Assembly: GCF_002858865.1 (NCBI RefSeq)
Contig: NZ_PJRR01000013.1
Location: forward strand, 1-64,000
Length of the DNA: 64,000 nucleotides
Source: Caulobacter vibrioides
GTDB lineage: Bacteria; Pseudomonadota; Alphaproteobacteria; Caulobacterales; Caulobacteraceae
Reading direction: 5' to 3'
The translations under genes were made by a program, and so were the position numbers. The notes below the pieces were generated by a model. That model saw only the letters and a program-made list of their open reading frames with translations, did not search any database and was not told the origin of the DNA. How positions within the stretch are numbered: position 1 is the first letter of the stretch; every line of letters begins with the position of its first letter. This document shows positions 1-64,000 of this stretch, piece by piece.

Positions 1-20
1 CAATTCAACAATGTCAAAGA
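1..20 (-). promoter_or_regulatory. rRNA operon leader (boxA-like) segment
   Basis: Read on the minus strand this is a TCTTTGACATTGTTGAATTG-type element. Alphaproteobacterial rRNA operons carry this kind of sequence in the leader just before 16S rRNA. It lies downstream of the tandem promoters and points out of the window, so the rRNA genes should begin just beyond base 1. The rRNA itself is not in the window; the assignment rests on the leader sequence and promoter arrangement. Confidence 0.7.
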
Positions 21-74
21 CCCGAACCGCCTCAGCGGCCCCATCGTTTAGCGCCCGATGTCGGCGGAGGCGGC

Positions 75-103
75 TATCTATCCAACCCCGAATTCCGTGT
101 CAA
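75..103 (-). promoter_or_regulatory. rRNA promoter, proximal (TTGACA-17-TAGATA)
   Basis: On the minus strand a -35 TTGACA (98-103) and -10 TAGATA (75-80) are separated by 17 bp. An A/T-tract stretch lies directly upstream of the -35 (104-125) and resembles an UP element. This is the promoter closest to the rRNA leader and the best match to the sigma70 consensus of the five in this region. Confidence 0.75.
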
Positions 104-173
104 ATCGTTTTTTTCAAAACTTTTCGAACCGGAGCGGCGAAACCCGAAAACCGGGGCCCGCCAGAGCGGCCAG

Positions 174-202
174 CTTCTAGAGAAGTCGACCAATCCAGTC
201 AA
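174..202 (-). promoter_or_regulatory. rRNA promoter 2 (TTGACT-17-TAGAAG)
   Basis: On the minus strand a -35 TTGACT (197-202) and -10 TAGAAG (174-179) have a 17-bp spacer. The two hexamers are identical to those of the promoter at 301-329, so the units look duplicated. An A/T-rich stretch precedes the -35. Confidence 0.65.
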
Positions 203-300
203 CCGATTATTTTGAAGAAGCTTCAAAGCATCGAGTAACTAGACCTTACATCGCGCCGCTGAATTCTTGCGAAGTCTTGGCGGCGATGTTCGGAGCGGCG

Positions 301-329
301 CTTCTAATGAGGCGACATTCCGAAGTCAA
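301..329 (-). promoter_or_regulatory. rRNA promoter 3 (TTGACT-17-TAGAAG)
   Basis: On the minus strand a -35 TTGACT (324-329) and -10 TAGAAG (301-306) have a 17-bp spacer. Runs of A lie upstream of the -35. Hexamers and spacing are the same as for the unit at 174-202. Confidence 0.65.
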
Positions 330-447
330 CCAACTCTTTTCGACTTTTTCGACAACCGGGAGACCCAGGATCGAAGAGACAAAAAGAGGATCCCGGGGCC
401 GCCGAAGCCGCCCTTGCGGATCCATCATTGAGTCGATTGGAGCGCGG

Positions 448-476
448 TTTCTAGCGAAGCGTCTGGACCGATGCAA
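448..476 (-). promoter_or_regulatory. rRNA promoter 4 (TTGCAT-17-TAGAAA)
   Basis: On the minus strand a -35 TTGCAT (471-476) and -10 TAGAAA (448-453) have a 17-bp spacer. It is weaker than the three promoters nearer the leader but has the same geometry. Confidence 0.5.
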
Positions 477-530
477 CTCCCTTTCGGGGGCCGCGTCGTC
501 CGGTCGCGATGCCGTTCCGAGCGAGGCGGT

Positions 531-559
531 GATCTAGTCGGCCAGCCGACGACTGGCAA
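531..559 (-). promoter_or_regulatory. rRNA promoter 5, distal (TTGCCA-17-TAGATC)
   Basis: On the minus strand a -35 TTGCCA (554-559) and -10 TAGATC (531-536) have a 17-bp spacer. It is the most upstream of the series and lies behind the ferredoxin gene. I see no protein gene in 1-648; the short open frames there are incidental. Confidence 0.45.
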
Positions 560-615
560 CCCCCTCGCGACAATATAACGACGCTCTTTTGACGACGTCC
601 TTAACAGACGCCCGT

Positions 616-637
616 GGAGCCCGCCCAAGCGGGCTCC
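616..637 (-). terminator. hairpin after ferredoxin gene
   Basis: A perfect 8-bp stem (GGAGCCCG / CGGGCTCC) with a 6-nt loop follows the ferredoxin stop codon. There is no strong T-run, so it may stop transcription weakly. It is well placed to separate the ferredoxin gene from the rRNA promoters. Confidence 0.5.
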
Positions 638-648
638 GGCCGTCATAC

Positions 649-2251
<1,603 letters not shown>

Positions 2252-2327
2252 GGACGCCCTCCCTTTCGTCAAAAATGACGCCGGCGTCACCTATTGGCAA
2301 GCGCCTTCGACAGAGGCGGATACGGAA

Positions 2328-2356
2328 TGGGGCGGCTCGTTTCCGAAGCCGCCCCA
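2328..2356 (-). terminator. hairpin after sdhB
   Basis: A perfect 10-bp stem (TGGGGCGGCT / AGCCGCCCCA, 9-nt loop) lies just past the sdhB stop codon. There is no clear T-tract on the minus strand. It probably marks the end of the sdh transcript. Confidence 0.55.
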
Positions 2357-2379
2357 CATTTATCGCTCTGCAGCGTGCG

Positions 2380-3162
2380 TCAGACGACGCGCTCGACCAT
2401 CATCTTCTTGATTTCGGCGATGGCCTTGGCCGGGTTCAGCCCCTTGGGGCAAACCTGGGCGCAGTTCATGATCGTATGGCAGCGATAGAGCTTGAAGGGA
2501 TCCTCAAGCGCATCGAGGCGGTCACCGGTGGCCTCGTCGCGGCTGTCGATCAGCCAGCGATAGGCGTGCAGCAGGGCCGCCGGGCCCAGATACTTGTCGC
2601 CGTTCCACCAGTAGCTGGGGCACGAGGTCGAGCAGCAGGCGCACAGGATGCACTCATAAAGACCGTCGAGCTTTTCGCGGTCCTCGGGGCTTTGCTTCCA
2701 CTCGGTCTGCGGCTCGGGCGTGTCGGTGTGCAGCCAGGGCTCGATCGAGGCGTACTGGGCGTAGAACAGCGTCAGGTCCGGGATCAGGTCCTTGACCACC
2801 GGCATGTGCGGCAGCGGACTGATCTGAACCGCCTTGCCCGGCACCTCGGCCCAGCCGTGGGTGCAGGCCAGGGTGTTGCGGCCGCCGATGTTCATCGAGC
2901 AAGAACCGCAAACACCTTCCCGGCACGACCGGCGGAAGGCCAGGGTCGGGTCGATGGTGTTCTTGATGTACAGCAGCGCGTCCAGGACCATCGGCCCGAC
3001 GGCGTCGACGTCGACGTCGTAGGTGTCCCAGCGCGGGTTGCCGCCCGCTTCCGGATCGTAGCGGTAGATCTTGAAGGTCTTGACCTTCTTGGCGCCGGCC
3101 GGGGCGGGCCAGTGCTTGCCCGACTTGACCTGCGAGTTCTTGGGGAGCGCTAGCTCGACCAT
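2380..3162 (-). CDS. sdhB: succinate dehydrogenase iron-sulfur subunit
   Basis: A 260-residue Fe-S subunit of respiratory complex II, at the cytoplasmic face of the inner membrane, passing electrons from SdhA flavin to quinone. All three clusters are visible: 2Fe-2S ([10 protein letters not shown] with a following Cys), 4Fe-4S ([12 protein letters not shown]) and 3Fe-4S ([14 protein letters not shown]). Length is typical. The ATG follows the stop of the preceding small ORF by one base (TAG-A-ATG). Its ribosome site, GAGG, lies inside the last codons of that ORF, so the two are probably translationally coupled. Confidence 0.98.
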
Positions 3163-3163
3163 T

Positions 3164-3679
3164 CTACCGTCCTCTAGCTCGGTAATTGTGTTCTTCTTCC
3201 AACGCCACGATCAACCCGTTCAACGCTTCGACCTTGCCCAGCAAATCATTCGCTAACTTAGGATCCAGATCCTCGCCCTGCGTCAGGATTTCGTTCAGGC
3301 CTTCTTGTAGCTGACGACGAATATCGATCTTGCCGTATCTAATCTTATCCAACTGCTCTGCGGCTCGGAGAGAAAGTTCTTTCCGATCACCCAGATAGTG
3401 GAATGACAGGCGCTCCAAGGAGCTATCGACCCGCCACTCCGCATCGTTGAAATCACTGAGAACCTCTTCGATAGCTTCGCGAGAGGGCTGCCGCCCTTCC
3501 GCGAAATCACGGAGAAGTCCCCTTATCCCTTCCGGGGTGAAGTAAATGCGCCGCAAGGCTGCAACTATCTCATCCCGAACATCACCGTATCGTCGATCTA
3601 GGCGATCCTCTCGCCCAGAAGTCAGCGAACCTACGATCTCCAAGGCGGGCGAAAGCGTTGAAAGGACCTGCTCGAGCAC
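3164..3679 (-). CDS. unknown protein inserted between sdhA and sdhB
   Basis: A 171-residue ORF starting at a GTG (3679) six bases after an AGGGGG ribosome site and 11 nt past the sdhA stop. The protein is charged and predicted by eye to be nearly all helical, with no signal peptide, membrane segment or cysteines, and I recognise no family. GC content is visibly lower than in the flanking genes, with codons that are rare here (AGA, ATT, CTA, TTA), which suggests horizontal origin. It keeps the operon intact: same strand, tight junctions, and the sdhB ribosome site within its 3' end. sdhA and sdhB are normally adjacent, so this position is unusual. The function cannot be inferred. Confidence 0.7.
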
Positions 3680-3690
3680 CGCCTTCCCCC

Positions 3691-5478
3691 TCAGTAGACC
3701 CGTTGCTTCGGCGGGATGTAAGCGATGTCGTCCGACATGGTGTAGCTGTGGACCGGGCGGTAATCGATCTTCACCTTGCCGGTGTCGAGGTCGAGCCACG
3801 CCAGGGTGTGCTTCATCCAATCCTTGTCGTCCCGGTCGGCGAAGTCCTCGCGGGCGTGTGCGCCGCGGCTTTCGGTGCGGTTGGCCGCGCCGTTCACCGT
3901 GACGACCGCCTGGCCGATCAGGTTGTCGAACTCCAGGGTTTCCATCAGGTCGGTGTTCCACACCAAACCGCGATCGCTGACCTTGAGATCGGCCTTCTTG
4001 TCCCAGACGGCCTGCAGACGCGCAACGCCGCTGTCCAGGCTCTCGCCCGTGCGGAACACGGCGGCGTCTTCCTGCATCGCCTTTTGCATCTCAAGACGCA
4101 GTTCGGCGGTGCCGGTCGAGCCCGAGGCGTTACGGAAGCGATCGAAGCGCGCCAGGTGCGCGTCGGTCTGGGCGTCCTTCAGTTCCGGTTGCTTGGCGCC
4201 CGGCTTGAGAATCTCGGCGCAGCGCAGGGCTGCGGCGCGACCGAACACGACGAGGTCGATCAGCGAGTTGGAGCCCAGGCGGTTGGCGCCGTGCACCGAG
4301 ACGCAGGCCGCTTCGCCCACGGCCATCAGGCCCGGGATCACCTGGTCGGGATTATCGCCCGACTTGGTGACGACCTCGCCGTGATAGTTCGTCGGGATGC
4401 CGCCCATATTGTAGTGGACGGTCGGCAGCACCGGGATCGGCGCCTTGGTCACATCGACGCCGGCGAAGACCTTCGCCGTTTCCGAGATACCCGGCAGACG
4501 CTCGGCCAGGATCTTGGGATCCAGGTGGTCCAGGTGCAGGAAGATGTGGTCCTTGTTGGGACCCACCCCGCGACCTTCACGGATCTCGATGGTCATCGCG
4601 CGGCTGACCATGTCACGCGGCGCCAGGTCCTTCACGGTCGGCGCATAGCGCTCCATGAAGCGCTCGCCTTCCGAGTTGGTCAGGTAGCCGCCTTCGCCGC
4701 GGGCGCCTTCGGTGATCAGGCAGCCGGCGCCGTAGATGCCGGTGGGGTGGAACTGCACGAATTCCATGTCCTGCAGCGGCAGGCCGGCGCGCAGCGCCAT
4801 GGCGTTGCCGTCGCCCGTGCAGGTGTGGGCAGAGGTCGCCGAGAAGTAGGCGCGGCCGTAACCGCCGGTGGCCAGGATCACCATCTGGGCCTGGAAGCGA
4901 TGCAGGGTGCCGTCGTCGAGCTTCCACGCCGTCACGCCGCGGCAGACGCCGTCGTCCATGATCAGGTCGAGAGCGAAGTACTCGATGAAGAACTCTGTGT
5001 CGTGGGCCAGCGACTGGCCGTACATCGTGTGCAGCATGGCGTGACCGGTCCGGTCGGCCGCCGCGCAGGTGCGCTGGATCGGGCCTTCACCGAAGTTCTT
5101 GGTCATGCCGCCGAAGGCGCGCTGATAGATCTTGCCGTCGGGCGTCCGCGAGAAGGGCACGCCCCAGTGCTCGAGCTCGTAGACCGCCGCCGGGGCGTTG
5201 CGGGTCAGGTACTCGATGGCGTCCTGGTCGCCCAGCCAGTCCGACCCCTTGACGGTGTCGAACATGTGCCAGCGCCAGTCGTCCTGGCCCATATTGCCCA
5301 GCGAAGCGGAAATGCCGCCCTGCGCCGCCACGGTGTGGCTGCGGGTCGGGAACACCTTGGTGATGCAGGCGGTCTTCAGGCCGGCCTGGGCGGCGCCCAG
5401 CGCAGCGCGAAGGCCAGAACCGCCGGCGCCGACGACGACGACGTCAAACTTGTGGTCGATGAACTTGTAGGCCGACAT
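3691..5478 (-). CDS. sdhA: succinate dehydrogenase flavoprotein subunit
   Basis: A 595-residue catalytic subunit of complex II that oxidises succinate to fumarate in the TCA cycle. It has the FAD Rossmann motif ([16 protein letters not shown]) near the N-terminus, the SHTVAAQGG segment with the histidine that binds FAD covalently, and the active-site region around HPTGI and [10 protein letters not shown]. The ATG at 5478 shares one base with the sdhD stop (TGATG), so translation is coupled. A longer upstream frame runs through sdhD and is not real. Length is normal. Confidence 0.98.
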
Positions 5479-5897
5479 CAATGGGCTCCGGTCACGGTCA
5501 GGGCGACCTTGAGGATCGAGAAGACCCCCACGGCGCCGGCCAGCACGCAGACGAACAGGTTGCCGATCACCAGGGCGGTCTTGGTCGTGAAGCGCTCGAT
5601 ATAGTCTTCGATCACCACCTGCACCGCGCTTTGCAGGTGCACCAGGGCGGCGATCAGCAGCAGGCTCAAAAGCACGGCGTTGACGGGCTGGGCCATCCAC
5701 TGGACGACCACGTCATGCGGCGCACGCACCTGCTTGAGCGCAGCATAGGCGCCCCACACCGTCAGCGGCGCCAGGGCCAGGCCCGAAACCCGCTCGGTGA
5801 TGAAGTGGCTGACGCCGTGACGCGAGGCGCCCATGCCCCGGGCGCGCGACAGCGGCGTGCGGAACTGCTGGGGCTGAAAGAGGTCTTTCTTGCTCAT
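5478..5897 (-). CDS. sdhD: succinate dehydrogenase membrane anchor subunit D
   Basis: A 139-residue integral membrane protein with a polar N-terminal tail and three hydrophobic segments (about residues 34-55, 72-92 and 106-132). [12 protein letters not shown] carries the Ser/Arg-containing quinone-site signature of SdhD, and a histidine that can ligate haem follows in HLQSAVQVV. Together with SdhC it anchors SdhAB and binds quinone. It begins two bases after the sdhC stop codon and overlaps the sdhA start by one base. Confidence 0.95.
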
Positions 5898-5899
5898 GA

Positions 5900-6307
5900 T
5901 CAGAACGCTCCGATGCCGCCGGCGATGACCCAGGTGACGATCGTCGCCACCACCGCGAACGCGATGGCCATGGCGCCGGTCATGTCGGCCGTGCGCGGGG
6001 CGAAGCCCTTGCCGGCGTCCCAGAAGGTCTGACGGATGGTGTAGGCGACGTTGAAGAACACCGCGAAGGTCTCGCCCAGCAGCACGAGCTTGCCGATCGG
6101 CGAACCCAAGAGGCCGACATAGCTCGCATAGGCGTCGGGCCCGGCGGCCAAAGCGGCGGCCCAGCCCGCCAGGATCACGGCGCCGACCCAGAGGCCGACG
6201 ACGCAGCCGCGGTGAAGGATCGAGCAGGCCATCGTGATATGCCAACGCCACACCTGCAGGTGCGGCGACATCGGGCGCTCAGGCAGCCCCCGGCTCGTGT
6301 CGGTCAT
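5900..6307 (-). CDS. sdhC: succinate dehydrogenase cytochrome b556 subunit C
   Basis: A 135-residue membrane anchor, first gene of the sdh operon. The N-terminus RPMSPHLQVWRWHITMACSILHRGCVVGLW matches the family signature (RP.SPHL..Y......SI.HR.TG), including the Ser and Arg of the quinone site and a haem-ligand histidine. Three transmembrane helices follow. The order sdhCDAB is standard apart from the extra ORF between A and B. Confidence 0.96.
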   Translation of the reverse strand: MTDTSRGLPERPMSPHLQVWRWHITMACSILHRGCVVGLWVGAVILAGWAAALAAGPDAYASYVGLLGSPIGKLVLLGETFAVFFNVAYTIRQTFWDAGKGFAPRTADMTGAMAIAFAVVATIVTWVIAGGIGAF

Positions 6308-6347
6308 GAGAGGTCCAACCCCAGTAGCCTTTGTGCGTTGCGGGATG

Positions 6348-6375
6348 CTTTTAAGCGCGAGGGCGGGGGTGTCAA
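6348..6375 (-). promoter_or_regulatory. candidate sdh operon promoter
   Basis: On the minus strand TTGACA (6370-6375) and TAAAAG (6348-6353) are separated by 16 bp, about 40 bp upstream of the sdhC start. It resembles a sigma70-class promoter. No operator could be recognised. Confidence 0.55.
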
Positions 6376-6478
6376 TTAAACGGCGCCCTGTTGAGAAACG
6401 TTCGCAATTCTCCGCCTTGGCGGGTCGACGAGCGCATCCCAGCGCTTGAGGCGCAGGCCCTCGCCAACAATGCGAGGT

Positions 6479-7066
6479 CTAAGCCGCGCGCAGCTCTGTA
6501 AGGGCCAGGTGCTGGAGGAGCATGATCGTCTTGGCGTCGCGGATACGGCCGTCCGCGATCATGGCCAGAGCTTGCCCCATCGTCATCTCCAGGACCTCGA
6601 TGTCTTCGCCCTCATCGGGGTGGCCTCCGCCGCCGCTGATGCGCATGGCCGCATCGTATTCGGCGACGAAGAAGTGCAGGATCTCGGTCACCGATCCGGG
6701 GCTCATGAAGGCCTCGAACACCTTGCGGACTTCACCCAGGCGGTAGCCCAGCTCCTCCTCGACCTCCGCTCGGATACGGACTTCGGGCTCGGCGTCGTCG
6801 AGCAGGCCGGCTGCGGCTTCGATCAAGAGGTCGTCGCAGCCGTTCACAAAGGCCGGATAGCGGAACTGCTTGACCAGCAGCACCGTCCGGTTCTCGATGT
6901 TGTAGGGCAGAAGGACGGCGCCGTTGCCACGATCGTAGTGCTCGCGCGACTGGGTCTGCCAGGTTCCGTCGCGGCGCTTCCAGTCGAAGGTCGTGGTCCG
7001 CAGCACGTACCAGTTGTCGGAGAGCAGTCTGGTTTCGCGAACCCGAACCCGATCCTTGACCGACAT
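6479..7066 (-). CDS. nudK: NUDIX hydrolase, NudK-like
   Basis: A 195-residue Nudix pyrophosphohydrolase. The segment [25 protein letters not shown] is a Nudix box in the spacing used by E. coli NudK (AGLLDxxEPEVxIRxE..EE.GY). NLLV-type strands and the C-terminal [10 protein letters not shown] segment also match NudK/YffH. NudK hydrolyses GDP-mannose and related nucleotide sugars in the cytoplasm. The gene lies 9 nt after zapE in the same orientation, probably an operon. The exact substrate (GDP-mannose versus ADP-ribose) is inferred from the motif. Confidence 0.85.
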
Positions 7067-7075
7067 CGCCGCCTC

Positions 7076-8194
7076 CTAGTCCCTGACTCGACCGACATAG
7101 TCGGCGGACCGCATTTCCTGCAGGCGCGAGACGGTCCGCTCGAACTCAAAGGCCCCTTCCCCCTCTGGATAGAGCTGCTCCGGCTCGGCTTCAGCCAGCG
7201 CCACCAGCTTGACGTCGGCTTCGTAGAGCGCGTCGACCAGGGTGTTGAAGCGCCGCGCGGCGTCTCGGCGCGCCGGCGTCAGGCAAGGGACGTCCTCAAG
7301 GAAGAGTGTGTGGAAGCGCTCGGCGATCGCGAGATAGTCCTGCGGGCCGAGGGCTTGCTGGCACAGACTGGCGAAGGACGAGCGCACCAGGCCGCCCGCC
7401 GCGCGGGGCAGGCGCATCTTCCGCCCCAGCACCTCGAGAGTCGCGCCCGTCTCAGGCGCGCCGTCCAGCATGTCGGCCCAGAGGCCGTCGAACGCGGCCT
7501 GGCTCGCCTTGTCGTTGGGCGCCAACCAGGTGCGGGCCGCGCGCAGGCGATCCAGGCGGAAGTCGACGGGACCGCGCACCGCCACAACGTCCAACGCCGA
7601 CTTCAGCATGTCGATGAACGGCAGGAAGAGCTGACGGTTGAGACCGTCCTTGTAGAGATCCTCCGGCGGCCGATTGGAGGTCGCCACCAGGGTGACGCCG
7701 CGCGCAAACAGCGCCTCGAAGAGCCGCCCCAGGATCATGGCGTCGGCGATGTCGGTGACCTGCAACTCGTCGAAGCACAGCAGGCGCGCTTCGCCGGCGA
7801 TCCGCTCGGCGGTGGGCGCGACGGGATCATCGCCCTTGGACTGGCCAAAGCGCGCCTTGCGGGTGGCGGCGTCGCCCTTGCGCCAGACGTCGATGTCGGC
7901 GTGGACCTCGGCCATGAAGGCGTGGAAGTGGATACGGCGCTTCTTGGCCACCGGCGCGCTGTCGAAGAACAGGTCCATGACCATGGACTTGCCGCGACCG
8001 ACGGGGCCCCACAGATAAACGCCGCGCTGGCTCTTGGGCTTGCGACCGAAGAACGAGAAGCCCGGCTCGCCGGCGGCGTCGAGATCGGCCTCCAGGCGCG
8101 ACAGGGCCTCGACCGCGGCCGCCTGGGCGACGTCGGGCCTGATCTCGCCCTGGGCCAGGCGCTCGCGATAGGCGGTGCGAAGGGAAGTCGGCAT
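7076..8194 (-). CDS. zapE: cell division ATPase ZapE (AFG1 family)
   Basis: About 372 residues with an AFG1-type AAA P-loop (GPVGRGKSMVMDLF), a Walker B (LLCFDELQVTDIADAMI) and an arginine-rich sensor region (TSNRPPEDLYKDGLNR). In E. coli ZapE is a peripheral ATPase that acts on FtsZ rings; mitochondrial relatives take part in quality control of respiratory complexes. The latter is of interest because the sdh operon is next door, but the proximity is only suggestive. The ATG at 8194 is preferred over the in-frame TTG one codon upstream. Confidence 0.9.
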   Translation of the reverse strand: MPTSLRTAYRERLAQGEIRPDVAQAAAVEALSRLEADLDAAGEPGFSFFGRKPKSQRGVYLWGPVGRGKSMVMDLFFDSAPVAKKRRIHFHAFMAEVHADIDVWRKGDAATRKARFGQSKGDDPVAPTAERIAGEARLLCFDELQVTDIADAMILGRLFEALFARGVTLVATSNRPPEDLYKDGLNRQLFLPFIDMLKSALDVVAVRGPVDFRLDRLRAARTWLAPNDKASQAAFDGLWADMLDGAPETGATLEVLGRKMRLPRAAGGLVRSSFASLCQQALGPQDYLAIAERFHTLFLEDVPCLTPARRDAARRFNTLVDALYEADVKLVALAEAEPEQLYPEGEGAFEFERTVSRLQEMRSADYVGRVRD

Positions 8195-8275
8195 CAAGGA
8201 TTGCGGTTAGCGCGTTCGCCGCGCCGGGAGCAAGAGGGCGCTGACAGAACCGATCACCGCGCCTAAGCTCATCAC

Positions 8276-9151
8276 ATGGTTCATGTTCCGGCCGCCGGGG
8301 CGGTCCAAGCGGGCCAAGCCGCCGATCCCCACATCATCGACACCCTGATCGCCGAACGCGCCCCGCGCCTGACGGGCTCGCCGCTCTGGCCGCTGGTCAA
8401 GCCTGGTCTCTATCGCCTGCTCGACTACCGCAAGGCTCGCGCCATGGCGGAGACGATCGAGACGATGGGCGGCCAGGCGGCGCTCGATCATGTGTCGCGA
8501 CTCTTGTCGCTGAAGGTCGATATCCGCGGCCTGGAGCATCTGCCCGCGGAGGGCCGCGTCGTGATCGTGGCCAACCATCCGACCGGCATTGGAGACGGCG
8601 TCGCCGTCTATGACGCCCTGAAGACCCATCGCCCGGACATCGTCTTCTACGCCAACGCAGACGCCCACCGCGTTTGCCCGCGCTTCGACGACGTCCTGAT
8701 CCCCGTCGAATGGGTCGAGGAGAAGCGAAGTCGCGAGCGCATGCGCCTGACCCTATCCATGACCCGCGAGGCGATGGAGGCCGAGAGGGCGTTGATGATC
8801 TTCCCCGCCGGACGGCTGGCGGTGACGGATGCGCAAGGACGGCTCAGCGATCCGCCGTGGATGTCCTCGGCCGTCTCGATCGCCCGCAAATATGGTGCGC
8901 CGATCGCGCCCATCCACCTGGAGGGGCCGTGGTCGACCCTGTTCCACCTGTTCGGCCGTCTCTCGCGCGAGCTTCGGGACATCACCCTGTTCCACGAACT
9001 GCTGAACAAGACGGGACGGCGCTTCTCGCTGACCATCGGGCCGCCCGTTGATCCGGAGGCCTTGCCGCGAGACGCTGAGCAAGCCACCGAGGTCCTGAAG
9101 CGCTATGTGGAGCGCCAATTGCCGAACGAGCCGACGAGCCCCCTGACGTGA
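8276..9151 (+). CDS. PlsC-family acyltransferase
   Basis: A 291-residue lysophospholipid acyltransferase-like protein. The catalytic motif VANHPTGIGDG is the H-x5-D form found in the haemolysin/ornithine-lipid type branch rather than the canonical H-x4-D. FPAGRLA is the second acyltransferase motif and APIAPIHLEG the third. It probably acylates a glycerophosphate or lyso-lipid on the inner membrane surface, but the substrate is not evident. It overlaps tsaE by 4 nt (GTGA), so it is the first visible gene of the tsaE-amgK-murU-addBA run. Confidence 0.85.
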   Translation: MVHVPAAGAVQAGQAADPHIIDTLIAERAPRLTGSPLWPLVKPGLYRLLDYRKARAMAETIETMGGQAALDHVSRLLSLKVDIRGLEHLPAEGRVVIVANHPTGIGDGVAVYDALKTHRPDIVFYANADAHRVCPRFDDVLIPVEWVEEKRSRERMRLTLSMTREAMEAERALMIFPAGRLAVTDAQGRLSDPPWMSSAVSIARKYGAPIAPIHLEGPWSTLFHLFGRLSRELRDITLFHELLNKTGRRFSLTIGPPVDPEALPRDAEQATEVLKRYVERQLPNEPTSPLT

Positions 9152-9594
9152 AGACCCTTTCCCTCGCCGACGAGGCCGCGACCCAGGCGCTGGGCCGGAC
9201 GCTGGCTCGCGCCCTTCACCCCGGAGACGCCCTCTGCCTGACTGGCCCGCTCGGCGCCGGCAAGTCGACCCTGGCCCGGGCCCTGATCCGGGCTCTTACG
9301 ACGCCGGACGAGGAGGTCCCCAGCCCGACCTTCACCCTCGTCCAATTCTACGAAACACCCGCTTTCCCCCTGGCCCATTTCGACCTCTATCGCCTTTCGG
9401 ATCCCGACGAGGCCTACGAGATCGGTCTGGACGAGGCGCTCGACGACGGCGTCGCCCTGATCGAGTGGCCCCAGCGTCTGGAAGGGCGTTTGCCCCGGAC
9501 TCGGCTCGATATAGACATCGCCCTCGACGGCGACGCCCGGCGCGCCGTCATCGTGGCGCACGGCGATTTCGAAGGACGTGACCTTGAGTTCTGA
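9148..9594 (+). CDS. tsaE: tRNA threonylcarbamoyladenosine synthesis ATPase TsaE
   Basis: A 148-residue P-loop ATPase. It has a Walker A GPLGAGKSTLARAL and the family motifs VPSPTFTLVQFYE and FDLYRL. TsaE works with TsaB and TsaD to make t6A37 in ANN-decoding tRNAs. The GTG start overlaps the stop of the acyltransferase. The next gene, amgK, begins inside its 3' end, a pairing often seen in proteobacteria. Confidence 0.96.
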   Translation: MKTLSLADEAATQALGRTLARALHPGDALCLTGPLGAGKSTLARALIRALTTPDEEVPSPTFTLVQFYETPAFPLAHFDLYRLSDPDEAYEIGLDEALDDGVALIEWPQRLEGRLPRTRLDIDIALDGDARRAVIVAHGDFEGRDLEF

Positions 9595-10669
9595 ACGCGA
9601 GGCGGCCAAGGCCGCGTTCCTGTCCGCCAACGGCTTCGGCGACGTCCGCCGCGAGTCGCTGGGCGGCGACGCTTCGACGCGCGCCTATGAGCGGCTGCAT
9701 CGGGGCGAGCAAAGCTACATCTTCATGGACCAGCCGCCCTCGCTCGAGACCGCACCCTGCCCGCCCGACGCCTCGCCGGCCGAGCGCGCGGCTCTGGGCT
9801 ACAACGCTCTGGCGCGTCTGGCGGCGGGCCGCGTGGACGCCTTCGTGGCCTGCGCGGGGTGGCTCAACGCCCAGGGCCTGTCGGCCCCCAAGGTTCTGGC
9901 CGCAGACCCAGCCGCAGGCCTGGCGGTGCTGGAGGACCTGGGCGATGATCTCTACGCCCGCCTGATCGAGACCGGAACTGACGAGGCTCCGCTCTACGAC
10001 GCCGCGATCGATGGTCTCTTGGCCATCCACGCGGCCCCGACGCCGAAGGTCCTGCGCTACGACGGCTCGACCTGGCCGCTGCTGACCTATGACGATCTGG
10101 CCCTGAAGACCGCGCACGACATCTTCGTCGAGTGGCAGCCCCGGTTCCGCGACATCGCCTTCGATGCGGCGGCGCTGGCCGAATGGGAAGCGATCTGGGC
10201 GCCGATCCGGGCCAAGGGCGAGGCCGACGCGACCGTCTTCTGCCATCGCGACTATCACGCCGAGAACCTGATCTGGCTGCCGGAACGCGACGGCGCGGCG
10301 CGGGTCGGCATGCTGGACTTCCAGGACGCCGTCCTGGCCCATCCGGCCTGGGACCTGTCGATGCTGCTGCACGACGCCCGCCGCACTGTCTCGCCGCAGC
10401 GCGAAGCCGCGTGCCTAGACCGTTATCTCGCCGCCCGCCCCGAGCTGGACCGCACGGCCTTCCTGGCCGACTACCATGCGCTGGGCGCGCTCAACATAAT
10501 CCGGATCCTGGGCATCTTCGCCCGCCTAGTGACCCGCGACGGCAAGCCCCGCTACGCCGACTTCATTCCGCGCCTGTGGGTCTATCTGGACGTCTGCTTC
10601 GCCGACCCCGCCCTGGCCGAGCTGAAGGCGTGGTTTGATCGCTATGTGCCGGTGGAGACGCGTCGATGA
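9584..10669 (+). CDS. amgK: N-acetylmuramate/N-acetylglucosamine anomeric kinase
   Basis: About 361 residues of the aminoglycoside-phosphotransferase (APH) fold. FCHRDYHAENLIW is the Brenner catalytic motif and MLDFQDAV carries the metal-binding Asp. Its position next to murU identifies it as AmgK, which phosphorylates MurNAc at C1 in the cell-wall recycling route that bypasses de novo UDP-MurNAc synthesis and lowers fosfomycin sensitivity. I prefer the TTG at 9584, seven bases after AAGGA, over the GTG at 9578. Either way it overlaps tsaE. Its stop overlaps the murU start (ATGA). Confidence 0.92.
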   Translation: MSSEREAAKAAFLSANGFGDVRRESLGGDASTRAYERLHRGEQSYIFMDQPPSLETAPCPPDASPAERAALGYNALARLAAGRVDAFVACAGWLNAQGLSAPKVLAADPAAGLAVLEDLGDDLYARLIETGTDEAPLYDAAIDGLLAIHAAPTPKVLRYDGSTWPLLTYDDLALKTAHDIFVEWQPRFRDIAFDAAALAEWEAIWAPIRAKGEADATVFCHRDYHAENLIWLPERDGAARVGMLDFQDAVLAHPAWDLSMLLHDARRTVSPQREAACLDRYLAARPELDRTAFLADYHALGALNIIRILGIFARLVTRDGKPRYADFIPRLWVYLDVCFADPALAELKAWFDRYVPVETRR

Positions 10670-11394
10670 GCAAGGCGCCCAAGATCGCCATGGTTCTGGC
10701 TGCAGGCCTTGGCACCCGCATGCGCCCCCTGACCAACGACCGGCCCAAGGCCCTGGTCGAGGTCGCCGAAAAGGCGCTGATCGATCACATGCTGGACCGG
10801 CTCGTCGCTGCCGGCGTCGAGACGGCCGTGGTCAACGTCCACTACTTCGCCGATCTGGTGGAGGCTCACCTGCGGGCCCGCGAGGCGAAGGGCCTCGCCC
10901 CCCGGATCGTCATCTCCGACGAGCGCGCCCAGGCGCTGGAGACCGGCGGCGGGATCAAGCACGCCCTGGCCTTGCTGGGCGAAGCTCCGGTGTTCGTCGC
11001 CAATATCGATTCGATCTGGATCGAACACGCCGGCGCCGCCGTCGACGCCGTGGCCGCCGCCTGGGATCCGGAGCGGATGGATGTGTGCCTGATGCTGGCC
11101 TCAACCACGGAGTCGCTCGGCTTCCACGATACGGGCGATGTGTTCCTCAGCGCTGACGGCCTGGTGCGCTTCAAGGACGCCGGAGAGATCGCGCCGCTCG
11201 TCTATGTCGGCGTGCACATCTGCAAGCCGGAGATCACGGCCGATGGTCCCGACGGGCCGTTCTCGCTCCTGCCGCTCTGGAAGCGCCTGGCCGCCGACGG
11301 CCGGGTCTGCGGCGTGGCCCCCGAGGGCCTCTGGATGCATGTCGGCGATCCGCAGGCCAAGCTGGCGGCCGAAGCCAGGCTCGCCGAGGCATGA
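10666..11394 (+). CDS. murU: N-acetylmuramate-1-phosphate uridylyltransferase
   Basis: A 242-residue nucleotidyltransferase with the sugar-nucleotide signature MVLAAGLGTRMRPLTNDRPKAL at the N-terminus. In this context it is MurU, which converts MurNAc-1-P to UDP-MurNAc right after AmgK. The ATG overlaps the amgK stop by 4 nt and the stop overlaps the addB start by 4 nt. Such genes are often labelled mannose-1-phosphate guanylyltransferase; the amgK neighbour argues for the recycling role. Confidence 0.92.
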   Translation: MSKAPKIAMVLAAGLGTRMRPLTNDRPKALVEVAEKALIDHMLDRLVAAGVETAVVNVHYFADLVEAHLRAREAKGLAPRIVISDERAQALETGGGIKHALALLGEAPVFVANIDSIWIEHAGAAVDAVAAAWDPERMDVCLMLASTTESLGFHDTGDVFLSADGLVRFKDAGEIAPLVYVGVHICKPEITADGPDGPFSLLPLWKRLAADGRVCGVAPEGLWMHVGDPQAKLAAEARLAEA

Positions 11395-14381
11395 GCGGGT
11401 CCGCGCCGTTCTTCGACCGTGAAGGGCCGCGCTGGTATTCGATCCCGGCGCACCGCCCGTTCGTCGACGATCTGGCGCGGGGCCTGTTGAACACGCTGGA
11501 GCCACTGGGTCCCGAGGCCCTGCCGCGCGCCACGGTGCTGACCCCGACCCGCCGGGGCGCGCGCGCTCTAGCCGACGCCTTCCTGTCGGTCGGCGGCGGT
11601 CGGGCGCTGCTGCTGCCGCAAATCCGGCCGCTGGGCGATCTGGACGAAGGCGAGCCGCCGTTCGAGCCGGGGGAGCTGTCCCTGACTCTGCCGCCGGCGA
11701 TCTCGTCGCGGCGGCGGCGGTTCGAGCTGGCGAGGCTGGTGACCGACCACGGCGACAAGCTGTCGTTCAAGCCCGGCCCCGTTCAGGCGCTGGAACTGGC
11801 CAAGGCGCTCAGCGAGTTTCTCGACAGCTGCCAGATCGAGGAAGTGAATTTCGACGACAAGCTGGACGGCCTGGCGGAGGGCGATCTGGCCCAGCACTGG
11901 CAGGTCTCGGCCCGGTTCCTGCGATCCGTGTTGCGGGCCTGGTCCACGCGGCTGGACACTCTGGGCCTGATCGACGTCTCCGAACGTCGCGTCCGACTGC
12001 TACGCGCTCTTGAGGCGCAGTGGCGCGACAACCCACCGACCGAGGTGCTGGTCGCCGCCGGTTCGACCGGCACCGCGCCAGCGACCGCCGACCTGCTGCG
12101 GGTCATCGCCGCCGCGCCCAAGGGGGCCGTGGTGCTGCCGGGTCTCGATGAGGATCTCGCGGACACCGCCTGGGCCAAGATCGAGGGTTCCCAGGGCGAG
12201 CAGCATCCCCAGGGGGCGATGAAGCGCCTGCTGGACCGCGCCGGCGTCTCGCGCGCCGAGGTCCGCGCCTGGGTTCCCGAGGTCGACAGCCGCGGCCGCT
12301 GGCGTCGTCGCATCGTCAACGAGGCGCTGCGTCCCGCCGAAGCCACCGCCGACTGGCTGAGCCAGATCGCCGCCCTGCGCGCCGAGGCTCCCGGCCTCGA
12401 CCCCGTCGCCGAGGGCCTGACGGGCTTCTCGGTCATCGCCGCCCGCGCCGAGGAAGAGGCCGCCGGCGCCTGCGCCCTCCTGCTGCGCGAAGCTCTGGAA
12501 GATCCGGTGCGTACGGCCGCCCTCGTCACCCCGGACCAGACCCTGGCGCGTCGGGTCATGACCCGCCTACAGCGGTGGGGCGTCATCCCCGACAGCTCGG
12601 CCGGCGCGCCGCTGGCCGCCGCCGGGTCGGCGATCCTGGCTTTGCACCTGGCCAGGCTGGTCGAGGAGCCGCTCAATCCCGTCCGCCTGCTGGCCTTCGC
12701 CAAGCACCCGCTCGTCTTAGGCGAGGATGAGGCGCCCGCCGCCGCCCTGCTGGAGCGCAAGGGCCTGCGCGGCGCAGCGCCGGGCTCGGCCGATGGGCTG
12801 CGCGCCCGCCTTCGCGACGCGCCGGACGCCCTGACCTTAGCCGACCGCATCCTCGCCGCCGTGAACCATGCCGCCGCGCCCTATGGCGGCGGAAAGCTCG
12901 CCGCCCCCGCCCGCGCGGCCCAGGCTCTGGTCGAGGCGCTGGAGTCGCTGATCGCGCCAGATCGTCTTTGGGCGGGCAACGCCGGGGAGTGCCTGGGGAC
13001 GCTGATGGCCGCCCTGATCCAGGACGGCGAGCCCCTGCCCGACGCCTCGCCCCAGGCCTTCGCTGACATTCTCGACCGCCTGGTCAATGAGGAGACCGTC
13101 CGCGTCGGCGGGGCGAGCCATCCACGTCTGCGCATCCTCGGCGCGATCGAGGCGCGTCTGGTGCGCGCCGACCGGCTGGTGCTGGCGGGCCTTGAGGAAG
13201 GCGTCTGGCCGCAAGGTGCGCCGATCGATCCGTTCCTGTCGCGGCCCATGCGCCAGCGCCTGGGCCTGCCGCCGCCCGAGCGGCGGATCGGCCTGACGGC
13301 CCACGACTTCGCCCAGGCCGCCAGCGCGCCGCACGTGGTGCTGGTGCATTGCGAGCGGCGCGGCGGCGCGCCGGCCGTCGAGTCGCGCTGGCTGTGGCGC
13401 CTCAAGACCCTGGCCGCTGGCGCGGGCCTCGAATTGCCGCGTCGCGACGATGTGACAGACTGGGTCCGCGCTCTGGACGCGCCAGGGCCCTACGCCCCGA
13501 TCGCTCGTCCCGCCCCGACCCCGCCGGTCGAGGATCGCCCACGCCGGATGGCGGTGACGCGCGTCGAGGCCCTGACCCGCGACCCCTACGCCGTCTGGGC
13601 GCGGGATATCCTGAAGCTCTATCCGCTGGAGCGACCCGACGAACCGGTCGAGGCGCGGGCGCGCGGCACCGCCATCCACGCCGCCTTTGAAAGGTTCGCC
13701 GAGCTCTATCCCGACGCCGTCCCGGCCGAAGCGGCTTTGGCCTTCGAAAAGCTCTATGTCGACGCCCTGGTCAGCGCCGGCATGCCGCCTACCGCCCTGG
13801 CCCGCGAGAAGGCCCTGGCCCGTGAGGCGGCGCTTTGGGTCGCCGACTGGGAGCGTCAACGGCGCACCCATGTGCGCCGCATCGTCGTCGAGGCCGAGGG
13901 CAAGCTGGACCTCGTCATCAACGGCCGCCCGTTCACCCTGACCGCCAAGGCCGACCGCATCGAGCCGACGCCGGACGGAACGGCCCACATCCTCGACTAC
14001 AAGACCGGCGCTGCGCCGTCGCAAAAGCAGGTCGACACCGGCTTCTCGCCGCAACTGACCCTGACGGCGGCGATCCTCATGAACGGCGGGTTCCCGGATC
14101 TCGGCAAGCCGGTGCCCGGCGATCTGACCTATGTCCGCGTCACGGGCCGACGCCCCGCCGGCGAGGAGCAGGTCCGGGCCAAGGGCGACGGCGAGAGCGA
14201 GGACGCCGCGCGCAAGGCGTTGGAGGGCCTATCGTCCCTGATCGCCCGTTACGATGACCCGGACGAGCCGTACCGTTCGCGGGTCGCGCCGCAGTTCGTC
14301 AAGGAGCACCCCGGCGACTACGCGCATCTGGCGCGGGTGTTCGAATGGTCGACCAGCGGGGATGACGGAGAGGGCGAATGA
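11391..14381 (+). CDS. addB: double-strand break repair protein AddB
   Basis: A 996-residue AddB of the alphaproteobacterial type. It has an inactivated helicase-like N-terminal part with a degenerate Walker-A region (VLTPTRRGARALA) and a C-terminal RecB-family nuclease domain with A(K)ADRIE, HILDYKTGAAPSQKQ and an upstream GTAIHAAFERF segment. With AddA it forms the helicase-nuclease that resects DNA ends for RecA loading (the RecBCD counterpart). It overlaps murU by 4 nt. A palindromic repeat separates it from addA, so the two are not directly abutting. Confidence 0.96.
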   Translation: MSGSAPFFDREGPRWYSIPAHRPFVDDLARGLLNTLEPLGPEALPRATVLTPTRRGARALADAFLSVGGGRALLLPQIRPLGDLDEGEPPFEPGELSLTLPPAISSRRRRFELARLVTDHGDKLSFKPGPVQALELAKALSEFLDSCQIEEVNFDDKLDGLAEGDLAQHWQVSARFLRSVLRAWSTRLDTLGLIDVSERRVRLLRALEAQWRDNPPTEVLVAAGSTGTAPATADLLRVIAAAPKGAVVLPGLDEDLADTAWAKIEGSQGEQHPQGAMKRLLDRAGVSRAEVRAWVPEVDSRGRWRRRIVNEALRPAEATADWLSQIAALRAEAPGLDPVAEGLTGFSVIAARAEEEAAGACALLLREALEDPVRTAALVTPDQTLARRVMTRLQRWGVIPDSSAGAPLAAAGSAILALHLARLVEEPLNPVRLLAFAKHPLVLGEDEAPAAALLERKGLRGAAPGSADGLRARLRDAPDALTLADRILAAVNHAAAPYGGGKLAAPARAAQALVEALESLIAPDRLWAGNAGECLGTLMAALIQDGEPLPDASPQAFADILDRLVNEETVRVGGASHPRLRILGAIEARLVRADRLVLAGLEEGVWPQGAPIDPFLSRPMRQRLGLPPPERRIGLTAHDFAQAASAPHVVLVHCERRGGAPAVESRWLWRLKTLAAGAGLELPRRDDVTDWVRALDAPGPYAPIARPAPTPPVEDRPRRMAVTRVEALTRDPYAVWARDILKLYPLERPDEPVEARARGTAIHAAFERFAELYPDAVPAEAALAFEKLYVDALVSAGMPPTALAREKALAREAALWVADWERQRRTHVRRIVVEAEGKLDLVINGRPFTLTAKADRIEPTPDGTAHILDYKTGAAPSQKQVDTGFSPQLTLTAAILMNGGFPDLGKPVPGDLTYVRVTGRRPAGEEQVRAKGDGESEDAARKALEGLSSLIARYDDPDEPYRSRVAPQFVKEHPGDYAHLARVFEWSTSGDDGEGE

Positions 14382-14394
14382 GGCCGCTCGTCCA

Positions 14395-14508
14395 AATCCT
14401 CCCCCCAGCGGGGGAGGTGGTCGCGCAGCGACCGGAGGGGGAAGTGCGATCGGCGGGGTCATTCCCCCCTCCGGTCCTTCGGACCGCCTCCCCCACGGGG
14501 GGAGGATT
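14395..14508. repeat. palindromic intergenic repeat, type B
   Basis: A 114-bp element bounded by the inverted ends AATCCTCCCCC and GGGGGAGGATT. Inside are a second inverted pair (GGTGGTCGCGCAGCGACC) and complementary arms (CCGGAGGGGG / CCCCCCTCCGG). It fills the addB-addA gap. Its right end, GGAGGA (14501-14506), lies five bases before the addA ATG and serves as the ribosome site. A short hairpin made of the same end sequence is at 24278-24305. Confidence 0.85.
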
Positions 14509-14511
14509 GTG

Positions 14512-17500
14512 ATGCACGACCCCCAGCGCATCGCCGCCGATCCGACGATCTCGGCCTTCGTCACCGCCAACGCCGGTTCGGGCAAGACCAAGACCCTGAT
14601 CGACCGCGTCGCCCGTCTGCTGCTGGCCGGGGTCGAGCCGCAGGCCATCCTGTGCGTGACCTACACCAAGGCCGCCGCCGCCGAGATGCAGCGTCGCCTG
14701 TTCGACCGGCTGGGCAAGTGGTCGGTGACCAGCGACGCCGATCTGCGCGCCGAACTGGTCAAGCTGGTCGGCGAGGCCGACGCCCGCTACGACGCCAAGA
14801 GCCTGTCCGACGCCCGCGCCCTGTTCGCCAAGGCGCTGGAGACGCCGGGCGGCCTGAAGATCCAGACCATCCACGCCTTCTGCGAGAAGCTCTTGCGGCG
14901 CTTTCCGCTGGAGGCCGGGGTCTCGCCAGGCTTCACGGTCATGGACGATCAGGCCGGCGCCGCCATCGCCCGCGCCGCCCGCCGCGCCGTCGCCGCCTGG
15001 GTCGACAGCCACGACGACGCTTTTTCGGAAGCCTATGCCCGGTTCTCCGTCGCGCTGGATTTCCAGAGCTTCGAGGCGATGTTCGCCGGTTTCGAGGCGC
15101 GGCGCGGTCAGATCATGACCTATGTCCAGCGCTGCGGCGGTCTTGCCGTAGCCGTTTCCGACGCCTGGAGGCGTTGCGGCTTTGATGGGCCAACCTCGGC
15201 GCAAGACCTGGCCGTCAGGGCCATGGCCCGCCTCGACCTGCCGGCCTGGCGCGCCGCTGCGACAGTGCTGTTCGACGGCGGCGGCAAGCAGGACGCCAAG
15301 TCCGCCGAGGCCCTCGCCGCCGTGGCCCGCGATCCCGAAGCCACGCTGGACGTGGCCCTGCGCGCCCTCTTCACCGAGGGCGGCGAGGGGACGCCCGCGA
15401 CCTGGCCGGCCAAGACCTCGGGCCTGAAGAGCCGCGAGGACCTGCGCGAGGCCCTGCTGCTGGAGCAGGCCAAGCTGGAGGCCGCCCGTGAGCAGGTCCG
15501 CGCCGCCAGGGTGGCGGAAGACACGCAGAACGCCCTGCTGCTGGCCGGTCTCTATATCGAGCGCCACATGGCCGAGAAGGAAGCGCGGGGCGCGCTCGAC
15601 TTCACCGACCTGATCGACAAGACGCGGCTGCTGCTGACCGAGAAGGTCGAGGCGGCCTGGGTGCTCTACAAGCTGGACGGCGGCATCGACCACATCCTGC
15701 TGGACGAGGCCCAGGACACCGCGCCCGAGCAGTGGGAGATCCTGCGCGCCCTGACCGCCGACTTCTTCGTCGGCGAAACGTCCGAAGGCTGGAGCGGCCG
15801 CCGCGCCGAGCGGACCCTGTTCGTGGTCGGCGACGAAAAGCAGTCGATCTATTCGTTCCAGGGCGCCGACCCGACACGTCTGCTGGAAGAGACCCAGGGC
15901 TATATTTCGCGGATCGAGGCGGTCGGCGCGGTCGGTAAGGGCGTGCCGCTGACGGTCTCGTATCGCTCGACCCACCAGGTCCTGAGCTTCGTCGACGCCC
16001 TGTTCTCCGATCCGGACACCCGCGAAGGGGTGCCGCCCCCCGTCGGCCAGGATCTGGTCCGGCACGAACTCTTCCGGCACGGTCACCCCGGTTGCGTCGA
16101 TCTGTGGCCGCTGACCCGTGAACTGCCCGGTGAGGACCGCGAGGCCTGGGAGAAGCCGCTCGACGAAGAGGGCGAGCGCAGCGCCAATCGTCGTCTGGCC
16201 GAAGCGATCGCCGCCGAGACCAGGGCGATCCTCGATCGCGGCGATGCGGTCTTCGACAAGGATATGGGGCGTCACCGCGCCGCTCACGCCGGCGACATTC
16301 TCGTCCTTGTTCGCCGACGCAAGGCGCTGTTCGAGGAGATCATCCGCGCCCTGAAGCGGCGCGGCGTCCCGGTGGCGGGGGCCGACCGCCTGGCCCTGTC
16401 CAGCCACATCGCCTTCGAGGACCTCGTGGCGCTGGGCCGGTTCATTCTGTTTCCCGATGACGACCTGACCCTGGCGGCCCTGTTGAAGACGCCGTTCTGC
16501 GGGCTTGGCGATGATGACGTCTACGCGCTCGCCAAGGGTCGGCGGGGGACGCTATGGGCCGAACTGACCCGACGGTCGGAGGAGCGTCCCGAATGGGCCG
16601 CCGCCCGCGCCGTTCTCGATTGGGCGCTCGCCGAAGGACGCCGCCGCCAGCCGTTCGAGTTCTACGCCGGCTGGCTGGGCCTGACTGATGCGGACGGTCG
16701 CTCGCATCGCGCCAAGGTGCTGACCCGGCTGGGCGCCGAGGCGGAAGAAGCGCTCGACGAATTCCTGGCGCAGGTGATGGAGGCCGAGCAACGCGGCGTT
16801 CGCGACCTGGAAGCCCTGGTCGCCGACTTCGCGGCGCTGGACATCATCGTCAAGCGCGAGATGGAAGGCGCCCGCCGCGAGGTGCGGGTGATGACCGCCC
16901 ACGGCTCCAAGGGCCTGGAGGCGCCGATCGTCTTCCTGCCCGAGACGACGGTTAAACGCGGCGCCGGCGGCTCGCCGCTGCTGGTCACCGAGGACGGCGC
17001 CCTGCTCTGGTGCGCCTCAGGCAAGGGCGACTGCGCCGCCTCGGCCAAGGCCCGAAAGCTGCGCGAGGACAAGGAGGCGCAAGAGGCCCTGCGCCTGCTC
17101 TATGTGGCCCTGACCCGGGCCCGCGAACGGCTGATTCTCTGCGGCCGTATCGACGCCCGCACCAAGGACGACAAGGTCGGCGGCTGGTACGCGGCGGCCC
17201 GCGCCGCCTTCGCCCATCCCGACATCGCGCCAGGCGTCCGCACGATCGGCGACGGCGAGACGGCGTTCCTGCGCTATGGCCCCGATCCGCTCGGCGCGCC
17301 GAGAGTCGCCCCCGCCACGGCGGCCGTCGCCGCCCCGCCCGCCTGGATCATGGCGCAGGCGACGCCCGAGCCCGCCGCCGCCCGCTATGCCGCACCGTCG
17401 CGGCTCGAGGACACCGCCCGCGTTCCGGCACCCTCGCCTCTGGCCAGGATCGCCGGCCTTGGCCGGTATCGGCGCGGCGAGCTCATTCACAAGCTGCTCC

Positions 17501-17973
17501 AGCTGCTGCCGGACCTGCCGCCCGCTCAGCGCCCCGACGCGGCGCGGCGCATCCTGGCGGCCGAGCGCGACCTGACCGACACGCAGCGGACGGAGATGGC
17601 CAGCGCGGCGTTCGGGGTCCTGGAGGACGCGCGGTTCGCGGCAGTGTTCGGACCTAATTCGCGCGCCGAGGTCGCTCTGGCCGGAACAAGCGTCCATCTG
17701 CCCCAGGGCCTGGCCGTCTCGGGGCGAGTCGACCGCTTGGTGGTCGATGATGCCCGCGTGCTGGTGGTCGACTACAAGACCAACCGCCCCTCGCCGGACC
17801 GGATCGAGGACGCCGACACGGCCTATCTGGCCCAGATGGCGGTCTATGCGGCCGTGCTGCGCGAGGTGTTTCCCGGCCGCACTGTGGAGGCGGCGCTGGT
17901 GTGGACGGACGGCCCCAAACTGATGCCTGTTCCAGAAAAGGTGATGGCCCTGGCTCTGGCGCGGCTGGCTTAA
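14512..17973 (+). CDS. addA: double-strand break repair helicase-nuclease AddA
   Basis: A 1153-residue UvrD/Rep-type superfamily 1 helicase with a C-terminal RecB nuclease domain. It has a Walker A at about residues 20-30 (ANAGSGKTKTLIDRVARLL), Walker B HILLDEAQDTAPEQW, motif III-like VVGDEKQSIYSFQGA, later motifs MTAHGSKGLEAPIVFLPE and LLYVALTRARERL, and the nuclease motif LVVDYKTNRPSP. The start at 14512 is chosen because GGAGGA is five bases upstream and the P-loop then sits at the usual distance. Open frame continues further upstream through the repeat and is not coding. Confidence 0.96.
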   Translation: MHDPQRIAADPTISAFVTANAGSGKTKTLIDRVARLLLAGVEPQAILCVTYTKAAAAEMQRRLFDRLGKWSVTSDADLRAELVKLVGEADARYDAKSLSDARALFAKALETPGGLKIQTIHAFCEKLLRRFPLEAGVSPGFTVMDDQAGAAIARAARRAVAAWVDSHDDAFSEAYARFSVALDFQSFEAMFAGFEARRGQIMTYVQRCGGLAVAVSDAWRRCGFDGPTSAQDLAVRAMARLDLPAWRAAATVLFDGGGKQDAKSAEALAAVARDPEATLDVALRALFTEGGEGTPATWPAKTSGLKSREDLREALLLEQAKLEAAREQVRAARVAEDTQNALLLAGLYIERHMAEKEARGALDFTDLIDKTRLLLTEKVEAAWVLYKLDGGIDHILLDEAQDTAPEQWEILRALTADFFVGETSEGWSGRRAERTLFVVGDEKQSIYSFQGADPTRLLEETQGYISRIEAVGAVGKGVPLTVSYRSTHQVLSFVDALFSDPDTREGVPPPVGQDLVRHELFRHGHPGCVDLWPLTRELPGEDREAWEKPLDEEGERSANRRLAEAIAAETRAILDRGDAVFDKDMGRHRAAHAGDILVLVRRRKALFEEIIRALKRRGVPVAGADRLALSSHIAFEDLVALGRFILFPDDDLTLAALLKTPFCGLGDDDVYALAKGRRGTLWAELTRRSEERPEWAAARAVLDWALAEGRRRQPFEFYAGWLGLTDADGRSHRAKVLTRLGAEAEEALDEFLAQVMEAEQRGVRDLEALVADFAALDIIVKREMEGARREVRVMTAHGSKGLEAPIVFLPETTVKRGAGGSPLLVTEDGALLWCASGKGDCAASAKARKLREDKEAQEALRLLYVALTRARERLILCGRIDARTKDDKVGGWYAAARAAFAHPDIAPGVRTIGDGETAFLRYGPDPLGAPRVAPATAAVAAPPAWIMAQATPEPAAARYAAPSRLEDTARVPAPSPLARIAGLGRYRRGELIHKLLQLLPDLPPAQRPDAARRILAAERDLTDTQRTEMASAAFGVLEDARFAAVFGPNSRAEVALAGTSVHLPQGLAVSGRVDRLVVDDARVLVVDYKTNRPSPDRIEDADTAYLAQMAVYAAVLREVFPGRTVEAALVWTDGPKLMPVPEKVMALALARLA

Positions 17974-18096
17974 TCCCGTTGCCGGACGCGCCCGGTCCTC
18001 CTACATCTTGGGTAACCGCCCGGAAGCTTCCGGGCCAGAACCTTATTGCGTCCTCCGCGCCGGACACCGCCGCGCGACGCCAGACTGGAGCAGACC

Positions 18097-18429
18097 ATGA
18101 GCACCGTTGCGGTGACCGACGCCACCTTCGAAGCCGACGTCCTGAAGTCGAGCAAGCCCGTGCTCGTCGATTTCTGGGCCGAATGGTGCGGTCCGTGCAA
18201 GCAGATCGCCCCGGCGCTGGAGCAGCTTTCGGAAGAGCTGGCCGACGTGGTGACCATCGCCAAGGTCAATATCGAGGACAGCCCGACCACCCCGTCGCGC
18301 TACGGCGTTCGCGGCATCCCGACCATGATGCTGTTCCGCGATGGCCAGATGACCTCGATGAAAGTCGGCGCCATGCCCAAGCAGAAGATCCTGGAATGGC
18401 TGAACGAAGCCGGCGTCCAGGCCGCCTAA
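18097..18429 (+). CDS. trxA: thioredoxin
   Basis: A 110-residue cytoplasmic thioredoxin with the active site WCGPCK (Cys31, Cys34), the conserved VDFWAEWCGPC strand and the cis-Pro loop (RGIPTMMLF). It reduces disulfides in ribonucleotide reductase and other targets. The ATG at 18097 has a CTGGAGCAG ribosome region. It sits 123 nt after addA and is followed by a strong terminator, so it may be both read through from addA and separately transcribed. Confidence 0.97.
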   Translation: MSTVAVTDATFEADVLKSSKPVLVDFWAEWCGPCKQIAPALEQLSEELADVVTIAKVNIEDSPTTPSRYGVRGIPTMMLFRDGQMTSMKVGAMPKQKILEWLNEAGVQAA

Positions 18430-18454
18430 GCGGCTCTCTTTGCTTAATTGAAGA

Positions 18455-18490
18455 CGCCCGCTCCGGTCTCCGGGGCGGGCGCTTTTCGTT
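18455..18490 (+). terminator. Rho-independent terminator after trxA
   Basis: A GC-rich hairpin (CGCCCGCTCCGG / CCGGGGCGGGCG around a TCT loop) is followed by CTTTTCGTT. It closes the 8.3-18.4 kb operon. Confidence 0.8.
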
Positions 18491-18493
18491 ATG

Positions 18494-18627
18494 ATATCCC
18501 GACCTTCCCGGCGAATGCCGGGATCCAGATCAGATCCCGTGACCCGTCATATGCGGTACGGACGGCTGGCGCGAACCCGCTCAAGGCTCGGGATGTATCT
18601 AGGCCCCGGCAGTCGCCGGGGAATTCG
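18494..18627. repeat. degenerate palindromic repeat region
   Basis: The stretch contains small inverted pairs (TTCCCGGCGAATGCCGGGATCC; GATCCAGATCAGATC; GGCCCCGGCAGTCGCCGGGG) of the kind seen in Caulobacter intergenic repeats. It is less regular than the other copies in the window. No gene was seen in it. Confidence 0.5.
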
Positions 18628-18641
18628 GATGAGGAAGGGGC

Positions 18642-18749
18642 TTACTTCTTCCCCGTCACGATGAACGGCGAGACCGGCGCGGGCGGCGGCTTCTTTTCGG
18701 CCTTCGGTTTGCGGATTTCCTTGTTGGACTTCTTCTGACCCTTGGCCAT
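18642..18749 (-). CDS. small basic Lys-rich protein (35 aa)
   Basis: A 35-residue ORF beginning MAKGQKKSNKEIRKPKAEKK, then a Pro-rich segment and the end PFIVTGKK. An AGGAA ribosome site lies seven bases before the ATG. The MAKGQ.(K/R)SN.E.(K/R)KPK start recurs in short uncharacterised proteins of many proteobacteria, so I take it as real. The charge suggests nucleic-acid or ribosome contact but nothing more can be said. It lies 85 nt downstream of folC on the same strand and may be the last gene of that operon. Confidence 0.8.
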   Translation of the reverse strand: MAKGQKKSNKEIRKPKAEKKPPPAPVSPFIVTGKK

Positions 18750-18834
18750 CGGCGGTTCCTGCCAGGACGGGCGCGCCTGCCGAGGATGTCCAGCGGGCCG
18801 TGCCGCCCTATCGGCGTGCGACAGCCTTACGCGC

Positions 18835-20148
18835 TTAGACCGGCCAAGTCTCGGGGCTCATCGCCAGGACCTCGCCGGCCAGATAGAGCGAGCCGCAGAT
18901 CAGGATATGAGGGGCCGGCTCCAGCTGGAGCGCGCGATCGAGCGCCTCCGCCACTGAATCGCAGGCGCTGGCTCGCAAGCCCGCCAGTTCAGCGGCGGCG
19001 GCCGTGTTGGCGGCGCTGGCGGCGGCGTGGCCCTCGAAGGTCACGGTGAAGACCTTGGTCGCCACGCCCCGGAAGGCGCCGAAGAAGCCGGCGGCGTCCT
19101 TGTTGGCGAGCAGACCCGAGATCAGCGCCACCGGCCTGCCGTCGCGAGCGGCGAGATCGGCGACGGCGCGGGAGACGGCCAAGCCCGCGTGCGGATTGTG
19201 GCCGCCGTCCAGCCAGAGATCCGCGCCCGCCGCCTTGGCCCGTTCGGCCAACGGACCGGCGGTCAGGCGCTGGAAGCGGGCCGGCCACACGGTCGATTCC
19301 AGGCCTCGCGCCATGGCGGTCTCGTCGATACGCGGATCGCCCAGCGCCAAAAGGGCGGCGACCGCGAGGCCGGCATTGGCGAACTGATGCTCGCCGGGCA
19401 GCGACGGGGCGGGCAGGTCCAGCAGACGGTCCTGCATCTGGACCAGCAGCCGCCCCCGCTCGCTCCAGGCGTCGAAGTCGCGGCCCATCAGCGTCAGCGA
19501 AACCCCGGCGCGATCGGCGGCGGCCTCGATGACGGGCTCGGCGTCCTCGTGCTGCCGGGCCGAAACGGCCGGCGCGCCAGGCTTGATGATTCCCGCCTTC
19601 TCGCCGGCGATCTGGCCGATCGTGTCGCCGAGGAACTCGCGATGATCCAGATCGACCGGAGCGATCACGCTGACCTTGGGCGTGACGACATTGGTCGCGT
19701 CGAGGAGTCCGCCCAGGCCCACCTCGATGATGCACAGATCGGCCGGGACCTCGGCGAAGGCGACGAAGGCGGCGGCCGTGGTGATCTCGAAAAAGGTGAT
19801 CGGCTGGCCGGCGTTGGCCTGCTCGACGCGGTCCAGCACGTCGGCCAGGTGCGCGTCGGTGATCAGCGTCCCGGCCAGGCGGATGCGCTCGGAAAAGCGG
19901 ACCAGGTGCGGCGAGGTGAAGACGTGGACCTTCAGACCCGCCGCCTCGGCCATGGCGCGCAGGAAGGCGACCGTCGAGCCCTTGCCGTTGGTGCCGGCCA
20001 CGTGGATCACAGGCGGCAGGCGGTCCTGAGGATCGCCCAAAGCGGCGCACAGCCGCCGCATCCGGTCCAGCGACAGATCGATCAGCTTCGGATGCAGCGC
20101 CTGAAGCCGCGCGAGGGCGGCGTCGTGGGCGCGGAGATGGTCGGTCAC
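18835..20148 (-). CDS. folC: dihydrofolate synthase / folylpolyglutamate synthase
   Basis: A 437-residue Mur-ligase-family enzyme that adds L-glutamate to dihydropteroate and to tetrahydrofolate. It has the ATP-binding loop VAGTNGKGSTVAFLRA near residue 50, the SPHLVRFSERI folate loop and the DGGHNPHAG motif in the C-terminal domain. It starts at a GTG 9 nt after accD. The trpFBA-accD-folC order is conserved in many proteobacteria and places folate polyglutamylation under the same transcript as tryptophan and fatty acid genes. Confidence 0.96.
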   Translation of the reverse strand: MTDHLRAHDAALARLQALHPKLIDLSLDRMRRLCAALGDPQDRLPPVIHVAGTNGKGSTVAFLRAMAEAAGLKVHVFTSPHLVRFSERIRLAGTLITDAHLADVLDRVEQANAGQPITFFEITTAAAFVAFAEVPADLCIIEVGLGGLLDATNVVTPKVSVIAPVDLDHREFLGDTIGQIAGEKAGIIKPGAPAVSARQHEDAEPVIEAAADRAGVSLTLMGRDFDAWSERGRLLVQMQDRLLDLPAPSLPGEHQFANAGLAVAALLALGDPRIDETAMARGLESTVWPARFQRLTAGPLAERAKAAGADLWLDGGHNPHAGLAVSRAVADLAARDGRPVALISGLLANKDAAGFFGAFRGVATKVFTVTFEGHAAASAANTAAAAELAGLRASACDSVAEALDRALQLEPAPHILICGSLYLAGEVLAMSPETWPV

Positions 20149-20157
20149 GCCGAAGCT

Positions 20158-21081
20158 CTAGGCCGCCTGGCGCTTGCGGCCCATCATCAGGGTGCCCAGC
20201 AGCGAGCCCAGGACTTCCGGCAGCTCCTTGCGGTGCGTGACGCGGTCGACCATGCCCTTTTCGACGAGGTACTCCGAGCGCTGGAAGCCCGGCGGCAGGG
20301 TCTCGCGGATGGTCTGTTCGATGACGCGCGGACCGGCGAAGCCGATCAGGGCGCCCGGCTCGGCCAGGTGGATATCACCGAGCATGGCGTAGGAGGCGGT
20401 GACGCCGCCGGTGGTCGGGTCGGTCAGGACCACGACGTAGGGAAGGGCCGCGTCCTTCAGCTCGTTGATGGCCAGCGTGGTGCGGGCCATCTGCATCAGC
20501 GACAGCGCGCCTTCCTGCATCCGCGCGCCACCGGCGGCGGTGAAGGCGATCATCGGGACCTGGCGTTCCAGGGCGGCCTTGGCGGCGGCGATGAAGCCCT
20601 CGCCCGCGGCCATGCCCAGCGACCCGCCCATGAAGGCGAAGTCTTGCACCAGCACCACGGCGTCGACGCCGCCGACCTTGCCATAGCCGATGGCCATGGC
20701 GTCCGGCTCGCCCGTCGCCTTGCGAGCGGCGACCAGACGGTCCTTGTAGGGCTTGCCGTCCGAGAACTTCAGCGGGTCCTCGACGACCGGCGGGGTCGGC
20801 AGGGCCTCGTACTGACCGTCATCGAAAGTGAACTTGAAGCGGGCTTCGGGCCCGATCCGCATGTGGCGACCGGCCGGCGTGACCCACAGGGCCGCCTCCA
20901 GGTCGGAGCGGAAGATCATCTCGCCCGTATCGGGGCACTTGACCCAGAGATTCTCGGGCGTCTCGCGCTTGGCGAACGCGCCGCGTACGCCGGGCGCGAT
21001 CCGCGACAGCCAACCGCCGCCCCGGCGCTCCGCTGTTTTCTTGTCGCCCTTTTTCGGGTCCTGGGGTTCAGCCATAGCCAT
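20158..21081 (-). CDS. accD: acetyl-CoA carboxylase carboxyltransferase beta subunit
   Basis: A 307-residue beta subunit that, with AccA, transfers carboxyl from biotin to acetyl-CoA to make malonyl-CoA. The carboxyltransferase core is intact ([54 protein letters not shown]). The N-terminal zinc ribbon is not: only one of the four expected cysteines remains ([13 protein letters not shown]), as in other alphaproteobacterial AccD. It lies 12 nt after trpA. A second ATG two codons in (21075) is an equally possible start. Confidence 0.96.
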
Positions 21082-21093
21082 AGCCTTAAAGCC

Positions 21094-21921
21094 TCACTTC
21101 GTCCCGACTCGCGCCGAACGCACAGCCTTAGCCAGCTCCGACGCTTTTAGAAGAACCTTCTCGGTCACGTTTTCGTTCAACTGCGCCGCCGACTCGATTT
21201 CATCGACCAGGGCCGAGCCGACGACGGCCGCGTCCGCCACCTTGGCGACGGCGGCGGCCTGGTCCGGCGTGCGGATACCAAAGCCCACGGCGACCGGCAG
21301 GCCCGAGGCCTTGCGCAGGCGCTCGACGGCGGGGGCCACATCGGCCGCGTCGGCCGACTTCACTCCGGTCACCCCGGCGACCGAGACGTAATAGACGAAG
21401 CCCGAGGTGCGGCGCACCACCATCGGCAGGCGGGCGTCATCGGTGGTCGGGGCCGCGAGACGAATCAGGGCGATGCCCTCGGCTTCCAGCGCGTCCGACA
21501 GCGGGTCGGCCTCTTCGGGCGGGCAGTCGACGATGATCAGGCCATCGACCCCGGCCTTGGCGGCCAGCGCTGCGAAGGTCTCGAAGCCCTTGTTCAGAAC
21601 CGGGTTCAGATAGCCCATCAGGATGATCGGCGTGTCCTGGTCGCCTTCGCGGAAGGCGGCCACCAGATCCAGCGTGCCCTGCAGGGTCATGCCGGACTTC
21701 AGGCCGCGCTGGGCGGCGCGCTGGATGGTCGGGCCCTCGGCCATCGGATCAGAGAACGGAAAGCCCAGCTCGATCAGGTCCGCGCCGGCGGCGGGCAGGC
21801 CCTTGAGCACGGAAAGCGTCGTGGCGGCGTCAGGATCGCCGGCCATGACATAGGTCACGAAGCCGGCGCGGTTTTCGGCCTTCAGCGCCGCAAAGCGGCG
21901 ATCGATACGGTCTTTGGTCAC
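21094..21921 (-). CDS. trpA: tryptophan synthase alpha chain
   Basis: A 275-residue TIM barrel that cleaves indole-3-glycerol phosphate to indole. The catalytic Glu lies in DLIELGFPFSDPMAEGPTIQ, the second acid in VDGLIIVDCPPEEA, and the phosphate-binding end is in VGFGIRTPDQA. It is 12 nt after trpB in the usg-trpFBA operon. Length is typical. Confidence 0.97.
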   Translation of the reverse strand: MTKDRIDRRFAALKAENRAGFVTYVMAGDPDAATTLSVLKGLPAAGADLIELGFPFSDPMAEGPTIQRAAQRGLKSGMTLQGTLDLVAAFREGDQDTPIILMGYLNPVLNKGFETFAALAAKAGVDGLIIVDCPPEEADPLSDALEAEGIALIRLAAPTTDDARLPMVVRRTSGFVYYVSVAGVTGVKSADAADVAPAVERLRKASGLPVAVGFGIRTPDQAAAVAKVADAAVVGSALVDEIESAAQLNENVTEKVLLKASELAKAVRSARVGTK

Positions 21922-21933
21922 GCGAGGTCGGTC

Positions 21934-23154
21934 CTAGATCTTGCGCCCGAGGGCTTCGGCCACCGTGAAGATGTCCTTGTCGCCGCGACCGCAGAGATTC
22001 ATCACCACGATCTTGCCCTTGCCCAGCTCCTGGGCGATTTCGCCGACCCGGGCCAGGGCGTGGGCCGGCTCCAGGGCCGGGATGATGCCTTCCAGCGTCG
22101 AGCACAGTTTGAAGGCCTCCAAGGCCTCGGTGTCCGTGGTCGAGACATATTCGGCGCGGCCGATGTCGTGCAGGAACGAGTGCTCGGGGCCGATGCCCGG
22201 ATAGTCGAGGCCAGCCGAGATCGAGTGAGCGTCGATGATCTGGCCGTCGTCGTCCTGCAGCAGGTAGGTGCGGTTGCCGTGCAGCACGCCAGGACGGCCG
22301 CCGGTCAGCGAGGCGGCGTGCTTGTCGGTGGAGACGCCGTGGCCGGCCGCCTCGACGCCGATCAGGCGCACACCCTCGTCGCCGAGGAACGGGTGGAAGA
22401 GGCCGATGGCGTTGGAGCCGCCGCCGATGCAGGCGACCACCGCGTCGGGCAGTCGGCCTTCCATTTCGAGGATCTGCTCACGCGCTTCGGCGCCGATCAC
22501 GCTCTGGAAGTCACGGACCATCACCGGATAGGGGTGCGGGCCGGCGGCCGTGCCGATCAGGTAATAGGTGTCATGCACGTTGGTCACCCAATCGCGCATC
22601 GCTTCGTTCATGGCGTCCTTCAGGGTGCCGGTGCCCGAGCTGACGGGGCGAACTTCCGCGCCCAGCAGGTTCATGCGGAAGACATTGGGCTTCTGCCGCT
22701 CGACGTCGGTGGCGCCCATATAGACCACGCAGGGCAGGCCAAAGCGGGCGCAGACGGTGGCGGTGGCCACGCCGTGCTGGCCAGCGCCGGTCTCGGCGAT
22801 GATCCGGGTCTTGCCCATGCGCATGGCCAGAAGGATCTGGCCCAGGGCGTTGTTGATCTTGTGCGAGCCGGTGTGATTCAGCTCGTCGCGCTTGAAATAG
22901 ATCTTGGCCCCGCCGAAGTGCTCGGTCAGGCGCTCGGCGAAATAGAGCGGGCTCGGCCGGCCGGCGTAATGGGTGTTGTAGCTTTTCAGCTGCGCCTGGA
23001 ATTCCGGATCGGCCTTGGCGTCGGCATAGGCCTTGCCCAGGTCCAGGACCAGCGGCATCAGGGTCTCGGCGACATAGCGGCCGCCGAACCCGCCAAAGCG
23101 GCCCTCCGCATCGGGATAGGCCGAGTAGTCATTGGGTTTCGCAGGAGCGTTCAC
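21934..23154 (-). CDS. trpB: tryptophan synthase beta chain
   Basis: About 406 residues. A PLP enzyme condensing indole with serine. The PLP lysine is in [18 protein letters not shown], the phosphate loop is GGGSNAIG, and [10 protein letters not shown] is the serine/COMM region. I prefer the GTG at 23154 (GGAAG five bases upstream, product beginning [15 protein letters not shown]) to the in-frame TTG at 23166. It follows trpF closely. Confidence 0.97.
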
Positions 23155-23176
23155 GAGGGCTTCCAAGCTGGGCTTT

Positions 23177-23836
23177 TCAGTCTTTGGCGCGTTTGACGGC
23201 GTCGAGAAACGCCGAGATCAGAGCCGGGTCCTTTAGGCCGGGACCACGCTCCACGCCAGAAGAAACGTCCACCAGAGGCGTTCCGGAGGTCTTGATGGCC
23301 TCACCGACGTTCCACGGATCAAGCCCCCCGGCCAGGAAATGCGGCCGCGAAAAACGTCGCCCGGCCAGCAGGCCCCAGTCGAAGCGGGCGCCAGTGCCGC
23401 CGGGCAGGACCGAACCTTCCACGGGCCTGGCGTCGAACATCAGGTGTTGGGCCACGCCGTCAAAGGCCGCAGCCTGATCGACATCCGCCGATGAGGAGAC
23501 GGAAAAGGCCTTGATCACCCCGACGCCGGCGCGGGCGGCGATCTCGCGAACCCGCGAGGGCGTCTCCTTGCCGTGCACCTGGATCAGGTCGGGCCGCATC
23601 GTCGCCATCAGGCGGTCGATCAGGGCGTCGTCCGGATCGACGGTGACGGCGACCGTCTGTACGCCCCGGCCGCGAACCGGCTCCACAAGGCGCGCGGCGA
23701 CTTCGGGCGCGACATTGCGCGGGCTCTTGTCGAAGAAGACAAAGCCCAGGAACGCGGCGGCGCCGTCAAAGGCGGCCTTGACCGTCTCGGGCGTCGACAG
23801 TCCGCAGATCTTGGCCCCATGGGCGGAAATGCTCAT
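23177..23836 (-). CDS. trpF: phosphoribosylanthranilate isomerase
   Basis: A 219-residue TIM barrel catalysing the Amadori rearrangement of PRA to CdRP in tryptophan synthesis. The general base Cys is in [10 protein letters not shown] and the general acid Asp in [18 protein letters not shown] and [15 protein letters not shown] are the phosphate-binding loops. It is 49 nt after usg and 22 nt before trpB. Confidence 0.97.
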
Positions 23837-23885
23837 CGCCGGGGGAGTTACGGGCGGGGAAGCCGCCGCGCAACCCCGGCGATGC

Positions 23886-24155
23886 TCATTGCAGCGTGAA
23901 GACGCCGTTCACGACCCGCCATTCCCGGGGACTGATCAGCCGGTTGTGCGCCACCCGCACCGAATGCAGCACCCCGTCCAGCTCCTTGGCCCAGAAATCC
24001 AGGAACCCCTTCAGGGTCGGGAATTTCGGCGCCAGATCATACTCCTGCCAGACATAGAGCTGCAGCAGGCCGGGGTGGTCGGGCATGTGGTAGTGAATTT
24101 CGGCCGTGGTCAGGCCGTAGCCCATCATCTGCAGCTCGAACGCCTTACTCGCCAT
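23886..24155 (-). CDS. usg: Usg protein (trp operon leader gene)
   Basis: An 89-residue soluble protein matching the Usg family, so named for the gene upstream of trpF in Caulobacter. Its sequence has a conserved aromatic middle (GLLQLYVWQEYDLAPKFPTLKGFLDFW) and a C-terminal ISPREWR. No enzymatic motif is visible. Its function is not established. Its steady position ahead of trpFBA suggests a link to tryptophan synthesis or to expression of the operon. Confidence 0.92.
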   Translation of the reverse strand: MASKAFELQMMGYGLTTAEIHYHMPDHPGLLQLYVWQEYDLAPKFPTLKGFLDFWAKELDGVLHSVRVAHNRLISPREWRVVNGVFTLQ

Positions 24156-24277
24156 CGAAGAGCCTCCGACAAACGTTCCGACACCAGAAGATTTGGCCGA
24201 CTTGGCGAGTCGCTCAAGCGGCGCGTTGTCGCGGGCTGACAGAGCCTCCTGCCCCTCGATGAGGAAGGGTGAGAGAA

Positions 24278-24305
24278 CAATCCTCCCCCTCGCGAGGGAG
24301 GATTG
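24278..24305. repeat. short hairpin sharing type B repeat ends
   Basis: CAATCCTCCC and GGGAGGATTG form a perfect 10-bp stem with an 8-nt loop. The arm equals the terminal sequence of the repeat at 14395-14508, so this looks like a shrunken copy. It lies just after the maeB stop and may act as its terminator, although there is no T-run. The rest of 24156-24320 shows no gene. Confidence 0.65.
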
Positions 24306-24320
24306 AGCCGTCTCCCGCGA

Positions 24321-26621
24321 TCACCCCTCGCCGTCGTCCACCGGCTGATCGTAGGCGGCCATCATCGCCATGTTCAGGATCTTGGACACCGAGGCCGACA
24401 GCGGCGCGATCTGCACCGACTTGGAGAGGCCCAGGAGCACCGGGCCGATCACCGTGGCGCCGCCCAGCGACTGCACCAGCTTGGTCGAGATCGAGGCGGC
24501 GTGGATGGCCGGCATGATCAGGATATTGGCGCTGTCGGTCAGACGCATGAACGGATAGTTGGCGCGCTTTTCCGGATCCAGGGCCAGTTCGGGGGGCATC
24601 TCGCCCTCGTACTCGAAGTCGACATCCATCTCGTCGAGCATGGCCACGGCCTCGCGGACCTTTTCCGAGCGCAGGCCCATCGGGTTGCCGAAGGTCGAGT
24701 AGCTCATGAAGGCCACGCGCGGCTTGAAGCCCAGGCGCTTGACGGCGCGAGCCGCTTCGCAGGCGATCTCGACCAGCTCGTCAGCCTCGGGCAGCTCGGT
24801 GACATTGGTGTCGGCCACGAAGATCGTCCGGCCCTTGGCCAGCACCACCGACATGCCCATGATCCGGCCGCCGGGGGCGGGATCGACGACGCGCAGCACC
24901 TCTTCCAGCGCCTGGTCGAAGCTGCGGGTGACGCCGGTGACCATGCCGTCGGCCTCGCCCAGCGTGACCATCGAGGCGGCGAAGCTGTTGCGGTCCTGGT
25001 TGATCAGGCGCTGGACGTCGCGCTTCAGATAGCCCTGGCGCTGTAGGCGGGCATAGAGCGCGTCGACATAGTCCGGATTGCGGTCCGACAGGCGGGCGTT
25101 GATGATCTCCAGACCCGCCGTGTCGGGATCCAGGCCCACCAGCTTCATGTTCTCGTGCACCAGGTTCTCGCGGCCGCACAGGATGGCCTTGCCGAACCCG
25201 CCGCTCTGATAGGCGTAGGCGGCGCGGATGACGCTGGGGTCCTCGCCTTCGGCGAAGACGATGCGCTTGGGATTGGCCAGCACCGAGCCGGAGATCTTCT
25301 GCAGGAAGCCGGCGGTCGGATCCAGGCGCTGGGCCAGACCCGCGCGATAGGCGTCCATGTCGGCGATCGGCTTGCGGGCCACGCCGGTGTCCATCGCCGC
25401 CTGGGCGACGAACGGCGGCACATACCAGATGAGGCGCGGGTCGAAGGCCGACGGGATGATGTAGTCGGGACCGAACTTCAGCTGACGGCCGTGATAGGCG
25501 GCGGCGACCTCGTCGGGCACGTCCTCGCGGGCCAGCATGGCCAGGGCCTGGGCGCAGGCGATCTTCATCTCGTGGTTCACGCGGCGGGCCCGCACGTCCA
25601 GCGCGCCGCGGAAGATGTAGGGGAAGCCCAGGACGTTGTTGACCTGGTTGGGATAGTCGCTGCGCCCCGTGCCCATGATCGCGTCCTTGCGCACGCGCTT
25701 GACCTCTTCGGGCGTGATCTCCGGATCGGGATTGGCCATGGCGAAGATGACCGGGTTGGGGGCCATCGAGGCGATCATCTCAGGCGTGAAGGCGCCCTTG
25801 GCCGAAAGCCCCAGCAGCACGTCGGCGCCGACCACGGCCTCCGCGAGCGTGCGCTTGTCGGTCTCGACCGCATGGGCGCTCTTCCACTGGTTCATGCCCT
25901 CGGTGCGGCCGCGATAGAGCACGCCCTTGGAGTCGACGGCGATGCAGTTCTCGGCCCGCACGCCCATGGCCTTGATCAGCTCCAGCGAGGCGATGCCGGC
26001 CGCGCCGGGGCCGTTCAGCACGACCTTCACGTCCTCGATCTTCTTGCCGGTGATGTGGCAGGCGTTGATCAAGCCGGCCGCGCAGATGATCGCCGTGCCG
26101 TGCTGGTCGTCATGGAACACCGGGATGTCGAGCAGCTCCTGCAGCTCGGTCTCGATGCGGAAGCACTCGGGGCTCTTGATGTCTTCCAGATTGATGCCGC
26201 CGAAGGTGACGCCGATGTTCTTGACCACCGTGATGATCTCGTCGGGGTCCTTGGTGGTGACCTCGATGTCGATCGAGTCGACGTCGCCGAAGCGCTTGAA
26301 GAGGACGCTCTTACCTTCCATCACCGGCTTGGAGGCCAGGGCCCCCAGGTCGCCGAGGCCCAGGATCGCGGTGCCGTTCGAGATCACCGCCACCAGGTTG
26401 CCCTTGGAGGTGTACTCATAAGCCATGTCCGGATCGGCGGCGATGGCGTGGACGGGGACGGCGACGCCCGGCGAATAGGCCAAGCTCAGGTCACGCTGGG
26501 TGGCCATCGGCTTGGTCGGCACGATGGCGATCTTGCCGGGGGTCGGATAGCGGTGGAAGGCCAGGGCCTCCGCGTCGGTGAAGGTCTTGCGTTCCGCGTC
26601 GCTCATGTCGGCGTTCCCCAT
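24321..26621 (-). CDS. maeB: NADP-dependent malic enzyme with phosphotransacetylase-like domain
   Basis: A 766-residue fusion typical of proteobacterial MaeB. Residues ~1-430 form the malic enzyme domain (LAYSPGVAVPV, FHDDQHGTA metal/substrate site, VVLNGPGAAGIASLELI nucleotide loop). Residues ~440-766 form a phosphate acetyl/butyryltransferase-like domain (RIVFAEGEDPSVIRAAYAYQ), which in characterised homologues is regulatory (acetyl-CoA sensing). It decarboxylates malate to pyruvate with NADP+, supplying NADPH and pyruvate for gluconeogenic growth. Confidence 0.96.
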   Translation of the reverse strand: MGNADMSDAERKTFTDAEALAFHRYPTPGKIAIVPTKPMATQRDLSLAYSPGVAVPVHAIAADPDMAYEYTSKGNLVAVISNGTAILGLGDLGALASKPVMEGKSVLFKRFGDVDSIDIEVTTKDPDEIITVVKNIGVTFGGINLEDIKSPECFRIETELQELLDIPVFHDDQHGTAIICAAGLINACHITGKKIEDVKVVLNGPGAAGIASLELIKAMGVRAENCIAVDSKGVLYRGRTEGMNQWKSAHAVETDKRTLAEAVVGADVLLGLSAKGAFTPEMIASMAPNPVIFAMANPDPEITPEEVKRVRKDAIMGTGRSDYPNQVNNVLGFPYIFRGALDVRARRVNHEMKIACAQALAMLAREDVPDEVAAAYHGRQLKFGPDYIIPSAFDPRLIWYVPPFVAQAAMDTGVARKPIADMDAYRAGLAQRLDPTAGFLQKISGSVLANPKRIVFAEGEDPSVIRAAYAYQSGGFGKAILCGRENLVHENMKLVGLDPDTAGLEIINARLSDRNPDYVDALYARLQRQGYLKRDVQRLINQDRNSFAASMVTLGEADGMVTGVTRSFDQALEEVLRVVDPAPGGRIMGMSVVLAKGRTIFVADTNVTELPEADELVEIACEAARAVKRLGFKPRVAFMSYSTFGNPMGLRSEKVREAVAMLDEMDVDFEYEGEMPPELALDPEKRANYPFMRLTDSANILIMPAIHAASISTKLVQSLGGATVIGPVLLGLSKSVQIAPLSASVSKILNMAMMAAYDQPVDDGEG

Positions 26622-26860
26622 TCCTGCTGCGCAAGTTGATCAAGGGGCGGGCCGATCGATGCGGACACGCCCTTATATGTCCGCACCGTAGCGACGGGGA
26701 CCGGGCGTCACAACCGGGTCAGAACGCGAAAATCCCTGCAAACGCTTGTTGGACTTGGCGTTGCGTCAAGCGCGACGCCCTCGGGGAAGGCGGCGTGAGG
26801 TTGACCTGAAGGGGCGGAACAGGTGATTTGCCCAAGGTCAGTTTTCTCCCGGAGTCCGCC

Positions 26861-27634
26861 TTGTCCCAGCCCGTGAAGATCGCGATCGCCGGCGCCAATG
26901 GCCGCATGGGCCGCGCCGTCGCCCAGGCGCTGGAAGGTCGGAGCGACGCCGTGGTCGCCGCCCGCTTCGAGCGTCCCGGCGTCGCGGGCGAAGGCCTTGT
27001 CGCGCGCGAGACCGCCCTGGCCGCCGCCGAGGCGGTGATCGACTTCACCCTGCCCGAGGCCTCGGTCGCCCTGGCCGAAGAGGCCGCCGCGAACGGCGGT
27101 CCGGCGCTGGTCATCGGCTCCACCGGGTTCTCGGACGAGCAGCTGGCCCGCATCGACGCGGCCGCGCAGCAGATCGTCATCGTCCGCTCGGGCAACTATT
27201 CGCTGGGCGTGAACATGCTGATGGGCCTGGTGCGCCAGGCCGCCGCCGCCCTGCCAGCTCAGGATTGGGATATCGAAGTCTTCGAGGCCCACCACAAGCG
27301 CAAGATCGACGCGCCGTCGGGCACGGCCCTGATGCTGGGCGAAGCGGCCGCCGAAGGACGAGGCGTCAACCTCGCCGAGGTCTCGGACCGCGGCCGCGAC
27401 GGCGTCACCGGTCCCCGCAAGGAAGGGGACATCGGCTTTTCGGTGGTGCGCGGCGGCGGGATCATCGGCGAGCACAGCGTGATCTTCGCCGGCGAGAGCG
27501 AGAGCCTGACCCTGTCACACTCGGCCATCGACCGGGGCCTGTTCGCGCGCGGCGCCATCGCCGCCGCCGTCTGGGTCAAGGGCAAGCCGCCAGGCCTCTA
27601 CGACATGCAGGACGTGCTGGGCTTCAAGAAATAG
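26861..27634 (+). CDS. dapB: 4-hydroxy-tetrahydrodipicolinate reductase
   Basis: About 257 residues. It reduces HTPA with NAD(P)H in the diaminopimelate/lysine pathway. It has an N-terminal dinucleotide loop ([14 protein letters not shown]), [13 protein letters not shown]-like core, and the catalytic segment [15 protein letters not shown] with the general acid His and Lys. I chose the TTG at 26861 because GGAG lies six bases upstream and the product begins [18 protein letters not shown] at 26828 would add 11 residues. It is separated from ydbH by 53 nt. Confidence 0.95.
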
Positions 27635-27687
27635 GGATCCAAAGCTTGGCCGGGGGGCTTTGTTAGGACACCAGACGCCAGGACGTG

Positions 27688-30600
27688 ATGGCCGAAGCCT
27701 CGACCGAACCGACGCCAGACAACGCGGCCAGAACCGCGCCCAGCCCGCGCGCGCGCCTGGTGGATCTCGGCCTAGAAGCGGTGTCGCTGTCGATGCTGGC
27801 CGTCATCGCCACGGGCCTGGTCGTCTGGTCGGGCCGACGCGAAATCAGCCGCGAGCTGGCCGAGTCGTGGCTGCGCGAGCGCGGGATCGAGGCCGCCGTG
27901 CAGCTGGAGGAGGTCGACGCCACCGGCTTCGTCGGCACGGTGCGCCTGGGTCCGCGCAATGCGCCGATCTTCACCGCCGATCGGCTGGAGGTGGCCTATG
28001 ACCTCTCCACGCCCTGGAGCGGGGGCGCGTTCGCCATCCAGACCAAGGCCGTGCGCATCGTCCGGCCGCGCATCGCCGCCAGCCTCGATGATAAGGGCCT
28101 GCGGCTGGGCGCCCTGCAGCCGCTGATCGACGAGGTCCTGAAAGCGCCGCGCCGGCCCGATGCGCCCTTGCCCACGATCCTGATCGAGAATGCGCGGCTG
28201 GATCTGACCACGCCCGGGGGCCGCGCGCGGATCACCGGCGACGCCAGCCTGGACGAGGGCCAGCTACGGCGGCTGGACGCGCGGCTTGCGCCGCTGCGCT
28301 ATGCGGTCCGGGACCTCGCCATCGACGCGAGGGGCGCGAGCGTCATGGCCCGCAAGCGTGGCGAGCGGCTGACGATCGAGGTCACCCTGGCGCTGGACAG
28401 CCTGGAGACCTCGGCGGCCGATCTGGCTGGAACCACCGCCCGGCTCAGCGCCGACCTGCCCTATCCGGACCTTGCCCGCATGACCGCCCAGGGTCCGCTG
28501 GCGGCCCAGCTGGCCCTGCGCGCCGACACCGCCAGACTGAGCGAAGGCCAGATCGAGGGGCTGGCCGCCGACCTGTCGTGGAACGGACGGCTCGACGGCG
28601 GCACGCAAGACTTCGCCCTGATGGGCAAGGGCCGCGCGGCCCTGCGCGGCGACCGGCTTTCGGCCCCGTCGCTGCAGGCGCGCGACACAACGCTCGCCCT
28701 GGCGCTTGACCGCATAGAGGGCGAGCGTCGCGACGGCCGGCTGAGCCTGCGCGGCGCGACCACCGCCGAGTTGCGCGCCGGACAGGCGATCGCGGGCGGC
28801 GTCGCGGTGCGCAACCTGCGCGGCCAGGGCGCGTCGGAAAGCCTGGCCCTGGCGACGGACGCGCAAGGCGCGCGCCTTGAAGGGCCGCTGAAGATCGAGA
28901 CGCGCGCCGATCGGCTGGCCATAGGCGCCCTGGCGCTGGCGTCGGCGCGCCTGGCCGCCAGCGGTCGGATCGGCCAGGACGCTCAAGGCCTGACGCTCAG
29001 CCTGCAGGGCGTAGCGTCTGGCGCGAGCGGGATCTCCGGGCCCGACGCGGAGCGGTTCGCCGCCCTGATCCCCAACCCCGCCTATGGCGCGCCCCTGAGC
29101 CGGGCGCTCGGCACGTTCGAGCTCGCCGCGCCTGGCCTTGGCCTGGAGATGACCGATGGCCGCACGCGCGTGACGCTGTCGCGCGAGGCCCGCCTGAGCG
29201 CTCCGAACGGCGCCCGCCTGACCGCCGCTGCGCCGGGAGGGCTGCTCCTGGACGCGGGGCCGAGCGGGGCTCGGGGCGGTCTGCGGGCGGTCCTCTCCGG
29301 CGGCGGCCTGCCGATGGTGCGTCTGGCGGCGAGCGACTGGCGCGCGGCCGGCGGGGTTGTGACCTCGCCGCTGACCCTCGCCGCCGAGGGCTTCGACCTG
29401 CCGCCGGTCCAGGGCGTCACCGGCCAGATCGACGGCCAGGCGCGGATCGCGGGCGGCCGCTTCACCCTGGTGACCAGCCAGTGCGCCCCGGTCACGGCCA
29501 AGGCCTACGCGCTGGGTGAAAGCCCGGTGACCGCCATCAAGGCCCGGGTCTGTCCGACCGCCGCGCCGCTGCTGGCCGCCGGACCCGGCGGCTGGAGCGC
29601 GGGCTTGCGCTTCACGGACGGCGAAGGCGCGCTGGCCAGCGCTCAGGCCAGCTTAGAGACGATCCAGGGCGAGGCGTCGCTGGGCGGAACGCGCGGCTTC
29701 GAGCGCGCGCAGGTGCGGGTCGACAGCGCGGCCGTCGCCGACGCCGCCCCGGAGCGCCGCTTCAACCCGATCCTCGCCAAGGGCCGCCTTGGCCTGGCGA
29801 GCGGCCTGTGGACCGGCGACTTCCAGGCCACGACGCCGGTCGGCGCGCCTCTGGGCGCCATCCGCCTGCGCCATGTGGTGGCGACCGGCAGGGGCCAGGC
29901 CGATATCGACGCCTCCAAGCTGGCCTTCGCACCGGGCGGCCTGCAGCCGGGCGAGCTGTCGCCGATGGCCGCCTTCGCGCGCCAGGCCAAGGGCCCCGCG
30001 AGCTTCACGGGCGTCTTCGCCTGGGACCAGGCCGGCGCGACCAGCCGGGGGCGTCTGGTGGCCGACAGGATCGACTTCACCAGCCCGATCGGCTTCGTCG
30101 CCACCCTGGACGGCGCGGTCGACTTCACCAGTCTCGCCCCGCTGGCCAGCGCGCCGGATCAAACGATGCGGGTTGTCAAAATCGACTCCCTGGTGCCGCT
30201 CACCGGCGTGGAGTCGGTGTTCCAGCTGGGCGCGGAGATGTTGCACATCTCCAAGGCGACGTTCGAAGCCGCCAAGGGCCGGGTGTCGATCGAGCCGATC
30301 GACGTGCCGCTGGGCGCGGACAAGACGATCAAGGGCGCGATCGTCATCCAGCATCTGGACCTTGGCGAACTGATCGCCGCCTCGTCCCTGGCTGATCGCA
30401 TCAAGATCGACGCCGTGGTCGACGGCCGCCTGCCCTTCACCTTCGGGCCCGAGGGCCTGCGGTTCCAGAACGGCCAGGTGCGGGCGATACAGCCCGGTCG
30501 CCTGGAAATCGCCCGGACGGCGCTGTCGAACGTCGCCGCCAGCCCGGCCGACGCCCCCGGCGCGCCGCCGTCTCAGCCGCCCGGCCAGGTGAACGCCATC

Positions 30601-30924
30601 CAGGACTTCGCCTATCAGGCCATGGAGAACCTGGCGTTCGACCAGCTGGAAGCGGGCGTCAACAGCACCGACAACGGACGCCTGGGCATTCTCTTCCATG
30701 TGAAGGGTCAGCACGCCCCCAAGGTGGCCGAGAAGGCCAGGGTCGGGATCTTGGACCTTCTGCGCGGCCGCGCGTTTGACAAGCGTATCGCCTTGCCGGC
30801 CAAGACGCCCGTAGACCTCACCCTCGACACGTCGCTGAACTTCGACGAGCTTCTGGACGCCTGGCGGCGTTCGATCGCCGGCGAGGACACCGAGCCGCCC
30901 CGTTCAGGTCCGGTTCAACCGTGA
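27688..30924 (+). CDS. ydbH: YdbH-family intermembrane lipid transport protein
   Basis: A 1078-residue envelope protein with one N-terminal membrane anchor (about residues 27-47) and a very long, repetitive beta-type periplasmic part, as in the AsmA-like/YdbH bridge proteins. The C-terminal conserved region (FQLGAEMLHISKATFEAAKG through GRLGILFHVKGQH) matches the YdbH signature domain. In E. coli YdbH spans the periplasm and carries phospholipids to the outer membrane with its lipoprotein partner YnbE, controlled by YdbL. The next two genes encode exactly those partners. The start is the ATG one codon after an in-frame GTG, with AGGA upstream. Confidence 0.92.
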   Translation: MAEASTEPTPDNAARTAPSPRARLVDLGLEAVSLSMLAVIATGLVVWSGRREISRELAESWLRERGIEAAVQLEEVDATGFVGTVRLGPRNAPIFTADRLEVAYDLSTPWSGGAFAIQTKAVRIVRPRIAASLDDKGLRLGALQPLIDEVLKAPRRPDAPLPTILIENARLDLTTPGGRARITGDASLDEGQLRRLDARLAPLRYAVRDLAIDARGASVMARKRGERLTIEVTLALDSLETSAADLAGTTARLSADLPYPDLARMTAQGPLAAQLALRADTARLSEGQIEGLAADLSWNGRLDGGTQDFALMGKGRAALRGDRLSAPSLQARDTTLALALDRIEGERRDGRLSLRGATTAELRAGQAIAGGVAVRNLRGQGASESLALATDAQGARLEGPLKIETRADRLAIGALALASARLAASGRIGQDAQGLTLSLQGVASGASGISGPDAERFAALIPNPAYGAPLSRALGTFELAAPGLGLEMTDGRTRVTLSREARLSAPNGARLTAAAPGGLLLDAGPSGARGGLRAVLSGGGLPMVRLAASDWRAAGGVVTSPLTLAAEGFDLPPVQGVTGQIDGQARIAGGRFTLVTSQCAPVTAKAYALGESPVTAIKARVCPTAAPLLAAGPGGWSAGLRFTDGEGALASAQASLETIQGEASLGGTRGFERAQVRVDSAAVADAAPERRFNPILAKGRLGLASGLWTGDFQATTPVGAPLGAIRLRHVVATGRGQADIDASKLAFAPGGLQPGELSPMAAFARQAKGPASFTGVFAWDQAGATSRGRLVADRIDFTSPIGFVATLDGAVDFTSLAPLASAPDQTMRVVKIDSLVPLTGVESVFQLGAEMLHISKATFEAAKGRVSIEPIDVPLGADKTIKGAIVIQHLDLGELIAASSLADRIKIDAVVDGRLPFTFGPEGLRFQNGQVRAIQPGRLEIARTALSNVAASPADAPGAPPSQPPGQVNAIQDFAYQAMENLAFDQLEAGVNSTDNGRLGILFHVKGQHAPKVAEKARVGILDLLRGRAFDKRIALPAKTPVDLTLDTSLNFDELLDAWRRSIAGEDTEPPRSGPVQP

Positions 30925-30959
30925 CCCGTCACCCTGTCTACGAACTGGAGACCAGACGC

Positions 30960-31145
30960 ATGAGAAAGCGCGCCCTCTTGATGGCCCTGATCGCGACGGG
31001 AGCGCTCGGCGCGGCCGCCTGCACGCCGACCGTCCGCGTGAAGGTCGACCCGATCAATATCTACGCCAAGCTGGACGCCGACGTGCGCGTGCGGCTGGAC
31101 AAGGAAGTCCAGTCGCTGATCCAGCAGAACCCCAACCTGTTCTAA
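30960..31145 (+). CDS. ynbE: YnbE-family outer membrane lipoprotein
   Basis: A 61-residue lipoprotein with a type II signal peptide (MRKRALLMALIATGALGAAAC, lipobox GAAC) and the compact mature part TPTVRVKVDPINIYAKLDADVRVRLD, characteristic of YnbE. Members multimerise at the outer membrane end of YdbH. The ATG at 30960 is preferred because GGAG lies upstream and the signal peptide then starts directly. A GTG at 30921 that overlaps the ydbH stop would add 13 polar residues. Confidence 0.93.
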   Translation: MRKRALLMALIATGALGAAACTPTVRVKVDPINIYAKLDADVRVRLDKEVQSLIQQNPNLF

Positions 31146-31160
31146 GCAAGGAGGACCGAC

Positions 31161-31517
31161 ATGATCCGCAAGACGATGACGGTTCTGGCTCTGGGCCTGG
31201 CGATGACCGCCGCCGGCGCGGGCCTGGCCATGGCGCAATCGGCCGCCGCCAAGGCGACCGTCGACGCCGCCAAGATGGCGGGCACGGTGGGCGAGCAGGC
31301 CGACGGATACCTCGGCATAGTCTCCGGCGGCGACGCCGCCCTGCGCGCCGCCGTGACCGAGATCAACACCGGCCGCGCCGCCGCCTACAAGGACATCGCC
31401 GCCAAGACCGGCGCGACGCCCGAGGCCGCCGGCCAGGCCACCGCCAAGCAACTCTACGCCCGCCTGGCGCCGGGCCAGTACTGGAAGCCGCTCGACGGCG
31501 GCTGGATCAAGAAATAG
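31161..31517 (+). CDS. ydbL: YdbL-family periplasmic protein (DUF1318)
   Basis: A 118-residue protein with a cleavable signal peptide ending AMA-QS and the DUF1318 core (GEQADGYLGIV, INTGRAAAYKDIAAKTG, QYWKPLDGGWIKK). In E. coli YdbL is the periplasmic chaperone-like regulator of YdbH-YnbE assembly. It is 15 nt after ynbE and is followed by a strong terminator, closing the operon. Confidence 0.93.
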   Translation: MIRKTMTVLALGLAMTAAGAGLAMAQSAAAKATVDAAKMAGTVGEQADGYLGIVSGGDAALRAAVTEINTGRAAAYKDIAAKTGATPEAAGQATAKQLYARLAPGQYWKPLDGGWIKK

Positions 31518-31540
31518 CCGGCTGACGTTTCGACCAAGAC

Positions 31541-31580
31541 GAAGGGCGGTCTCCTCACGGAGGCCGCCCTTCTTTTTTCT
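31541..31580 (+). terminator. Rho-independent terminator after ydbL
   Basis: A 13-bp stem with one mismatch (GAAGGGCGG.CTCC / GGAG.CCGCCCTTC, TCAC loop) is followed by TTTTTT. This is the clearest intrinsic terminator in the window. Confidence 0.9.
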
Positions 31581-31649
31581 GTGGTCGCGTTGAGCGTGGG
31601 CTCTGGCCGGGATGGAAATCCTCATTCGGCGGCAGGCGGCGGCGCGTGG

Positions 31650-31838
31650 CTATGGCGTCCACATTCGGGTGACGTCAGCACGCTGGTGATCACGAAAGGC
31701 CTGCACCGTCCCGGCGGAGGCGCCCATCACGGCGATCACGACCAGCGCCATGATCCGCGAACGGATCTGTTTTGGGCGCCTGCTGGGCGTCGAAACGAAA
31801 ACCGTACCGCCATGGTCGGCCACATAGGTGCGCATCAT
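31650..31838 (-). CDS. small SigT-controlled membrane protein (62 aa)
   Basis: An ORF of 62 residues with a basic N-terminal half (PSRRPKQIRSR) and one hydrophobic segment (about residues 30-47, IMALVVIAVMGASAGTV), so probably an inner membrane or exported protein. GGGGAG lies seven bases before the first of two adjacent ATGs. A perfect GGAAC-N16-CGTT promoter is centred about 60 bp upstream (31886-31910), which is the main reason to believe the gene. It is divergent from gsrN and convergent with ydbL. No family was recognised. Confidence 0.65.
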   Translation of the reverse strand: MMRTYVADHGGTVFVSTPSRRPKQIRSRIMALVVIAVMGASAGTVQAFRDHQRADVTRMWTP

Positions 31839-31885
31839 GACGTCGCTCCCCTGCCCGACGGACCCGATGTCCGCCCAGGGATTCC

Positions 31886-31910
31886 AACGCCTTGCGCGCA
31901 CACCTGTTCC
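31886..31910 (-). promoter_or_regulatory. SigT (EcfG-type) promoter
   Basis: On the minus strand GGAAC (31906-31910), 16 bp, CGTT (31886-31889). It matches the consensus of the alphaproteobacterial general stress sigma factor and faces the 62-residue ORF. Confidence 0.8.
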
Positions 31911-31958
31911 GCCCGTTCGCGCGCTGCAGCGTCTCTTCAAAAAAATCACGGCGCGGCG

Positions 31959-31983
31959 GGAACCAAGGGACGGGGCGGTCGTT
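31959..31983 (+). promoter_or_regulatory. SigT (EcfG-type) promoter of gsrN
   Basis: GGAAC (31959-31963), 16 bp, CGTT (31980-31983) on the plus strand. The expected start, about seven bases after CGTT, falls at 31990, exactly the first base of the sRNA stem. Confidence 0.88.
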
Positions 31984-31989
31984 TTGTGA

Positions 31990-32104
31990 GTGCGAAGGCG
32001 GCGACGCCCCCCGACTTGAGACTGGCGAAAGCCAGTCCGCCGCCTTCGCACCCCTTTGTTGATGCGAACTCAGGCGGACCGGGTGACCGGACCGCCTTTC
32101 CTTA
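31990..32104 (+). ncRNA. gsrN: GsrN general stress sRNA
   Basis: A structured RNA with no ORF. A perfect 14-bp outer stem (31990-32003 with 32038-32051) encloses a 7-bp inner stem capped by a GAAA tetraloop (32020-32037). Between them on the 5' side is an exposed loop with six consecutive C (32007-32012). A second hairpin (32072-32097) and a T-rich tail form the terminator. C. crescentus GsrN is known as a SigT-activated sRNA of about 100 nt, processed to a 5' fragment, whose C-rich loop pairs with the katG leader and raises catalase under peroxide stress. The SigT promoter, size, C-tract and terminator all fit. I assign it from memory of that description, not from alignment. Confidence 0.85.
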
Positions 32105-32186
32105 TGCGCCGAGGCCAACCGCCGCGACCTGCACCGTTCAAGCCTCTGGGCTCGCAAGGCTCGCTTCTGAGATCGCAGACACAACA

Positions 32187-32214
32187 AAGGCGACCGGGCC
32201 AGACCGATCGCCTT
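32187..32214 (-). terminator. terminator of glycine-zipper lipoprotein gene
   Basis: A hairpin with arms AAGGCGA and TCGCCTT plus inner pairs is followed on the minus strand by TTTGTTGTG. It lies 24 nt after the stop of the lipoprotein gene and also separates it from gsrN. Confidence 0.65.
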
Positions 32215-32237
32215 CGTGCGGAGCTTCGACGACGCGC

Positions 32238-32582
32238 TCAGGGGCGGGGCGCGCCATCTTCCCAGTAATAACGGCCACTACGGGCGTCGTAGTAGTAATA
32301 GCGCCCGGTGCGCTCGTCATAGTACTGGCGACGGTTGACGTTGCCGGCGCCGCAGCCGCCGTCCTCGCGACAGCCCTTCACCGCGCCGGCCGCGCCGCCG
32401 ACCGCCGCGCCGATCGCCGCGCCCTTGCCGGCGCTGCCACTGCCCACATTGTTGCCGATCACCGCGCCCGCGATGGCGCCGATCGCCGCGCCGCCGGCGG
32501 CGTTACGCTCCACATTGCCGGTCGAGGTGCACGCCGCGGCGAGCACGCCGACGCCCATCAGGGCGATCAGGGTCGTCTTCAT
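32238..32582 (-). CDS. glycine-zipper lipoprotein
   Basis: 114 residues. It has a type II signal peptide (MKTTLIALMGVGVLAAAC, lipobox), then a glycine-zipper hairpin of two helices (AAGGAAIGAIAGAVIGNNVGSGSAGKGAAIGAAVGGAAGA region, residues ~28-68), then a tyrosine-rich tail built on YYDxRTGRYYY repeats. It is likely an outer membrane lipoprotein of the SlyB/YMGG type that responds to envelope stress. A perfect SigT-type promoter lies 36 bp upstream, so it probably belongs to the general stress regulon. The molecular role is unknown. Confidence 0.88.
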   Translation of the reverse strand: MKTTLIALMGVGVLAAACTSTGNVERNAAGGAAIGAIAGAVIGNNVGSGSAGKGAAIGAAVGGAAGAVKGCREDGGCGAGNVNRRQYYDERTGRYYYYDARSGRYYWEDGAPRP

Positions 32583-32617
32583 CTTGGCTCTCCGTTTCGA
32601 GCTGTTCCAGGCCAGCT

Positions 32618-32642
32618 AACGGCCCCGACGGATCAGGGTTCC
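32618..32642 (-). promoter_or_regulatory. SigT (EcfG-type) promoter of lipoprotein gene
   Basis: On the minus strand GGAAC (32638-32642), 16 bp, CGTT (32618-32621). The -10 ends 36 bp upstream of the lipoprotein ATG. Confidence 0.82.
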
Positions 32643-32711
32643 GCATCGCAAGCCGAACCACGGCGGGAACGGACCGTTGCGTCGCGGAAGTTTTCATGAG
32701 GGGGTGTGCGC

Positions 32712-33566
32712 ATGAAGCGCATCGATGTTGTCGTCAACACCGCCTCAGGCTCGGTCGGAGCCGACGCCCCCGAGATCGCCGAACGCCTGTTGGCCGAGCA
32801 TGGCGTGACCGGCGTCGTCCATGCGCCCACGCCTGATGAGCTCGTCGACTGCCTTCGCGCGGTGATCGATGGTGCGCCGGACGCCGTTCTGGTCCTGGCC
32901 GGCGACGGCACCGCCCGCACGGCGGCCGAAATGGCCGGCGCGGACGGCCCGCTGATCGCGCCGCTGCCGGGTGGAACCATGAACATGCTACCGCACGCCC
33001 TCTATGGCGAACGCCCCTGGGAAGAGGTGATGCGCGACTGCCTTAGCGACGGCGAAGCGCGGATGATCTCGGGCGGCGAGGTGGGCGGACGTCCGTTCTT
33101 CGTCGCCGCCATCCTGGGCAGCCCCGCCCTGTGGGCCACGGCGCGCGAAGCGGCCCGCAAGGGGCGTATCGATCTGGCTCTCGCGCGCGCCCAGCGCGCC
33201 TTTCGTCGCGCCTTTTCCGGTCGCCTCCGCTACGCGCTCGACGGTCGCCCCAAGGGCAAGGCCGAGGCCCTGACCTTTCTGTGCCCGCTGGTGTCCCGCG
33301 AGCTCGACGCCGACGCCCAGGCGCTGGAGGCCGCCGCCCTCGACCCCAGCGGCGCGGTCGAGGTGTTCCGCCTGGGGATGAACGCCGTGCTCGGCCAATG
33401 GCGCGAGGACCCTTCGGTGTCCGTCGGCCTGTGTCGCGCCGGCCAGATCTGGGCCCATGGGCGCATCCCCGCCATCCTCGACGGCGAGCCGGCGCGGCTG
33501 GACATGGAAACCTCGATCCGCTTCCGACCCGAAGCGTTCCGCGCCCTGGTTCCGGCGACCCGATGA
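32712..33566 (+). CDS. diacylglycerol/lipid kinase-like protein
   Basis: About 284 residues of the DAGK catalytic fold. It has the nucleotide-binding segment VLAGDGTARTAAEMA and PLPGGTMNMLPHALYG, equivalent to the GGDGT and PxGTxN motifs of diacylglycerol and sphingosine kinases. The ATG at 32712 follows AGGGGG. It overlaps the phosphoesterase gene by 4 nt (ATGA), so the two form an operon. The lipid substrate cannot be read from the sequence; a role in membrane lipid turnover is likely. Confidence 0.85.
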   Translation: MKRIDVVVNTASGSVGADAPEIAERLLAEHGVTGVVHAPTPDELVDCLRAVIDGAPDAVLVLAGDGTARTAAEMAGADGPLIAPLPGGTMNMLPHALYGERPWEEVMRDCLSDGEARMISGGEVGGRPFFVAAILGSPALWATAREAARKGRIDLALARAQRAFRRAFSGRLRYALDGRPKGKAEALTFLCPLVSRELDADAQALEAAALDPSGAVEVFRLGMNAVLGQWREDPSVSVGLCRAGQIWAHGRIPAILDGEPARLDMETSIRFRPEAFRALVPATR

Positions 33567-34351
33567 GACTGATCCAGCTCTCGGACATCCATTTCGGCGG
33601 CGAGAATGCCGAGGCCGTCGCCGCCGCCGGCGCCTGGATTCGCGCGGCCGCGCCCGATCTCGTGGTGGTGGCGGGCGATCTCACCCTGGACGGGAGAGCC
33701 TGTGAGTTCGACGCCGCCGCAGCCTGGCTGGAGACCCTGCCCCGGCCGATGATCGTCACGCCCGGCAATCACGACACGCCGTTTGTCGGCCCCGGCGAGC
33801 TCTGGGAGCGCTTCACCCGCCCTTGGCGACGCTTCTGCGACCGCTTCGGCGCGGAGGACGGCGCGCGCTGGCGCGGTCCTGGTGTGACGCTCACCACGCT
33901 GAACACCGCCCGGGCCGCTCAGCTGCGCTTGAACTGGTCAAAGGGCGCGGTGGGCCAGGACCAGATCCGACGCGTGGTGGACGAGCTTGAGGCGGCCCCG
34001 GCCGGGGACCTGCGCATCGTGGTCTGTCACCATCCGCTGATGGAGATATTGGGGGGGCCGATGACCGCCCGCGTGCACGGCGGCGTGGGCGCCGCCAAGC
34101 AGTTCGTGAAAGCCGGCGCCGACGTGATCCTGTCGGGTCATATCCATCTGCCGTTCGTCACGCCGCTGCCGTTCGGCGACGGGCGAACCCAGGCGATCGG
34201 GTCAGGCACCCTGTCCCAGCGCGAGCGGGGCGCGGCGCCCGGCTTCAATGTGATCGAGATCGCGCCCGGCTACGTGCGGGTGACGGCCATGGCCTATGCG
34301 CACGGCGACTTCGAGGCCTGGCGGACCTGGGCGGTCGATCGGCGCCCCTGA
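33563..34351 (+). CDS. metallophosphoesterase (CpdA-like)
   Basis: 262 residues with all motifs of the calcineurin-like fold: LSDIHFGG, VVAGDLTLDG, TPGNHDTPF, VVCHHPL and SGHIHLPF. The order and length resemble 3',5'-cAMP phosphodiesterase CpdA and related class III enzymes. It could hydrolyse a cyclic nucleotide or a phosphorylated lipid head group made by its operon partner, the lipid kinase-like protein. The substrate is undetermined. Confidence 0.87.
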   Translation: MRLIQLSDIHFGGENAEAVAAAGAWIRAAAPDLVVVAGDLTLDGRACEFDAAAAWLETLPRPMIVTPGNHDTPFVGPGELWERFTRPWRRFCDRFGAEDGARWRGPGVTLTTLNTARAAQLRLNWSKGAVGQDQIRRVVDELEAAPAGDLRIVVCHHPLMEILGGPMTARVHGGVGAAKQFVKAGADVILSGHIHLPFVTPLPFGDGRTQAIGSGTLSQRERGAAPGFNVIEIAPGYVRVTAMAYAHGDFEAWRTWAVDRRP

Positions 34352-34359
34352 GATAAGGA

Positions 34360-34390
34360 GGCGGCGCGAACACGCTCGCGCCGCCCTTTT
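34360..34390. terminator. bidirectional terminator
   Basis: A perfect 10-bp stem (GGCGGCGCGA / TCGCGCCGCC, 6-nt loop) with CTTTT on the plus side lies between the convergent phosphoesterase and sodB genes. It can serve both strands. Confidence 0.75.
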
Positions 34391-34394
34391 CCGG

Positions 34395-35015
34395 TTAGGT
34401 CGGCGCCGGATAGGCCCAGCCCTGGGCGCCCGACTTGGCGGCCGCATACTGGCTGTCGGCCAGGGTCCAGTTGATCAGGTTGTCGAAGACCGCTTCCAGG
34501 AAGCCCTTCCGCAGGTTCTGGTAGTCCAGATAGTAGGCGTGCTCCCAGACGTCGGCGACGACCAGGGCCGTCAGGTCCTGCGTGACCGGGCTCTCGGCGT
34601 CGTGGGTCGAGATGATCTTCAGGGCGCCCGAGGCGTCCGAGACCAGCCACACCCAGCCCGAGCCGAAGTGGCCGATGCCCTCGGCGACGAACTTTTCCTT
34701 CAGCGCGTCCATGCCGCCGAAGGTGGCGTCGATGGCGGCGGCCAGTTCGGCGCCCGGCGCGGTCTTGGTCGGCGACAGGCCGTCCCAGAAGAAGGCGTGG
34801 TTCCAGGCCTGGGCGGCGTTGTTGAACACCTTGCCGGGGCCGGCGCCCTTGATCACCGCTTCCAACGAGCCCTTGTCGTCGCCGTTCAGCAGGCCGTTCA
34901 GAGCCGTGACATAGGCGGCGTGGTGCTTGTCGTGGTGGAAGCGCAGGGTGTTGGCCGAGATGGTCGGCTCCAGCGCGTCATAGGCGTAGGGCAGGTCGGG
35001 AAGCGTGTACGTCAT
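34395..35015 (-). CDS. sodB: Fe superoxide dismutase
   Basis: A 206-residue cytoplasmic superoxide dismutase. Metal ligands lie in LRFHHDKHHAAYV, WNHAFFW and VADVWEHAYYLDYQN. The surrounding residues, with a Gln-containing AAQAWNHAFFWDGL, favour the iron form. The ATG at 35015 gives the usual MTYTLPDLPYAYDALEP start; the longer open frame upstream is not coding. It sits amid SigT-controlled genes, but no SigT promoter was seen in 35016-35236. That 221-bp stretch otherwise holds nothing I can name. Confidence 0.96.
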   Translation of the reverse strand: MTYTLPDLPYAYDALEPTISANTLRFHHDKHHAAYVTALNGLLNGDDKGSLEAVIKGAGPGKVFNNAAQAWNHAFFWDGLSPTKTAPGAELAAAIDATFGGMDALKEKFVAEGIGHFGSGWVWLVSDASGALKIISTHDAESPVTQDLTALVVADVWEHAYYLDYQNLRKGFLEAVFDNLINWTLADSQYAAAKSGAQGWAYPAPT

Positions 35016-35236
35016 GATCACTCCATGGGAAGGCGTTCCCATGAAGGGAGGAGCGGGAACGCGCGGGAAGGCATCTAGTGCGCGCGGAGGCGAAGCGTAA
35101 GCGGCTTCGACCATCCCGAACGCTCAACTTTAGTTGAGAAATCCCCTTGGAAACTTGGGGTTTCCGCGAGGCTGGGCTCACAAGAAACGCCGCCGAGGCC
35201 AGCCCGGCGGCTTTCGGCTGACAACACAACGCGCGA

Positions 35237-35635
35237 TCAGCGTTCGGGTGGCTTGGGATCCAGGAAAGCCTTGGCCACGGTCGCGGTCAGGCTGGGGTTC
35301 TTCAGGGCGAAGATCCCGGCGGCCAGGCCAAGCCCGATCGACATGATCGGGCGCTCGCGGACGATCTCGACGATCTTGCCCGTGAGATCGAAACCAGCAG
35401 GCGGCGGCGCCTGGTGGCTGGCGGCTCGCCGGTTTTCGACCTTGCGGGCGGCGATCATGCCGGCGATGGCGACGATCAGGGCCGCGACGGCGGCGACGAT
35501 CGCCGCAGCGCCGGCGGGCGACACCAACGGGACCAGGACCGCATACAGCGCGAAGGCGGCGGAAACGACGCTGACCGCAGCAGCGGCGGCGATCGCCGCG
35601 GCCGCCGCCAGCGTCATCAGAGTTTTTTCGAACAT
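35237..35635 (-). CDS. holin-X family membrane protein
   Basis: 132 residues with an N-terminal alanine-rich hydrophobic hairpin (two segments, about 7-32 and 37-63) and a C-terminal segment (about 98-112). The pattern is that of the phage-holin-3-6/Actinobacteria holin-X (DUF1469) family, which is usually not phage-related but associated with stress operons. The ATG overlaps the stop of the DUF883-like gene by one base (TGATG), so the pair is co-translated from the SigT promoter at 36036-36061. Confidence 0.82.
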   Translation of the reverse strand: MFEKTLMTLAAAAAIAAAAAVSVVSAAFALYAVLVPLVSPAGAAAIVAAVAALIVAIAGMIAARKVENRRAASHQAPPPAGFDLTGKIVEIVRERPIMSIGLGLAAGIFALKNPSLTATVAKAFLDPKPPER

Positions 35636-35979
35636 CACCGGTTGTGACGGCTGCCGCCGGCGATGAGCAGACCAATCAGCACGCCCACGCCCAGGCCCGC
35701 CAGGGTGGCGGTGATCGGACGTTCGCGGATGCGCTCGGCGGCATAGGCCTGGGCCTCTTCCAGGGTCTGGCCGGCGGTGTCGGTATAGGCGCGGCTCTGG
35801 GCGCGCAGGGTATCGAAGCCTTCCGACACCGACTTTTCGACGCGCTTGGCCGCTTCGGTCAGCGAGACACGGGCCGCGTCGGCGGCGTGGGTGAAGCTGC
35901 GCTCGGCGTGCTCGACCGCCTCGAGGGTCGCGGTCTTGGCCTTGGCGGCTTCCTTGGCGGCGGGGGAACTGGCGGGCAT
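35635..35979 (-). CDS. DUF883/ElaB-like membrane-anchored protein
   Basis: 114 residues. A long amphipathic helix with many Ala and Glu (residues ~5-85, SFTHAADAARVSLTEAAKRVEKSV...) ends in RERPITATLAGLGVGVLIGLLIAGGSRHNR, the C-terminal membrane anchor of the ElaB/YqjD/CsbD-like DUF883 group. Such proteins are stationary-phase or stress induced and in E. coli bind ribosomes at the membrane. It is the first gene after a perfect SigT-type promoter. The molecular role here is not known. Confidence 0.85.
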   Translation of the reverse strand: MPASSPAAKEAAKAKTATLEAVEHAERSFTHAADAARVSLTEAAKRVEKSVSEGFDTLRAQSRAYTDTAGQTLEEAQAYAAERIRERPITATLAGLGVGVLIGLLIAGGSRHNR

Positions 35980-36035
35980 GGGTCTTCTCTCCTGTTCACG
36001 ACGCGACCGACCGGGCGCTGTCGACGCGCACCGTC

Positions 36036-36061
36036 AACGCCGAGCTTGGCGCTAGGGTTCC
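36036..36061 (-). promoter_or_regulatory. SigT (EcfG-type) promoter of DUF883/holin operon
   Basis: On the minus strand GGAAC (36057-36061), 17 bp, CGTT (36036-36039), 56 bp upstream of the DUF883-like ATG. An AGGAGAG ribosome site precedes that gene. Confidence 0.8.
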
Positions 36062-36144
36062 AAGTTAGCGCAACGCCAAAGGCTTCACCACCGAGGAATC
36101 CAAAGGCGCTCGCGCAATGCGCGAAGCGAGGCTAAGGTCGAATC

Positions 36145-37983
36145 ATGGACGACGCCCCAAGAGCCAGCGACGATCGCCTGGAAGCAGAGCGCCTTGAAGC
36201 TGTGCGGGGACTGGGCGTCGTCGATGGGGTCGTCAACGGCCCCGGGCTGTCTCGCCTGATCCGGCTCGCAGCACGCCTGTTCGACGCGCCCAAGGCCGCG
36301 GTCGTGCTTGTGGACGAAGCACGCATCTGGCGCGCCGCCTATGTCGGCTATGCGGGCCCCGAAGCCCCGCGCGAGGGTGATCTGGCCCACAGGGTGGTCG
36401 TCGCCAACGCGCCCGTCGGCCTTGCCGTCCCGATTCGCGATTGCGCAGGTCGCGTGCTGGGCGCCCTGGTGGTCGAAGGCCCCGGCATGGGCGGTCCCGC
36501 TGCGGAAGAGGACCTGCAGGCCCTGAGCGATCTGGCCGACCTGGCGACGGAGGTCCTGTTCGGGCCGTGCGCCAAGGTTCCGACGCTGGAGAGCGAGCGC
36601 CTCGACCTGGCCATCGCCGCCGCCAGCCTGGGCGAATTCGAATGGTGCGTGGCCACCAACACCTTCAGGATCAGCCCCCGCCTGGCCAAGCTGTCGGGGA
36701 TTCCCGAAGGCGAGCTGGACAGCCAGGGCGGGAACGCTCTCTACGCCTACATCCATCCCGATGACCGCGAAGCGGTCCGCGCCAATATCGATCGGCAATT
36801 GGCCCAGAGCGGCCGCTTCACCGCCGAGTATCGACGCACGCCCCTCGAGCATGGCGGCGAGACCTGGAACAGCGTCGCCGGCGTCATGCTGATGGACGCC
36901 GACGGACAGCCCTCGCGGCTGATCGGGGTCGTCCAGGACATCACCCCGCGCAAGCTGCAGGAAGCCCAGCGTGAGAGCCTAGTCGCCGAGCTGGACCATC
37001 GGATCAAGAACCTGCTCGCCGTGGTCCAGTCCGTGGCGGCGCAGTCGGCCCGCAAGTCCGCGTCTCTGGACGTCTTCCTGAAGACCTTCGCCGCGCGCCT
37101 GAAGTCGATGAGCTCGGCGCACGACCTGCTGAGCGCCGCGCGCTGGCGGGGCGCGACCCTGGCGCGCATCGCCGCCGCCGAACTGGGAGGCCTGGCCCCC
37201 ACCCAGACGCGATGGGACGGCCCGGAACTGTTCCTGACGCCCCGCGCGGCGGCCGCCCTGTCGCTGGCCCTGCACGAGTTGGCGGTCAACGCCGTACGCT
37301 ACGGGTCACTGTCGACCGAGAACGGCAAGGTCGAGGTGGTCTGGCGACGCACCCCCGAAGGCGGCTTCGCGCTCGAATGGCTGGAGACCGGCGGCCCGCC
37401 GGCCGTGCCCCCCGCGACCAAGGGCTTCGGCGCCACCCTGATCGAGGACGTGGCCGGTCGCGAACTGGGCGGTGCGGCCAAGATCAGCTATCGCCCCAGC
37501 GGTGTGACCGCGATGATTCAGGGCGCCCCGGACGCCCTGGCCGACGCCCCGCCGATCGAGCCTGTCAGCGCCGCGCCCGAGCGTATTGTTGAAACCGTGG
37601 TCGCCGCCGACGAAACCGTGCGCCCGGGCGCCATCGCCGGCCTCAAGGTGCTGATCGTCGAGGACTCGCTGCTGCTGGCGCTCGAGCTGGAAGCGGGCCT
37701 GGAGGACGCCGGCGTTGAGGTGGTCGGCTGCGCGGCCGAACTTGGCGAAGCGCTGTCGATGGTCGAACTGGACTTCGATGTGGCGGTGCTCGACGCCGAT
37801 CTCAACGGCCAGTCCGTGGCCCCGGTCGCCGAGATCCTGCGCTCGATCGGACGGCCGTTCGTCTTCGCCACCGGCTACGCCGACAAGGCCGCCCCGATGG
37901 GCTTCGACGCCCCGATCGTGCGCAAGCCCTACAACGTGCACCAGATCGCCCGCGCGGTGGCGGGGGTCACCGGACGGGCCTGA
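36145..37983 (+). CDS. GAF-PAS HWE histidine kinase with receiver domain
   Basis: A 612-residue soluble hybrid kinase. Residues ~20-155 form a GAF-like sensor and ~160-280 a PAS domain (FEWCVATNTFRIS ... VVQDITPRKLQE). Residues ~281-490 are an HWE kinase with phospho-acceptor His285 (ELDHRIKNLLAVVQS), an N-box (LALHELAVNAVRYGSLS) and the WLETGGP W-x-E motif. Residues ~520-610 are a receiver with Asp550 (DVAVLDADLNG) and the RKPY lysine. HWE kinases often feed the general stress response (PhyR/NepR/SigT) in this class, and the gene is divergent from a SigT operon. A stress-input role is inferred. Two CcrM sites (GAATC at 36096 and 36140) lie just upstream. Confidence 0.92.
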   Translation: MDDAPRASDDRLEAERLEAVRGLGVVDGVVNGPGLSRLIRLAARLFDAPKAAVVLVDEARIWRAAYVGYAGPEAPREGDLAHRVVVANAPVGLAVPIRDCAGRVLGALVVEGPGMGGPAAEEDLQALSDLADLATEVLFGPCAKVPTLESERLDLAIAAASLGEFEWCVATNTFRISPRLAKLSGIPEGELDSQGGNALYAYIHPDDREAVRANIDRQLAQSGRFTAEYRRTPLEHGGETWNSVAGVMLMDADGQPSRLIGVVQDITPRKLQEAQRESLVAELDHRIKNLLAVVQSVAAQSARKSASLDVFLKTFAARLKSMSSAHDLLSAARWRGATLARIAAAELGGLAPTQTRWDGPELFLTPRAAAALSLALHELAVNAVRYGSLSTENGKVEVVWRRTPEGGFALEWLETGGPPAVPPATKGFGATLIEDVAGRELGGAAKISYRPSGVTAMIQGAPDALADAPPIEPVSAAPERIVETVVAADETVRPGAIAGLKVLIVEDSLLLALELEAGLEDAGVEVVGCAAELGEALSMVELDFDVAVLDADLNGQSVAPVAEILRSIGRPFVFATGYADKAAPMGFDAPIVRKPYNVHQIARAVAGVTGRA

Positions 37984-37997
37984 GGGCCGCCCCCGCC

Positions 37998-39209
37998 TCA
38001 GCCCAGAACGCCCGCCTTTCGCAAGCCTTCGATCGCCTCGGCGCTCATCCCAGCGACGTCCGCCAGGACCGCGTCGGTGTGCTCGCCCAGGGTCGGCCCC
38101 GGCCAGCGCACCCCGCCCGGGGTCTCGGTAAGCCGTGGGAAGGCGTTCTGCATCTTGATCGCGCCGAACACCGGATGCGGCACCGTGACGATCGACTCCC
38201 GGGCCGCGTACTGCGGGTCGGTCAACATGTCGGGCGCGCGGTAGATGCGCCCCGTCGCCAGGCCCGCGCCCTCCAGCTTCGGCAGCAGGTCCTCGATGTC
38301 CTGATCGGCGGTCCAGGCGGCGATGCGGGCGTCGAGCTCAGCCTGGTGGGCCCCGCGCGCGGCATGGTCGCGATAGCGCGGATCATCGGCCAGATCCGGC
38401 CGTCCCATCAGCTCGCACAGGCGGCGGAACAGGGTGTCCTGGTTGGCGCCGATCAGAACGAGTTCGCCGCTTCTCGTCGGATAGACATTGGACGGGGCGA
38501 TGCCCGGCAGCACCGCGCCGGACCGTTCGCGCACATAGCCGGTCAGGTCATATTCGGTGACCAGGTTCTCCATCACCGTCAGCACGCTCTCATAGATGGC
38601 GGTGTCGACCACCTGCCCCTTGCCAGTGCGCTGGCGGGCGTGCAGGGCCATCATCACGCCCAGCGCCGCGTTCAGACCCGACAGGCTGTCGCCGATCGAG
38701 ATGCCCGCGCGCGCGGGCGGCCGGTCGGGCTCGCCGGTGATGTGGCGCAGGCCGCCCATGGCCTCGCCGACCAGGGCGTAGCCGGCGCGGCTGGCATAGG
38801 GCCCGGTCTGGCCAAAGCCTGACACCCGCGCCATCACCAGGCCCGGATTGGTCTTGGCCAGGGCCTCATAGCCCATGCCCCATTTCTCCAGCGTGCCGGG
38901 GCGGAAGTTCTCGACCACGACGTCGGCCTTGGCGATCAGGGCCCGGGCGATGTCACGCCCCGCCTCGCTGCGCAGGTCGACGGTGACGGACTTCTTGTTG
39001 CGACCGATCACCGGCCACCAGGGCGAAAGGCCCTTGGGCTTGGAGCGTCCCCACTGGCGCATGGGGTCGCCGACCTTGGGGTCCTCCAGCTTGATGACCT
39101 CGGCCCCGAAGTCGCCCAGCACCTGGCCGCAGAAGGGCCCGGCGATCAGCGAGCCCATCTCGATCACCCGCAGCCCTTGAAGGGGACCCGTCGGACTTGG
39201 GTCAGCCAT
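37998..39209 (-). CDS. class III (CaiB/BaiF) CoA-transferase
   Basis: A 403-residue family III acyl-CoA transferase. Its N-terminus (LQGLRVIEMGSLIAGPFCGQVLGDFGAEVIKLEDPKVGDPMR) and the GLSPWWPVIGRNKKSVTVDLRSEAGRD and NFRPGTLEKWG segments are diagnostic. These enzymes move CoA between carboxylic acids through an aspartyl intermediate. The substrate is unknown and no acyl-CoA dehydrogenase or racemase lies beside it. It converges with the kinase gene (14 nt gap). The start at 39209 gives MADPSPTGPLQGL; the longer frame would enter the divergent promoter. Confidence 0.9.
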   Translation of the reverse strand: MADPSPTGPLQGLRVIEMGSLIAGPFCGQVLGDFGAEVIKLEDPKVGDPMRQWGRSKPKGLSPWWPVIGRNKKSVTVDLRSEAGRDIARALIAKADVVVENFRPGTLEKWGMGYEALAKTNPGLVMARVSGFGQTGPYASRAGYALVGEAMGGLRHITGEPDRPPARAGISIGDSLSGLNAALGVMMALHARQRTGKGQVVDTAIYESVLTVMENLVTEYDLTGYVRERSGAVLPGIAPSNVYPTRSGELVLIGANQDTLFRRLCELMGRPDLADDPRYRDHAARGAHQAELDARIAAWTADQDIEDLLPKLEGAGLATGRIYRAPDMLTDPQYAARESIVTVPHPVFGAIKMQNAFPRLTETPGGVRWPGPTLGEHTDAVLADVAGMSAEAIEGLRKAGVLG

Positions 39210-39230
39210 CTCGATAATCCCCCTGTTCGC

Positions 39231-39256
39231 GGAACCAATCACGGCGCCGTGATGTT
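39231..39256 (+). promoter_or_regulatory. possible degenerate SigT promoter
   Basis: GGAAC (39231-39235), 17 bp, TGTT (39253-39256), about 73 bp upstream of the DUF4142 gene. The -10 has T in place of C, so this is weaker than the four perfect sites. Confidence 0.4.
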
Positions 39257-39328
39257 CTCTTGCGTAACGGCGAACTGCGGCGCCGCCCCTACCCCTCACT
39301 ACAAAAAGAACCGCAGGGAAAGACAGCC

Positions 39329-39955
39329 ATGATCCGTCATTTTCTCATGACCGGCGCCGCCGTCGCGGCGCTGGGCCTGGCCGCGTGCGGCCAGAAATCC
39401 GATGAAACCAAGGGCGCCGCCACGCCGGCCGAGCAGGCCGCGACGCCGGACGCCAAGCCCGCCGCAACCGTTCCGACGCTTGCCGGCGAAACCAAGGCCG
39501 ACGTGTTCGCCGCTAAGCTGGCCGACGGCGCCATGTTCGAAATCGAGGCCGCCAAGCTGGCTACCTCGCGCTCGACCAATCCGTCGGTGAAGAAATTCGC
39601 CATAGCGATGGACGCGGCCCAAAAGAAGACCAGTCGGAGCCTGAACACGGCGATCATAACCTCAGGCGTCACGATCAATCTGCCCACCATGCTGTCCCAG
39701 GATCTGCAGGACGCGTTGGATGATCTGGCGAAGACCCACCCCAAGGACTTCGACAAGCAATACGCCGACGTCATGATCGACACGCATCAGTCCACGCTGA
39801 ACCTGCTGCAACGCTACGCCCAGGATGGCGACACGCCGACGCTGAAGACCTTCGCCGCCGAGACCGCGCCGACGATCCAGGAACACCTGAACATGGCCGA
39901 GGGCCTGAAGAAGGGCTTCGGCGCCGGCGAGAAGGTGGCCAAGGCGCGTCAGTAA
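39329..39955 (+). CDS. DUF4142 lipoprotein
   Basis: 208 residues. It has a lipoprotein signal (MIRHFLMTGAAVAALGLAAC), then a Thr/Ala/Pro-rich linker (residues ~22-55) and a helical DUF4142 bundle (DVFAAKLADGAMFEIEAAKLATSRSTNP..., FDKQYADVMIDTHQSTLNLLQRYA). The conserved E and H residues are typical of this ferritin-like family, but metal binding is unproven. Members are frequently stress induced. The ATG at 39329 follows a CAGGGAA ribosome site. Confidence 0.88.
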   Translation: MIRHFLMTGAAVAALGLAACGQKSDETKGAATPAEQAATPDAKPAATVPTLAGETKADVFAAKLADGAMFEIEAAKLATSRSTNPSVKKFAIAMDAAQKKTSRSLNTAIITSGVTINLPTMLSQDLQDALDDLAKTHPKDFDKQYADVMIDTHQSTLNLLQRYAQDGDTPTLKTFAAETAPTIQEHLNMAEGLKKGFGAGEKVAKARQ

Positions 39956-39986
39956 TGGGCGAGCGGAAGCTCTAAGCGAAAAAGGG

Positions 39987-40108
39987 GTGTCATCCCGGGC
40001 GGAGCCCGGCGAAAGCCGGGCGCAGAGCCGGGCCCCAGAGGCGGCGCGCATGGCGTTCCTTCACCCCCTGGCCCCCGGATAAGCCCTCCGGGCCTTCCGG
40101 GGTGACAC
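39987..40108. repeat. palindromic intergenic repeat, type A (copy 1)
   Basis: A 122-bp element bounded by GTGTCATCCCGG and CCGGGGTGACAC, with further inverted pairs inside and a core close to GGGCCCCAGAGGCGGCGCGCATGGCG. Two more copies are at 49516 and 60353. This copy lies between convergent genes, where it may act as a bidirectional terminator. Confidence 0.88.
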
Positions 40109-40136
40109 GGATTTTGATGCAGAGAGGTTCGGCGGT

Positions 40137-40565
40137 CTACGGAATGGCGTAGGCGACCGTCGCCTTGGCGGCGGCGCGCTCGCGCCCTTGCGTCCACATC
40201 AGGACATCGACCGTCGCAATGCGGCGGCCGAGCTTGAGCAGGGTGGCCTCGGCATAGAGGTCGCCCGGCTTGCAGCCCCGCAGAAAGTGGATGTTCAGCG
40301 AGGTGGTCACCGAAAGGGCCACCTCGCCGATCCGCGCCAGGATCATGGCGTAGGCGGCGGTGTCCGCCAGGCTCATCATCGTCGGGCCGGAGATCACGCC
40401 GCCCGGCCGCAGTTGCCGGGACGCATAGGGCAACTTCAGCAGAGCCCGCCCCGCCTCGACCTCAAGAACCTGCGGCATCTGCTCCGGATCCACTTCTGGA
40501 AAGGCGCGATGCAGGAACGCGTTCAGCGCCCCTGCATCCATCCGGATCTCGGCCGCGTCGCTCAC
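40137..40565 (-). CDS. PaaI-family hotdog thioesterase
   Basis: 142 residues of the hotdog fold. VISGPTMMSLADTAAYAMIL carries the catalytic-region signature and VTTSLNIHFLRGCKPGDLYAEATLLKLGRR the second half, as in PaaI/YbgC-type acyl-CoA thioesterases. The substrate is unknown. It starts at a GTG that overlaps the stop of the permease-peptidase gene by 3 nt (GTGA), so it is the last gene of that operon. Confidence 0.88.
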   Translation of the reverse strand: MSDAAEIRMDAGALNAFLHRAFPEVDPEQMPQVLEVEAGRALLKLPYASRQLRPGGVISGPTMMSLADTAAYAMILARIGEVALSVTTSLNIHFLRGCKPGDLYAEATLLKLGRRIATVDVLMWTQGRERAAAKATVAYAIP

Positions 40566-43500
40566 CCGCCGACCTTGACCGTATTGTCGTCGCCATTGCG
40601 GTCGATGACCGTGTTGTACGGGTCGATCCCGGCGAAGGTCGGCGCCTTGTCGACGGTGAAGGTGAAGGTGTTCTCGCCCGATCGGATCGGCCGGCGCTGA
40701 TAGAGCACGACATTTTTGGCGACAAAGCCCTTGTCGCCCGGCTTGGCGGTGAACAGGCCGATCTCCATCGTCTCGTTCAGCGCCGCAACGGTCTCCTTGC
40801 CCTTGCCGTCGGCGTACTTTTTCTGGGCCTCGACCACGACCGTGACGTCGAACTTGCCGTCGGCCCGCTTCTTTACCGCAGCGCTCTTGGTCTTCAGGTC
40901 ATAGAGCGTGATCTTCTCGAAGAGATCGGTGATCAGCGCCTGCTTGTCGGCCGGGGCTTCGGCCCGGAGCGCGGCCATGAAGTCGAGCGTCGTCGGATAG
41001 GGCGCACCCTTGAAGGCGTGGTCGGCGATCAGCTTGCGCAGGGCGCGATTGACGGCCTCTTCGCCGATCTGGTCCTGCAGCCGGTACATGACCAGCGAGC
41101 CCTTGCGATAATAGATGTAGGGCTGGTTCTCGACCTTGTAGAGCGGCTGCTCGTCGATGACGTCGCCGCCCCGCGCCCGCAGATAGCTGTCCAGCTCGAA
41201 CTTCAGGAACTTGCGGATCTGGTCCTCGCCATAGGTGTGCTTCATCACCATCAGGGCCGAGTACTGGGCGAAGGTCTCCGACAGCATCGCCCCACCCTGC
41301 TGGTTGGCGCCGATGACCTGGTGGGCCCACCACTGGTGGCCGATCTCGTGCGCGCCGACATAGGTGACCATGTCGATCTTGGTCGGGTCGCGGTAGTCGG
41401 AGATGAAGAACATCCCTTCCGACCACGGAATGGTGTTGGCGAACGACTGCGCGAACTGGGCGTAGTCGGGGAACTCCTGGTAGCGCAGCTGGCGGAACTG
41501 ATAGGGGCTGAAGTTGGTCCCCATATAGTCCAGCGAGCGCTTCATCGACGTCTTCATCCGGTCGATGTTCCAAGCGTGTTGGGGGTCGTAATAGACCGCC
41601 AGCTGGACGCCCTTGTAGGTCTCCTCGGCCACCTTGTAGCGCGCCGACTGGATCGACACGAACGGCATGATCGGCGCCTCGGTTACGAAGCGCGCGGTGC
41701 GGCGGCCGTTCCTGACGGTGTCGGAGACCTTGTAGCCCGGCGCGATCGGCGTCTGGTCGGCCACGGTAGTGACCGTGATGTCGGACTGGATGAAGTCGGC
41801 GTCCTTGCGCAGGCCGTTGAACTGCATCGACGAAACATCGCCCAGCTTGGCCATGCGCTGCTCGGGCGGCAGGCCGTACTTGCGGCGCTTGGCCCGGTCG
41901 GTCAGCAGCCCGTCGCGCGACATGCCCAGGATCGGGGCGATCTCCAGGTTGTTGACGAAGGTCCCGTTGTCGACGACCCGCGTCTCGGCCCCGCTGTTGG
42001 GGAAGCCGCGCTGGGCGCGCAGGGTGATGAAGCTCATCTTGCGCTGCTCGCCCGGCGCCATGGGCGTATCGAAGGCGAAGATACGGTAGTTGAACTTTTC
42101 GAAGGTCTTCTTGGGCCGCGCGCCCTCGATCGACAGGCCCTTGACCTCCAGGTCGCGGTCGAAGCGGACGTGAATCTCCTTCAGCGCCGCGCCGGTCTTG
42201 TTCTCCAGCACATACGAGCCCTTGGTCTCCAGACTGGGCGCGTGGGGCTGGATGTCGATGTCGAGGGTCTGGGCGATGATCTTGGGCTGCGGCGTGTTCT
42301 CGAACGGCAGCAGGGTCTTTTCGTACTCGGCCTGCCACTTTTCGCCGTCGATATTAGTGCGATATTCGTTCCAGACATTGGTGTTGACGTAGATGAACCC
42401 GCCCAGGCCCGCGAAGGCGACCAGCGACACGCCCATCAACGCCCCGGCCCCACCGTTAAGGCGCAGCGGCAGGCGACGCAGGCGCGGCAACAGGCGGCTT
42501 TCGGTCCCGCGCCGCCACAGGCCATAGGCCAACACCAGCAGCACCAGCGCAAAGGCTGTCCAGTAGGCCCGCAGCCACCAGGCGCCGATCCAGAACTTGC
42601 CCAGGCCGTTCATGTCGGAGAAGGGCGTCTCGGTGGTTGCGCCGTAGTTGTAGAGCTTGTGCTCGAAACCAAGGTTGGTGAAGGTGATGGTGCTGACGAT
42701 GTAGATCACCATCAGCGCCCAGCCGATGAACTTGTGCGGGCTGATCGTCTGCAGGAATACCGCCAGCACGGCGAGCAGGATGAAGTCCAGCGCCTGCGGC
42801 AGCACGTACCAGAGCAGATACTTTTCGAGCTCGAAATTGAAATAGCCGTGGAACACCTGGCTGAGCATGGCGGCCACCACGCTGATCAGCAGGGTCGAGA
42901 TCAGCACCAGACTGATGGCCAGGGTCTTGGGCGCGACGAACGCCCAGTCCGGAACCGGCGTGGCGTCGATGATCTCGTGGGTCTTCTTCTCCCGCTCGCG
43001 CCAGACCAACTCGCCCGAATAGTAGATGGCGATGATGATCGGGATCAGGCCGAATGAGCCCAGCAGCGGAAAGAGCAGGATCCGCGTCACCGGATAGACC
43101 ACGCCGCCATAGCGACCGGCCTCGGTGGCGAACCACAGTGCGCCCATGGCGTTGGCCAACCCTAAGAACAACAGCACGAAAAAGGCCGGGCTCTTGAAGA
43201 CCTGGCCCATGTCGAGGCGCGTGCGGACCACCAGCTGGGTCCAGGCCGTCCGGCGGTCGAACACCGGGGTCGGCAGCGGGCCGGACGCGGCGGGCGCGGC
43301 TTCAGTCGGCGCGGCCTTGGTCTTCTTGGCGCTCTTGCGCTGCCCCGACAGCTCGGCGGACTGGAAGCGGAACAGGCTGTAGGCGAGCGCCAAGAAGCCG
43401 GCCGCCAGGACCAGGACGAACACCCGGTTGAACAGCAGCGCGCCGGCCAGCGGCGGGGTCAGGCTATTTCGCTCGCTGGCGGTCCAGTACTTGGTCACGA

Positions 43501-44149
43501 GGCCGAAGGCGGCGGTGCCCAGCGGCTCCCACAGCGCCGCGCCCTTCTCGTATTCGGGCCGATCCAGCGCGATGCCGGCGATGATGTACAAAACCAGGAA
43601 GGCGATGACGCCGACATAGGTCCACATCATCGAGCGGGTGACGGTGGCCAGGGCGAAGAAGATCGCCGAGGTCAGCAGGATGGCCGGCAGGGCCAGGGCG
43701 AAATAGGAGAACAGATAGGCGTTCAGATCGTTGGGGCCGAGGCGTTCGGGATCGACCCAGGGCATGAACGAGCCCACAAAGATGGCCAGCGGCACGACCA
43801 GGAACGAGATTGCCGCCGCTAGGAACGCGCCGGTGAACCGGCCATACAGATAGTCGAACTTGCGGATCCGCGTGGACCGCAGGATCGGCCCAAAGCCCGT
43901 CTCGTCATCGCGGACGACCACATTGGCCACGAAGGCCGTCGTGACGAACATGTAGAAGATCGCCAGGATCAGGTGCGTCTGGGCGATCGCGTACGGGGCG
44001 TTCTTGTGGATGTTGCCGCCGCCGCCGATCCGGATCTGATCGATCGTCGCCGCGCCGAAGGTCATCAGGAAGAAGATGACCGCCACCACCCAGAACACGG
44101 GCGACTTCAGTTGGTAGCGGAGCTCAAAGCCCGCGATCTTGCCAAACAT
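40562..44149 (-). CDS. ABC-2 permease fused to M1 aminopeptidase
   Basis: 1195 residues. The N-terminal ~580 form an ABC-2 type permease with about a dozen hydrophobic segments in two halves. Residues ~600-1190 are an M1 gluzincin peptidase facing the periplasm, with zinc motif HEIGH (His934, Glu935, His938) and the third ligand Glu958 in MLSETFAQY. That is HExxH-x19-E, one residue longer than the classical M1 spacing. The ATPase is encoded 13 nt upstream. Such fusions are known in proteobacteria and Bacteroidetes but poorly characterised. A role in peptide export with on-site trimming, or envelope proteolysis, is plausible. Confidence 0.92.
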   Translation of the reverse strand: MFGKIAGFELRYQLKSPVFWVVAVIFFLMTFGAATIDQIRIGGGGNIHKNAPYAIAQTHLILAIFYMFVTTAFVANVVVRDDETGFGPILRSTRIRKFDYLYGRFTGAFLAAAISFLVVPLAIFVGSFMPWVDPERLGPNDLNAYLFSYFALALPAILLTSAIFFALATVTRSMMWTYVGVIAFLVLYIIAGIALDRPEYEKGAALWEPLGTAAFGLVTKYWTASERNSLTPPLAGALLFNRVFVLVLAAGFLALAYSLFRFQSAELSGQRKSAKKTKAAPTEAAPAASGPLPTPVFDRRTAWTQLVVRTRLDMGQVFKSPAFFVLLFLGLANAMGALWFATEAGRYGGVVYPVTRILLFPLLGSFGLIPIIIAIYYSGELVWREREKKTHEIIDATPVPDWAFVAPKTLAISLVLISTLLISVVAAMLSQVFHGYFNFELEKYLLWYVLPQALDFILLAVLAVFLQTISPHKFIGWALMVIYIVSTITFTNLGFEHKLYNYGATTETPFSDMNGLGKFWIGAWWLRAYWTAFALVLLVLAYGLWRRGTESRLLPRLRRLPLRLNGGAGALMGVSLVAFAGLGGFIYVNTNVWNEYRTNIDGEKWQAEYEKTLLPFENTPQPKIIAQTLDIDIQPHAPSLETKGSYVLENKTGAALKEIHVRFDRDLEVKGLSIEGARPKKTFEKFNYRIFAFDTPMAPGEQRKMSFITLRAQRGFPNSGAETRVVDNGTFVNNLEIAPILGMSRDGLLTDRAKRRKYGLPPEQRMAKLGDVSSMQFNGLRKDADFIQSDITVTTVADQTPIAPGYKVSDTVRNGRRTARFVTEAPIMPFVSIQSARYKVAEETYKGVQLAVYYDPQHAWNIDRMKTSMKRSLDYMGTNFSPYQFRQLRYQEFPDYAQFAQSFANTIPWSEGMFFISDYRDPTKIDMVTYVGAHEIGHQWWAHQVIGANQQGGAMLSETFAQYSALMVMKHTYGEDQIRKFLKFELDSYLRARGGDVIDEQPLYKVENQPYIYYRKGSLVMYRLQDQIGEEAVNRALRKLIADHAFKGAPYPTTLDFMAALRAEAPADKQALITDLFEKITLYDLKTKSAAVKKRADGKFDVTVVVEAQKKYADGKGKETVAALNETMEIGLFTAKPGDKGFVAKNVVLYQRRPIRSGENTFTFTVDKAPTFAGIDPYNTVIDRNGDDNTVKVGG

Positions 44150-44162
44150 CGGCTGGTCCTCC

Positions 44163-45047
44163 TTACGCGGCTTGGCGCGAGCGGGTGGACGACAGGGTGG
44201 AGAAGTAGACGTCCTCCAGCCCGCCCTCGACGGCGGTGAAGCCGTCGCCCGGATCGGTCTCGGACTCGATGTGGATCACGGTGCGGCCGGCCAGCAGGCG
44301 GGTGGAGATGACCTTGTAGCGGGCCTTGGCGGCCTCCAACTCGGCCTTGTCGATGATCTTCTTCCAGATCCGGCCCTTCAGCTGGGCCACTAGGTCGGCG
44401 GGAGCGCCCTCGCGCACGATGGCGCCGTTGCAGATGATCGCCATGGCCGGGCAGAGGTCGGAGACGTCCTCGACGATGTGGGTCGAGAGGATCACCACCA
44501 CGTTCTCGCCGATCTCGGCCAGCAGGTTCAGGAAACGGTTGCGCTCTTCGGGGTCGAGGCCCGCCGTCGGCTCGTCGACGATGATCAGGCGCGGATCGCC
44601 GATCAGAGCCTGGGCGATGCCGAAGCGCTGGCGCATGCCGCCGGAGAAGCCGGCGATGGCCTTCTTGCGTACGTCCCACAGGTTCACCTGGTTCAGCAGG
44701 TGCTCGACCGTCGCCTTGCGTTCCTTGCCGCCGGAAATCCCCTTGAGCACGGCCATGTGGTCGAGCATGTCGTAGGCCGACACCCGCGGATAGACGCCGA
44801 AGTCCTGAGGCAGATAGCCCAGCGTCTTGCGCAGTTCCTCGGGGTGCTTGAGCACGTCAATGTCGCCGAACCGGATGTGGCCCGAGGTCGGGGCCTGCAG
44901 GGTGGCGATGGTGCGCATCAGGGTCGACTTGCCGGCGCCGTTGGGGCCCAGAAGGCCGTACATGCCGCGCGGGATCGTCAGGCTGACCTCATCCAGGGCG
45001 CGGGTGCCGTTGCCATAGACGTGGGTCAGATTCTCGATGATCAGCAT
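44163..45047 (-). CDS. ABC transporter ATP-binding protein
   Basis: A 294-residue ATPase with Walker A GLLGPNGAGKSTLMRT (about residue 35), signature AGFSGGMRQRFGIAQAL, Walker B RLIIVDEPTAGLDPEE and the switch His in LSTHIVEDV. The C-terminal tail (residues ~215-294) is of the type found on ABC-2 exporter ATPases. It drives the permease-peptidase encoded 13 nt downstream. The start at 45047 gives MLIIENLTHVYGNG. A much longer open frame upstream is antisense to the FAH gene and not real. Confidence 0.95.
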   Translation of the reverse strand: MLIIENLTHVYGNGTRALDEVSLTIPRGMYGLLGPNGAGKSTLMRTIATLQAPTSGHIRFGDIDVLKHPEELRKTLGYLPQDFGVYPRVSAYDMLDHMAVLKGISGGKERKATVEHLLNQVNLWDVRKKAIAGFSGGMRQRFGIAQALIGDPRLIIVDEPTAGLDPEERNRFLNLLAEIGENVVVILSTHIVEDVSDLCPAMAIICNGAIVREGAPADLVAQLKGRIWKKIIDKAELEAAKARYKVISTRLLAGRTVIHIESETDPGDGFTAVEGGLEDVYFSTLSSTRSRQAA

Positions 45048-45350
45048 GGTCTTCCTAATGCCCCCGATGGAAGCCGGATCGCCGCGCGGCCAAAGCTGCG
45101 CAGCGGAGCCAAGCTCCAAAGTTTCCAATTCGGCGCCCGTCGTCCCGGATGTCGACACCCGCCCGACGGGCGTCCTAGCCCTAGTCCCCAACAGTGAGAT
45201 GACTCGACGGCGGGCGTGGCGGCAAGTGAAAGAACGTTTAGCCCGTCTGTTCAACCATATCGTTGCGAAACGGCGGCCAATTTGAGTCCGGATTTCACGG
45301 TTTCGCGACCGGGGTTTTGACACGCGACGTTTGGGTCTACAGGAGGCGCC
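45048..45350. other. intergenic region between divergent operons
   Basis: 303 bp between the ABC ATPase and the FAH-family gene. It presumably carries both promoters. A TTGACA is present at 45317-45322, but no -10 follows at a useful distance. One CcrM site (GAGTC) is present. I see no ORF or RNA structure here. Confidence 0.5.
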
Positions 45351-46031
45351 ATGACGACCTACGCTTTTCCCCCGCACGCCATCCCGACGGTCCCGGTGGA
45401 GGGATCGGACGCCCTGTTCCCGGTGCGTCGCATCCTGTGTGTCGGCCGCAACTACGCCGCCCACCGCCGCGAGATGGGGGGCGATGATCGCGACCCGCCG
45501 TTTTTCTTCGCCAAGCCCGCCGACGCGATCGCGCCGCTGGCCGACGCGATCGCCTATCCGCCGGCGACCGGCGACCTGCATCACGAGATCGAGCTGGTCG
45601 TGGCCCTGAAGGCGGGCGGCGCGGATCTGTCGATCGAACAGGCCCTGGCCTGCGTGTTCGGCTATGCGGTCGGCGTCGACCTGACGCGCCGCGACCTGCA
45701 AGGGGCGGCCAAGGCCAAGGGGCAGCCCTGGGAAGCCGGCAAGGCCTTCGACCAGAGCGCCCCGATCAGCGCCATCCGGGTGATGGACGCTCCGACGGCC
45801 GAAGCGGCGGTCACCCTGTCGGTCAACGGCCAGGAGCGCCAGCGCGGACAGGTCGGCGACATGATCTGGAACATCGGCGAGGTGATCGCCAAGGCCAGCC
45901 AGCTGTGGACCCTGGCCGCCGGCGATCTGATCTTCACCGGCACGCCCGAGGGCGTCGCCGCCATCGTCCGCGGCGACAAGGTCGTCGGCGAGATTGAGGG
46001 CGTCGGCCGCCTGGACTTCACCCTCGTCTAG
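45351..46031 (+). CDS. fumarylacetoacetate hydrolase family protein
   Basis: 226 residues of the FAH fold. It shows RRILCVGRNYAAHRREMG, PPFFFAKPADAI and the metal-binding acids in HHEIELVVAL, with VFGYAVGVDLTRRDLQ and FTGTPEGVAAI. Length and context (isomerase next door) resemble fumarylpyruvate hydrolase of the gentisate route or a short FAH of tyrosine breakdown. No ring-cleaving dioxygenase is present here, so the pathway is open. It has a strong AGGAGG ribosome site. Confidence 0.9.
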   Translation: MTTYAFPPHAIPTVPVEGSDALFPVRRILCVGRNYAAHRREMGGDDRDPPFFFAKPADAIAPLADAIAYPPATGDLHHEIELVVALKAGGADLSIEQALACVFGYAVGVDLTRRDLQGAAKAKGQPWEAGKAFDQSAPISAIRVMDAPTAEAAVTLSVNGQERQRGQVGDMIWNIGEVIAKASQLWTLAAGDLIFTGTPEGVAAIVRGDKVVGEIEGVGRLDFTLV

Positions 46032-46070
46032 CCGCGCAGCGCCGGTCCGCGTCCAAGAGAAAAGGCTGAC

Positions 46071-46703
46071 ATGAAGCTCGTCCTGCACAGCGCCAAGCGC
46101 GCCAGCGCGCCCTACCGAGTGCGCATCGGCCTAAACCTCAAGGGCCTTGCGTTCGAGCTGCGCCCCGTCGACCTGGTGGCCAACGCCCATCAGGGCGAGG
46201 CCTACCGCGCGCTGAACGCCCAGGCCCTGGTGCCGACGCTGGAGGTCGACGGGCGTCCGCTGACCCAGAGCCTGGCGATCCTGGAATGGCTGGACGAGAC
46301 CTATCCCGCGCATCCGCTGCTGCCGACCGACCCTTTTGACCGCGCCACGGTGCGGGCCATGGCCGAGATTATCGCCTGCGACATCCATCCGCTGAACAAC
46401 CTGCGCATCCTGCGCCAGCTGACCGCGCTTGAGATCGACGAGCCGGCGCGCAACGCCTGGGTCGCCCGCTGGATCCAGGACGGCTTTTCCGCGTTGGAAC
46501 CGATGATCGCGCGCCATGGCCAAGGCTACGCCTTTGGCGATGCGCCAGGCTTGGTGGACTGTCTGCTGGTGCCCCAGGTGTTCAACGCCAACCGCTTCAA
46601 TGTCGACCTGTCGCCGTTTCCGGCCCTGGAAGCCGCCGCCGCGCGTGCCCGGGCGCATCCGGCGATCGCCGCAGCTCACCCTGACCACCATCCGGAACGC
46701 TAG
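46071..46703 (+). CDS. maiA: maleylacetoacetate/maleylpyruvate isomerase (zeta GST)
   Basis: A 210-residue glutathione transferase of the zeta class. The N-terminal thioredoxin-like domain is followed by the family marker LVPTLEVDGRPLTQSLAILEWLDE and, in the helical domain, IACDIHPLNNLRIL. The usual SSCSYRVRI glutathione motif is ASAPYRVRI here, keeping the first Ser. It isomerises maleyl- to fumaryl-substrates for the hydrolase encoded just upstream (39 nt). The carbonic anhydrase gene starts on the next base after its stop codon. Confidence 0.9.
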   Translation: MKLVLHSAKRASAPYRVRIGLNLKGLAFELRPVDLVANAHQGEAYRALNAQALVPTLEVDGRPLTQSLAILEWLDETYPAHPLLPTDPFDRATVRAMAEIIACDIHPLNNLRILRQLTALEIDEPARNAWVARWIQDGFSALEPMIARHGQGYAFGDAPGLVDCLLVPQVFNANRFNVDLSPFPALEAAAARARAHPAIAAAHPDHHPER

Positions 46704-47372
46704 ATGCTTGAAGACCTGAAAGCCAAGAACGCCGCCTGGTCGAAGAGCAAGACGGCGGTCGATCCGGACTTCTTCACGCGCCTGGCCAAGCAGCAAAGCC
46801 CGGAATATCTGTGGATCGGCTGCAGCGACAGCCGCGTGCCGGCCAACGAGATCGTCGGGCTCGACCCCGGCGAGCTATTCGTGCACCGCAATGTGGCCAA
46901 CCTCGCCCCGCCGCAGGACGCCAACTATCTGAGCGTGCTGCAGTTCGCGGTCGACGTCTTGAAGGTCAAACACATCATGGTCGTCGGCCACTACGGCTGC
47001 GGCGGGGTGGCGGCGGCGATCGACGGCAAGCGCCGGGGCCTGGTCGATCACTGGCTCCACCCGATCCGCGAGGTCTACGCCGAACACCGCCCAGAGCTCG
47101 AGGCGATCCCGGAAAAGCGCGAGATGATCGACCGCCTGACCGAGCTGAACGTCGCCCGCCAGGTGCGCAACGTCGCCGCCGACGTCTTCGTCCAGGACGC
47201 GTGGGGGCGCGGCCAGTCACTGGCCGTGCACGGCTGGGTCTATTCGCTGACCAATGGCCTGGTGAACGACCTCAATGTCGGCATTGCCAGCCTCGAGGAC
47301 TACGAGCGCACGGTGGCGGAGACGGTGGTTCCGGATCGTCCGTTCTGGAAGCGGGGCCAGGCGGAAGGCTAG
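46704..47372 (+). CDS. can: beta carbonic anhydrase (cytoplasmic)
   Basis: A 222-residue beta-class enzyme interconverting CO2 and bicarbonate. Zinc ligands are in WIGCSDSRVPANEI (Cys, with the Asp-Arg dyad) and VVGHYGCGGV (His, Cys). Length and the N-terminus without signal peptide fit E. coli Can. The start directly abuts the maiA stop (TAG-ATG). A second, exported beta enzyme is encoded at 54793-55620. Confidence 0.96.
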   Translation: MLEDLKAKNAAWSKSKTAVDPDFFTRLAKQQSPEYLWIGCSDSRVPANEIVGLDPGELFVHRNVANLAPPQDANYLSVLQFAVDVLKVKHIMVVGHYGCGGVAAAIDGKRRGLVDHWLHPIREVYAEHRPELEAIPEKREMIDRLTELNVARQVRNVAADVFVQDAWGRGQSLAVHGWVYSLTNGLVNDLNVGIASLEDYERTVAETVVPDRPFWKRGQAEG

Positions 47373-47449
47373 AGGGCTCTAAATCTCTGATTTATAGCCT
47401 TTTTATCTGGTTTAGAGACTGGGGTGGAACACCGACGAACTTGGCCGGA

Positions 47450-49522
47450 CTATTCGCCCTTGATCCGCACCTTGGCCGTCGCCCGTCGCCCCTGCGCGTC
47501 CACCACCACGAGCTTGTAGAACCCCGGCGCGGCGGGCTTCCAGATCGCACGGCCACTGACCGGATCAGGGTCCAGCGGCGCGCCTTCCACATACCAGGTC
47601 AGGCCCTCCCCTTCGGCCGCGAGCACAAGGCCGCGCGCCTTGGGGCCCAGGGCCTCGACCTGCACCGCCGCCCCGTCGGGCGGGAAGATCAGGCGCGGCC
47701 CTTCGTCGGCGGCGCGCAGCTTCTGCAGCGCCAGCGGCGCGGCCTTGGGGGCGATCGGGCGCGGCGCCGAGCCTTGCGCGCCGATCGCGTCGGCCACGTC
47801 GAACAACAGCGGCAGGGCCGCGTCCCGGCCCGTCAGCCCGCCGCGCGCGCCGCCGTCGGCCCGGCCGGTCCAGACCAGGATCGCATAGCCGCCGACCACC
47901 CCGGCGGCCACTGCATCGCGGAACCCGTAAGAAGTGCCGGTCTTGAACGCCATCGAGGGCCCGCCCCGCGTCAGGGCCGACGGCGCGCGGCCCTTAGGCG
48001 AGGGGGCCTCGCGCAGGATGTCCAGCACCTGCCGCGCCGCCTCGGGCCGCACCAGGCGCGTCCCGCCCGACCGCTCTCGGGTCGCCGCGTCCGCCTGCGT
48101 CCAGGCCAGGGGCTTGGCGATCCCGTTGTCGCCCAGCGCCGCGTACAGCATGACCAGATCGCGCCAAGTGATCCCCTCGCCGCCCAGGGCCAGGGCCAGG
48201 CCCGCTTCCTTCAGCTTCGCCTTGGGCCGCGCCAGATGCGCGCCCGCCGCCTCGATGCGACCGGCGAAGGCCTCCGTCCCTAGCTTCTCCAGAGTGGCGA
48301 CGGCCGGGACGTTGAGGGAATGGGTCAGCGCCTCGCGCACCGTGACCTTGTCGTGGAACACCCGGTCGAAGTTTTCGGGCTGATAGTCGGCGAAGCGGGT
48401 GGCGCTGTCGGTCAGCTGGGTGTCGGCGGCCACGAGGCCGTCATCCATGGCCATGGCGTAGATGAAGGGTTTGAGCGCCGAGCCCGGCGAGCGCAGGGCG
48501 CGGGTCATGTCGACCCAGCCCCCGGCCCGGTCGCGCCCGGCCGAACCCACCGAGGCCCGCACCGCCCGGTTGCGGATCTCGACAACGATGATCGCGGCGG
48601 TGGCGTCGGGACCTTGCGCGGCGGCGACGGCGGCGGCCATCGGCTCAAGGCGCGACTGCAGGTCGGCGTCCAGGGTCGAGACCACGCTGGCCTGGCCGTT
48701 GGGCGCGGCCCGCGCCAGCTCGCCGGCCGCATGCCAGGCCAGGGTCGGGAAGGCCGCGCGTCTGGGCAGGGGCTCGTTCTCAGCCTCGTAGGCGGCGGCT
48801 GCGCTCAGCGTTCCACCCCGGACCATCTTGTCCAGCACCGCCCGCCGCGCCGCCTTGGCCGCCTCGGGACGGCGGTCTGGGCGACGGGCCTCGGGCGATT
48901 GCGGCAAGGCGATCAGCAGCGCCTGCTCGCCGTCGGTCAGGCTGGACGGCTCATGGCCGAAATAGCTGAGGCTGGCGGCCCGCGCGCCCTCCAGATTGCC
49001 GCCATAGGGCGCCAGGGTCAGGTACAGCGCCAGGATCTCGCGTTTGGACAGCCGCGACTCCAGCTGCATCGCGCGGACCATCTCGATCAACTTGGCCCCC
49101 AGGGTGCGGGGCCTTGGCTCCAGCAGACGCGCGGTCTGCATGGTCAGGGTCGAGGCGCCGGACGTCACCCGACCATGGACCACCGCCGAGCCAACGGCCC
49201 GAACCAACGACAGGGGATCAACCCCCAGGTGCCAATAGAATCGAGCGTCCTCGACCTTGATCAGGCGCTTTTGGAAGGTCGCGTCGGTGCGTTCCAGGTC
49301 GGCGCGAATGCGCCAGCGCCCGTCCTCGACCGGCAGGGCCCGCAGCCAGGCGCCGCGTTGGTCCAGCACCACCGCAGAAGACTGCCGCGCGCGGGTCATG
49401 TCGGGCGGGAAGGCGGCGCTGAGGGTGAACAGCACGACCTCGGCGGCGAGGACGGCGATCAGGGCTTTGGTCAGCCGGGGGACGCGACGGGCTTCATCTC
49501 CCCAAAACTCAAAGCGTGTCAT
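47450..49522 (-). CDS. pbpC: penicillin-binding protein 1C
   Basis: 690 residues. It has an N-terminal membrane anchor (about 20-37), a GT51 transglycosylase domain (KVEDARFYWHLGVDPLSLVRA, GASTLTMQTARLL, EILALYLTLAPYGGNLEG) and a transpeptidase with SxxK in PGSALKPFIY, SxN in HSLNVPA and KTG in FKTGTSYGFRDA. A BiPBP C-terminal domain follows. It makes and crosslinks peptidoglycan. It is paired, as in many proteobacteria, with the alpha-2-macroglobulin gene upstream. The only good start, ATG at 49522, lies inside the end of a palindromic repeat. Confidence 0.94.
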   Translation of the reverse strand: MTRFEFWGDEARRVPRLTKALIAVLAAEVVLFTLSAAFPPDMTRARQSSAVVLDQRGAWLRALPVEDGRWRIRADLERTDATFQKRLIKVEDARFYWHLGVDPLSLVRAVGSAVVHGRVTSGASTLTMQTARLLEPRPRTLGAKLIEMVRAMQLESRLSKREILALYLTLAPYGGNLEGARAASLSYFGHEPSSLTDGEQALLIALPQSPEARRPDRRPEAAKAARRAVLDKMVRGGTLSAAAAYEAENEPLPRRAAFPTLAWHAAGELARAAPNGQASVVSTLDADLQSRLEPMAAAVAAAQGPDATAAIIVVEIRNRAVRASVGSAGRDRAGGWVDMTRALRSPGSALKPFIYAMAMDDGLVAADTQLTDSATRFADYQPENFDRVFHDKVTVREALTHSLNVPAVATLEKLGTEAFAGRIEAAGAHLARPKAKLKEAGLALALGGEGITWRDLVMLYAALGDNGIAKPLAWTQADAATRERSGGTRLVRPEAARQVLDILREAPSPKGRAPSALTRGGPSMAFKTGTSYGFRDAVAAGVVGGYAILVWTGRADGGARGGLTGRDAALPLLFDVADAIGAQGSAPRPIAPKAAPLALQKLRAADEGPRLIFPPDGAAVQVEALGPKARGLVLAAEGEGLTWYVEGAPLDPDPVSGRAIWKPAAPGFYKLVVVDAQGRRATAKVRIKGE

Positions 49523-49633
49523 CCCGGCCGGACCCCGGCCTTGAGCCGGGGGGAGAGCCGGGACCCAGGGGTCGACGCAATGCGCTTGGCCCCTGGGTCC
49601 CGGATCGACCCTGCGGGTCGTCCGGGATGACAC
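49516..49633. repeat. palindromic intergenic repeat, type A (copy 2)
   Basis: 118 bp bounded by perfect 12-bp inverted ends, GTGTCATCCCGG and CCGGGATGACAC. The core GACGCAATGCGC runs opposite to the cores at 39987 and 60353, so this copy is inverted. It fills the gap between the alpha-2-macroglobulin gene and pbpC and provides the pbpC ATG. Confidence 0.9.
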
Positions 49634-49658
49634 GGTGTTTCAGGTCGCACGCAGGCCC

Positions 49659-52600
49659 TCACTGCCCCGGCGCGATGGTCGCGCGCGAGGCGTCCGAGCG
49701 CGCCACGATCGCCGGGCGGTACATGTCCTTGGCCACGGCGCCGGGCAGGAAGAACGAGCCCGGCGTCACCGCCCGCGCCACATAGGCCAGGGCGAAGGGC
49801 TTGTTCCCCTCCAGGTCCAGAGCCGCGATGAAGCGATCGTCGCGGCTTTCCTGCACGTCGGCGGCGGTCAGCTCGCCCAGGAACTTGAACGGACCGTTCT
49901 GAGCATCGTCGGCGCCCAGGGTGGTCTCGATCTCGAACCCGGCGGGCAGGGCGTCGTCGACCACCAGGGCCACCGAGCGCTCCTGCATCGAGCGGCCGGA
50001 GACCAGAACGATGATCCGGTCACCCTGGCGGATGGTCGCCGGATCGATCGCGGCGCCGCCCATCGACAGCAGGCGCTTGCCCACCGACAGGCCGCTGACG
50101 GTGGCCGGCGGAGCCGAAACCGGCGTGCCGCGCACGCTGACCGTCCGCCACAGCACGCCCTTGCCGGTGTTGACGAAGCGGGCGTCGGCCAGCTTGCCCA
50201 CCGCCCAGCGGGGCGCGCCGCCGGCGGGCGGCAGCGGGTTGGCGCCGGTCGCCTGGATCGAGATCGGGCCCGAGGCCTTGATCAGAGCGTTGGCCGCGTG
50301 CAGCAGCGCCGCCTGTTCCTGGGTGTTGAGGGCGTCAGGATCCTTGACCGAGTTCTCCAGGCGCCCCTGCATCTGGCGCGCCACGTCCATCATGCCGGAC
50401 TCGGCGGCCAGCGCCGTCAGCACGGCGGTGTCGCGCAGAATGGACTGGTACCAGTCCATCTCGTCGCGGTAGCCCAGCGACCCGACCGCCTGGCGCATGG
50501 CCGAGCGGGCGCGGGCGTTGTCGCCCATCCGGGCCAGACCCGCAGCGACATAGGCCTTGGCGATCGGCTGGTCCTCGTCCTTCATCTGCACGTCGTGCCA
50601 CCAGCGCAGGCGCGCCAGGTCGCCCTTGCCGGCCTTGGCCATCACATAGAGGGCGTAGGCGCTGGCGCGGCGACGCATGCGCTCGGTCGCCTCCTTGGAG
50701 GCGTCCTCGTTGCTGGCCCACCAGCCCGGATACTCCATGCGGTAGGCGACCGAGGCCCAGCCGTCGGGACGGCTGACCTGGCGCATGGCGTTCACGGCCT
50801 TGTCGATGGCCGCGTCGGGCACGGCCACGCCCTGCGCCTTGGCCTCCAGCAGGAAGTCGACGACATAGGCGCCCAGCCAAGGGTCGGCCTCGCCGTCGCC
50901 CACCCGCCACAGGCCAAAGGCGCCGTCCAGCGTCTGGCGGTCCAGGAGCTTGCCCACCGCGCCCGCAAGGGCGGCCGGCGTGCGCTTGAGCTTGGGATCG
51001 TTCGAGAAGGTCTGGGCGTACAGCAGCGGATAGGCCGTAGAGACCAGTTGCTCGGTGCAGCCGTACGGATAGCGCTGCAGCGCCACCGCGATCGCCGAGG
51101 GGTCAAAGCCCCGGATCGGCGAGTAGCTGACCTGCATGGTCACATCGCCCGCCGCCAGACCCGCCAGCAACGGGTACGAGGGCGTGAAGGCTTCACCCGG
51201 CTTCTGCGGCTCGGTGGTGGTGCGCACGATGTCGCCCCAGCCCAGACGCGTCTGGATCGGATAGTCCTTCTGGGTCGCAAAGCCCGGGCCCGCGACCTTG
51301 AAGCCGATCTTGCCCACGCCGGTGACGTCGGGGGCCAGGAACGGGATCTTCTCGGCGACGCGCTGGCCCAGGATCAGCTGGAACACCTTCTTGAAGGCGA
51401 CCTTCAGCCCGCCCACCGAGAAGGCCTCGGCCGTATAGGCGCCCGGCTTGCCCTCGACATTGTGCAGCTCCAGCGTGGCGTAGGCCTGATCGCCCGGCGC
51501 CAGGAAGCGCGGCAGGTTGAGGTCCGCCACCACCGGCTGGCGCACGGTCAGGGGCTTGGAGGCCGAGCCGACGGCGGTGTCGGTCCAGGCCACGGCCTGG
51601 ATGCGCAGTTCGCCGTTGAAATCGGCGGCCGGCAGCTTGACCACCGCCTTGCCGTCAAAGCCCGTCTCCACCACGCCCGACCACAGGGCCACCGTCTTGA
51701 TCGGCGTGGTCGTCAGACCCTCGCCGCCGATCTCGTCGCCGCCGAAATTGACATTGGCCGGCGCGCCCATGTTCGGGTCGAGCAGGCGACCGTAGTCGTC
51801 GCGGTAGTTGAGGGTCAGGGCCCGCTTGCCGAAGTACCACTTCACCGGATCGGGGCTTTCCTGGTGGGTCAGGCGCAGAATGCCCTCGTCCACCGCCGCG
51901 ATGGTGATGCGCGCCTTCTGGCCAAGGCCCATGCCCGACACCTTCACCGGGATCTCGACCGGCGCCTTGCTGTCGATCTTGCTGGGCGTGCCCAGATCGA
52001 CCGTCAGCTTGCGGCCCTTGGGGTCGATCGGGACATAAACCAGGCCCAGCGCCCGACGCGGCTTGGGCGAGGCGACCGGGTCGCGCGGCTGGATGACGCT
52101 GACCATCACATAGGCCCCGCCGCCCCAGGCGGCCGAGGTCTTCAGGCGTACGGTCGTCCCGTTCTCGCCGACGCTGACGGTCTTCAGGTCGATCAGGCGA
52201 TCGGTGGCGACCGCGATCTGGGCCTCGCCGGCATAGGGCGGCTTCAGGGTGATCTCGACGGTGTCGCCCTGCGCATAGGCCTTGGTTCCGGCGGTGACGC
52301 GGACGACGTCCGGCGCCTCGCCCTCACGGGCCGGCGCGCCCCAGCCCGCCGAGAAGCGGGTCACGGTGCGCGCGCCATCAGCCCCTTCGACCTCGAGGCG
52401 ATAGTCGCCCCAGCCCAGGCGACGGTTGATCCTGGCCGGCTGGCCCGCGCCGATATTGACCTGAGCCTTGGCCACGATCGCGTCGCGGCTGCTGCGCCGC
52501 CACTGCCAGCGGCCGTTCTGTTGGAACCAGTCATAGTCCCAGCGCTCGGCCACCAGGGTGTAGGTCGCCGTCGCGCCGATGCGCTGGCCCGCAGCGTTGA

Positions 52601-54713
52601 CCGCGATGAGGTCCAGGCTGACGGGCGGATCGCCCTGGCCCGCCTCGCCCTGCTCGACCTTGACGCCGTAATAGACCGCCTTGGGTCGGACCTTCAGCTC
52701 CAGCCCCTCGCGGACCGGACGACCGCCGGGCTCGAACACCGAGGCCGTCACCGAGGCCACCAGCGGCTGGGCGGTGTCGCCGACCTCGCCGGTTCCCACC
52801 GACAGGATCGCGCGGCCCTCGCCGTCGGTCACCGTCGCGCCAAGGTCGAGATACTTCTCCTCGAACGGCTTGCCCTGGTCGCCCCATTCAAAGCCCTTGA
52901 AGGCCGGGAACGGGTCGGTGTCGGCGCGCAGGCGCGCCTCGCCTTGAGTCTGCAGGCCCGCGCCCGGTGCGCCATAGAGGAACCGCGCCGAGATATCGAC
53001 CTTGCGCGTGTCGCCCGCGCCCATCGGCACGGACTCCTGGCCCGTGGCGGTGACGGCCAGGCGCTGGGGCGCGAAGTCCTCGACCGAGAAGCTCAAGCTC
53101 CCCGTCGCCTCCTCGATGCCCTCGATACGCAACTCCGCCGTCCAGCGCCCGCGCGGCGCAGAGCGCGGCAGAACGATGTCGGCCAGGGCCACGCCGGCGT
53201 TGGCCTGGCTGAATTGATAGCGGCGGAACTCGACGCCCGAGGGGCGCTTGACGATGATCTCGCCCTTGCGGTCGTTGACGGCCTTGGCCATCCGGTCCCG
53301 GATCATCGCCGTCAGGTGGACCGTCTCGCCCGGACGATAGATGCCCCGGTCGGCGTAGAGATAGCCGTCGATGTCGGCCGCCACGCTGCGACCGTCGACC
53401 CCGCCCTCGGTGCGACCGCCCACGCCCTGCTTGGACAGGTCCACCGGCGAACGGTCCAGATCCAGCACCGCCAGGTCGCCTTGCGCGCCATAGGCCATGA
53501 CCATCTTGGCGCGCTCGGCGCCCTGGCCCTTGAGCAAGGGACGCAAGAACCGCACGCGGCCGTCGGCGTCGCTCTGGGCTTCGGCCAGGGATTCGCCGTC
53601 GGCGGCCACGAGGGCCACGCGTACGCCCGAGATCGTCTTGGCGCTCTTCAGCGAGCGGACGACCACGTCCAGACTTTCGGAGCCGTCATAGGCCAGCATG
53701 GCCATGTCGGTGAACACGATCCAGCGGCGCGCCTGGGCGGGATTGTTGTCGCCGTCCTCGGCCTCGCGGCCGCCCGAGGCGTCACGCGCCTTGATGACAA
53801 AGGCCCCGGCCTTCATGTCCTTGAGCACCGCGCCCAGCGGGAAGACGGTAGTCGCCTTCTGGCCGGTCGCGCCGCCGGTGACCTGAACCGTGCCCTTCCA
53901 GACCTGGCGGCCGTCATCGCCGACGGAATCCTCGCCATAGTCGCCGGCCCAGTCGCCCTCGCCGGTGGGTTCGGGCGCGCTGATCGACTTGCGGACCAGG
54001 TTGCGGTCCGGCACGCGCCAGACCTCGATGGCCAGGGCCTGGACGTTGATCGTCTCGATGGCGACGCCGTCGGACTCTTCACGCGGCAGGATCACGCCAT
54101 CGCCGGCGAAGCCGACATAGGGCGGCTTTTCGCCGAAGGTGAAGTCGACATCGGCATTGGCGCCCAGGGTCTCGCCGCCCTTGGCGGGCAGGCCCTTGAG
54201 CAGGGTGATGCGATGGTCGGTAAAGCCGATCCCGCCCAGGCACAGCTCGTCGCCCTTCACCCGGACCGACGGCTGGCGGCCAAGATCGGGCGAAACCAGC
54301 ACGAAGTCGGCATAGGCCTTGGAGGGATCAAGATCCCGGCTCATGCGGATACAGGCCAGCGGGTCAGGCCCGCTGCTGTCGACGCGGGTCTGCCAGACCG
54401 CGAAGTCTTCGGGTTTGGGGATTCCGCGGCGGGGGGCGTTGGCCGAGCGCGGCTTGCCAAACAGCGACCACGCCTCGCCCTTGACCGACTCCGCGCCGGC
54501 CGGCTTGCCGCCACCGAAGAAATGTCCGCCCTTGCCGACCGCGAAACCGCCGCCGAAGCCGACGACCAGCGCCCCGGCCAGGGCCAGGGCGACGGGGCCT
54601 TTCAAGGCGTCCGGCCAGCGCTTGGCGACCGTGTCGCGCGCGGTGTCCCAGCGAGCCTTCAGAGCCGCGCGGAAGTCGCGGCCACCTTCCGGCGGCGTCT
54701 CGTCCGTCGACAT
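49659..54713 (-). CDS. bacterial alpha-2-macroglobulin
   Basis: About 1684 residues. A large periplasmic protease trap with MG-type domains, the thioester motif PYGCTEQL (Cys near residue 1219) and a C-terminal receptor-like domain. A protease that cuts the bait region becomes covalently captured. Instead of the lipobox of E. coli YfhM it has one N-terminal membrane helix (ALALAGALVVGFGGGFAVG, about residues 43-61), so it is held at the inner membrane. It is encoded ahead of PBP1C; the pair is thought to guard the envelope when it is breached. I prefer the second ATG (54713), properly spaced from AAGGGGA. Confidence 0.93.
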   Translation of the reverse strand: MSTDETPPEGGRDFRAALKARWDTARDTVAKRWPDALKGPVALALAGALVVGFGGGFAVGKGGHFFGGGKPAGAESVKGEAWSLFGKPRSANAPRRGIPKPEDFAVWQTRVDSSGPDPLACIRMSRDLDPSKAYADFVLVSPDLGRQPSVRVKGDELCLGGIGFTDHRITLLKGLPAKGGETLGANADVDFTFGEKPPYVGFAGDGVILPREESDGVAIETINVQALAIEVWRVPDRNLVRKSISAPEPTGEGDWAGDYGEDSVGDDGRQVWKGTVQVTGGATGQKATTVFPLGAVLKDMKAGAFVIKARDASGGREAEDGDNNPAQARRWIVFTDMAMLAYDGSESLDVVVRSLKSAKTISGVRVALVAADGESLAEAQSDADGRVRFLRPLLKGQGAERAKMVMAYGAQGDLAVLDLDRSPVDLSKQGVGGRTEGGVDGRSVAADIDGYLYADRGIYRPGETVHLTAMIRDRMAKAVNDRKGEIIVKRPSGVEFRRYQFSQANAGVALADIVLPRSAPRGRWTAELRIEGIEEATGSLSFSVEDFAPQRLAVTATGQESVPMGAGDTRKVDISARFLYGAPGAGLQTQGEARLRADTDPFPAFKGFEWGDQGKPFEEKYLDLGATVTDGEGRAILSVGTGEVGDTAQPLVASVTASVFEPGGRPVREGLELKVRPKAVYYGVKVEQGEAGQGDPPVSLDLIAVNAAGQRIGATATYTLVAERWDYDWFQQNGRWQWRRSSRDAIVAKAQVNIGAGQPARINRRLGWGDYRLEVEGADGARTVTRFSAGWGAPAREGEAPDVVRVTAGTKAYAQGDTVEITLKPPYAGEAQIAVATDRLIDLKTVSVGENGTTVRLKTSAAWGGGAYVMVSVIQPRDPVASPKPRRALGLVYVPIDPKGRKLTVDLGTPSKIDSKAPVEIPVKVSGMGLGQKARITIAAVDEGILRLTHQESPDPVKWYFGKRALTLNYRDDYGRLLDPNMGAPANVNFGGDEIGGEGLTTTPIKTVALWSGVVETGFDGKAVVKLPAADFNGELRIQAVAWTDTAVGSASKPLTVRQPVVADLNLPRFLAPGDQAYATLELHNVEGKPGAYTAEAFSVGGLKVAFKKVFQLILGQRVAEKIPFLAPDVTGVGKIGFKVAGPGFATQKDYPIQTRLGWGDIVRTTTEPQKPGEAFTPSYPLLAGLAAGDVTMQVSYSPIRGFDPSAIAVALQRYPYGCTEQLVSTAYPLLYAQTFSNDPKLKRTPAALAGAVGKLLDRQTLDGAFGLWRVGDGEADPWLGAYVVDFLLEAKAQGVAVPDAAIDKAVNAMRQVSRPDGWASVAYRMEYPGWWASNEDASKEATERMRRRASAYALYVMAKAGKGDLARLRWWHDVQMKDEDQPIAKAYVAAGLARMGDNARARSAMRQAVGSLGYRDEMDWYQSILRDTAVLTALAAESGMMDVARQMQGRLENSVKDPDALNTQEQAALLHAANALIKASGPISIQATGANPLPPAGGAPRWAVGKLADARFVNTGKGVLWRTVSVRGTPVSAPPATVSGLSVGKRLLSMGGAAIDPATIRQGDRIIVLVSGRSMQERSVALVVDDALPAGFEIETTLGADDAQNGPFKFLGELTAADVQESRDDRFIAALDLEGNKPFALAYVARAVTPGSFFLPGAVAKDMYRPAIVARSDASRATIAPGQ

Positions 54714-54792
54714 CGTCATTCCCCTTCGGCTCAGCCCCGAGGGGACTTGAGCCTAAGCGGCGACAGGGGTCAACGGCGCCAAGATGACGATG

Positions 54793-55620
54793 TCAGGCGT
54801 CGAAGGCCACGAGGCCGCTGGCCAGGTCGTAGCAGGCCGAGACGACCTTCAGGCGTCCCTCTCCCAGCTTCTCGGCCAGCACGCCGTCGGCGACCTTGAG
54901 CCGGGCGGCGACGTCGCGGACATTCTGGCGGATGGCGGCGTCCTGCAGGTCAGCGGGATGCTTGGCCTCGGCCGCCGTGACGGCCGGCAGGATCGGCAGC
55001 ACCATCTCGTGCAGAGCCCCGTGCAGGTGCGCGGACTTGGTGGCGACGTCGACGGCGGCGCCGACCGCGCCGCACTTGGTGTGACCCAGCACCACGATCA
55101 ACGGAGCGCCCAGGTGCTCGACCGCATAGATGATCGAACCCAGCCCTTCGCGGCTGACGGTGGAACCGGCGACGCGGACCACGAACAGCTCGCCAAGATT
55201 GCAGTTGAAGACCAGCTCGGGCGGCACGCGGCTGTCGGAGCAGCCGACGATGATCGCGAACGGCTTCTGACCCTTCGACAGCTCGTTGATCCGCGCCAGG
55301 CTGGGCAGCATCAGATTGGCCCCGCCGCGGGCGAAGATGCCGTTGCCGTGCTTGAGGCGGCCCAAGGCTTCGTCGGGCGAGACCTCCTGCGGCGGCGCAT
55401 GGGCTTCCGGTGCGTGGGCGGGATCGGGTTCCATCGGCTTGACGCTGGCCATGGCCTTGTCGAGCGCGGCCTTGTCGCCGGCCTGGTGCTTGAGGGCGCT
55501 GGCGGTGCGGCGCCCCTTCTTGGTCAGCAGGTTGGGCGAATGCCCCTCGCCCTCGGCGAAGGCCAGAGCCGGCGCGGCCATGCCGGCCAGCGCCCCCAAG
55601 AGGAGCCGTCTCGAAACCAT
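54793..55620 (-). CDS. exported beta carbonic anhydrase
   Basis: 275 residues. An N-terminal signal (MVSRRLLLGALAGMAAPALAFA) with a twin arginine suggests export, possibly by Tat, as expected for a folded zinc protein. The catalytic domain (residues ~90-275) has IIVGCSDSRVPPEL and VVLGHTKCGAVGAA. A His/Pro/Ala-rich linker (PDPAHAPEAHAPPQE) joins the two. It converts CO2/bicarbonate in the periplasm. The start at 55620 places the signal at the N-terminus; upstream frame adds nothing. 79 nt separate its stop from the alpha-2-macroglobulin start. Confidence 0.92.
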   Translation of the reverse strand: MVSRRLLLGALAGMAAPALAFAEGEGHSPNLLTKKGRRTASALKHQAGDKAALDKAMASVKPMEPDPAHAPEAHAPPQEVSPDEALGRLKHGNGIFARGGANLMLPSLARINELSKGQKPFAIIVGCSDSRVPPELVFNCNLGELFVVRVAGSTVSREGLGSIIYAVEHLGAPLIVVLGHTKCGAVGAAVDVATKSAHLHGALHEMVLPILPAVTAAEAKHPADLQDAAIRQNVRDVAARLKVADGVLAEKLGEGRLKVVSACYDLASGLVAFDA

Positions 55621-55692
55621 CTCGTCCCCCGACGCGATTGAAAGTCGAGAGAAGCTTAAGGCCCGACGGCTCAAGACAAGGTTAATCGATCC

Positions 55693-56166
55693 CTACAGCG
55701 GCAATTCGACACGTTTGACCACGGTGCGCATGGCGATGCTGGAACTGACCCGCACCACGCCGGGGATCCGCGTCAGTTCCTGAGCGTGGACGCGCTCCAG
55801 GTCGTCGACATCGCGCACCACCAGCCGCAGCAGATAGTCCGAGCCGCCGGTCATCAGGTAGCACTCGGCCACCTCGCGCACAGTGGCGATGGCCTTCTCG
55901 AAGGCGCTGAGCGCGCTCTCAGCCTGGGACGACAAGGTCACGGTGACGAACACGCTGAGCGGCAGGCCCACGGCCCGTTCGTCGATCACGGCGGCGTAGC
56001 GGCTGATGACGCCCTGCTCCTCAAGCGCCCGGACGCGACGCAGACAGGCCGACTCCGACAGGCTGACCGCCTCGCCCAGCTCGACATAGCTGGCGCGGCC
56101 CCGCCGCTGCAGCGCGGTGAGGAGCTTCCGGTCGAAACTGTCCAGTTCCACAGCGGCTTTCTTCAT
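55693..56166 (-). CDS. aldR: Lrp/AsnC-family regulator of alanine dehydrogenase
   Basis: A 157-residue regulator with an N-terminal winged helix-turn-helix (DSFDRKLLTALQRRGRASYVELGEAVSLSESACLRRVRALEEQGVI) and a C-terminal RAM domain for amino acid binding and octamer assembly. It is transcribed away from ald across 119 bp that contain a 13-bp palindrome. By analogy with mycobacterial and rhizobial AldR it should activate ald in response to alanine. The symbol is given by context. Confidence 0.85.
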   Translation of the reverse strand: MKKAAVELDSFDRKLLTALQRRGRASYVELGEAVSLSESACLRRVRALEEQGVISRYAAVIDERAVGLPLSVFVTVTLSSQAESALSAFEKAIATVREVAECYLMTGGSDYLLRLVVRDVDDLERVHAQELTRIPGVVRVSSSIAMRTVVKRVELPL

Positions 56167-56182
56167 CTCAGTACCATAACAC

Positions 56183-56195
56183 GCAGGATTCCTGC
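56183..56195. promoter_or_regulatory. candidate AldR operator
   Basis: GCAGGATTCCTGC is a perfect 6-1-6 inverted repeat in the aldR-ald intergenic region, 17 bp from the aldR start. Size and AT-centred symmetry fit an Lrp-family half-octamer site. Confidence 0.55.
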
Positions 56196-56285
56196 ATCAA
56201 CCGATGTCTCGAGGCCGAAAACGCCATGAAAACTGCAAGGAAAGAGGCGCATGATCGATCTCAAAGCGCTTTTGGAGGAAACATC

Positions 56286-57398
56286 ATGCGCGTTGGCGTC
56301 CCTTCCGAGATCAAACCGGGCGAACACCGGGTCGGACTTACCCCCACCGCCGTCCGTGAATATGTCGGCCACGGCCACACCGTCATCGTCCAGGCGGGCG
56401 CGGGCCTCGGCGCCGGCTATGCCGACGACGTCTACGTCAAGGCGGGCGCGAGCATCGTCGCCGACGCCGACGCGGTGTTCGCCGGCGCGGACATGATCGT
56501 GAAGGTCAAGGAGCCGCAGAAGGTCGAGTGGGAAAAGCTCGAGCCGCGCCACATCCTCTTCACCTATCTGCACCTGGCGCCCGATCCGGCCCAGACCGAA
56601 GGCCTGCTCAAGAGCGGCTGCGCGGCCATTGCCTATGAAACCGTGACCGACGCCAAGGGCGGCCTGCCGCTGCTGGCCCCGATGTCGGAAGTGGCCGGCC
56701 GCATCGCCGTGTTCTCGGCGGCCGAGACGTTGCTCAAGCACAATGGCGGCATGGGCCTGCTGCTCAGCGGCGTGCCCGGCGTGCCCCCGGCCCGCGTCGC
56801 CGTGCTGGGCGGCGGCGTGGTCGGCAGCAACGCCGCGCGGATGGCCGCGGGCCTGGGCGCCGAGGTCGTGGTGCTGGAACGCTCGATCCCGCGCATGCGC
56901 GAACTGGACGATCTCTACCAGGGCCGGATTCTGACCCGCTACTCGACCTTCGGGGCGGTGGAGGAAGAGATCCTCAAGGCCGACGTCGTCATCGGCGCGG
57001 TGCTGACCGCCGGTGCGGCCGCGCCCAAGCTGGTGCGTCGCGAGCACCTCAAGCAGATGAAGCCGGGCTCGGTGCTGGTCGACGTCTCGATCGACCAGGG
57101 CGGCTGCTTTGAGACCAGCAAGCCGACCACCCACGCCCAGCCGACCTACACGGTCGACGGCGTCGTCCACTACTGCGTGGCCAACATGCCGGGCGCGGCG
57201 CCGCGCACCTCGTCCGAAGCGCTGGGCAACGCCACCCTGCCCTTCGGCCTGGCCCTGGCCGACAAGGGTCTCGACGCCCTGAAGGCCAACGCCCACCTGG
57301 CCCGGGGCCTCAACGTCCTGAAAGGCGAACTGACCCATCCGGCCGTGGCCGAGGCGCTGGGCAAGACCTCGATCGATCCCTACGGCGCCTGGAAGTAG
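56286..57398 (+). CDS. ald: alanine dehydrogenase
   Basis: A 370-residue NAD-dependent enzyme that interconverts L-alanine and pyruvate plus ammonia. It begins [20 protein letters not shown] (with the substrate Arg) and has the KVKEPQ lysine segment, YLHLAPD, and the nucleotide loop [17 protein letters not shown]. The ATG at 56286 has GGAGGAAA upstream; the longer open frame begins inside the regulatory region. It is divergent from its Lrp-type regulator. Confidence 0.97.
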
Positions 57399-57422
57399 GA
57401 ACCTCCGATCCTCGGATAGAAG

Positions 57423-57465
57423 AAGGGCGCCGAGCGGGTTTCGCGCGGCGCCCTTTGAGTTTTTT
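57423..57465 (+). terminator. terminator after ald
   Basis: A perfect 10-bp stem (AAGGGCGCCG / CGGCGCCCTT, 13-nt loop) is followed by TGAGTTTTTT. It lies between ald and the convergent cytidylyltransferase gene. Confidence 0.8.
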
Positions 57466-57494
57466 GGGAGAGGAACACAGACGCTTACGAAAAC

Positions 57495-58199
57495 TCAGGC
57501 GGCGAAGCGGGCGATGTCCTGACGGTTCTCGAGGAGATCGAGCACATCGCCCATGCGGAAATCGGGGTCTCCGGGATGCAGCGCGTCATAGACCGAGCGC
57601 GCGAAGGCCAGATCGGCCGCCGTCTTGACCCGCCAGTCCAGCCGCGAGCAGTCGCGGGCGGCGCGCAGATGGGCCTGGCGCCAACGCTCTGGCTGGTTGC
57701 GAATGGCAGCGGTGGGCGAGATGCGCGCGGTCGGGTCGCGCTCCTCGGCGGCGGCCTGGCGCAGAACGCCCGCCTTGATGACCTCGACCTCGAGGCCGGC
57801 CGGATAGGTGCGGTGGACGCGGTTGGACGTGTAGTCGGCGCCGCTGGCCAGGGCCATGCGGACGGCGTCGTCGACCACGCCAGGATCCATGAACGGTGCG
57901 TCGCCCTTCAGGCGGACGACATGGCTTACGGCGCTGATCGCGTCGGCGCAGCGGGCGATGCGCGCCAGAATGTCAGCGCCGGCCCCGCGATGAACAGTGT
58001 TGCCGCGCGAGACGAGAAAGCCGGCCAGGGCGTCATCGGCGGGGTCCTGGCTGGTGGCCACAATGATCTTGGAGAGACAGCGCGCGCCGCGCAGGCGCTC
58101 GAGCTGGCGCACGATCATCGGCTCCCCCTGAAGGGTGGCCATCGACTTGCCCGGCAGGCGGGACGAGCCCATGCGGGCTTGCAGGACGGCGAGGATCAT
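57495..58199 (-). CDS. CMP-sugar cytidylyltransferase family protein (SpsF/NeuA-like)
   Basis: 234 residues. The start [20 protein letters not shown] is the nucleotide-binding signature of SpsF and acylneuraminate cytidylyltransferases. [15 protein letters not shown] is the metal-binding site and [22 protein letters not shown] the C-terminal dimer region. Such enzymes activate nonulosonic or other acidic sugars for surface or flagellin glycans. A short inverted repeat (AGGTTGG-AA-CCAACCT, 58213-58228) lies in its leader. The aldo/keto reductase-like gene is 167 nt upstream on the same strand. The sugar is not determined. Confidence 0.82.
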
Positions 58200-58366
58200 G
58201 ACGCGTCTCCGAAGGTTGGAACCAACCTAGGCCAGAAGAATAAAACCTCGATGAATCAGAAACTTATGTAAGCTTAACAGGCACGCTTAACGCGCGCTGA
58301 ACAGCGCCGCGCCTCGGCGCGCGCCGTCCCATGCAGCCTATTGTCGAGGGTGATTCGGGGAGGGCG

Positions 58367-59251
58367 TTAGGCGACCCAACGTCGCGGATCGAGCGCGACC
58401 GGATCGTCGATCGCCATGTCATCCCAGTCGAGATCCGGGGGCGGGCTCGAAGCCGCCGCCACCACCGCCGACAGCTCGGCGGCCGAGTTGACGCCGACCA
58501 GCACGGCCGACCCCTCGGGACGCGACAGGGCAAAGCCCAGCGCCGCTTGCAGCGGGTCAGAGCGACCCTCGGCGATCATCCGGCGCACGCGCGACAGGCG
58601 GCCCGAGGCGCCCTTCAGCTGGGCGGGCACGCGATCGGGCGGCAGGAACAGAAGGCCGTTCAGGAAGATTGAGCGCAGGTGCACCTCGATCCCCATGCCG
58701 GCGATACGCTGCAGCGAGCCATCGGCCAGCAGGCGCTGATCGAGCAGCGAGGCCGGGGCCTGCAGGATGTCGGGCTTGAAGCGCCGGGCCACGCCCACCG
58801 GATCGTCGGAGGCATGGGCCGAGACGCCGATCTTGGCGAACAGGCCCTGGTCCTTCAGGCGCTGCAAACGCTCCCAGAGCGCCGCGCCATGCGGGCCGAA
58901 CAGCTCGGCGGGCGAATGAACGACGATGGCGTCGGCGCGCTCGACGCCGATTCGGCGCAGGGCGGCGCGGGCCTCGGCCTCGACAAAGTCGGGGCCACGG
59001 TCGGCGCGGGCGGTCGAGATCGTGACGCGGAAGGGAACGGGGCGCGGAATGAGGTCGCCCAACACGGTCTCGGCGCGGCCGAACAGACCAGAGGCGTCCA
59101 GCACCGACAGCTTGGCGCGGGCGGCGATGTTCAGGATATCGCGCGCTTCGGCTTCGGGCGTGCGACCGCGCGGCGCGGACGAACTCCCACCGTCGAGGCC
59201 GAATTGAGCGGCCGCCAGACCCAGTTTTGAGACCGAAATGGACATCGCCAT
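58367..59251 (-). CDS. aldo/keto reductase-like protein lacking catalytic Tyr and Lys
   Basis: 294 residues (MAMSISVSK; a second ATG two codons in is possible). It has the TIM-barrel AKR fold: LGLAAAQFGLD, VLDASGLFGRAETVLG, AIVVHSPAELFG, KIGVSAHA and SAVLVGVNSAAELSAVV are all in order. The catalytic tetrad is incomplete. Asp is kept in LDAS, but the Tyr of the usual YG is Phe (LFG), and the Lys of VTK is replaced in VTIST. The His in VVHSP remains. It is therefore probably not a normal carbonyl reductase. Homologues occur beside SpsF-type enzymes in sugar pathways, as here. Confidence 0.82.
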   Translation of the reverse strand: MAMSISVSKLGLAAAQFGLDGGSSSAPRGRTPEAEARDILNIAARAKLSVLDASGLFGRAETVLGDLIPRPVPFRVTISTARADRGPDFVEAEARAALRRIGVERADAIVVHSPAELFGPHGAALWERLQRLKDQGLFAKIGVSAHASDDPVGVARRFKPDILQAPASLLDQRLLADGSLQRIAGMGIEVHLRSIFLNGLLFLPPDRVPAQLKGASGRLSRVRRMIAEGRSDPLQAALGFALSRPEGSAVLVGVNSAAELSAVVAAASSPPPDLDWDDMAIDDPVALDPRRWVA

Positions 59252-59345
59252 CCGTGCGCGAAACTCACCAACAGACCGGGAGGCTACGCGCCAAGGTTTG
59301 AACATCCGGTTTCTGGAACCTTGCCGAGGGGTTAAAGTCACGCCG

Positions 59346-60320
59346 ATGACCTTTGACTCAGAAGACGCCGCCTGGCCGATGCACGGCCTAGCTGACGACG
59401 CCCGCCCGGCCTTGGCCCAGGCGCTTTCCAGAGGCCCTGCGGCCCTGGCGACGATCGTTGCGCTGGGCGGCGGCGGCCCGCGCCCGGTCGGCGCCCAGAT
59501 GGTCTTCGGCGAAAAAATTGTTTCCGGGTTTCTGTCCGGCGGCTGCATTGAGGCGGATGTCGAGGTCCACGCCCGCGCCTGCCTCGGAGACGGGGTTTCG
59601 CGCCGGCTGGTCTATGGCGAGGGCAGTCCCTGGCCGGACATCCGTCTGCTGTGCGGCGCACGTATCGAAATTCTGGTCGAGCGGATCGCCCCCGACGATC
59701 AAGCCGCCCGGGCTCTGCTCGATCTGGCCGCCGCCCGCCTGCCGGCCTTCTGGGTCAGCGACGGGACGCGTCGGGTGTGCGCCGAGACGCCGGAGGTTCC
59801 CTGGGCCGGCGCCTTTGAGCGGGCCTATGACCCAACCCCGCGCGTGGTGGTGATCGGTGGTGACCCGACGGCGCTGGCGATCGCCAGTCTGGCCGCCCAG
59901 TCCGGCCATGAGACCTTCCTGCTGCGCCCCAAGGGTCCGGCTGAAGCGCCACCGCTCGCGGGGGTGGCGTACCGCCGCGAGCCGCTGGACGAGGCCCTGG
60001 GCTCCATCGGTCTGGACGCCTGGACATCCGTGGCGGTGTGCGGCCATGACCTGGAGCAGGATCACACCGCCCTGATGACCGCCCTGCCCTCGCCGGCGCC
60101 CTATGTCGGCCTGCTGGGCGCGCGGCGACGCCTGCCCGAGCGGATCGCGCGGCTGAAGGCGGCGGGGCTGGGCGAACGGGAGCTGGGCAAGCTGCGCGCT
60201 CCGATCGGCCTTGATCTGGGCGGCAAGGCCCCGTTCGAGGTGGCGGTGGCGGTGATCGGCGAGATCATGGCCGCCCGCCACGGCCAGCCGGCGCTGGCGC
60301 GGCGGGTGGTGGAGGCCTGA
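59346..60320 (+). CDS. xdhC: XdhC-family protein
   Basis: 324 residues with an N-terminal XdhC/CoxI domain (ALATIVALGGGGPRPVGAQMVFGEKIVSGFLSGGCIEADV) and a C-terminal Rossmann-like XdhC_C domain (VVVIGGDPTALAIASLAA; PYVGLLGARRRLPERIARL). XdhC proteins help insert sulfurated molybdenum cofactor into xanthine dehydrogenase-type enzymes. No molybdo-hydroxylase gene is in the window, so its client lies elsewhere. It is divergent from the AKR-like gene and convergent with the creatininase-family gene. Confidence 0.88.
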   Translation: MTFDSEDAAWPMHGLADDARPALAQALSRGPAALATIVALGGGGPRPVGAQMVFGEKIVSGFLSGGCIEADVEVHARACLGDGVSRRLVYGEGSPWPDIRLLCGARIEILVERIAPDDQAARALLDLAAARLPAFWVSDGTRRVCAETPEVPWAGAFERAYDPTPRVVVIGGDPTALAIASLAAQSGHETFLLRPKGPAEAPPLAGVAYRREPLDEALGSIGLDAWTSVAVCGHDLEQDHTALMTALPSPAPYVGLLGARRRLPERIARLKAAGLGERELGKLRAPIGLDLGGKAPFEVAVAVIGEIMAARHGQPALARRVVEA

Positions 60321-60352
60321 GGGGCCGCCAACCCCCAAAGGCAAAATCTCAC

Positions 60353-60460
60353 CGTCATCCCGGAAGCCTCGCAGAGGCTATCCGGGACCCAGGGGCGGCG
60401 CGCATTGCGTTTCGTCACCCCTAGGTCCCGGCTCTCCCCTTCGCTGCGGCCGGGATGACG
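60353..60460. repeat. palindromic intergenic repeat, type A (copy 3)
   Basis: 108 bp bounded by CGTCATCCCGG and CCGGGATGACG, with the core GGGACCCAGGGGCGGCGCGC in the same orientation as the copy at 39987. It lies between convergent genes (xdhC and the creatininase-family gene). Confidence 0.9.
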
Positions 60461-60483
60461 CGCTATTTTTGGATTTGTAAGAA

Positions 60484-61239
60484 CTAGGCGGGCGCCCGCT
60501 CCGCCGCGAACGCCGCCAGATCCTCGATCAGGGCGTTGGCCGCCATACTCACCAGCTCGCCGCCCTTCTCCGGCGTGGCCTGGGCAGGATCCGAGCCCAT
60601 GCGCCCGTCGGCGTAGCGGGCGCGGAAGTCCAGCGCCTCGCGGATCGGCCCCGTGGGCGCGATAGGGGGCGAATAGGCCGCCGTCTTGATCGTTTCCGGA
60701 TAGGCCCATTGGGTCACCGCGATCTCGGACGGGGTGGCGTGGCTGCCATGGCCGGTTGGAAACTGGCGATTGGCCAGGGCGTTGACGCCGGCGAGGTCCC
60801 ACCAGTTCTTCAGCTTCAAAGCGAACGGCGCGCGCTGCTGGCGGAAGCTGTAGTCGGCATAGATCTCCGAAAACGCCGCCTCGATCGAGGCCACGTTGCC
60901 GCCGTGACCGTTCAGGAAATAGATGCGGGTAAAGCCGTGGGCGCCCAGCGACCGCACCCAGTCGCCGATCGCGGCTATGAAGGTGGAGGGCCGCAGGAAG
61001 ATCGTCCCCGGAAACGCCAGGTGATGCTGGGCCATGCCGATATTGAAGGTCGGGGCCACCAGCACCTTGTCGCTCGCACGCTTGCTGGCCTCGTGGGCGA
61101 TGATCTCGGGGCACAGCCAGTCGGTGCCCAGGAGGCCCGTCGGCCCATGCTGCTCGTTCGACCCGATCGGCACCACCACGCTTGTGCTGGACTTGAGGCG
61201 CTCTTCGATCTCGGACCAGGTGGACAGGGCCAGCAGCAT
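60484..61239 (-). CDS. creatininase-family amidohydrolase
   Basis: 251 residues of the creatinine amidohydrolase fold. Metal-site motifs are PIGSNEQHGPTG (Glu, His), GTDWLCPEI (Asp) and IYFLNGHGGNVASIEA (His). The family includes creatininase, MftE-like peptidases and FAPy deformylases (ArfB), so the substrate is uncertain. The ATG at 61239 gives MLLALSTWSEIEERL; the much longer open frame upstream is antisense to the GAF-Fis regulator. It is divergent from that regulator. Confidence 0.87.
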   Translation of the reverse strand: MLLALSTWSEIEERLKSSTSVVVPIGSNEQHGPTGLLGTDWLCPEIIAHEASKRASDKVLVAPTFNIGMAQHHLAFPGTIFLRPSTFIAAIGDWVRSLGAHGFTRIYFLNGHGGNVASIEAAFSEIYADYSFRQQRAPFALKLKNWWDLAGVNALANRQFPTGHGSHATPSEIAVTQWAYPETIKTAAYSPPIAPTGPIREALDFRARYADGRMGSDPAQATPEKGGELVSMAANALIEDLAAFAAERAPA

Positions 61240-61442
61240 GCGACGCTCCTTCTCGAAACACCGTAAGGCTTTAAGCCCAAACCCGCCCGCTTGGCAGTCC
61301 AAAGTGCGTGCGCCGTCCGCCGCGCGCTCCGTTCGATCGCCCCCCGAATTGAGCCGTCCGTAGAACGCCGGACTTGCGCGGCCCCTTCCCGCTACGTCAT
61401 GCTGACGTCCAAGTCGGGAAAGCCTGACGCGGAGGAAACGCG

Positions 61443-62388
61443 ATGGCCGAACCAGGCCATGCCGAGAGGGTTCTGTCGGTGCTGCGCGACGGCGCGGCCA
61501 CGCCGCTGGCCGCCTCATGGCGTCGCAGCCTGACCCTGCATCAGCTGGACCCCGAAAACCGCAAGCCGCCTGAAACCCTGTCCGGCGCCGAGCTGAAGGC
61601 GGCGCAGGAGCAGATGGGCCCCCTGCTGGCCGCCGCCCAGGACAATCTCGACGCCCTGTTCCAAGGCCGTCGGCGACGGCGGTTGTTGCGTGTTGCTGAC
61701 CAACGCCGACGGCGTGCCGGTCGACCGGCGGGGCGTCTCGGCGGACGATCCGGTGTTCCGGCGCTGGGGCCTCTGGAACGGCGCGGTGTGGAGCGAGGCG
61801 CGCGAGGGCACGAACGGCATCGGCACCTGCCTCGCCGAGCAACGCGTGCTGACCATCCATCGCGACCAGCACTTCCACACGCGCAACATTGGCCTGTCCT
61901 GCACCGTGGCGCCGCTGTTCGATCCGAACGGCCGCATCGCCGGCGCGCTGGATGTATCCTCGTGTCGCCCCGGTCTGGACGGCCTGACGGGGCTGGTCGA
62001 ACGCGCGGTCACTGACGCCGCGCGGCGTATTGAGGCGCGCGCCTTCCGCGAGGCCTTCCCCGGCGCGCGCATTGTGCTGTTGCCCGACACCGCCGCCGAC
62101 CGCGCGTCGGTCCCGATGCTGGCGGTCGACGCCGACGACGTGGTGATCGGCGCCACCCGCGCCGCCCGCCTCGCCCTGAAGCTGACCGACGAGACCCTGA
62201 AACGCGGCCTGCCCTCGCCGGATCGTTCGGCCGATCTCGACGAGGCCGAACGCGCCGCCGTCCGCCGCGCCCTCACCCAGGCCGGCGGCAATGTCTCGGC
62301 CGCCGCCGGCTTGCTTGGCCTGTCTCGCGCCACCCTGAACCGCAAGCTCAAGCGGCTGGATCTGGCGCGCGGACGCGAATTCCACTGA
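61443..62388 (+). pseudogene. frameshifted GAF-Fis transcription regulator (AcoR-like)
   Basis: Frame 1 (from ATG 61443) reads the AcoR-type N-terminus (AASWRRSLTLHQLDPENRKPPETLSG ... LDALFQ), then loses sense. From about 61665 the next frame continues with VLLTNADGVPVDRRG, a GAF core and a C-terminal Fis helix-turn-helix (VRRALTQAGGNVSAAAGLLGLSRATLNRKLKRL) to 62388. Removing one A at 61663-61664 (CAAGG to CAGG) restores a 314-residue protein through LFQAVGDGGCCVLLTNADG. It lacks the AAA+ sigma54 domain of full AcoR. Either a real inactivating mutation or a sequencing error. By position it would control the aldehyde dehydrogenase gene downstream. Confidence 0.85.
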
Positions 62389-62391
62389 ACC

Positions 62392-62409
62392 TGTCTCAGT
62401 TCTGAGACA
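62392..62409. promoter_or_regulatory. perfect dyad operator upstream of aldehyde dehydrogenase
   Basis: TGTCTCAG-TT-CTGAGACA is a perfect 8-2-8 inverted repeat, immediately after the regulator gene and about 93 bp before the aldehyde dehydrogenase ATG. Size and symmetry fit a Fis-type helix-turn-helix dimer, so it is probably the binding site of the AcoR-like regulator. Confidence 0.7.
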
Positions 62410-62501
62410 CACGGCGCCGGCTCGATCGTCGAGGTGGCGCCACGCCGCGCTGTTCACGCCAAGCTCGCCTCCAAGACGCCTCGACGGCGCTGGAGGAAAC
62501 C

Positions 62502-64000
62502 ATGACCAAGCCCGAATTCATCGAGTCCCTGTCGCGCCCGCCGTTCAAGGCCCGCTACGACAACTTCATCGGCGGCCAGTGGGTCGCCCCGGCCGACGGC
62601 CGCTACTTCGACAACAGCTCGCCGATCCACGGCCGCAAGATCTGCGAGATCGCGCGTTCGCAGGCGATCGACATCGAGCGCGCGCTCGACGCCGCCCACG
62701 CCGCCAAGGCCGGCTGGGCCAGGACCAGCGCCGCCGACCGCTCGCGCATCCTGCTGCGCATCGCCGACCGCATGGAGGAGAACCTCGCGACCCTGGCCAC
62801 CGCCGAGACCTGGGACAACGGTAAACCGATCCGCGAGACCCTGGCCGCCGACATTCCCCTGGCCATCGACCACTTCCGCTACTTCGCCGGCTGCCTGCGC
62901 AGCCAGGAAGGCTCGATCTCCGAGATCGACCACGACACCATCGCCTATCACTTCCACGAGCCGTTGGGCGTGGTGGGTCAGATCATCCCATGGAATTTCC
63001 CGCTGCTGATGGCCTGCTGGAAGCTGGCCCCGGCCCTGGCCGCCGGCAACTGCGTGGTGCTGAAACCCGCCGAGCAGACCCCGGCCTCGATCATGGTCTG
63101 GGCCGAGATGATCGGCGACCTGCTGCCCGCCGGCGTGCTCAACATCGTCAACGGCTTCGGCCTCGAGGCCGGCAAACCGCTGGCCTCCAGCCCGCGCATC
63201 GCCAAGATCGCCTTCACCGGCGAGACCTCGACCGGTCGGCTGATCATGCAGTACGCCGCCCAGAACCTGATCCCCGTCACGCTGGAGCTGGGCGGCAAGT
63301 CCCCGAACATCTTCTTCGACGACGTGGCGCGCGAGGACGACGACTATCTCGACAAGGCCCTGGAGGGCTTCACCATGTTCGCCCTGAACCAGGGCGAGGT
63401 CTGCACCTGTCCCAGCCGCGCGCTGGTGCAGGAGTCGATCTATGAGAAGTTCATGGAGCGCGCCCTCAAGCGGGTGAACGCCGTGGTCCAGGGCAGCCCG
63501 CTCGATCCCGCCACCATGATCGGCGCCCAGGCGTCCGAAGAGCAGCTGAACAAGATCCTCGGCTACATGGACATCGGCCGCAACGAGGGCGCCAAGCTGC
63601 TGGCGGGCGGCCAGCGCAAGATCCTGCCGGGCCAGCTGGCCGACGGCTACTATGTCGAGCCGACGGTCTTCGAAGGTCACAACAAGATGCGGATCTTCCA
63701 GGAGGAGATCTTCGGTCCGGTCCTGGCGGTGACCACCTTCAAGACCGAGGAAGAAGCCCTGGAGATCGCCAACGACACCGCCTTCGGTCTGGGCGCGGGC
63801 GTCTGGAGCCGCGACGCCAACCGTTGCTACCGCTTCGGGCGCGGCATCGAGGCCGGCCGGGTCTGGACCAACTGCTACCATGCCTATCCGGCCCACGCGG
63901 CGTTTGGCGGCTACAAGCAGTCGGGCGTCGGGCGTGAGACCCACAAGATGATGCTGGACCACTATCAGCAGACCAAGAACATGCTGGTCAGCTACAGCCC
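62502..64000 (+). CDS. NAD-dependent aldehyde dehydrogenase (partial, runs off window)
   Basis: The first 499 residues of an aldehyde dehydrogenase of the AldB/ExaC type (usually about 506), so only the last few are missing. It begins [28 protein letters not shown] after GGAGGAAACC. It has the NAD-binding [25 protein letters not shown], the ELGGKSPNI catalytic Glu, the nucleophile Cys in [12 protein letters not shown], and EEIFGPV. It oxidises acetaldehyde and similar aldehydes to acids, as in ethanol or acetoin use. The AcoR-like regulator and dyad operator upstream support that role. Confidence 0.93.

Follow-up and report, generated by a model that had tools for sequence, protein, structure and literature searches.

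The stretch of DNA analysed here (the window, 64,000 nucleotides) carries genes of the succinate dehydrogenase operon on its minus strand, with an additional open reading frame (ORF) of 171 codons lying between sdhA and sdhB. The features of the locus are as follows:

2380..3162, minus strand: sdhB, 260 aa, with its ATG at 3162-3160
3164..3679, minus strand: ORF for a 171-aa protein for which no relative was found; GTG start at 3679-3677, TAG stop at 3166-3164
3169..3174, minus strand: GAGGAC, likely ribosome-binding site of sdhB from reading of the sequence, within the final codons of the ORF
3686..3692, minus strand: GAGGGGG, likely ribosome-binding site of the 171-codon ORF, also from sequence reading, overlapping the sdhA stop and the gap 5' of the ORF
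3691..5478, minus strand: sdhA, from MSAYKF, with its TGA stop at 3693-3691; its similarity to sister species stays at the usual level as far as the insert
5900..6307, minus strand: sdhC

In close relatives sdhC is followed by sdhD, which overlaps the start of sdhA by 1 nt. The insert between sdhA and sdhB measures 528 nt in the window and is filled by the single ORF, which begins with its GTG 11 nt after the sdhA stop and ends with its TAG only 1 nt (base 3163) before the sdhB ATG; the GAGGAC motif is spaced 6 nt from that ATG. An ORF between sdhA and sdhB with a ribosome-binding site, tight junctions and the sdhB ribosome site inside its 3' end had been described in a first-pass annotation of this DNA, and all of these elements were confirmed from the sequence. 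The phrase "in frame for coupling" used there is better replaced by "tightly spaced", since sdhB has its own start codon and ribosome site. No match to a sigma-70-like promoter was obtained in 2300-6500, a weak terminator-like stem is located at 3565-3550 (three such stems in the scanned region versus 2.1 expected), and RNA folding at the two ends of the ORF was not unusual (z 0.83 and 0.28). The search with sdhB returned a sole match in its own genome at E up to 1e-50, so that no source of complex II other than this operon was found there.

A de novo gene or a spurious frame arising from non-coding spacer DNA would agree with the lack of detected relatives and with the finding that an open run of this length turned up, in some frame, in 78 of 5000 random sequences with matching dinucleotide content; the length of the ORF is therefore weak to modest evidence for a gene. 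Stronger evidence is provided by its composition, by which the ORF is coding: the GC content at the three codon positions is 0.67, 0.38 and 0.57, and the resulting spread of 0.29 was reached in none of the 5000 simulations. Considering also the ribosome site, the tight spacing and the fact that close species have a spacer of only 7-8 nt at this place, an origin from spacer DNA appears most improbable. Composition and codons had been reported to differ from those of the flanking genes, and this was borne out by each measure applied. The GC content of the ORF is 0.542 versus 0.65-0.67 for sdhB and sdhA, its GC3 is 0.573 versus about 0.90 for the same genes, and its codon index is 0.248 versus 0.586-0.806 for 16 window genes (leave-one-out). 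Its GC3 is also lower than that of all 48 window ORFs chosen by a simple rule, some of these being wrong-strand shadows. By GC3 and codon index, the ORF thus has the foreign composition expected of an acquired gene.

The encoded protein (19.6 kDa, pI 4.97) is acidic and hydrophilic. An AF2 model from the single sequence contained helices only (pLDDT 59; 38-41 in the other four models), and an all-helical protein is accordingly predicted with low confidence; Foldseek with this model returned 0 matches at E up to 0.001. The earlier description "no recognised family" holds in the profile searches, and the fold search gave nothing significant either. NCBIfam, PADLOC and PHROGs yielded no family, the single Pfam match, a homeodomain with E 0.18, was below the cut-off and was dismissed, the best hit of a PDB sequence search had an E of 0.12, and no VapD or Cas2 profile from Pfam, NCBIfam or PADLOC matched the protein. 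A type II toxin-antitoxin pair was rejected because it requires two adjacent small genes, while one ORF fills the insert. HEPN ribonucleases are helical toxins with the motif R-x4-6-H. This motif is absent from the 171-aa protein, which has two His only, the first with 3 residues between it and the nearest preceding Arg and the second with no Arg near it, and a Foldseek match to a HEPN toxin (E 0.45) is not meaningful.

The search for relatives among the 75 genomes of the genus returned the window's own copy only, and none was obtained at E better than 0.001 in 299 family, 385 class and 219 phylum genomes (overlapping sets). Peptide patterns applied to genome_contigs and viral contigs gave no confirmed relative, phages gave none, and plasmids gave one chance-level match (E 0.7). 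Weak matches were present in the own genome (two, E 0.067 and 1.6), in 36 of the 299 family genomes at E up to 0.1 and in 5 of the 385 class genomes at E up to 0.01, the own genome being included in both counts. Sixteen of them were examined in detail (one from the own genome, 11 from the family and all four from the class) and were rejected as relatives, since they look like chance, several being antisense frames or, presumably, FtsY. A donor or mobile vehicle for the ORF was not identified in the genome, plasmid, phage and viral searches, and with no donor or relative found, the case for acquisition rests on composition and absence.

The absence is documented by the sdhA-sdhB junction of related genomes, whose comparison had been proposed in the first-pass annotation. 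We found sdhB in 71 of 75 genus genomes and measured the junction in 69 of them, with G296 and G301 left out. It exceeded 150 nt in 14 of the 69 congeners, where it contained the window ORF, a VapD-like gene (G167), seven CreD-like genes, one methyltransferase-like gene and four GFA-like genes; the CreD, GFA and methyltransferase labels here denote resemblance to Pfam-tested members. The close set comprised 20 of the 21 top species by full-length sdhB score (G293 was left out and is empty too). In 19 of these 20 species the junction is empty with a spacer of 7-8 nt, and in the remaining one, G167, it holds the unrelated, low-GC VapD-like gene (locus L050), where GAGGAC and 6 nt likewise precede the sdhB ATG. 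Inserts were thus present in 2 of 21, the window and G167, with a different low-GC gene in each (GC3 0.57 and 0.50). In both cases the similarity of the sdhA and sdhB flanks to sister species is the usual one right to the edge of the insert; in the window the best identity is 1.00 just before and 0.97 just after it, with no mosaic drop at 100-nt resolution. Judged by these identities, the flanking sdh genes are native. At the ends of the insert only short, chance-like direct or inverted repeats were seen, a clear target duplication was not detected, and no second gene (e.g., an integrase) lies inside it.

Close relatives therefore possess the empty, intact junction expected if the gene was acquired. 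The designation "acquired gene" is supported by its absence from the other 74 genus genomes, its foreign codons and the empty sister junctions with native flanks; the opposite pattern, the same ORF across relatives with normal codon use, was not what we found, the ORF being restricted to 1 of 75 genus genomes. Occurrence in a single genome might also be expected of an assembly or binning artefact, but this is hardly credible in view of the one sdhB match, the completeness rating of 100% for the genome, the native sequence on either side of the insert and the seamless reading frames. The position within the operon, the shared strand and the tight junctions might indicate a protein that modulates complex II or helps in its assembly in this lineage, retained because it acts on succinate dehydrogenase, and a "modulator of complex II" had indeed been suggested. 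However, the protein is missing from the other 74 genus genomes and is thus not conserved with sdh across relatives as a subunit or assembly factor would be, unrelated proteins are located at the same junction in other lineages, and no family match exceeded the cut-off. A function in complex II is therefore quite improbable.

The sdh junctions were further measured across the class and beyond by means of SdhA, SdhB, SdhC and SdhD profiles, an insert being a gap of more than 150 nt (225 nt for sdhC-sdhD, where the profile begins inside the gene). Among the best 80 of 591 named loci, a selection biased to near relatives that shares some genomes with the genus set, the junction could be measured in 78; counted by length, 35 of these carried an insert at sdhA-sdhB (one of the 35, L176 with 173 nt, has no ORF of 50 codons). 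An even class sample of 40 genomes, every third row of the 130 class genomes with a match, gave inserts in 9 of 39 measurable Alphaproteobacteria. By comparison, sdhD-sdhA contained none in 71 named loci and 38 evenly drawn genomes, and sdhC-sdhD none in 70 and 38. Outside the class, where 18 of 20 hand-picked genomes were measurable, one insert was detected at sdhA-sdhB and none at the other two junctions; the sdhA-sdhB cut is stricter there because the start of sdhB in these genomes lies behind that of the profile (median gap -37). All three sets together gave 0/127 for sdhD-sdhA and 0/126 for sdhC-sdhD. The difference between sdhA-sdhB and sdhD-sdhA gave a Fisher p of 0.002 in the even class set and 2e-12 in the named loci, relatedness being ignored. 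It is a fair claim that insertions recur at sdhA-sdhB and that this junction is distinctly more open than the others of its operon. An acquired gene in such an operon had previously been called unusual; for this site that is wrong, and it is the only one of the three sdh junctions with inserts over the cut in the sets measured. An ORF ending between -12 and +15 nt of sdhB was present in 22 of 44 alphaproteobacterial inserts, so that tight joining to sdhB is common among them, not universal.

The cargo at sdhA-sdhB is diverse. When the proteins of the 44 alphaproteobacterial inserts and the window ORF were compared with one another, 38 clusters resulted at E 1e-6, a number that probably includes spurious ORFs. 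No cluster had more than five members, and the window protein clustered alone. A Pfam scan of 30 insert proteins left ten without a family at 0.001. The families recognised include methyltransferases, FkbM, family 25 glycosyltransferase, CreD, GFA, a methylguanine methyltransferase domain and homoserine dehydrogenase. Besides these, PIN proteins follow small partners in L175 and L189 (the partners' own matches being below the cut-off), a DUF4258 protein followed by a YgiT-finger, MqsA-like partner was found in L230, and DUF4160 occurs with DUF2442 in L245. Related methyltransferase genes were observed alone, beside a second methyltransferase or beside CreD in L126, L127 and L128, as if cargo had been built up stepwise at this junction.

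Cas2/VapD proteins are present at sdhA-sdhB in L140 and L180; the VapD family of NCBIfam (NF041506) gave scores of 78 and 62 against a 100-bit cut-off. VapD relatives were detected in 13 of 385 class genomes (E up to 1e-5), and in one of the 13, G547 (L278), the gene lies between sdhA and sdhB; its name is based on 61% identity to the G167 protein, with no Pfam match at 0.001. VapD has thus been found at this junction in three separate alphaproteobacterial lineages, the genes between sdhA and sdhB sharing an N-terminal IGHN motif:

L140:4150-4494: VapD-like gene
L180:1197-1523: VapD-like gene
L278, about 1540-1850: VapD-like gene

Sixteen other genomes of the family of G547 gave no VapD match at 1e-10. 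Among plasmid records, 294 carry a VapD relative; 252 of these plasmids are predicted to be conjugative, and 198 come from Campylobacter. A further VapD-like gene of this type is tightly set (about 25 and 32 nt) in another core gene pair (L279:1109-2675, minus strand), whose members we take to be tpiA and secG.

As controls, the best 30 matches were used for each of two further junctions, sucC-sucD and atpG-atpD, which gave a match in 59 and 65 of 66 genomes, respectively. Gaps of more than 150 nt were observed in 2 of 30 and 3 of 29 cases among these best 30 each, one of the three atpG-atpD gaps having 171 nt without a long ORF. The cargo included a PIN gene whose small partner is unnamed, as well as a YefM-YoeB toxin-antitoxin pair, the latter located between atpG and atpD, upstream of the atpD match, in L349. 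Nesting consequently occurs outside sdh as well. At sdhA-sdhB the rate (9/39) is higher than at sucC-sucD and atpG-atpD, the difference not being significant (p 0.10 and 0.21, relatedness ignored), and of the core junctions compared sdhA-sdhB may be the most open. One genome alone, G311, had inserts at all three junctions (L245, L300, L327), which implies that the events are unevenly spread over genomes. Its cargo consists of DUF4160/DUF2442 at sdhA-sdhB, a PIN gene at sucC-sucD and an aspartyl protease-like gene at atpG-atpD. The same genome also has a VapD-like gene after an apparent pyrG (L284).

The preference for sdhA-sdhB might reflect either insertion that is better tolerated there, or spread of cargo via sdhA and sdhB as arms, or active placement. 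Spacer length differs too little to account for the preference over sdhD-sdhA (medians of 30 and 23 nt at sdhD-sdhA versus 61 and 30 nt at sdhA-sdhB, inserts included and measured from profile starts), and there is no clear end repeat. Entry of the cargo by homologous recombination from a donor with an sdhA-cargo-sdhB arrangement, and not by direct insertion, would explain why only this junction fills, because sdhA and sdhB would be conserved enough to serve as arms and sdhC and sdhD less so; it would agree with the invasion of sdhA-sdhB and not of sdhC-sdhD or sdhD-sdhA, though sdhD-sdhA spacers are of similar length. However, neither the window nor G167 has an import footprint, the flanks being native at 100-nt resolution, and sucC-sucD, which also offers two conserved arms, was filled in only two cases. 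Such a route would also shift the first insertion to another genome without explaining it. We regard it as unlikely, although worth consideration.

We therefore favour, with a probability of roughly three in four, the interpretation that the ORF represents cargo of a single gene, acquired recently, which is read with the sdh operon and is not part of complex II. The gene probably landed in the 7-nt sdhA-sdhB spacer of one Caulobacter-like lineage. Reading of the cargo from the sdh promoter would be the simplest arrangement, because the ORF lies on the operon strand and its surroundings gave no promoter match, and translation could start from its own ribosome site. Its 3' end may then have taken over as the ribosome site of sdhB, so that SdhB would still be made. 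This capture would make clean loss of the cargo harder, as sloppy deletions would be penalised. The earlier proposal that the gene was "placed where loss would disrupt SdhB" fits this anatomy, the likely sdhB ribosome site being in the cargo. A selfish or defensive role of the protein rather than a respiratory one is a guess, suggested by the known cargoes, which include VapD, PIN pairs, a YgiT-type pair and a DUF4160/DUF2442 pair; the guess is a weak one, since elsewhere the cargo is often an ordinary enzyme or a protein without a name. A more far-reaching idea would be that core energy operon junctions of Alphaproteobacteria, above all sdhA-sdhB, serve as landing sites in which cargo such as solitary toxins and toxin-antitoxin pairs is seamlessly fitted and locks in via the ribosome site of the important downstream gene, that the 171-aa protein is a so far undescribed solitary toxin or defence protein of this kind, and that some element or process places genes there; this we consider doubtful.

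The insertion of acquired genes and ORFans into existing operons is reportedly treated by Price et al. 2006, The life-cycle of operons. Horizontally acquired genes or ORFans inserted into existing operons are also described in PMC2259305, and ORFans might represent transfer from an unknown source, according to PMC2395238. Like such acquired operon genes, the window ORF is sporadic, has a foreign composition and lies on the same strand inside an old operon. Unlike what is known of them generally, many unrelated genes have entered one sdh junction, whereas none was seen at the two adjacent junctions in the sets measured; in the window, moreover, the cargo contains the likely ribosome site of sdhB. 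VapD toxin-antitoxin systems are described in PMC11980593. In L140, L180 and L278, relatives of the VapD endoribonucleases (NF041506) occupy the junction that holds the ORF in the window, whereas the 171-aa protein has no VapD or Cas2 match and only a low-confidence all-helical model. Type II toxin-antitoxin pairs (PIN, DUF4258 with the YgiT/MqsA-like partner, YefM-YoeB) occupy the same kind of site at sdhA-sdhB, sucC-sucD and atpG-atpD; in contrast, the window has one ORF, no pair and no family match. No report of sdhA-sdhB as an insertion hot spot was found in the titles and abstracts searched, a scope mostly outside the subscription literature.

Operon insertion is known generally, and the repeated arrival of unrelated cargo, some of it toxin-antitoxin genes, at one core junction with closed neighbours constitutes a natural experiment. 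The sdhA-sdhB junction allows one to test what makes operon junctions permissive, and whether cargo is retained via capture of the ribosome site of an important downstream gene. As a discovery, the site is more interesting than the protein.

Downstream of the operon, the contig of the window (window:1-600) and contigs of other Caulobacter-like assemblies (G116, G121, G130, G134 and G164) end about 2.2-2.6 kb past sdhB, which suggests an assembly-breaking repeat at that place.
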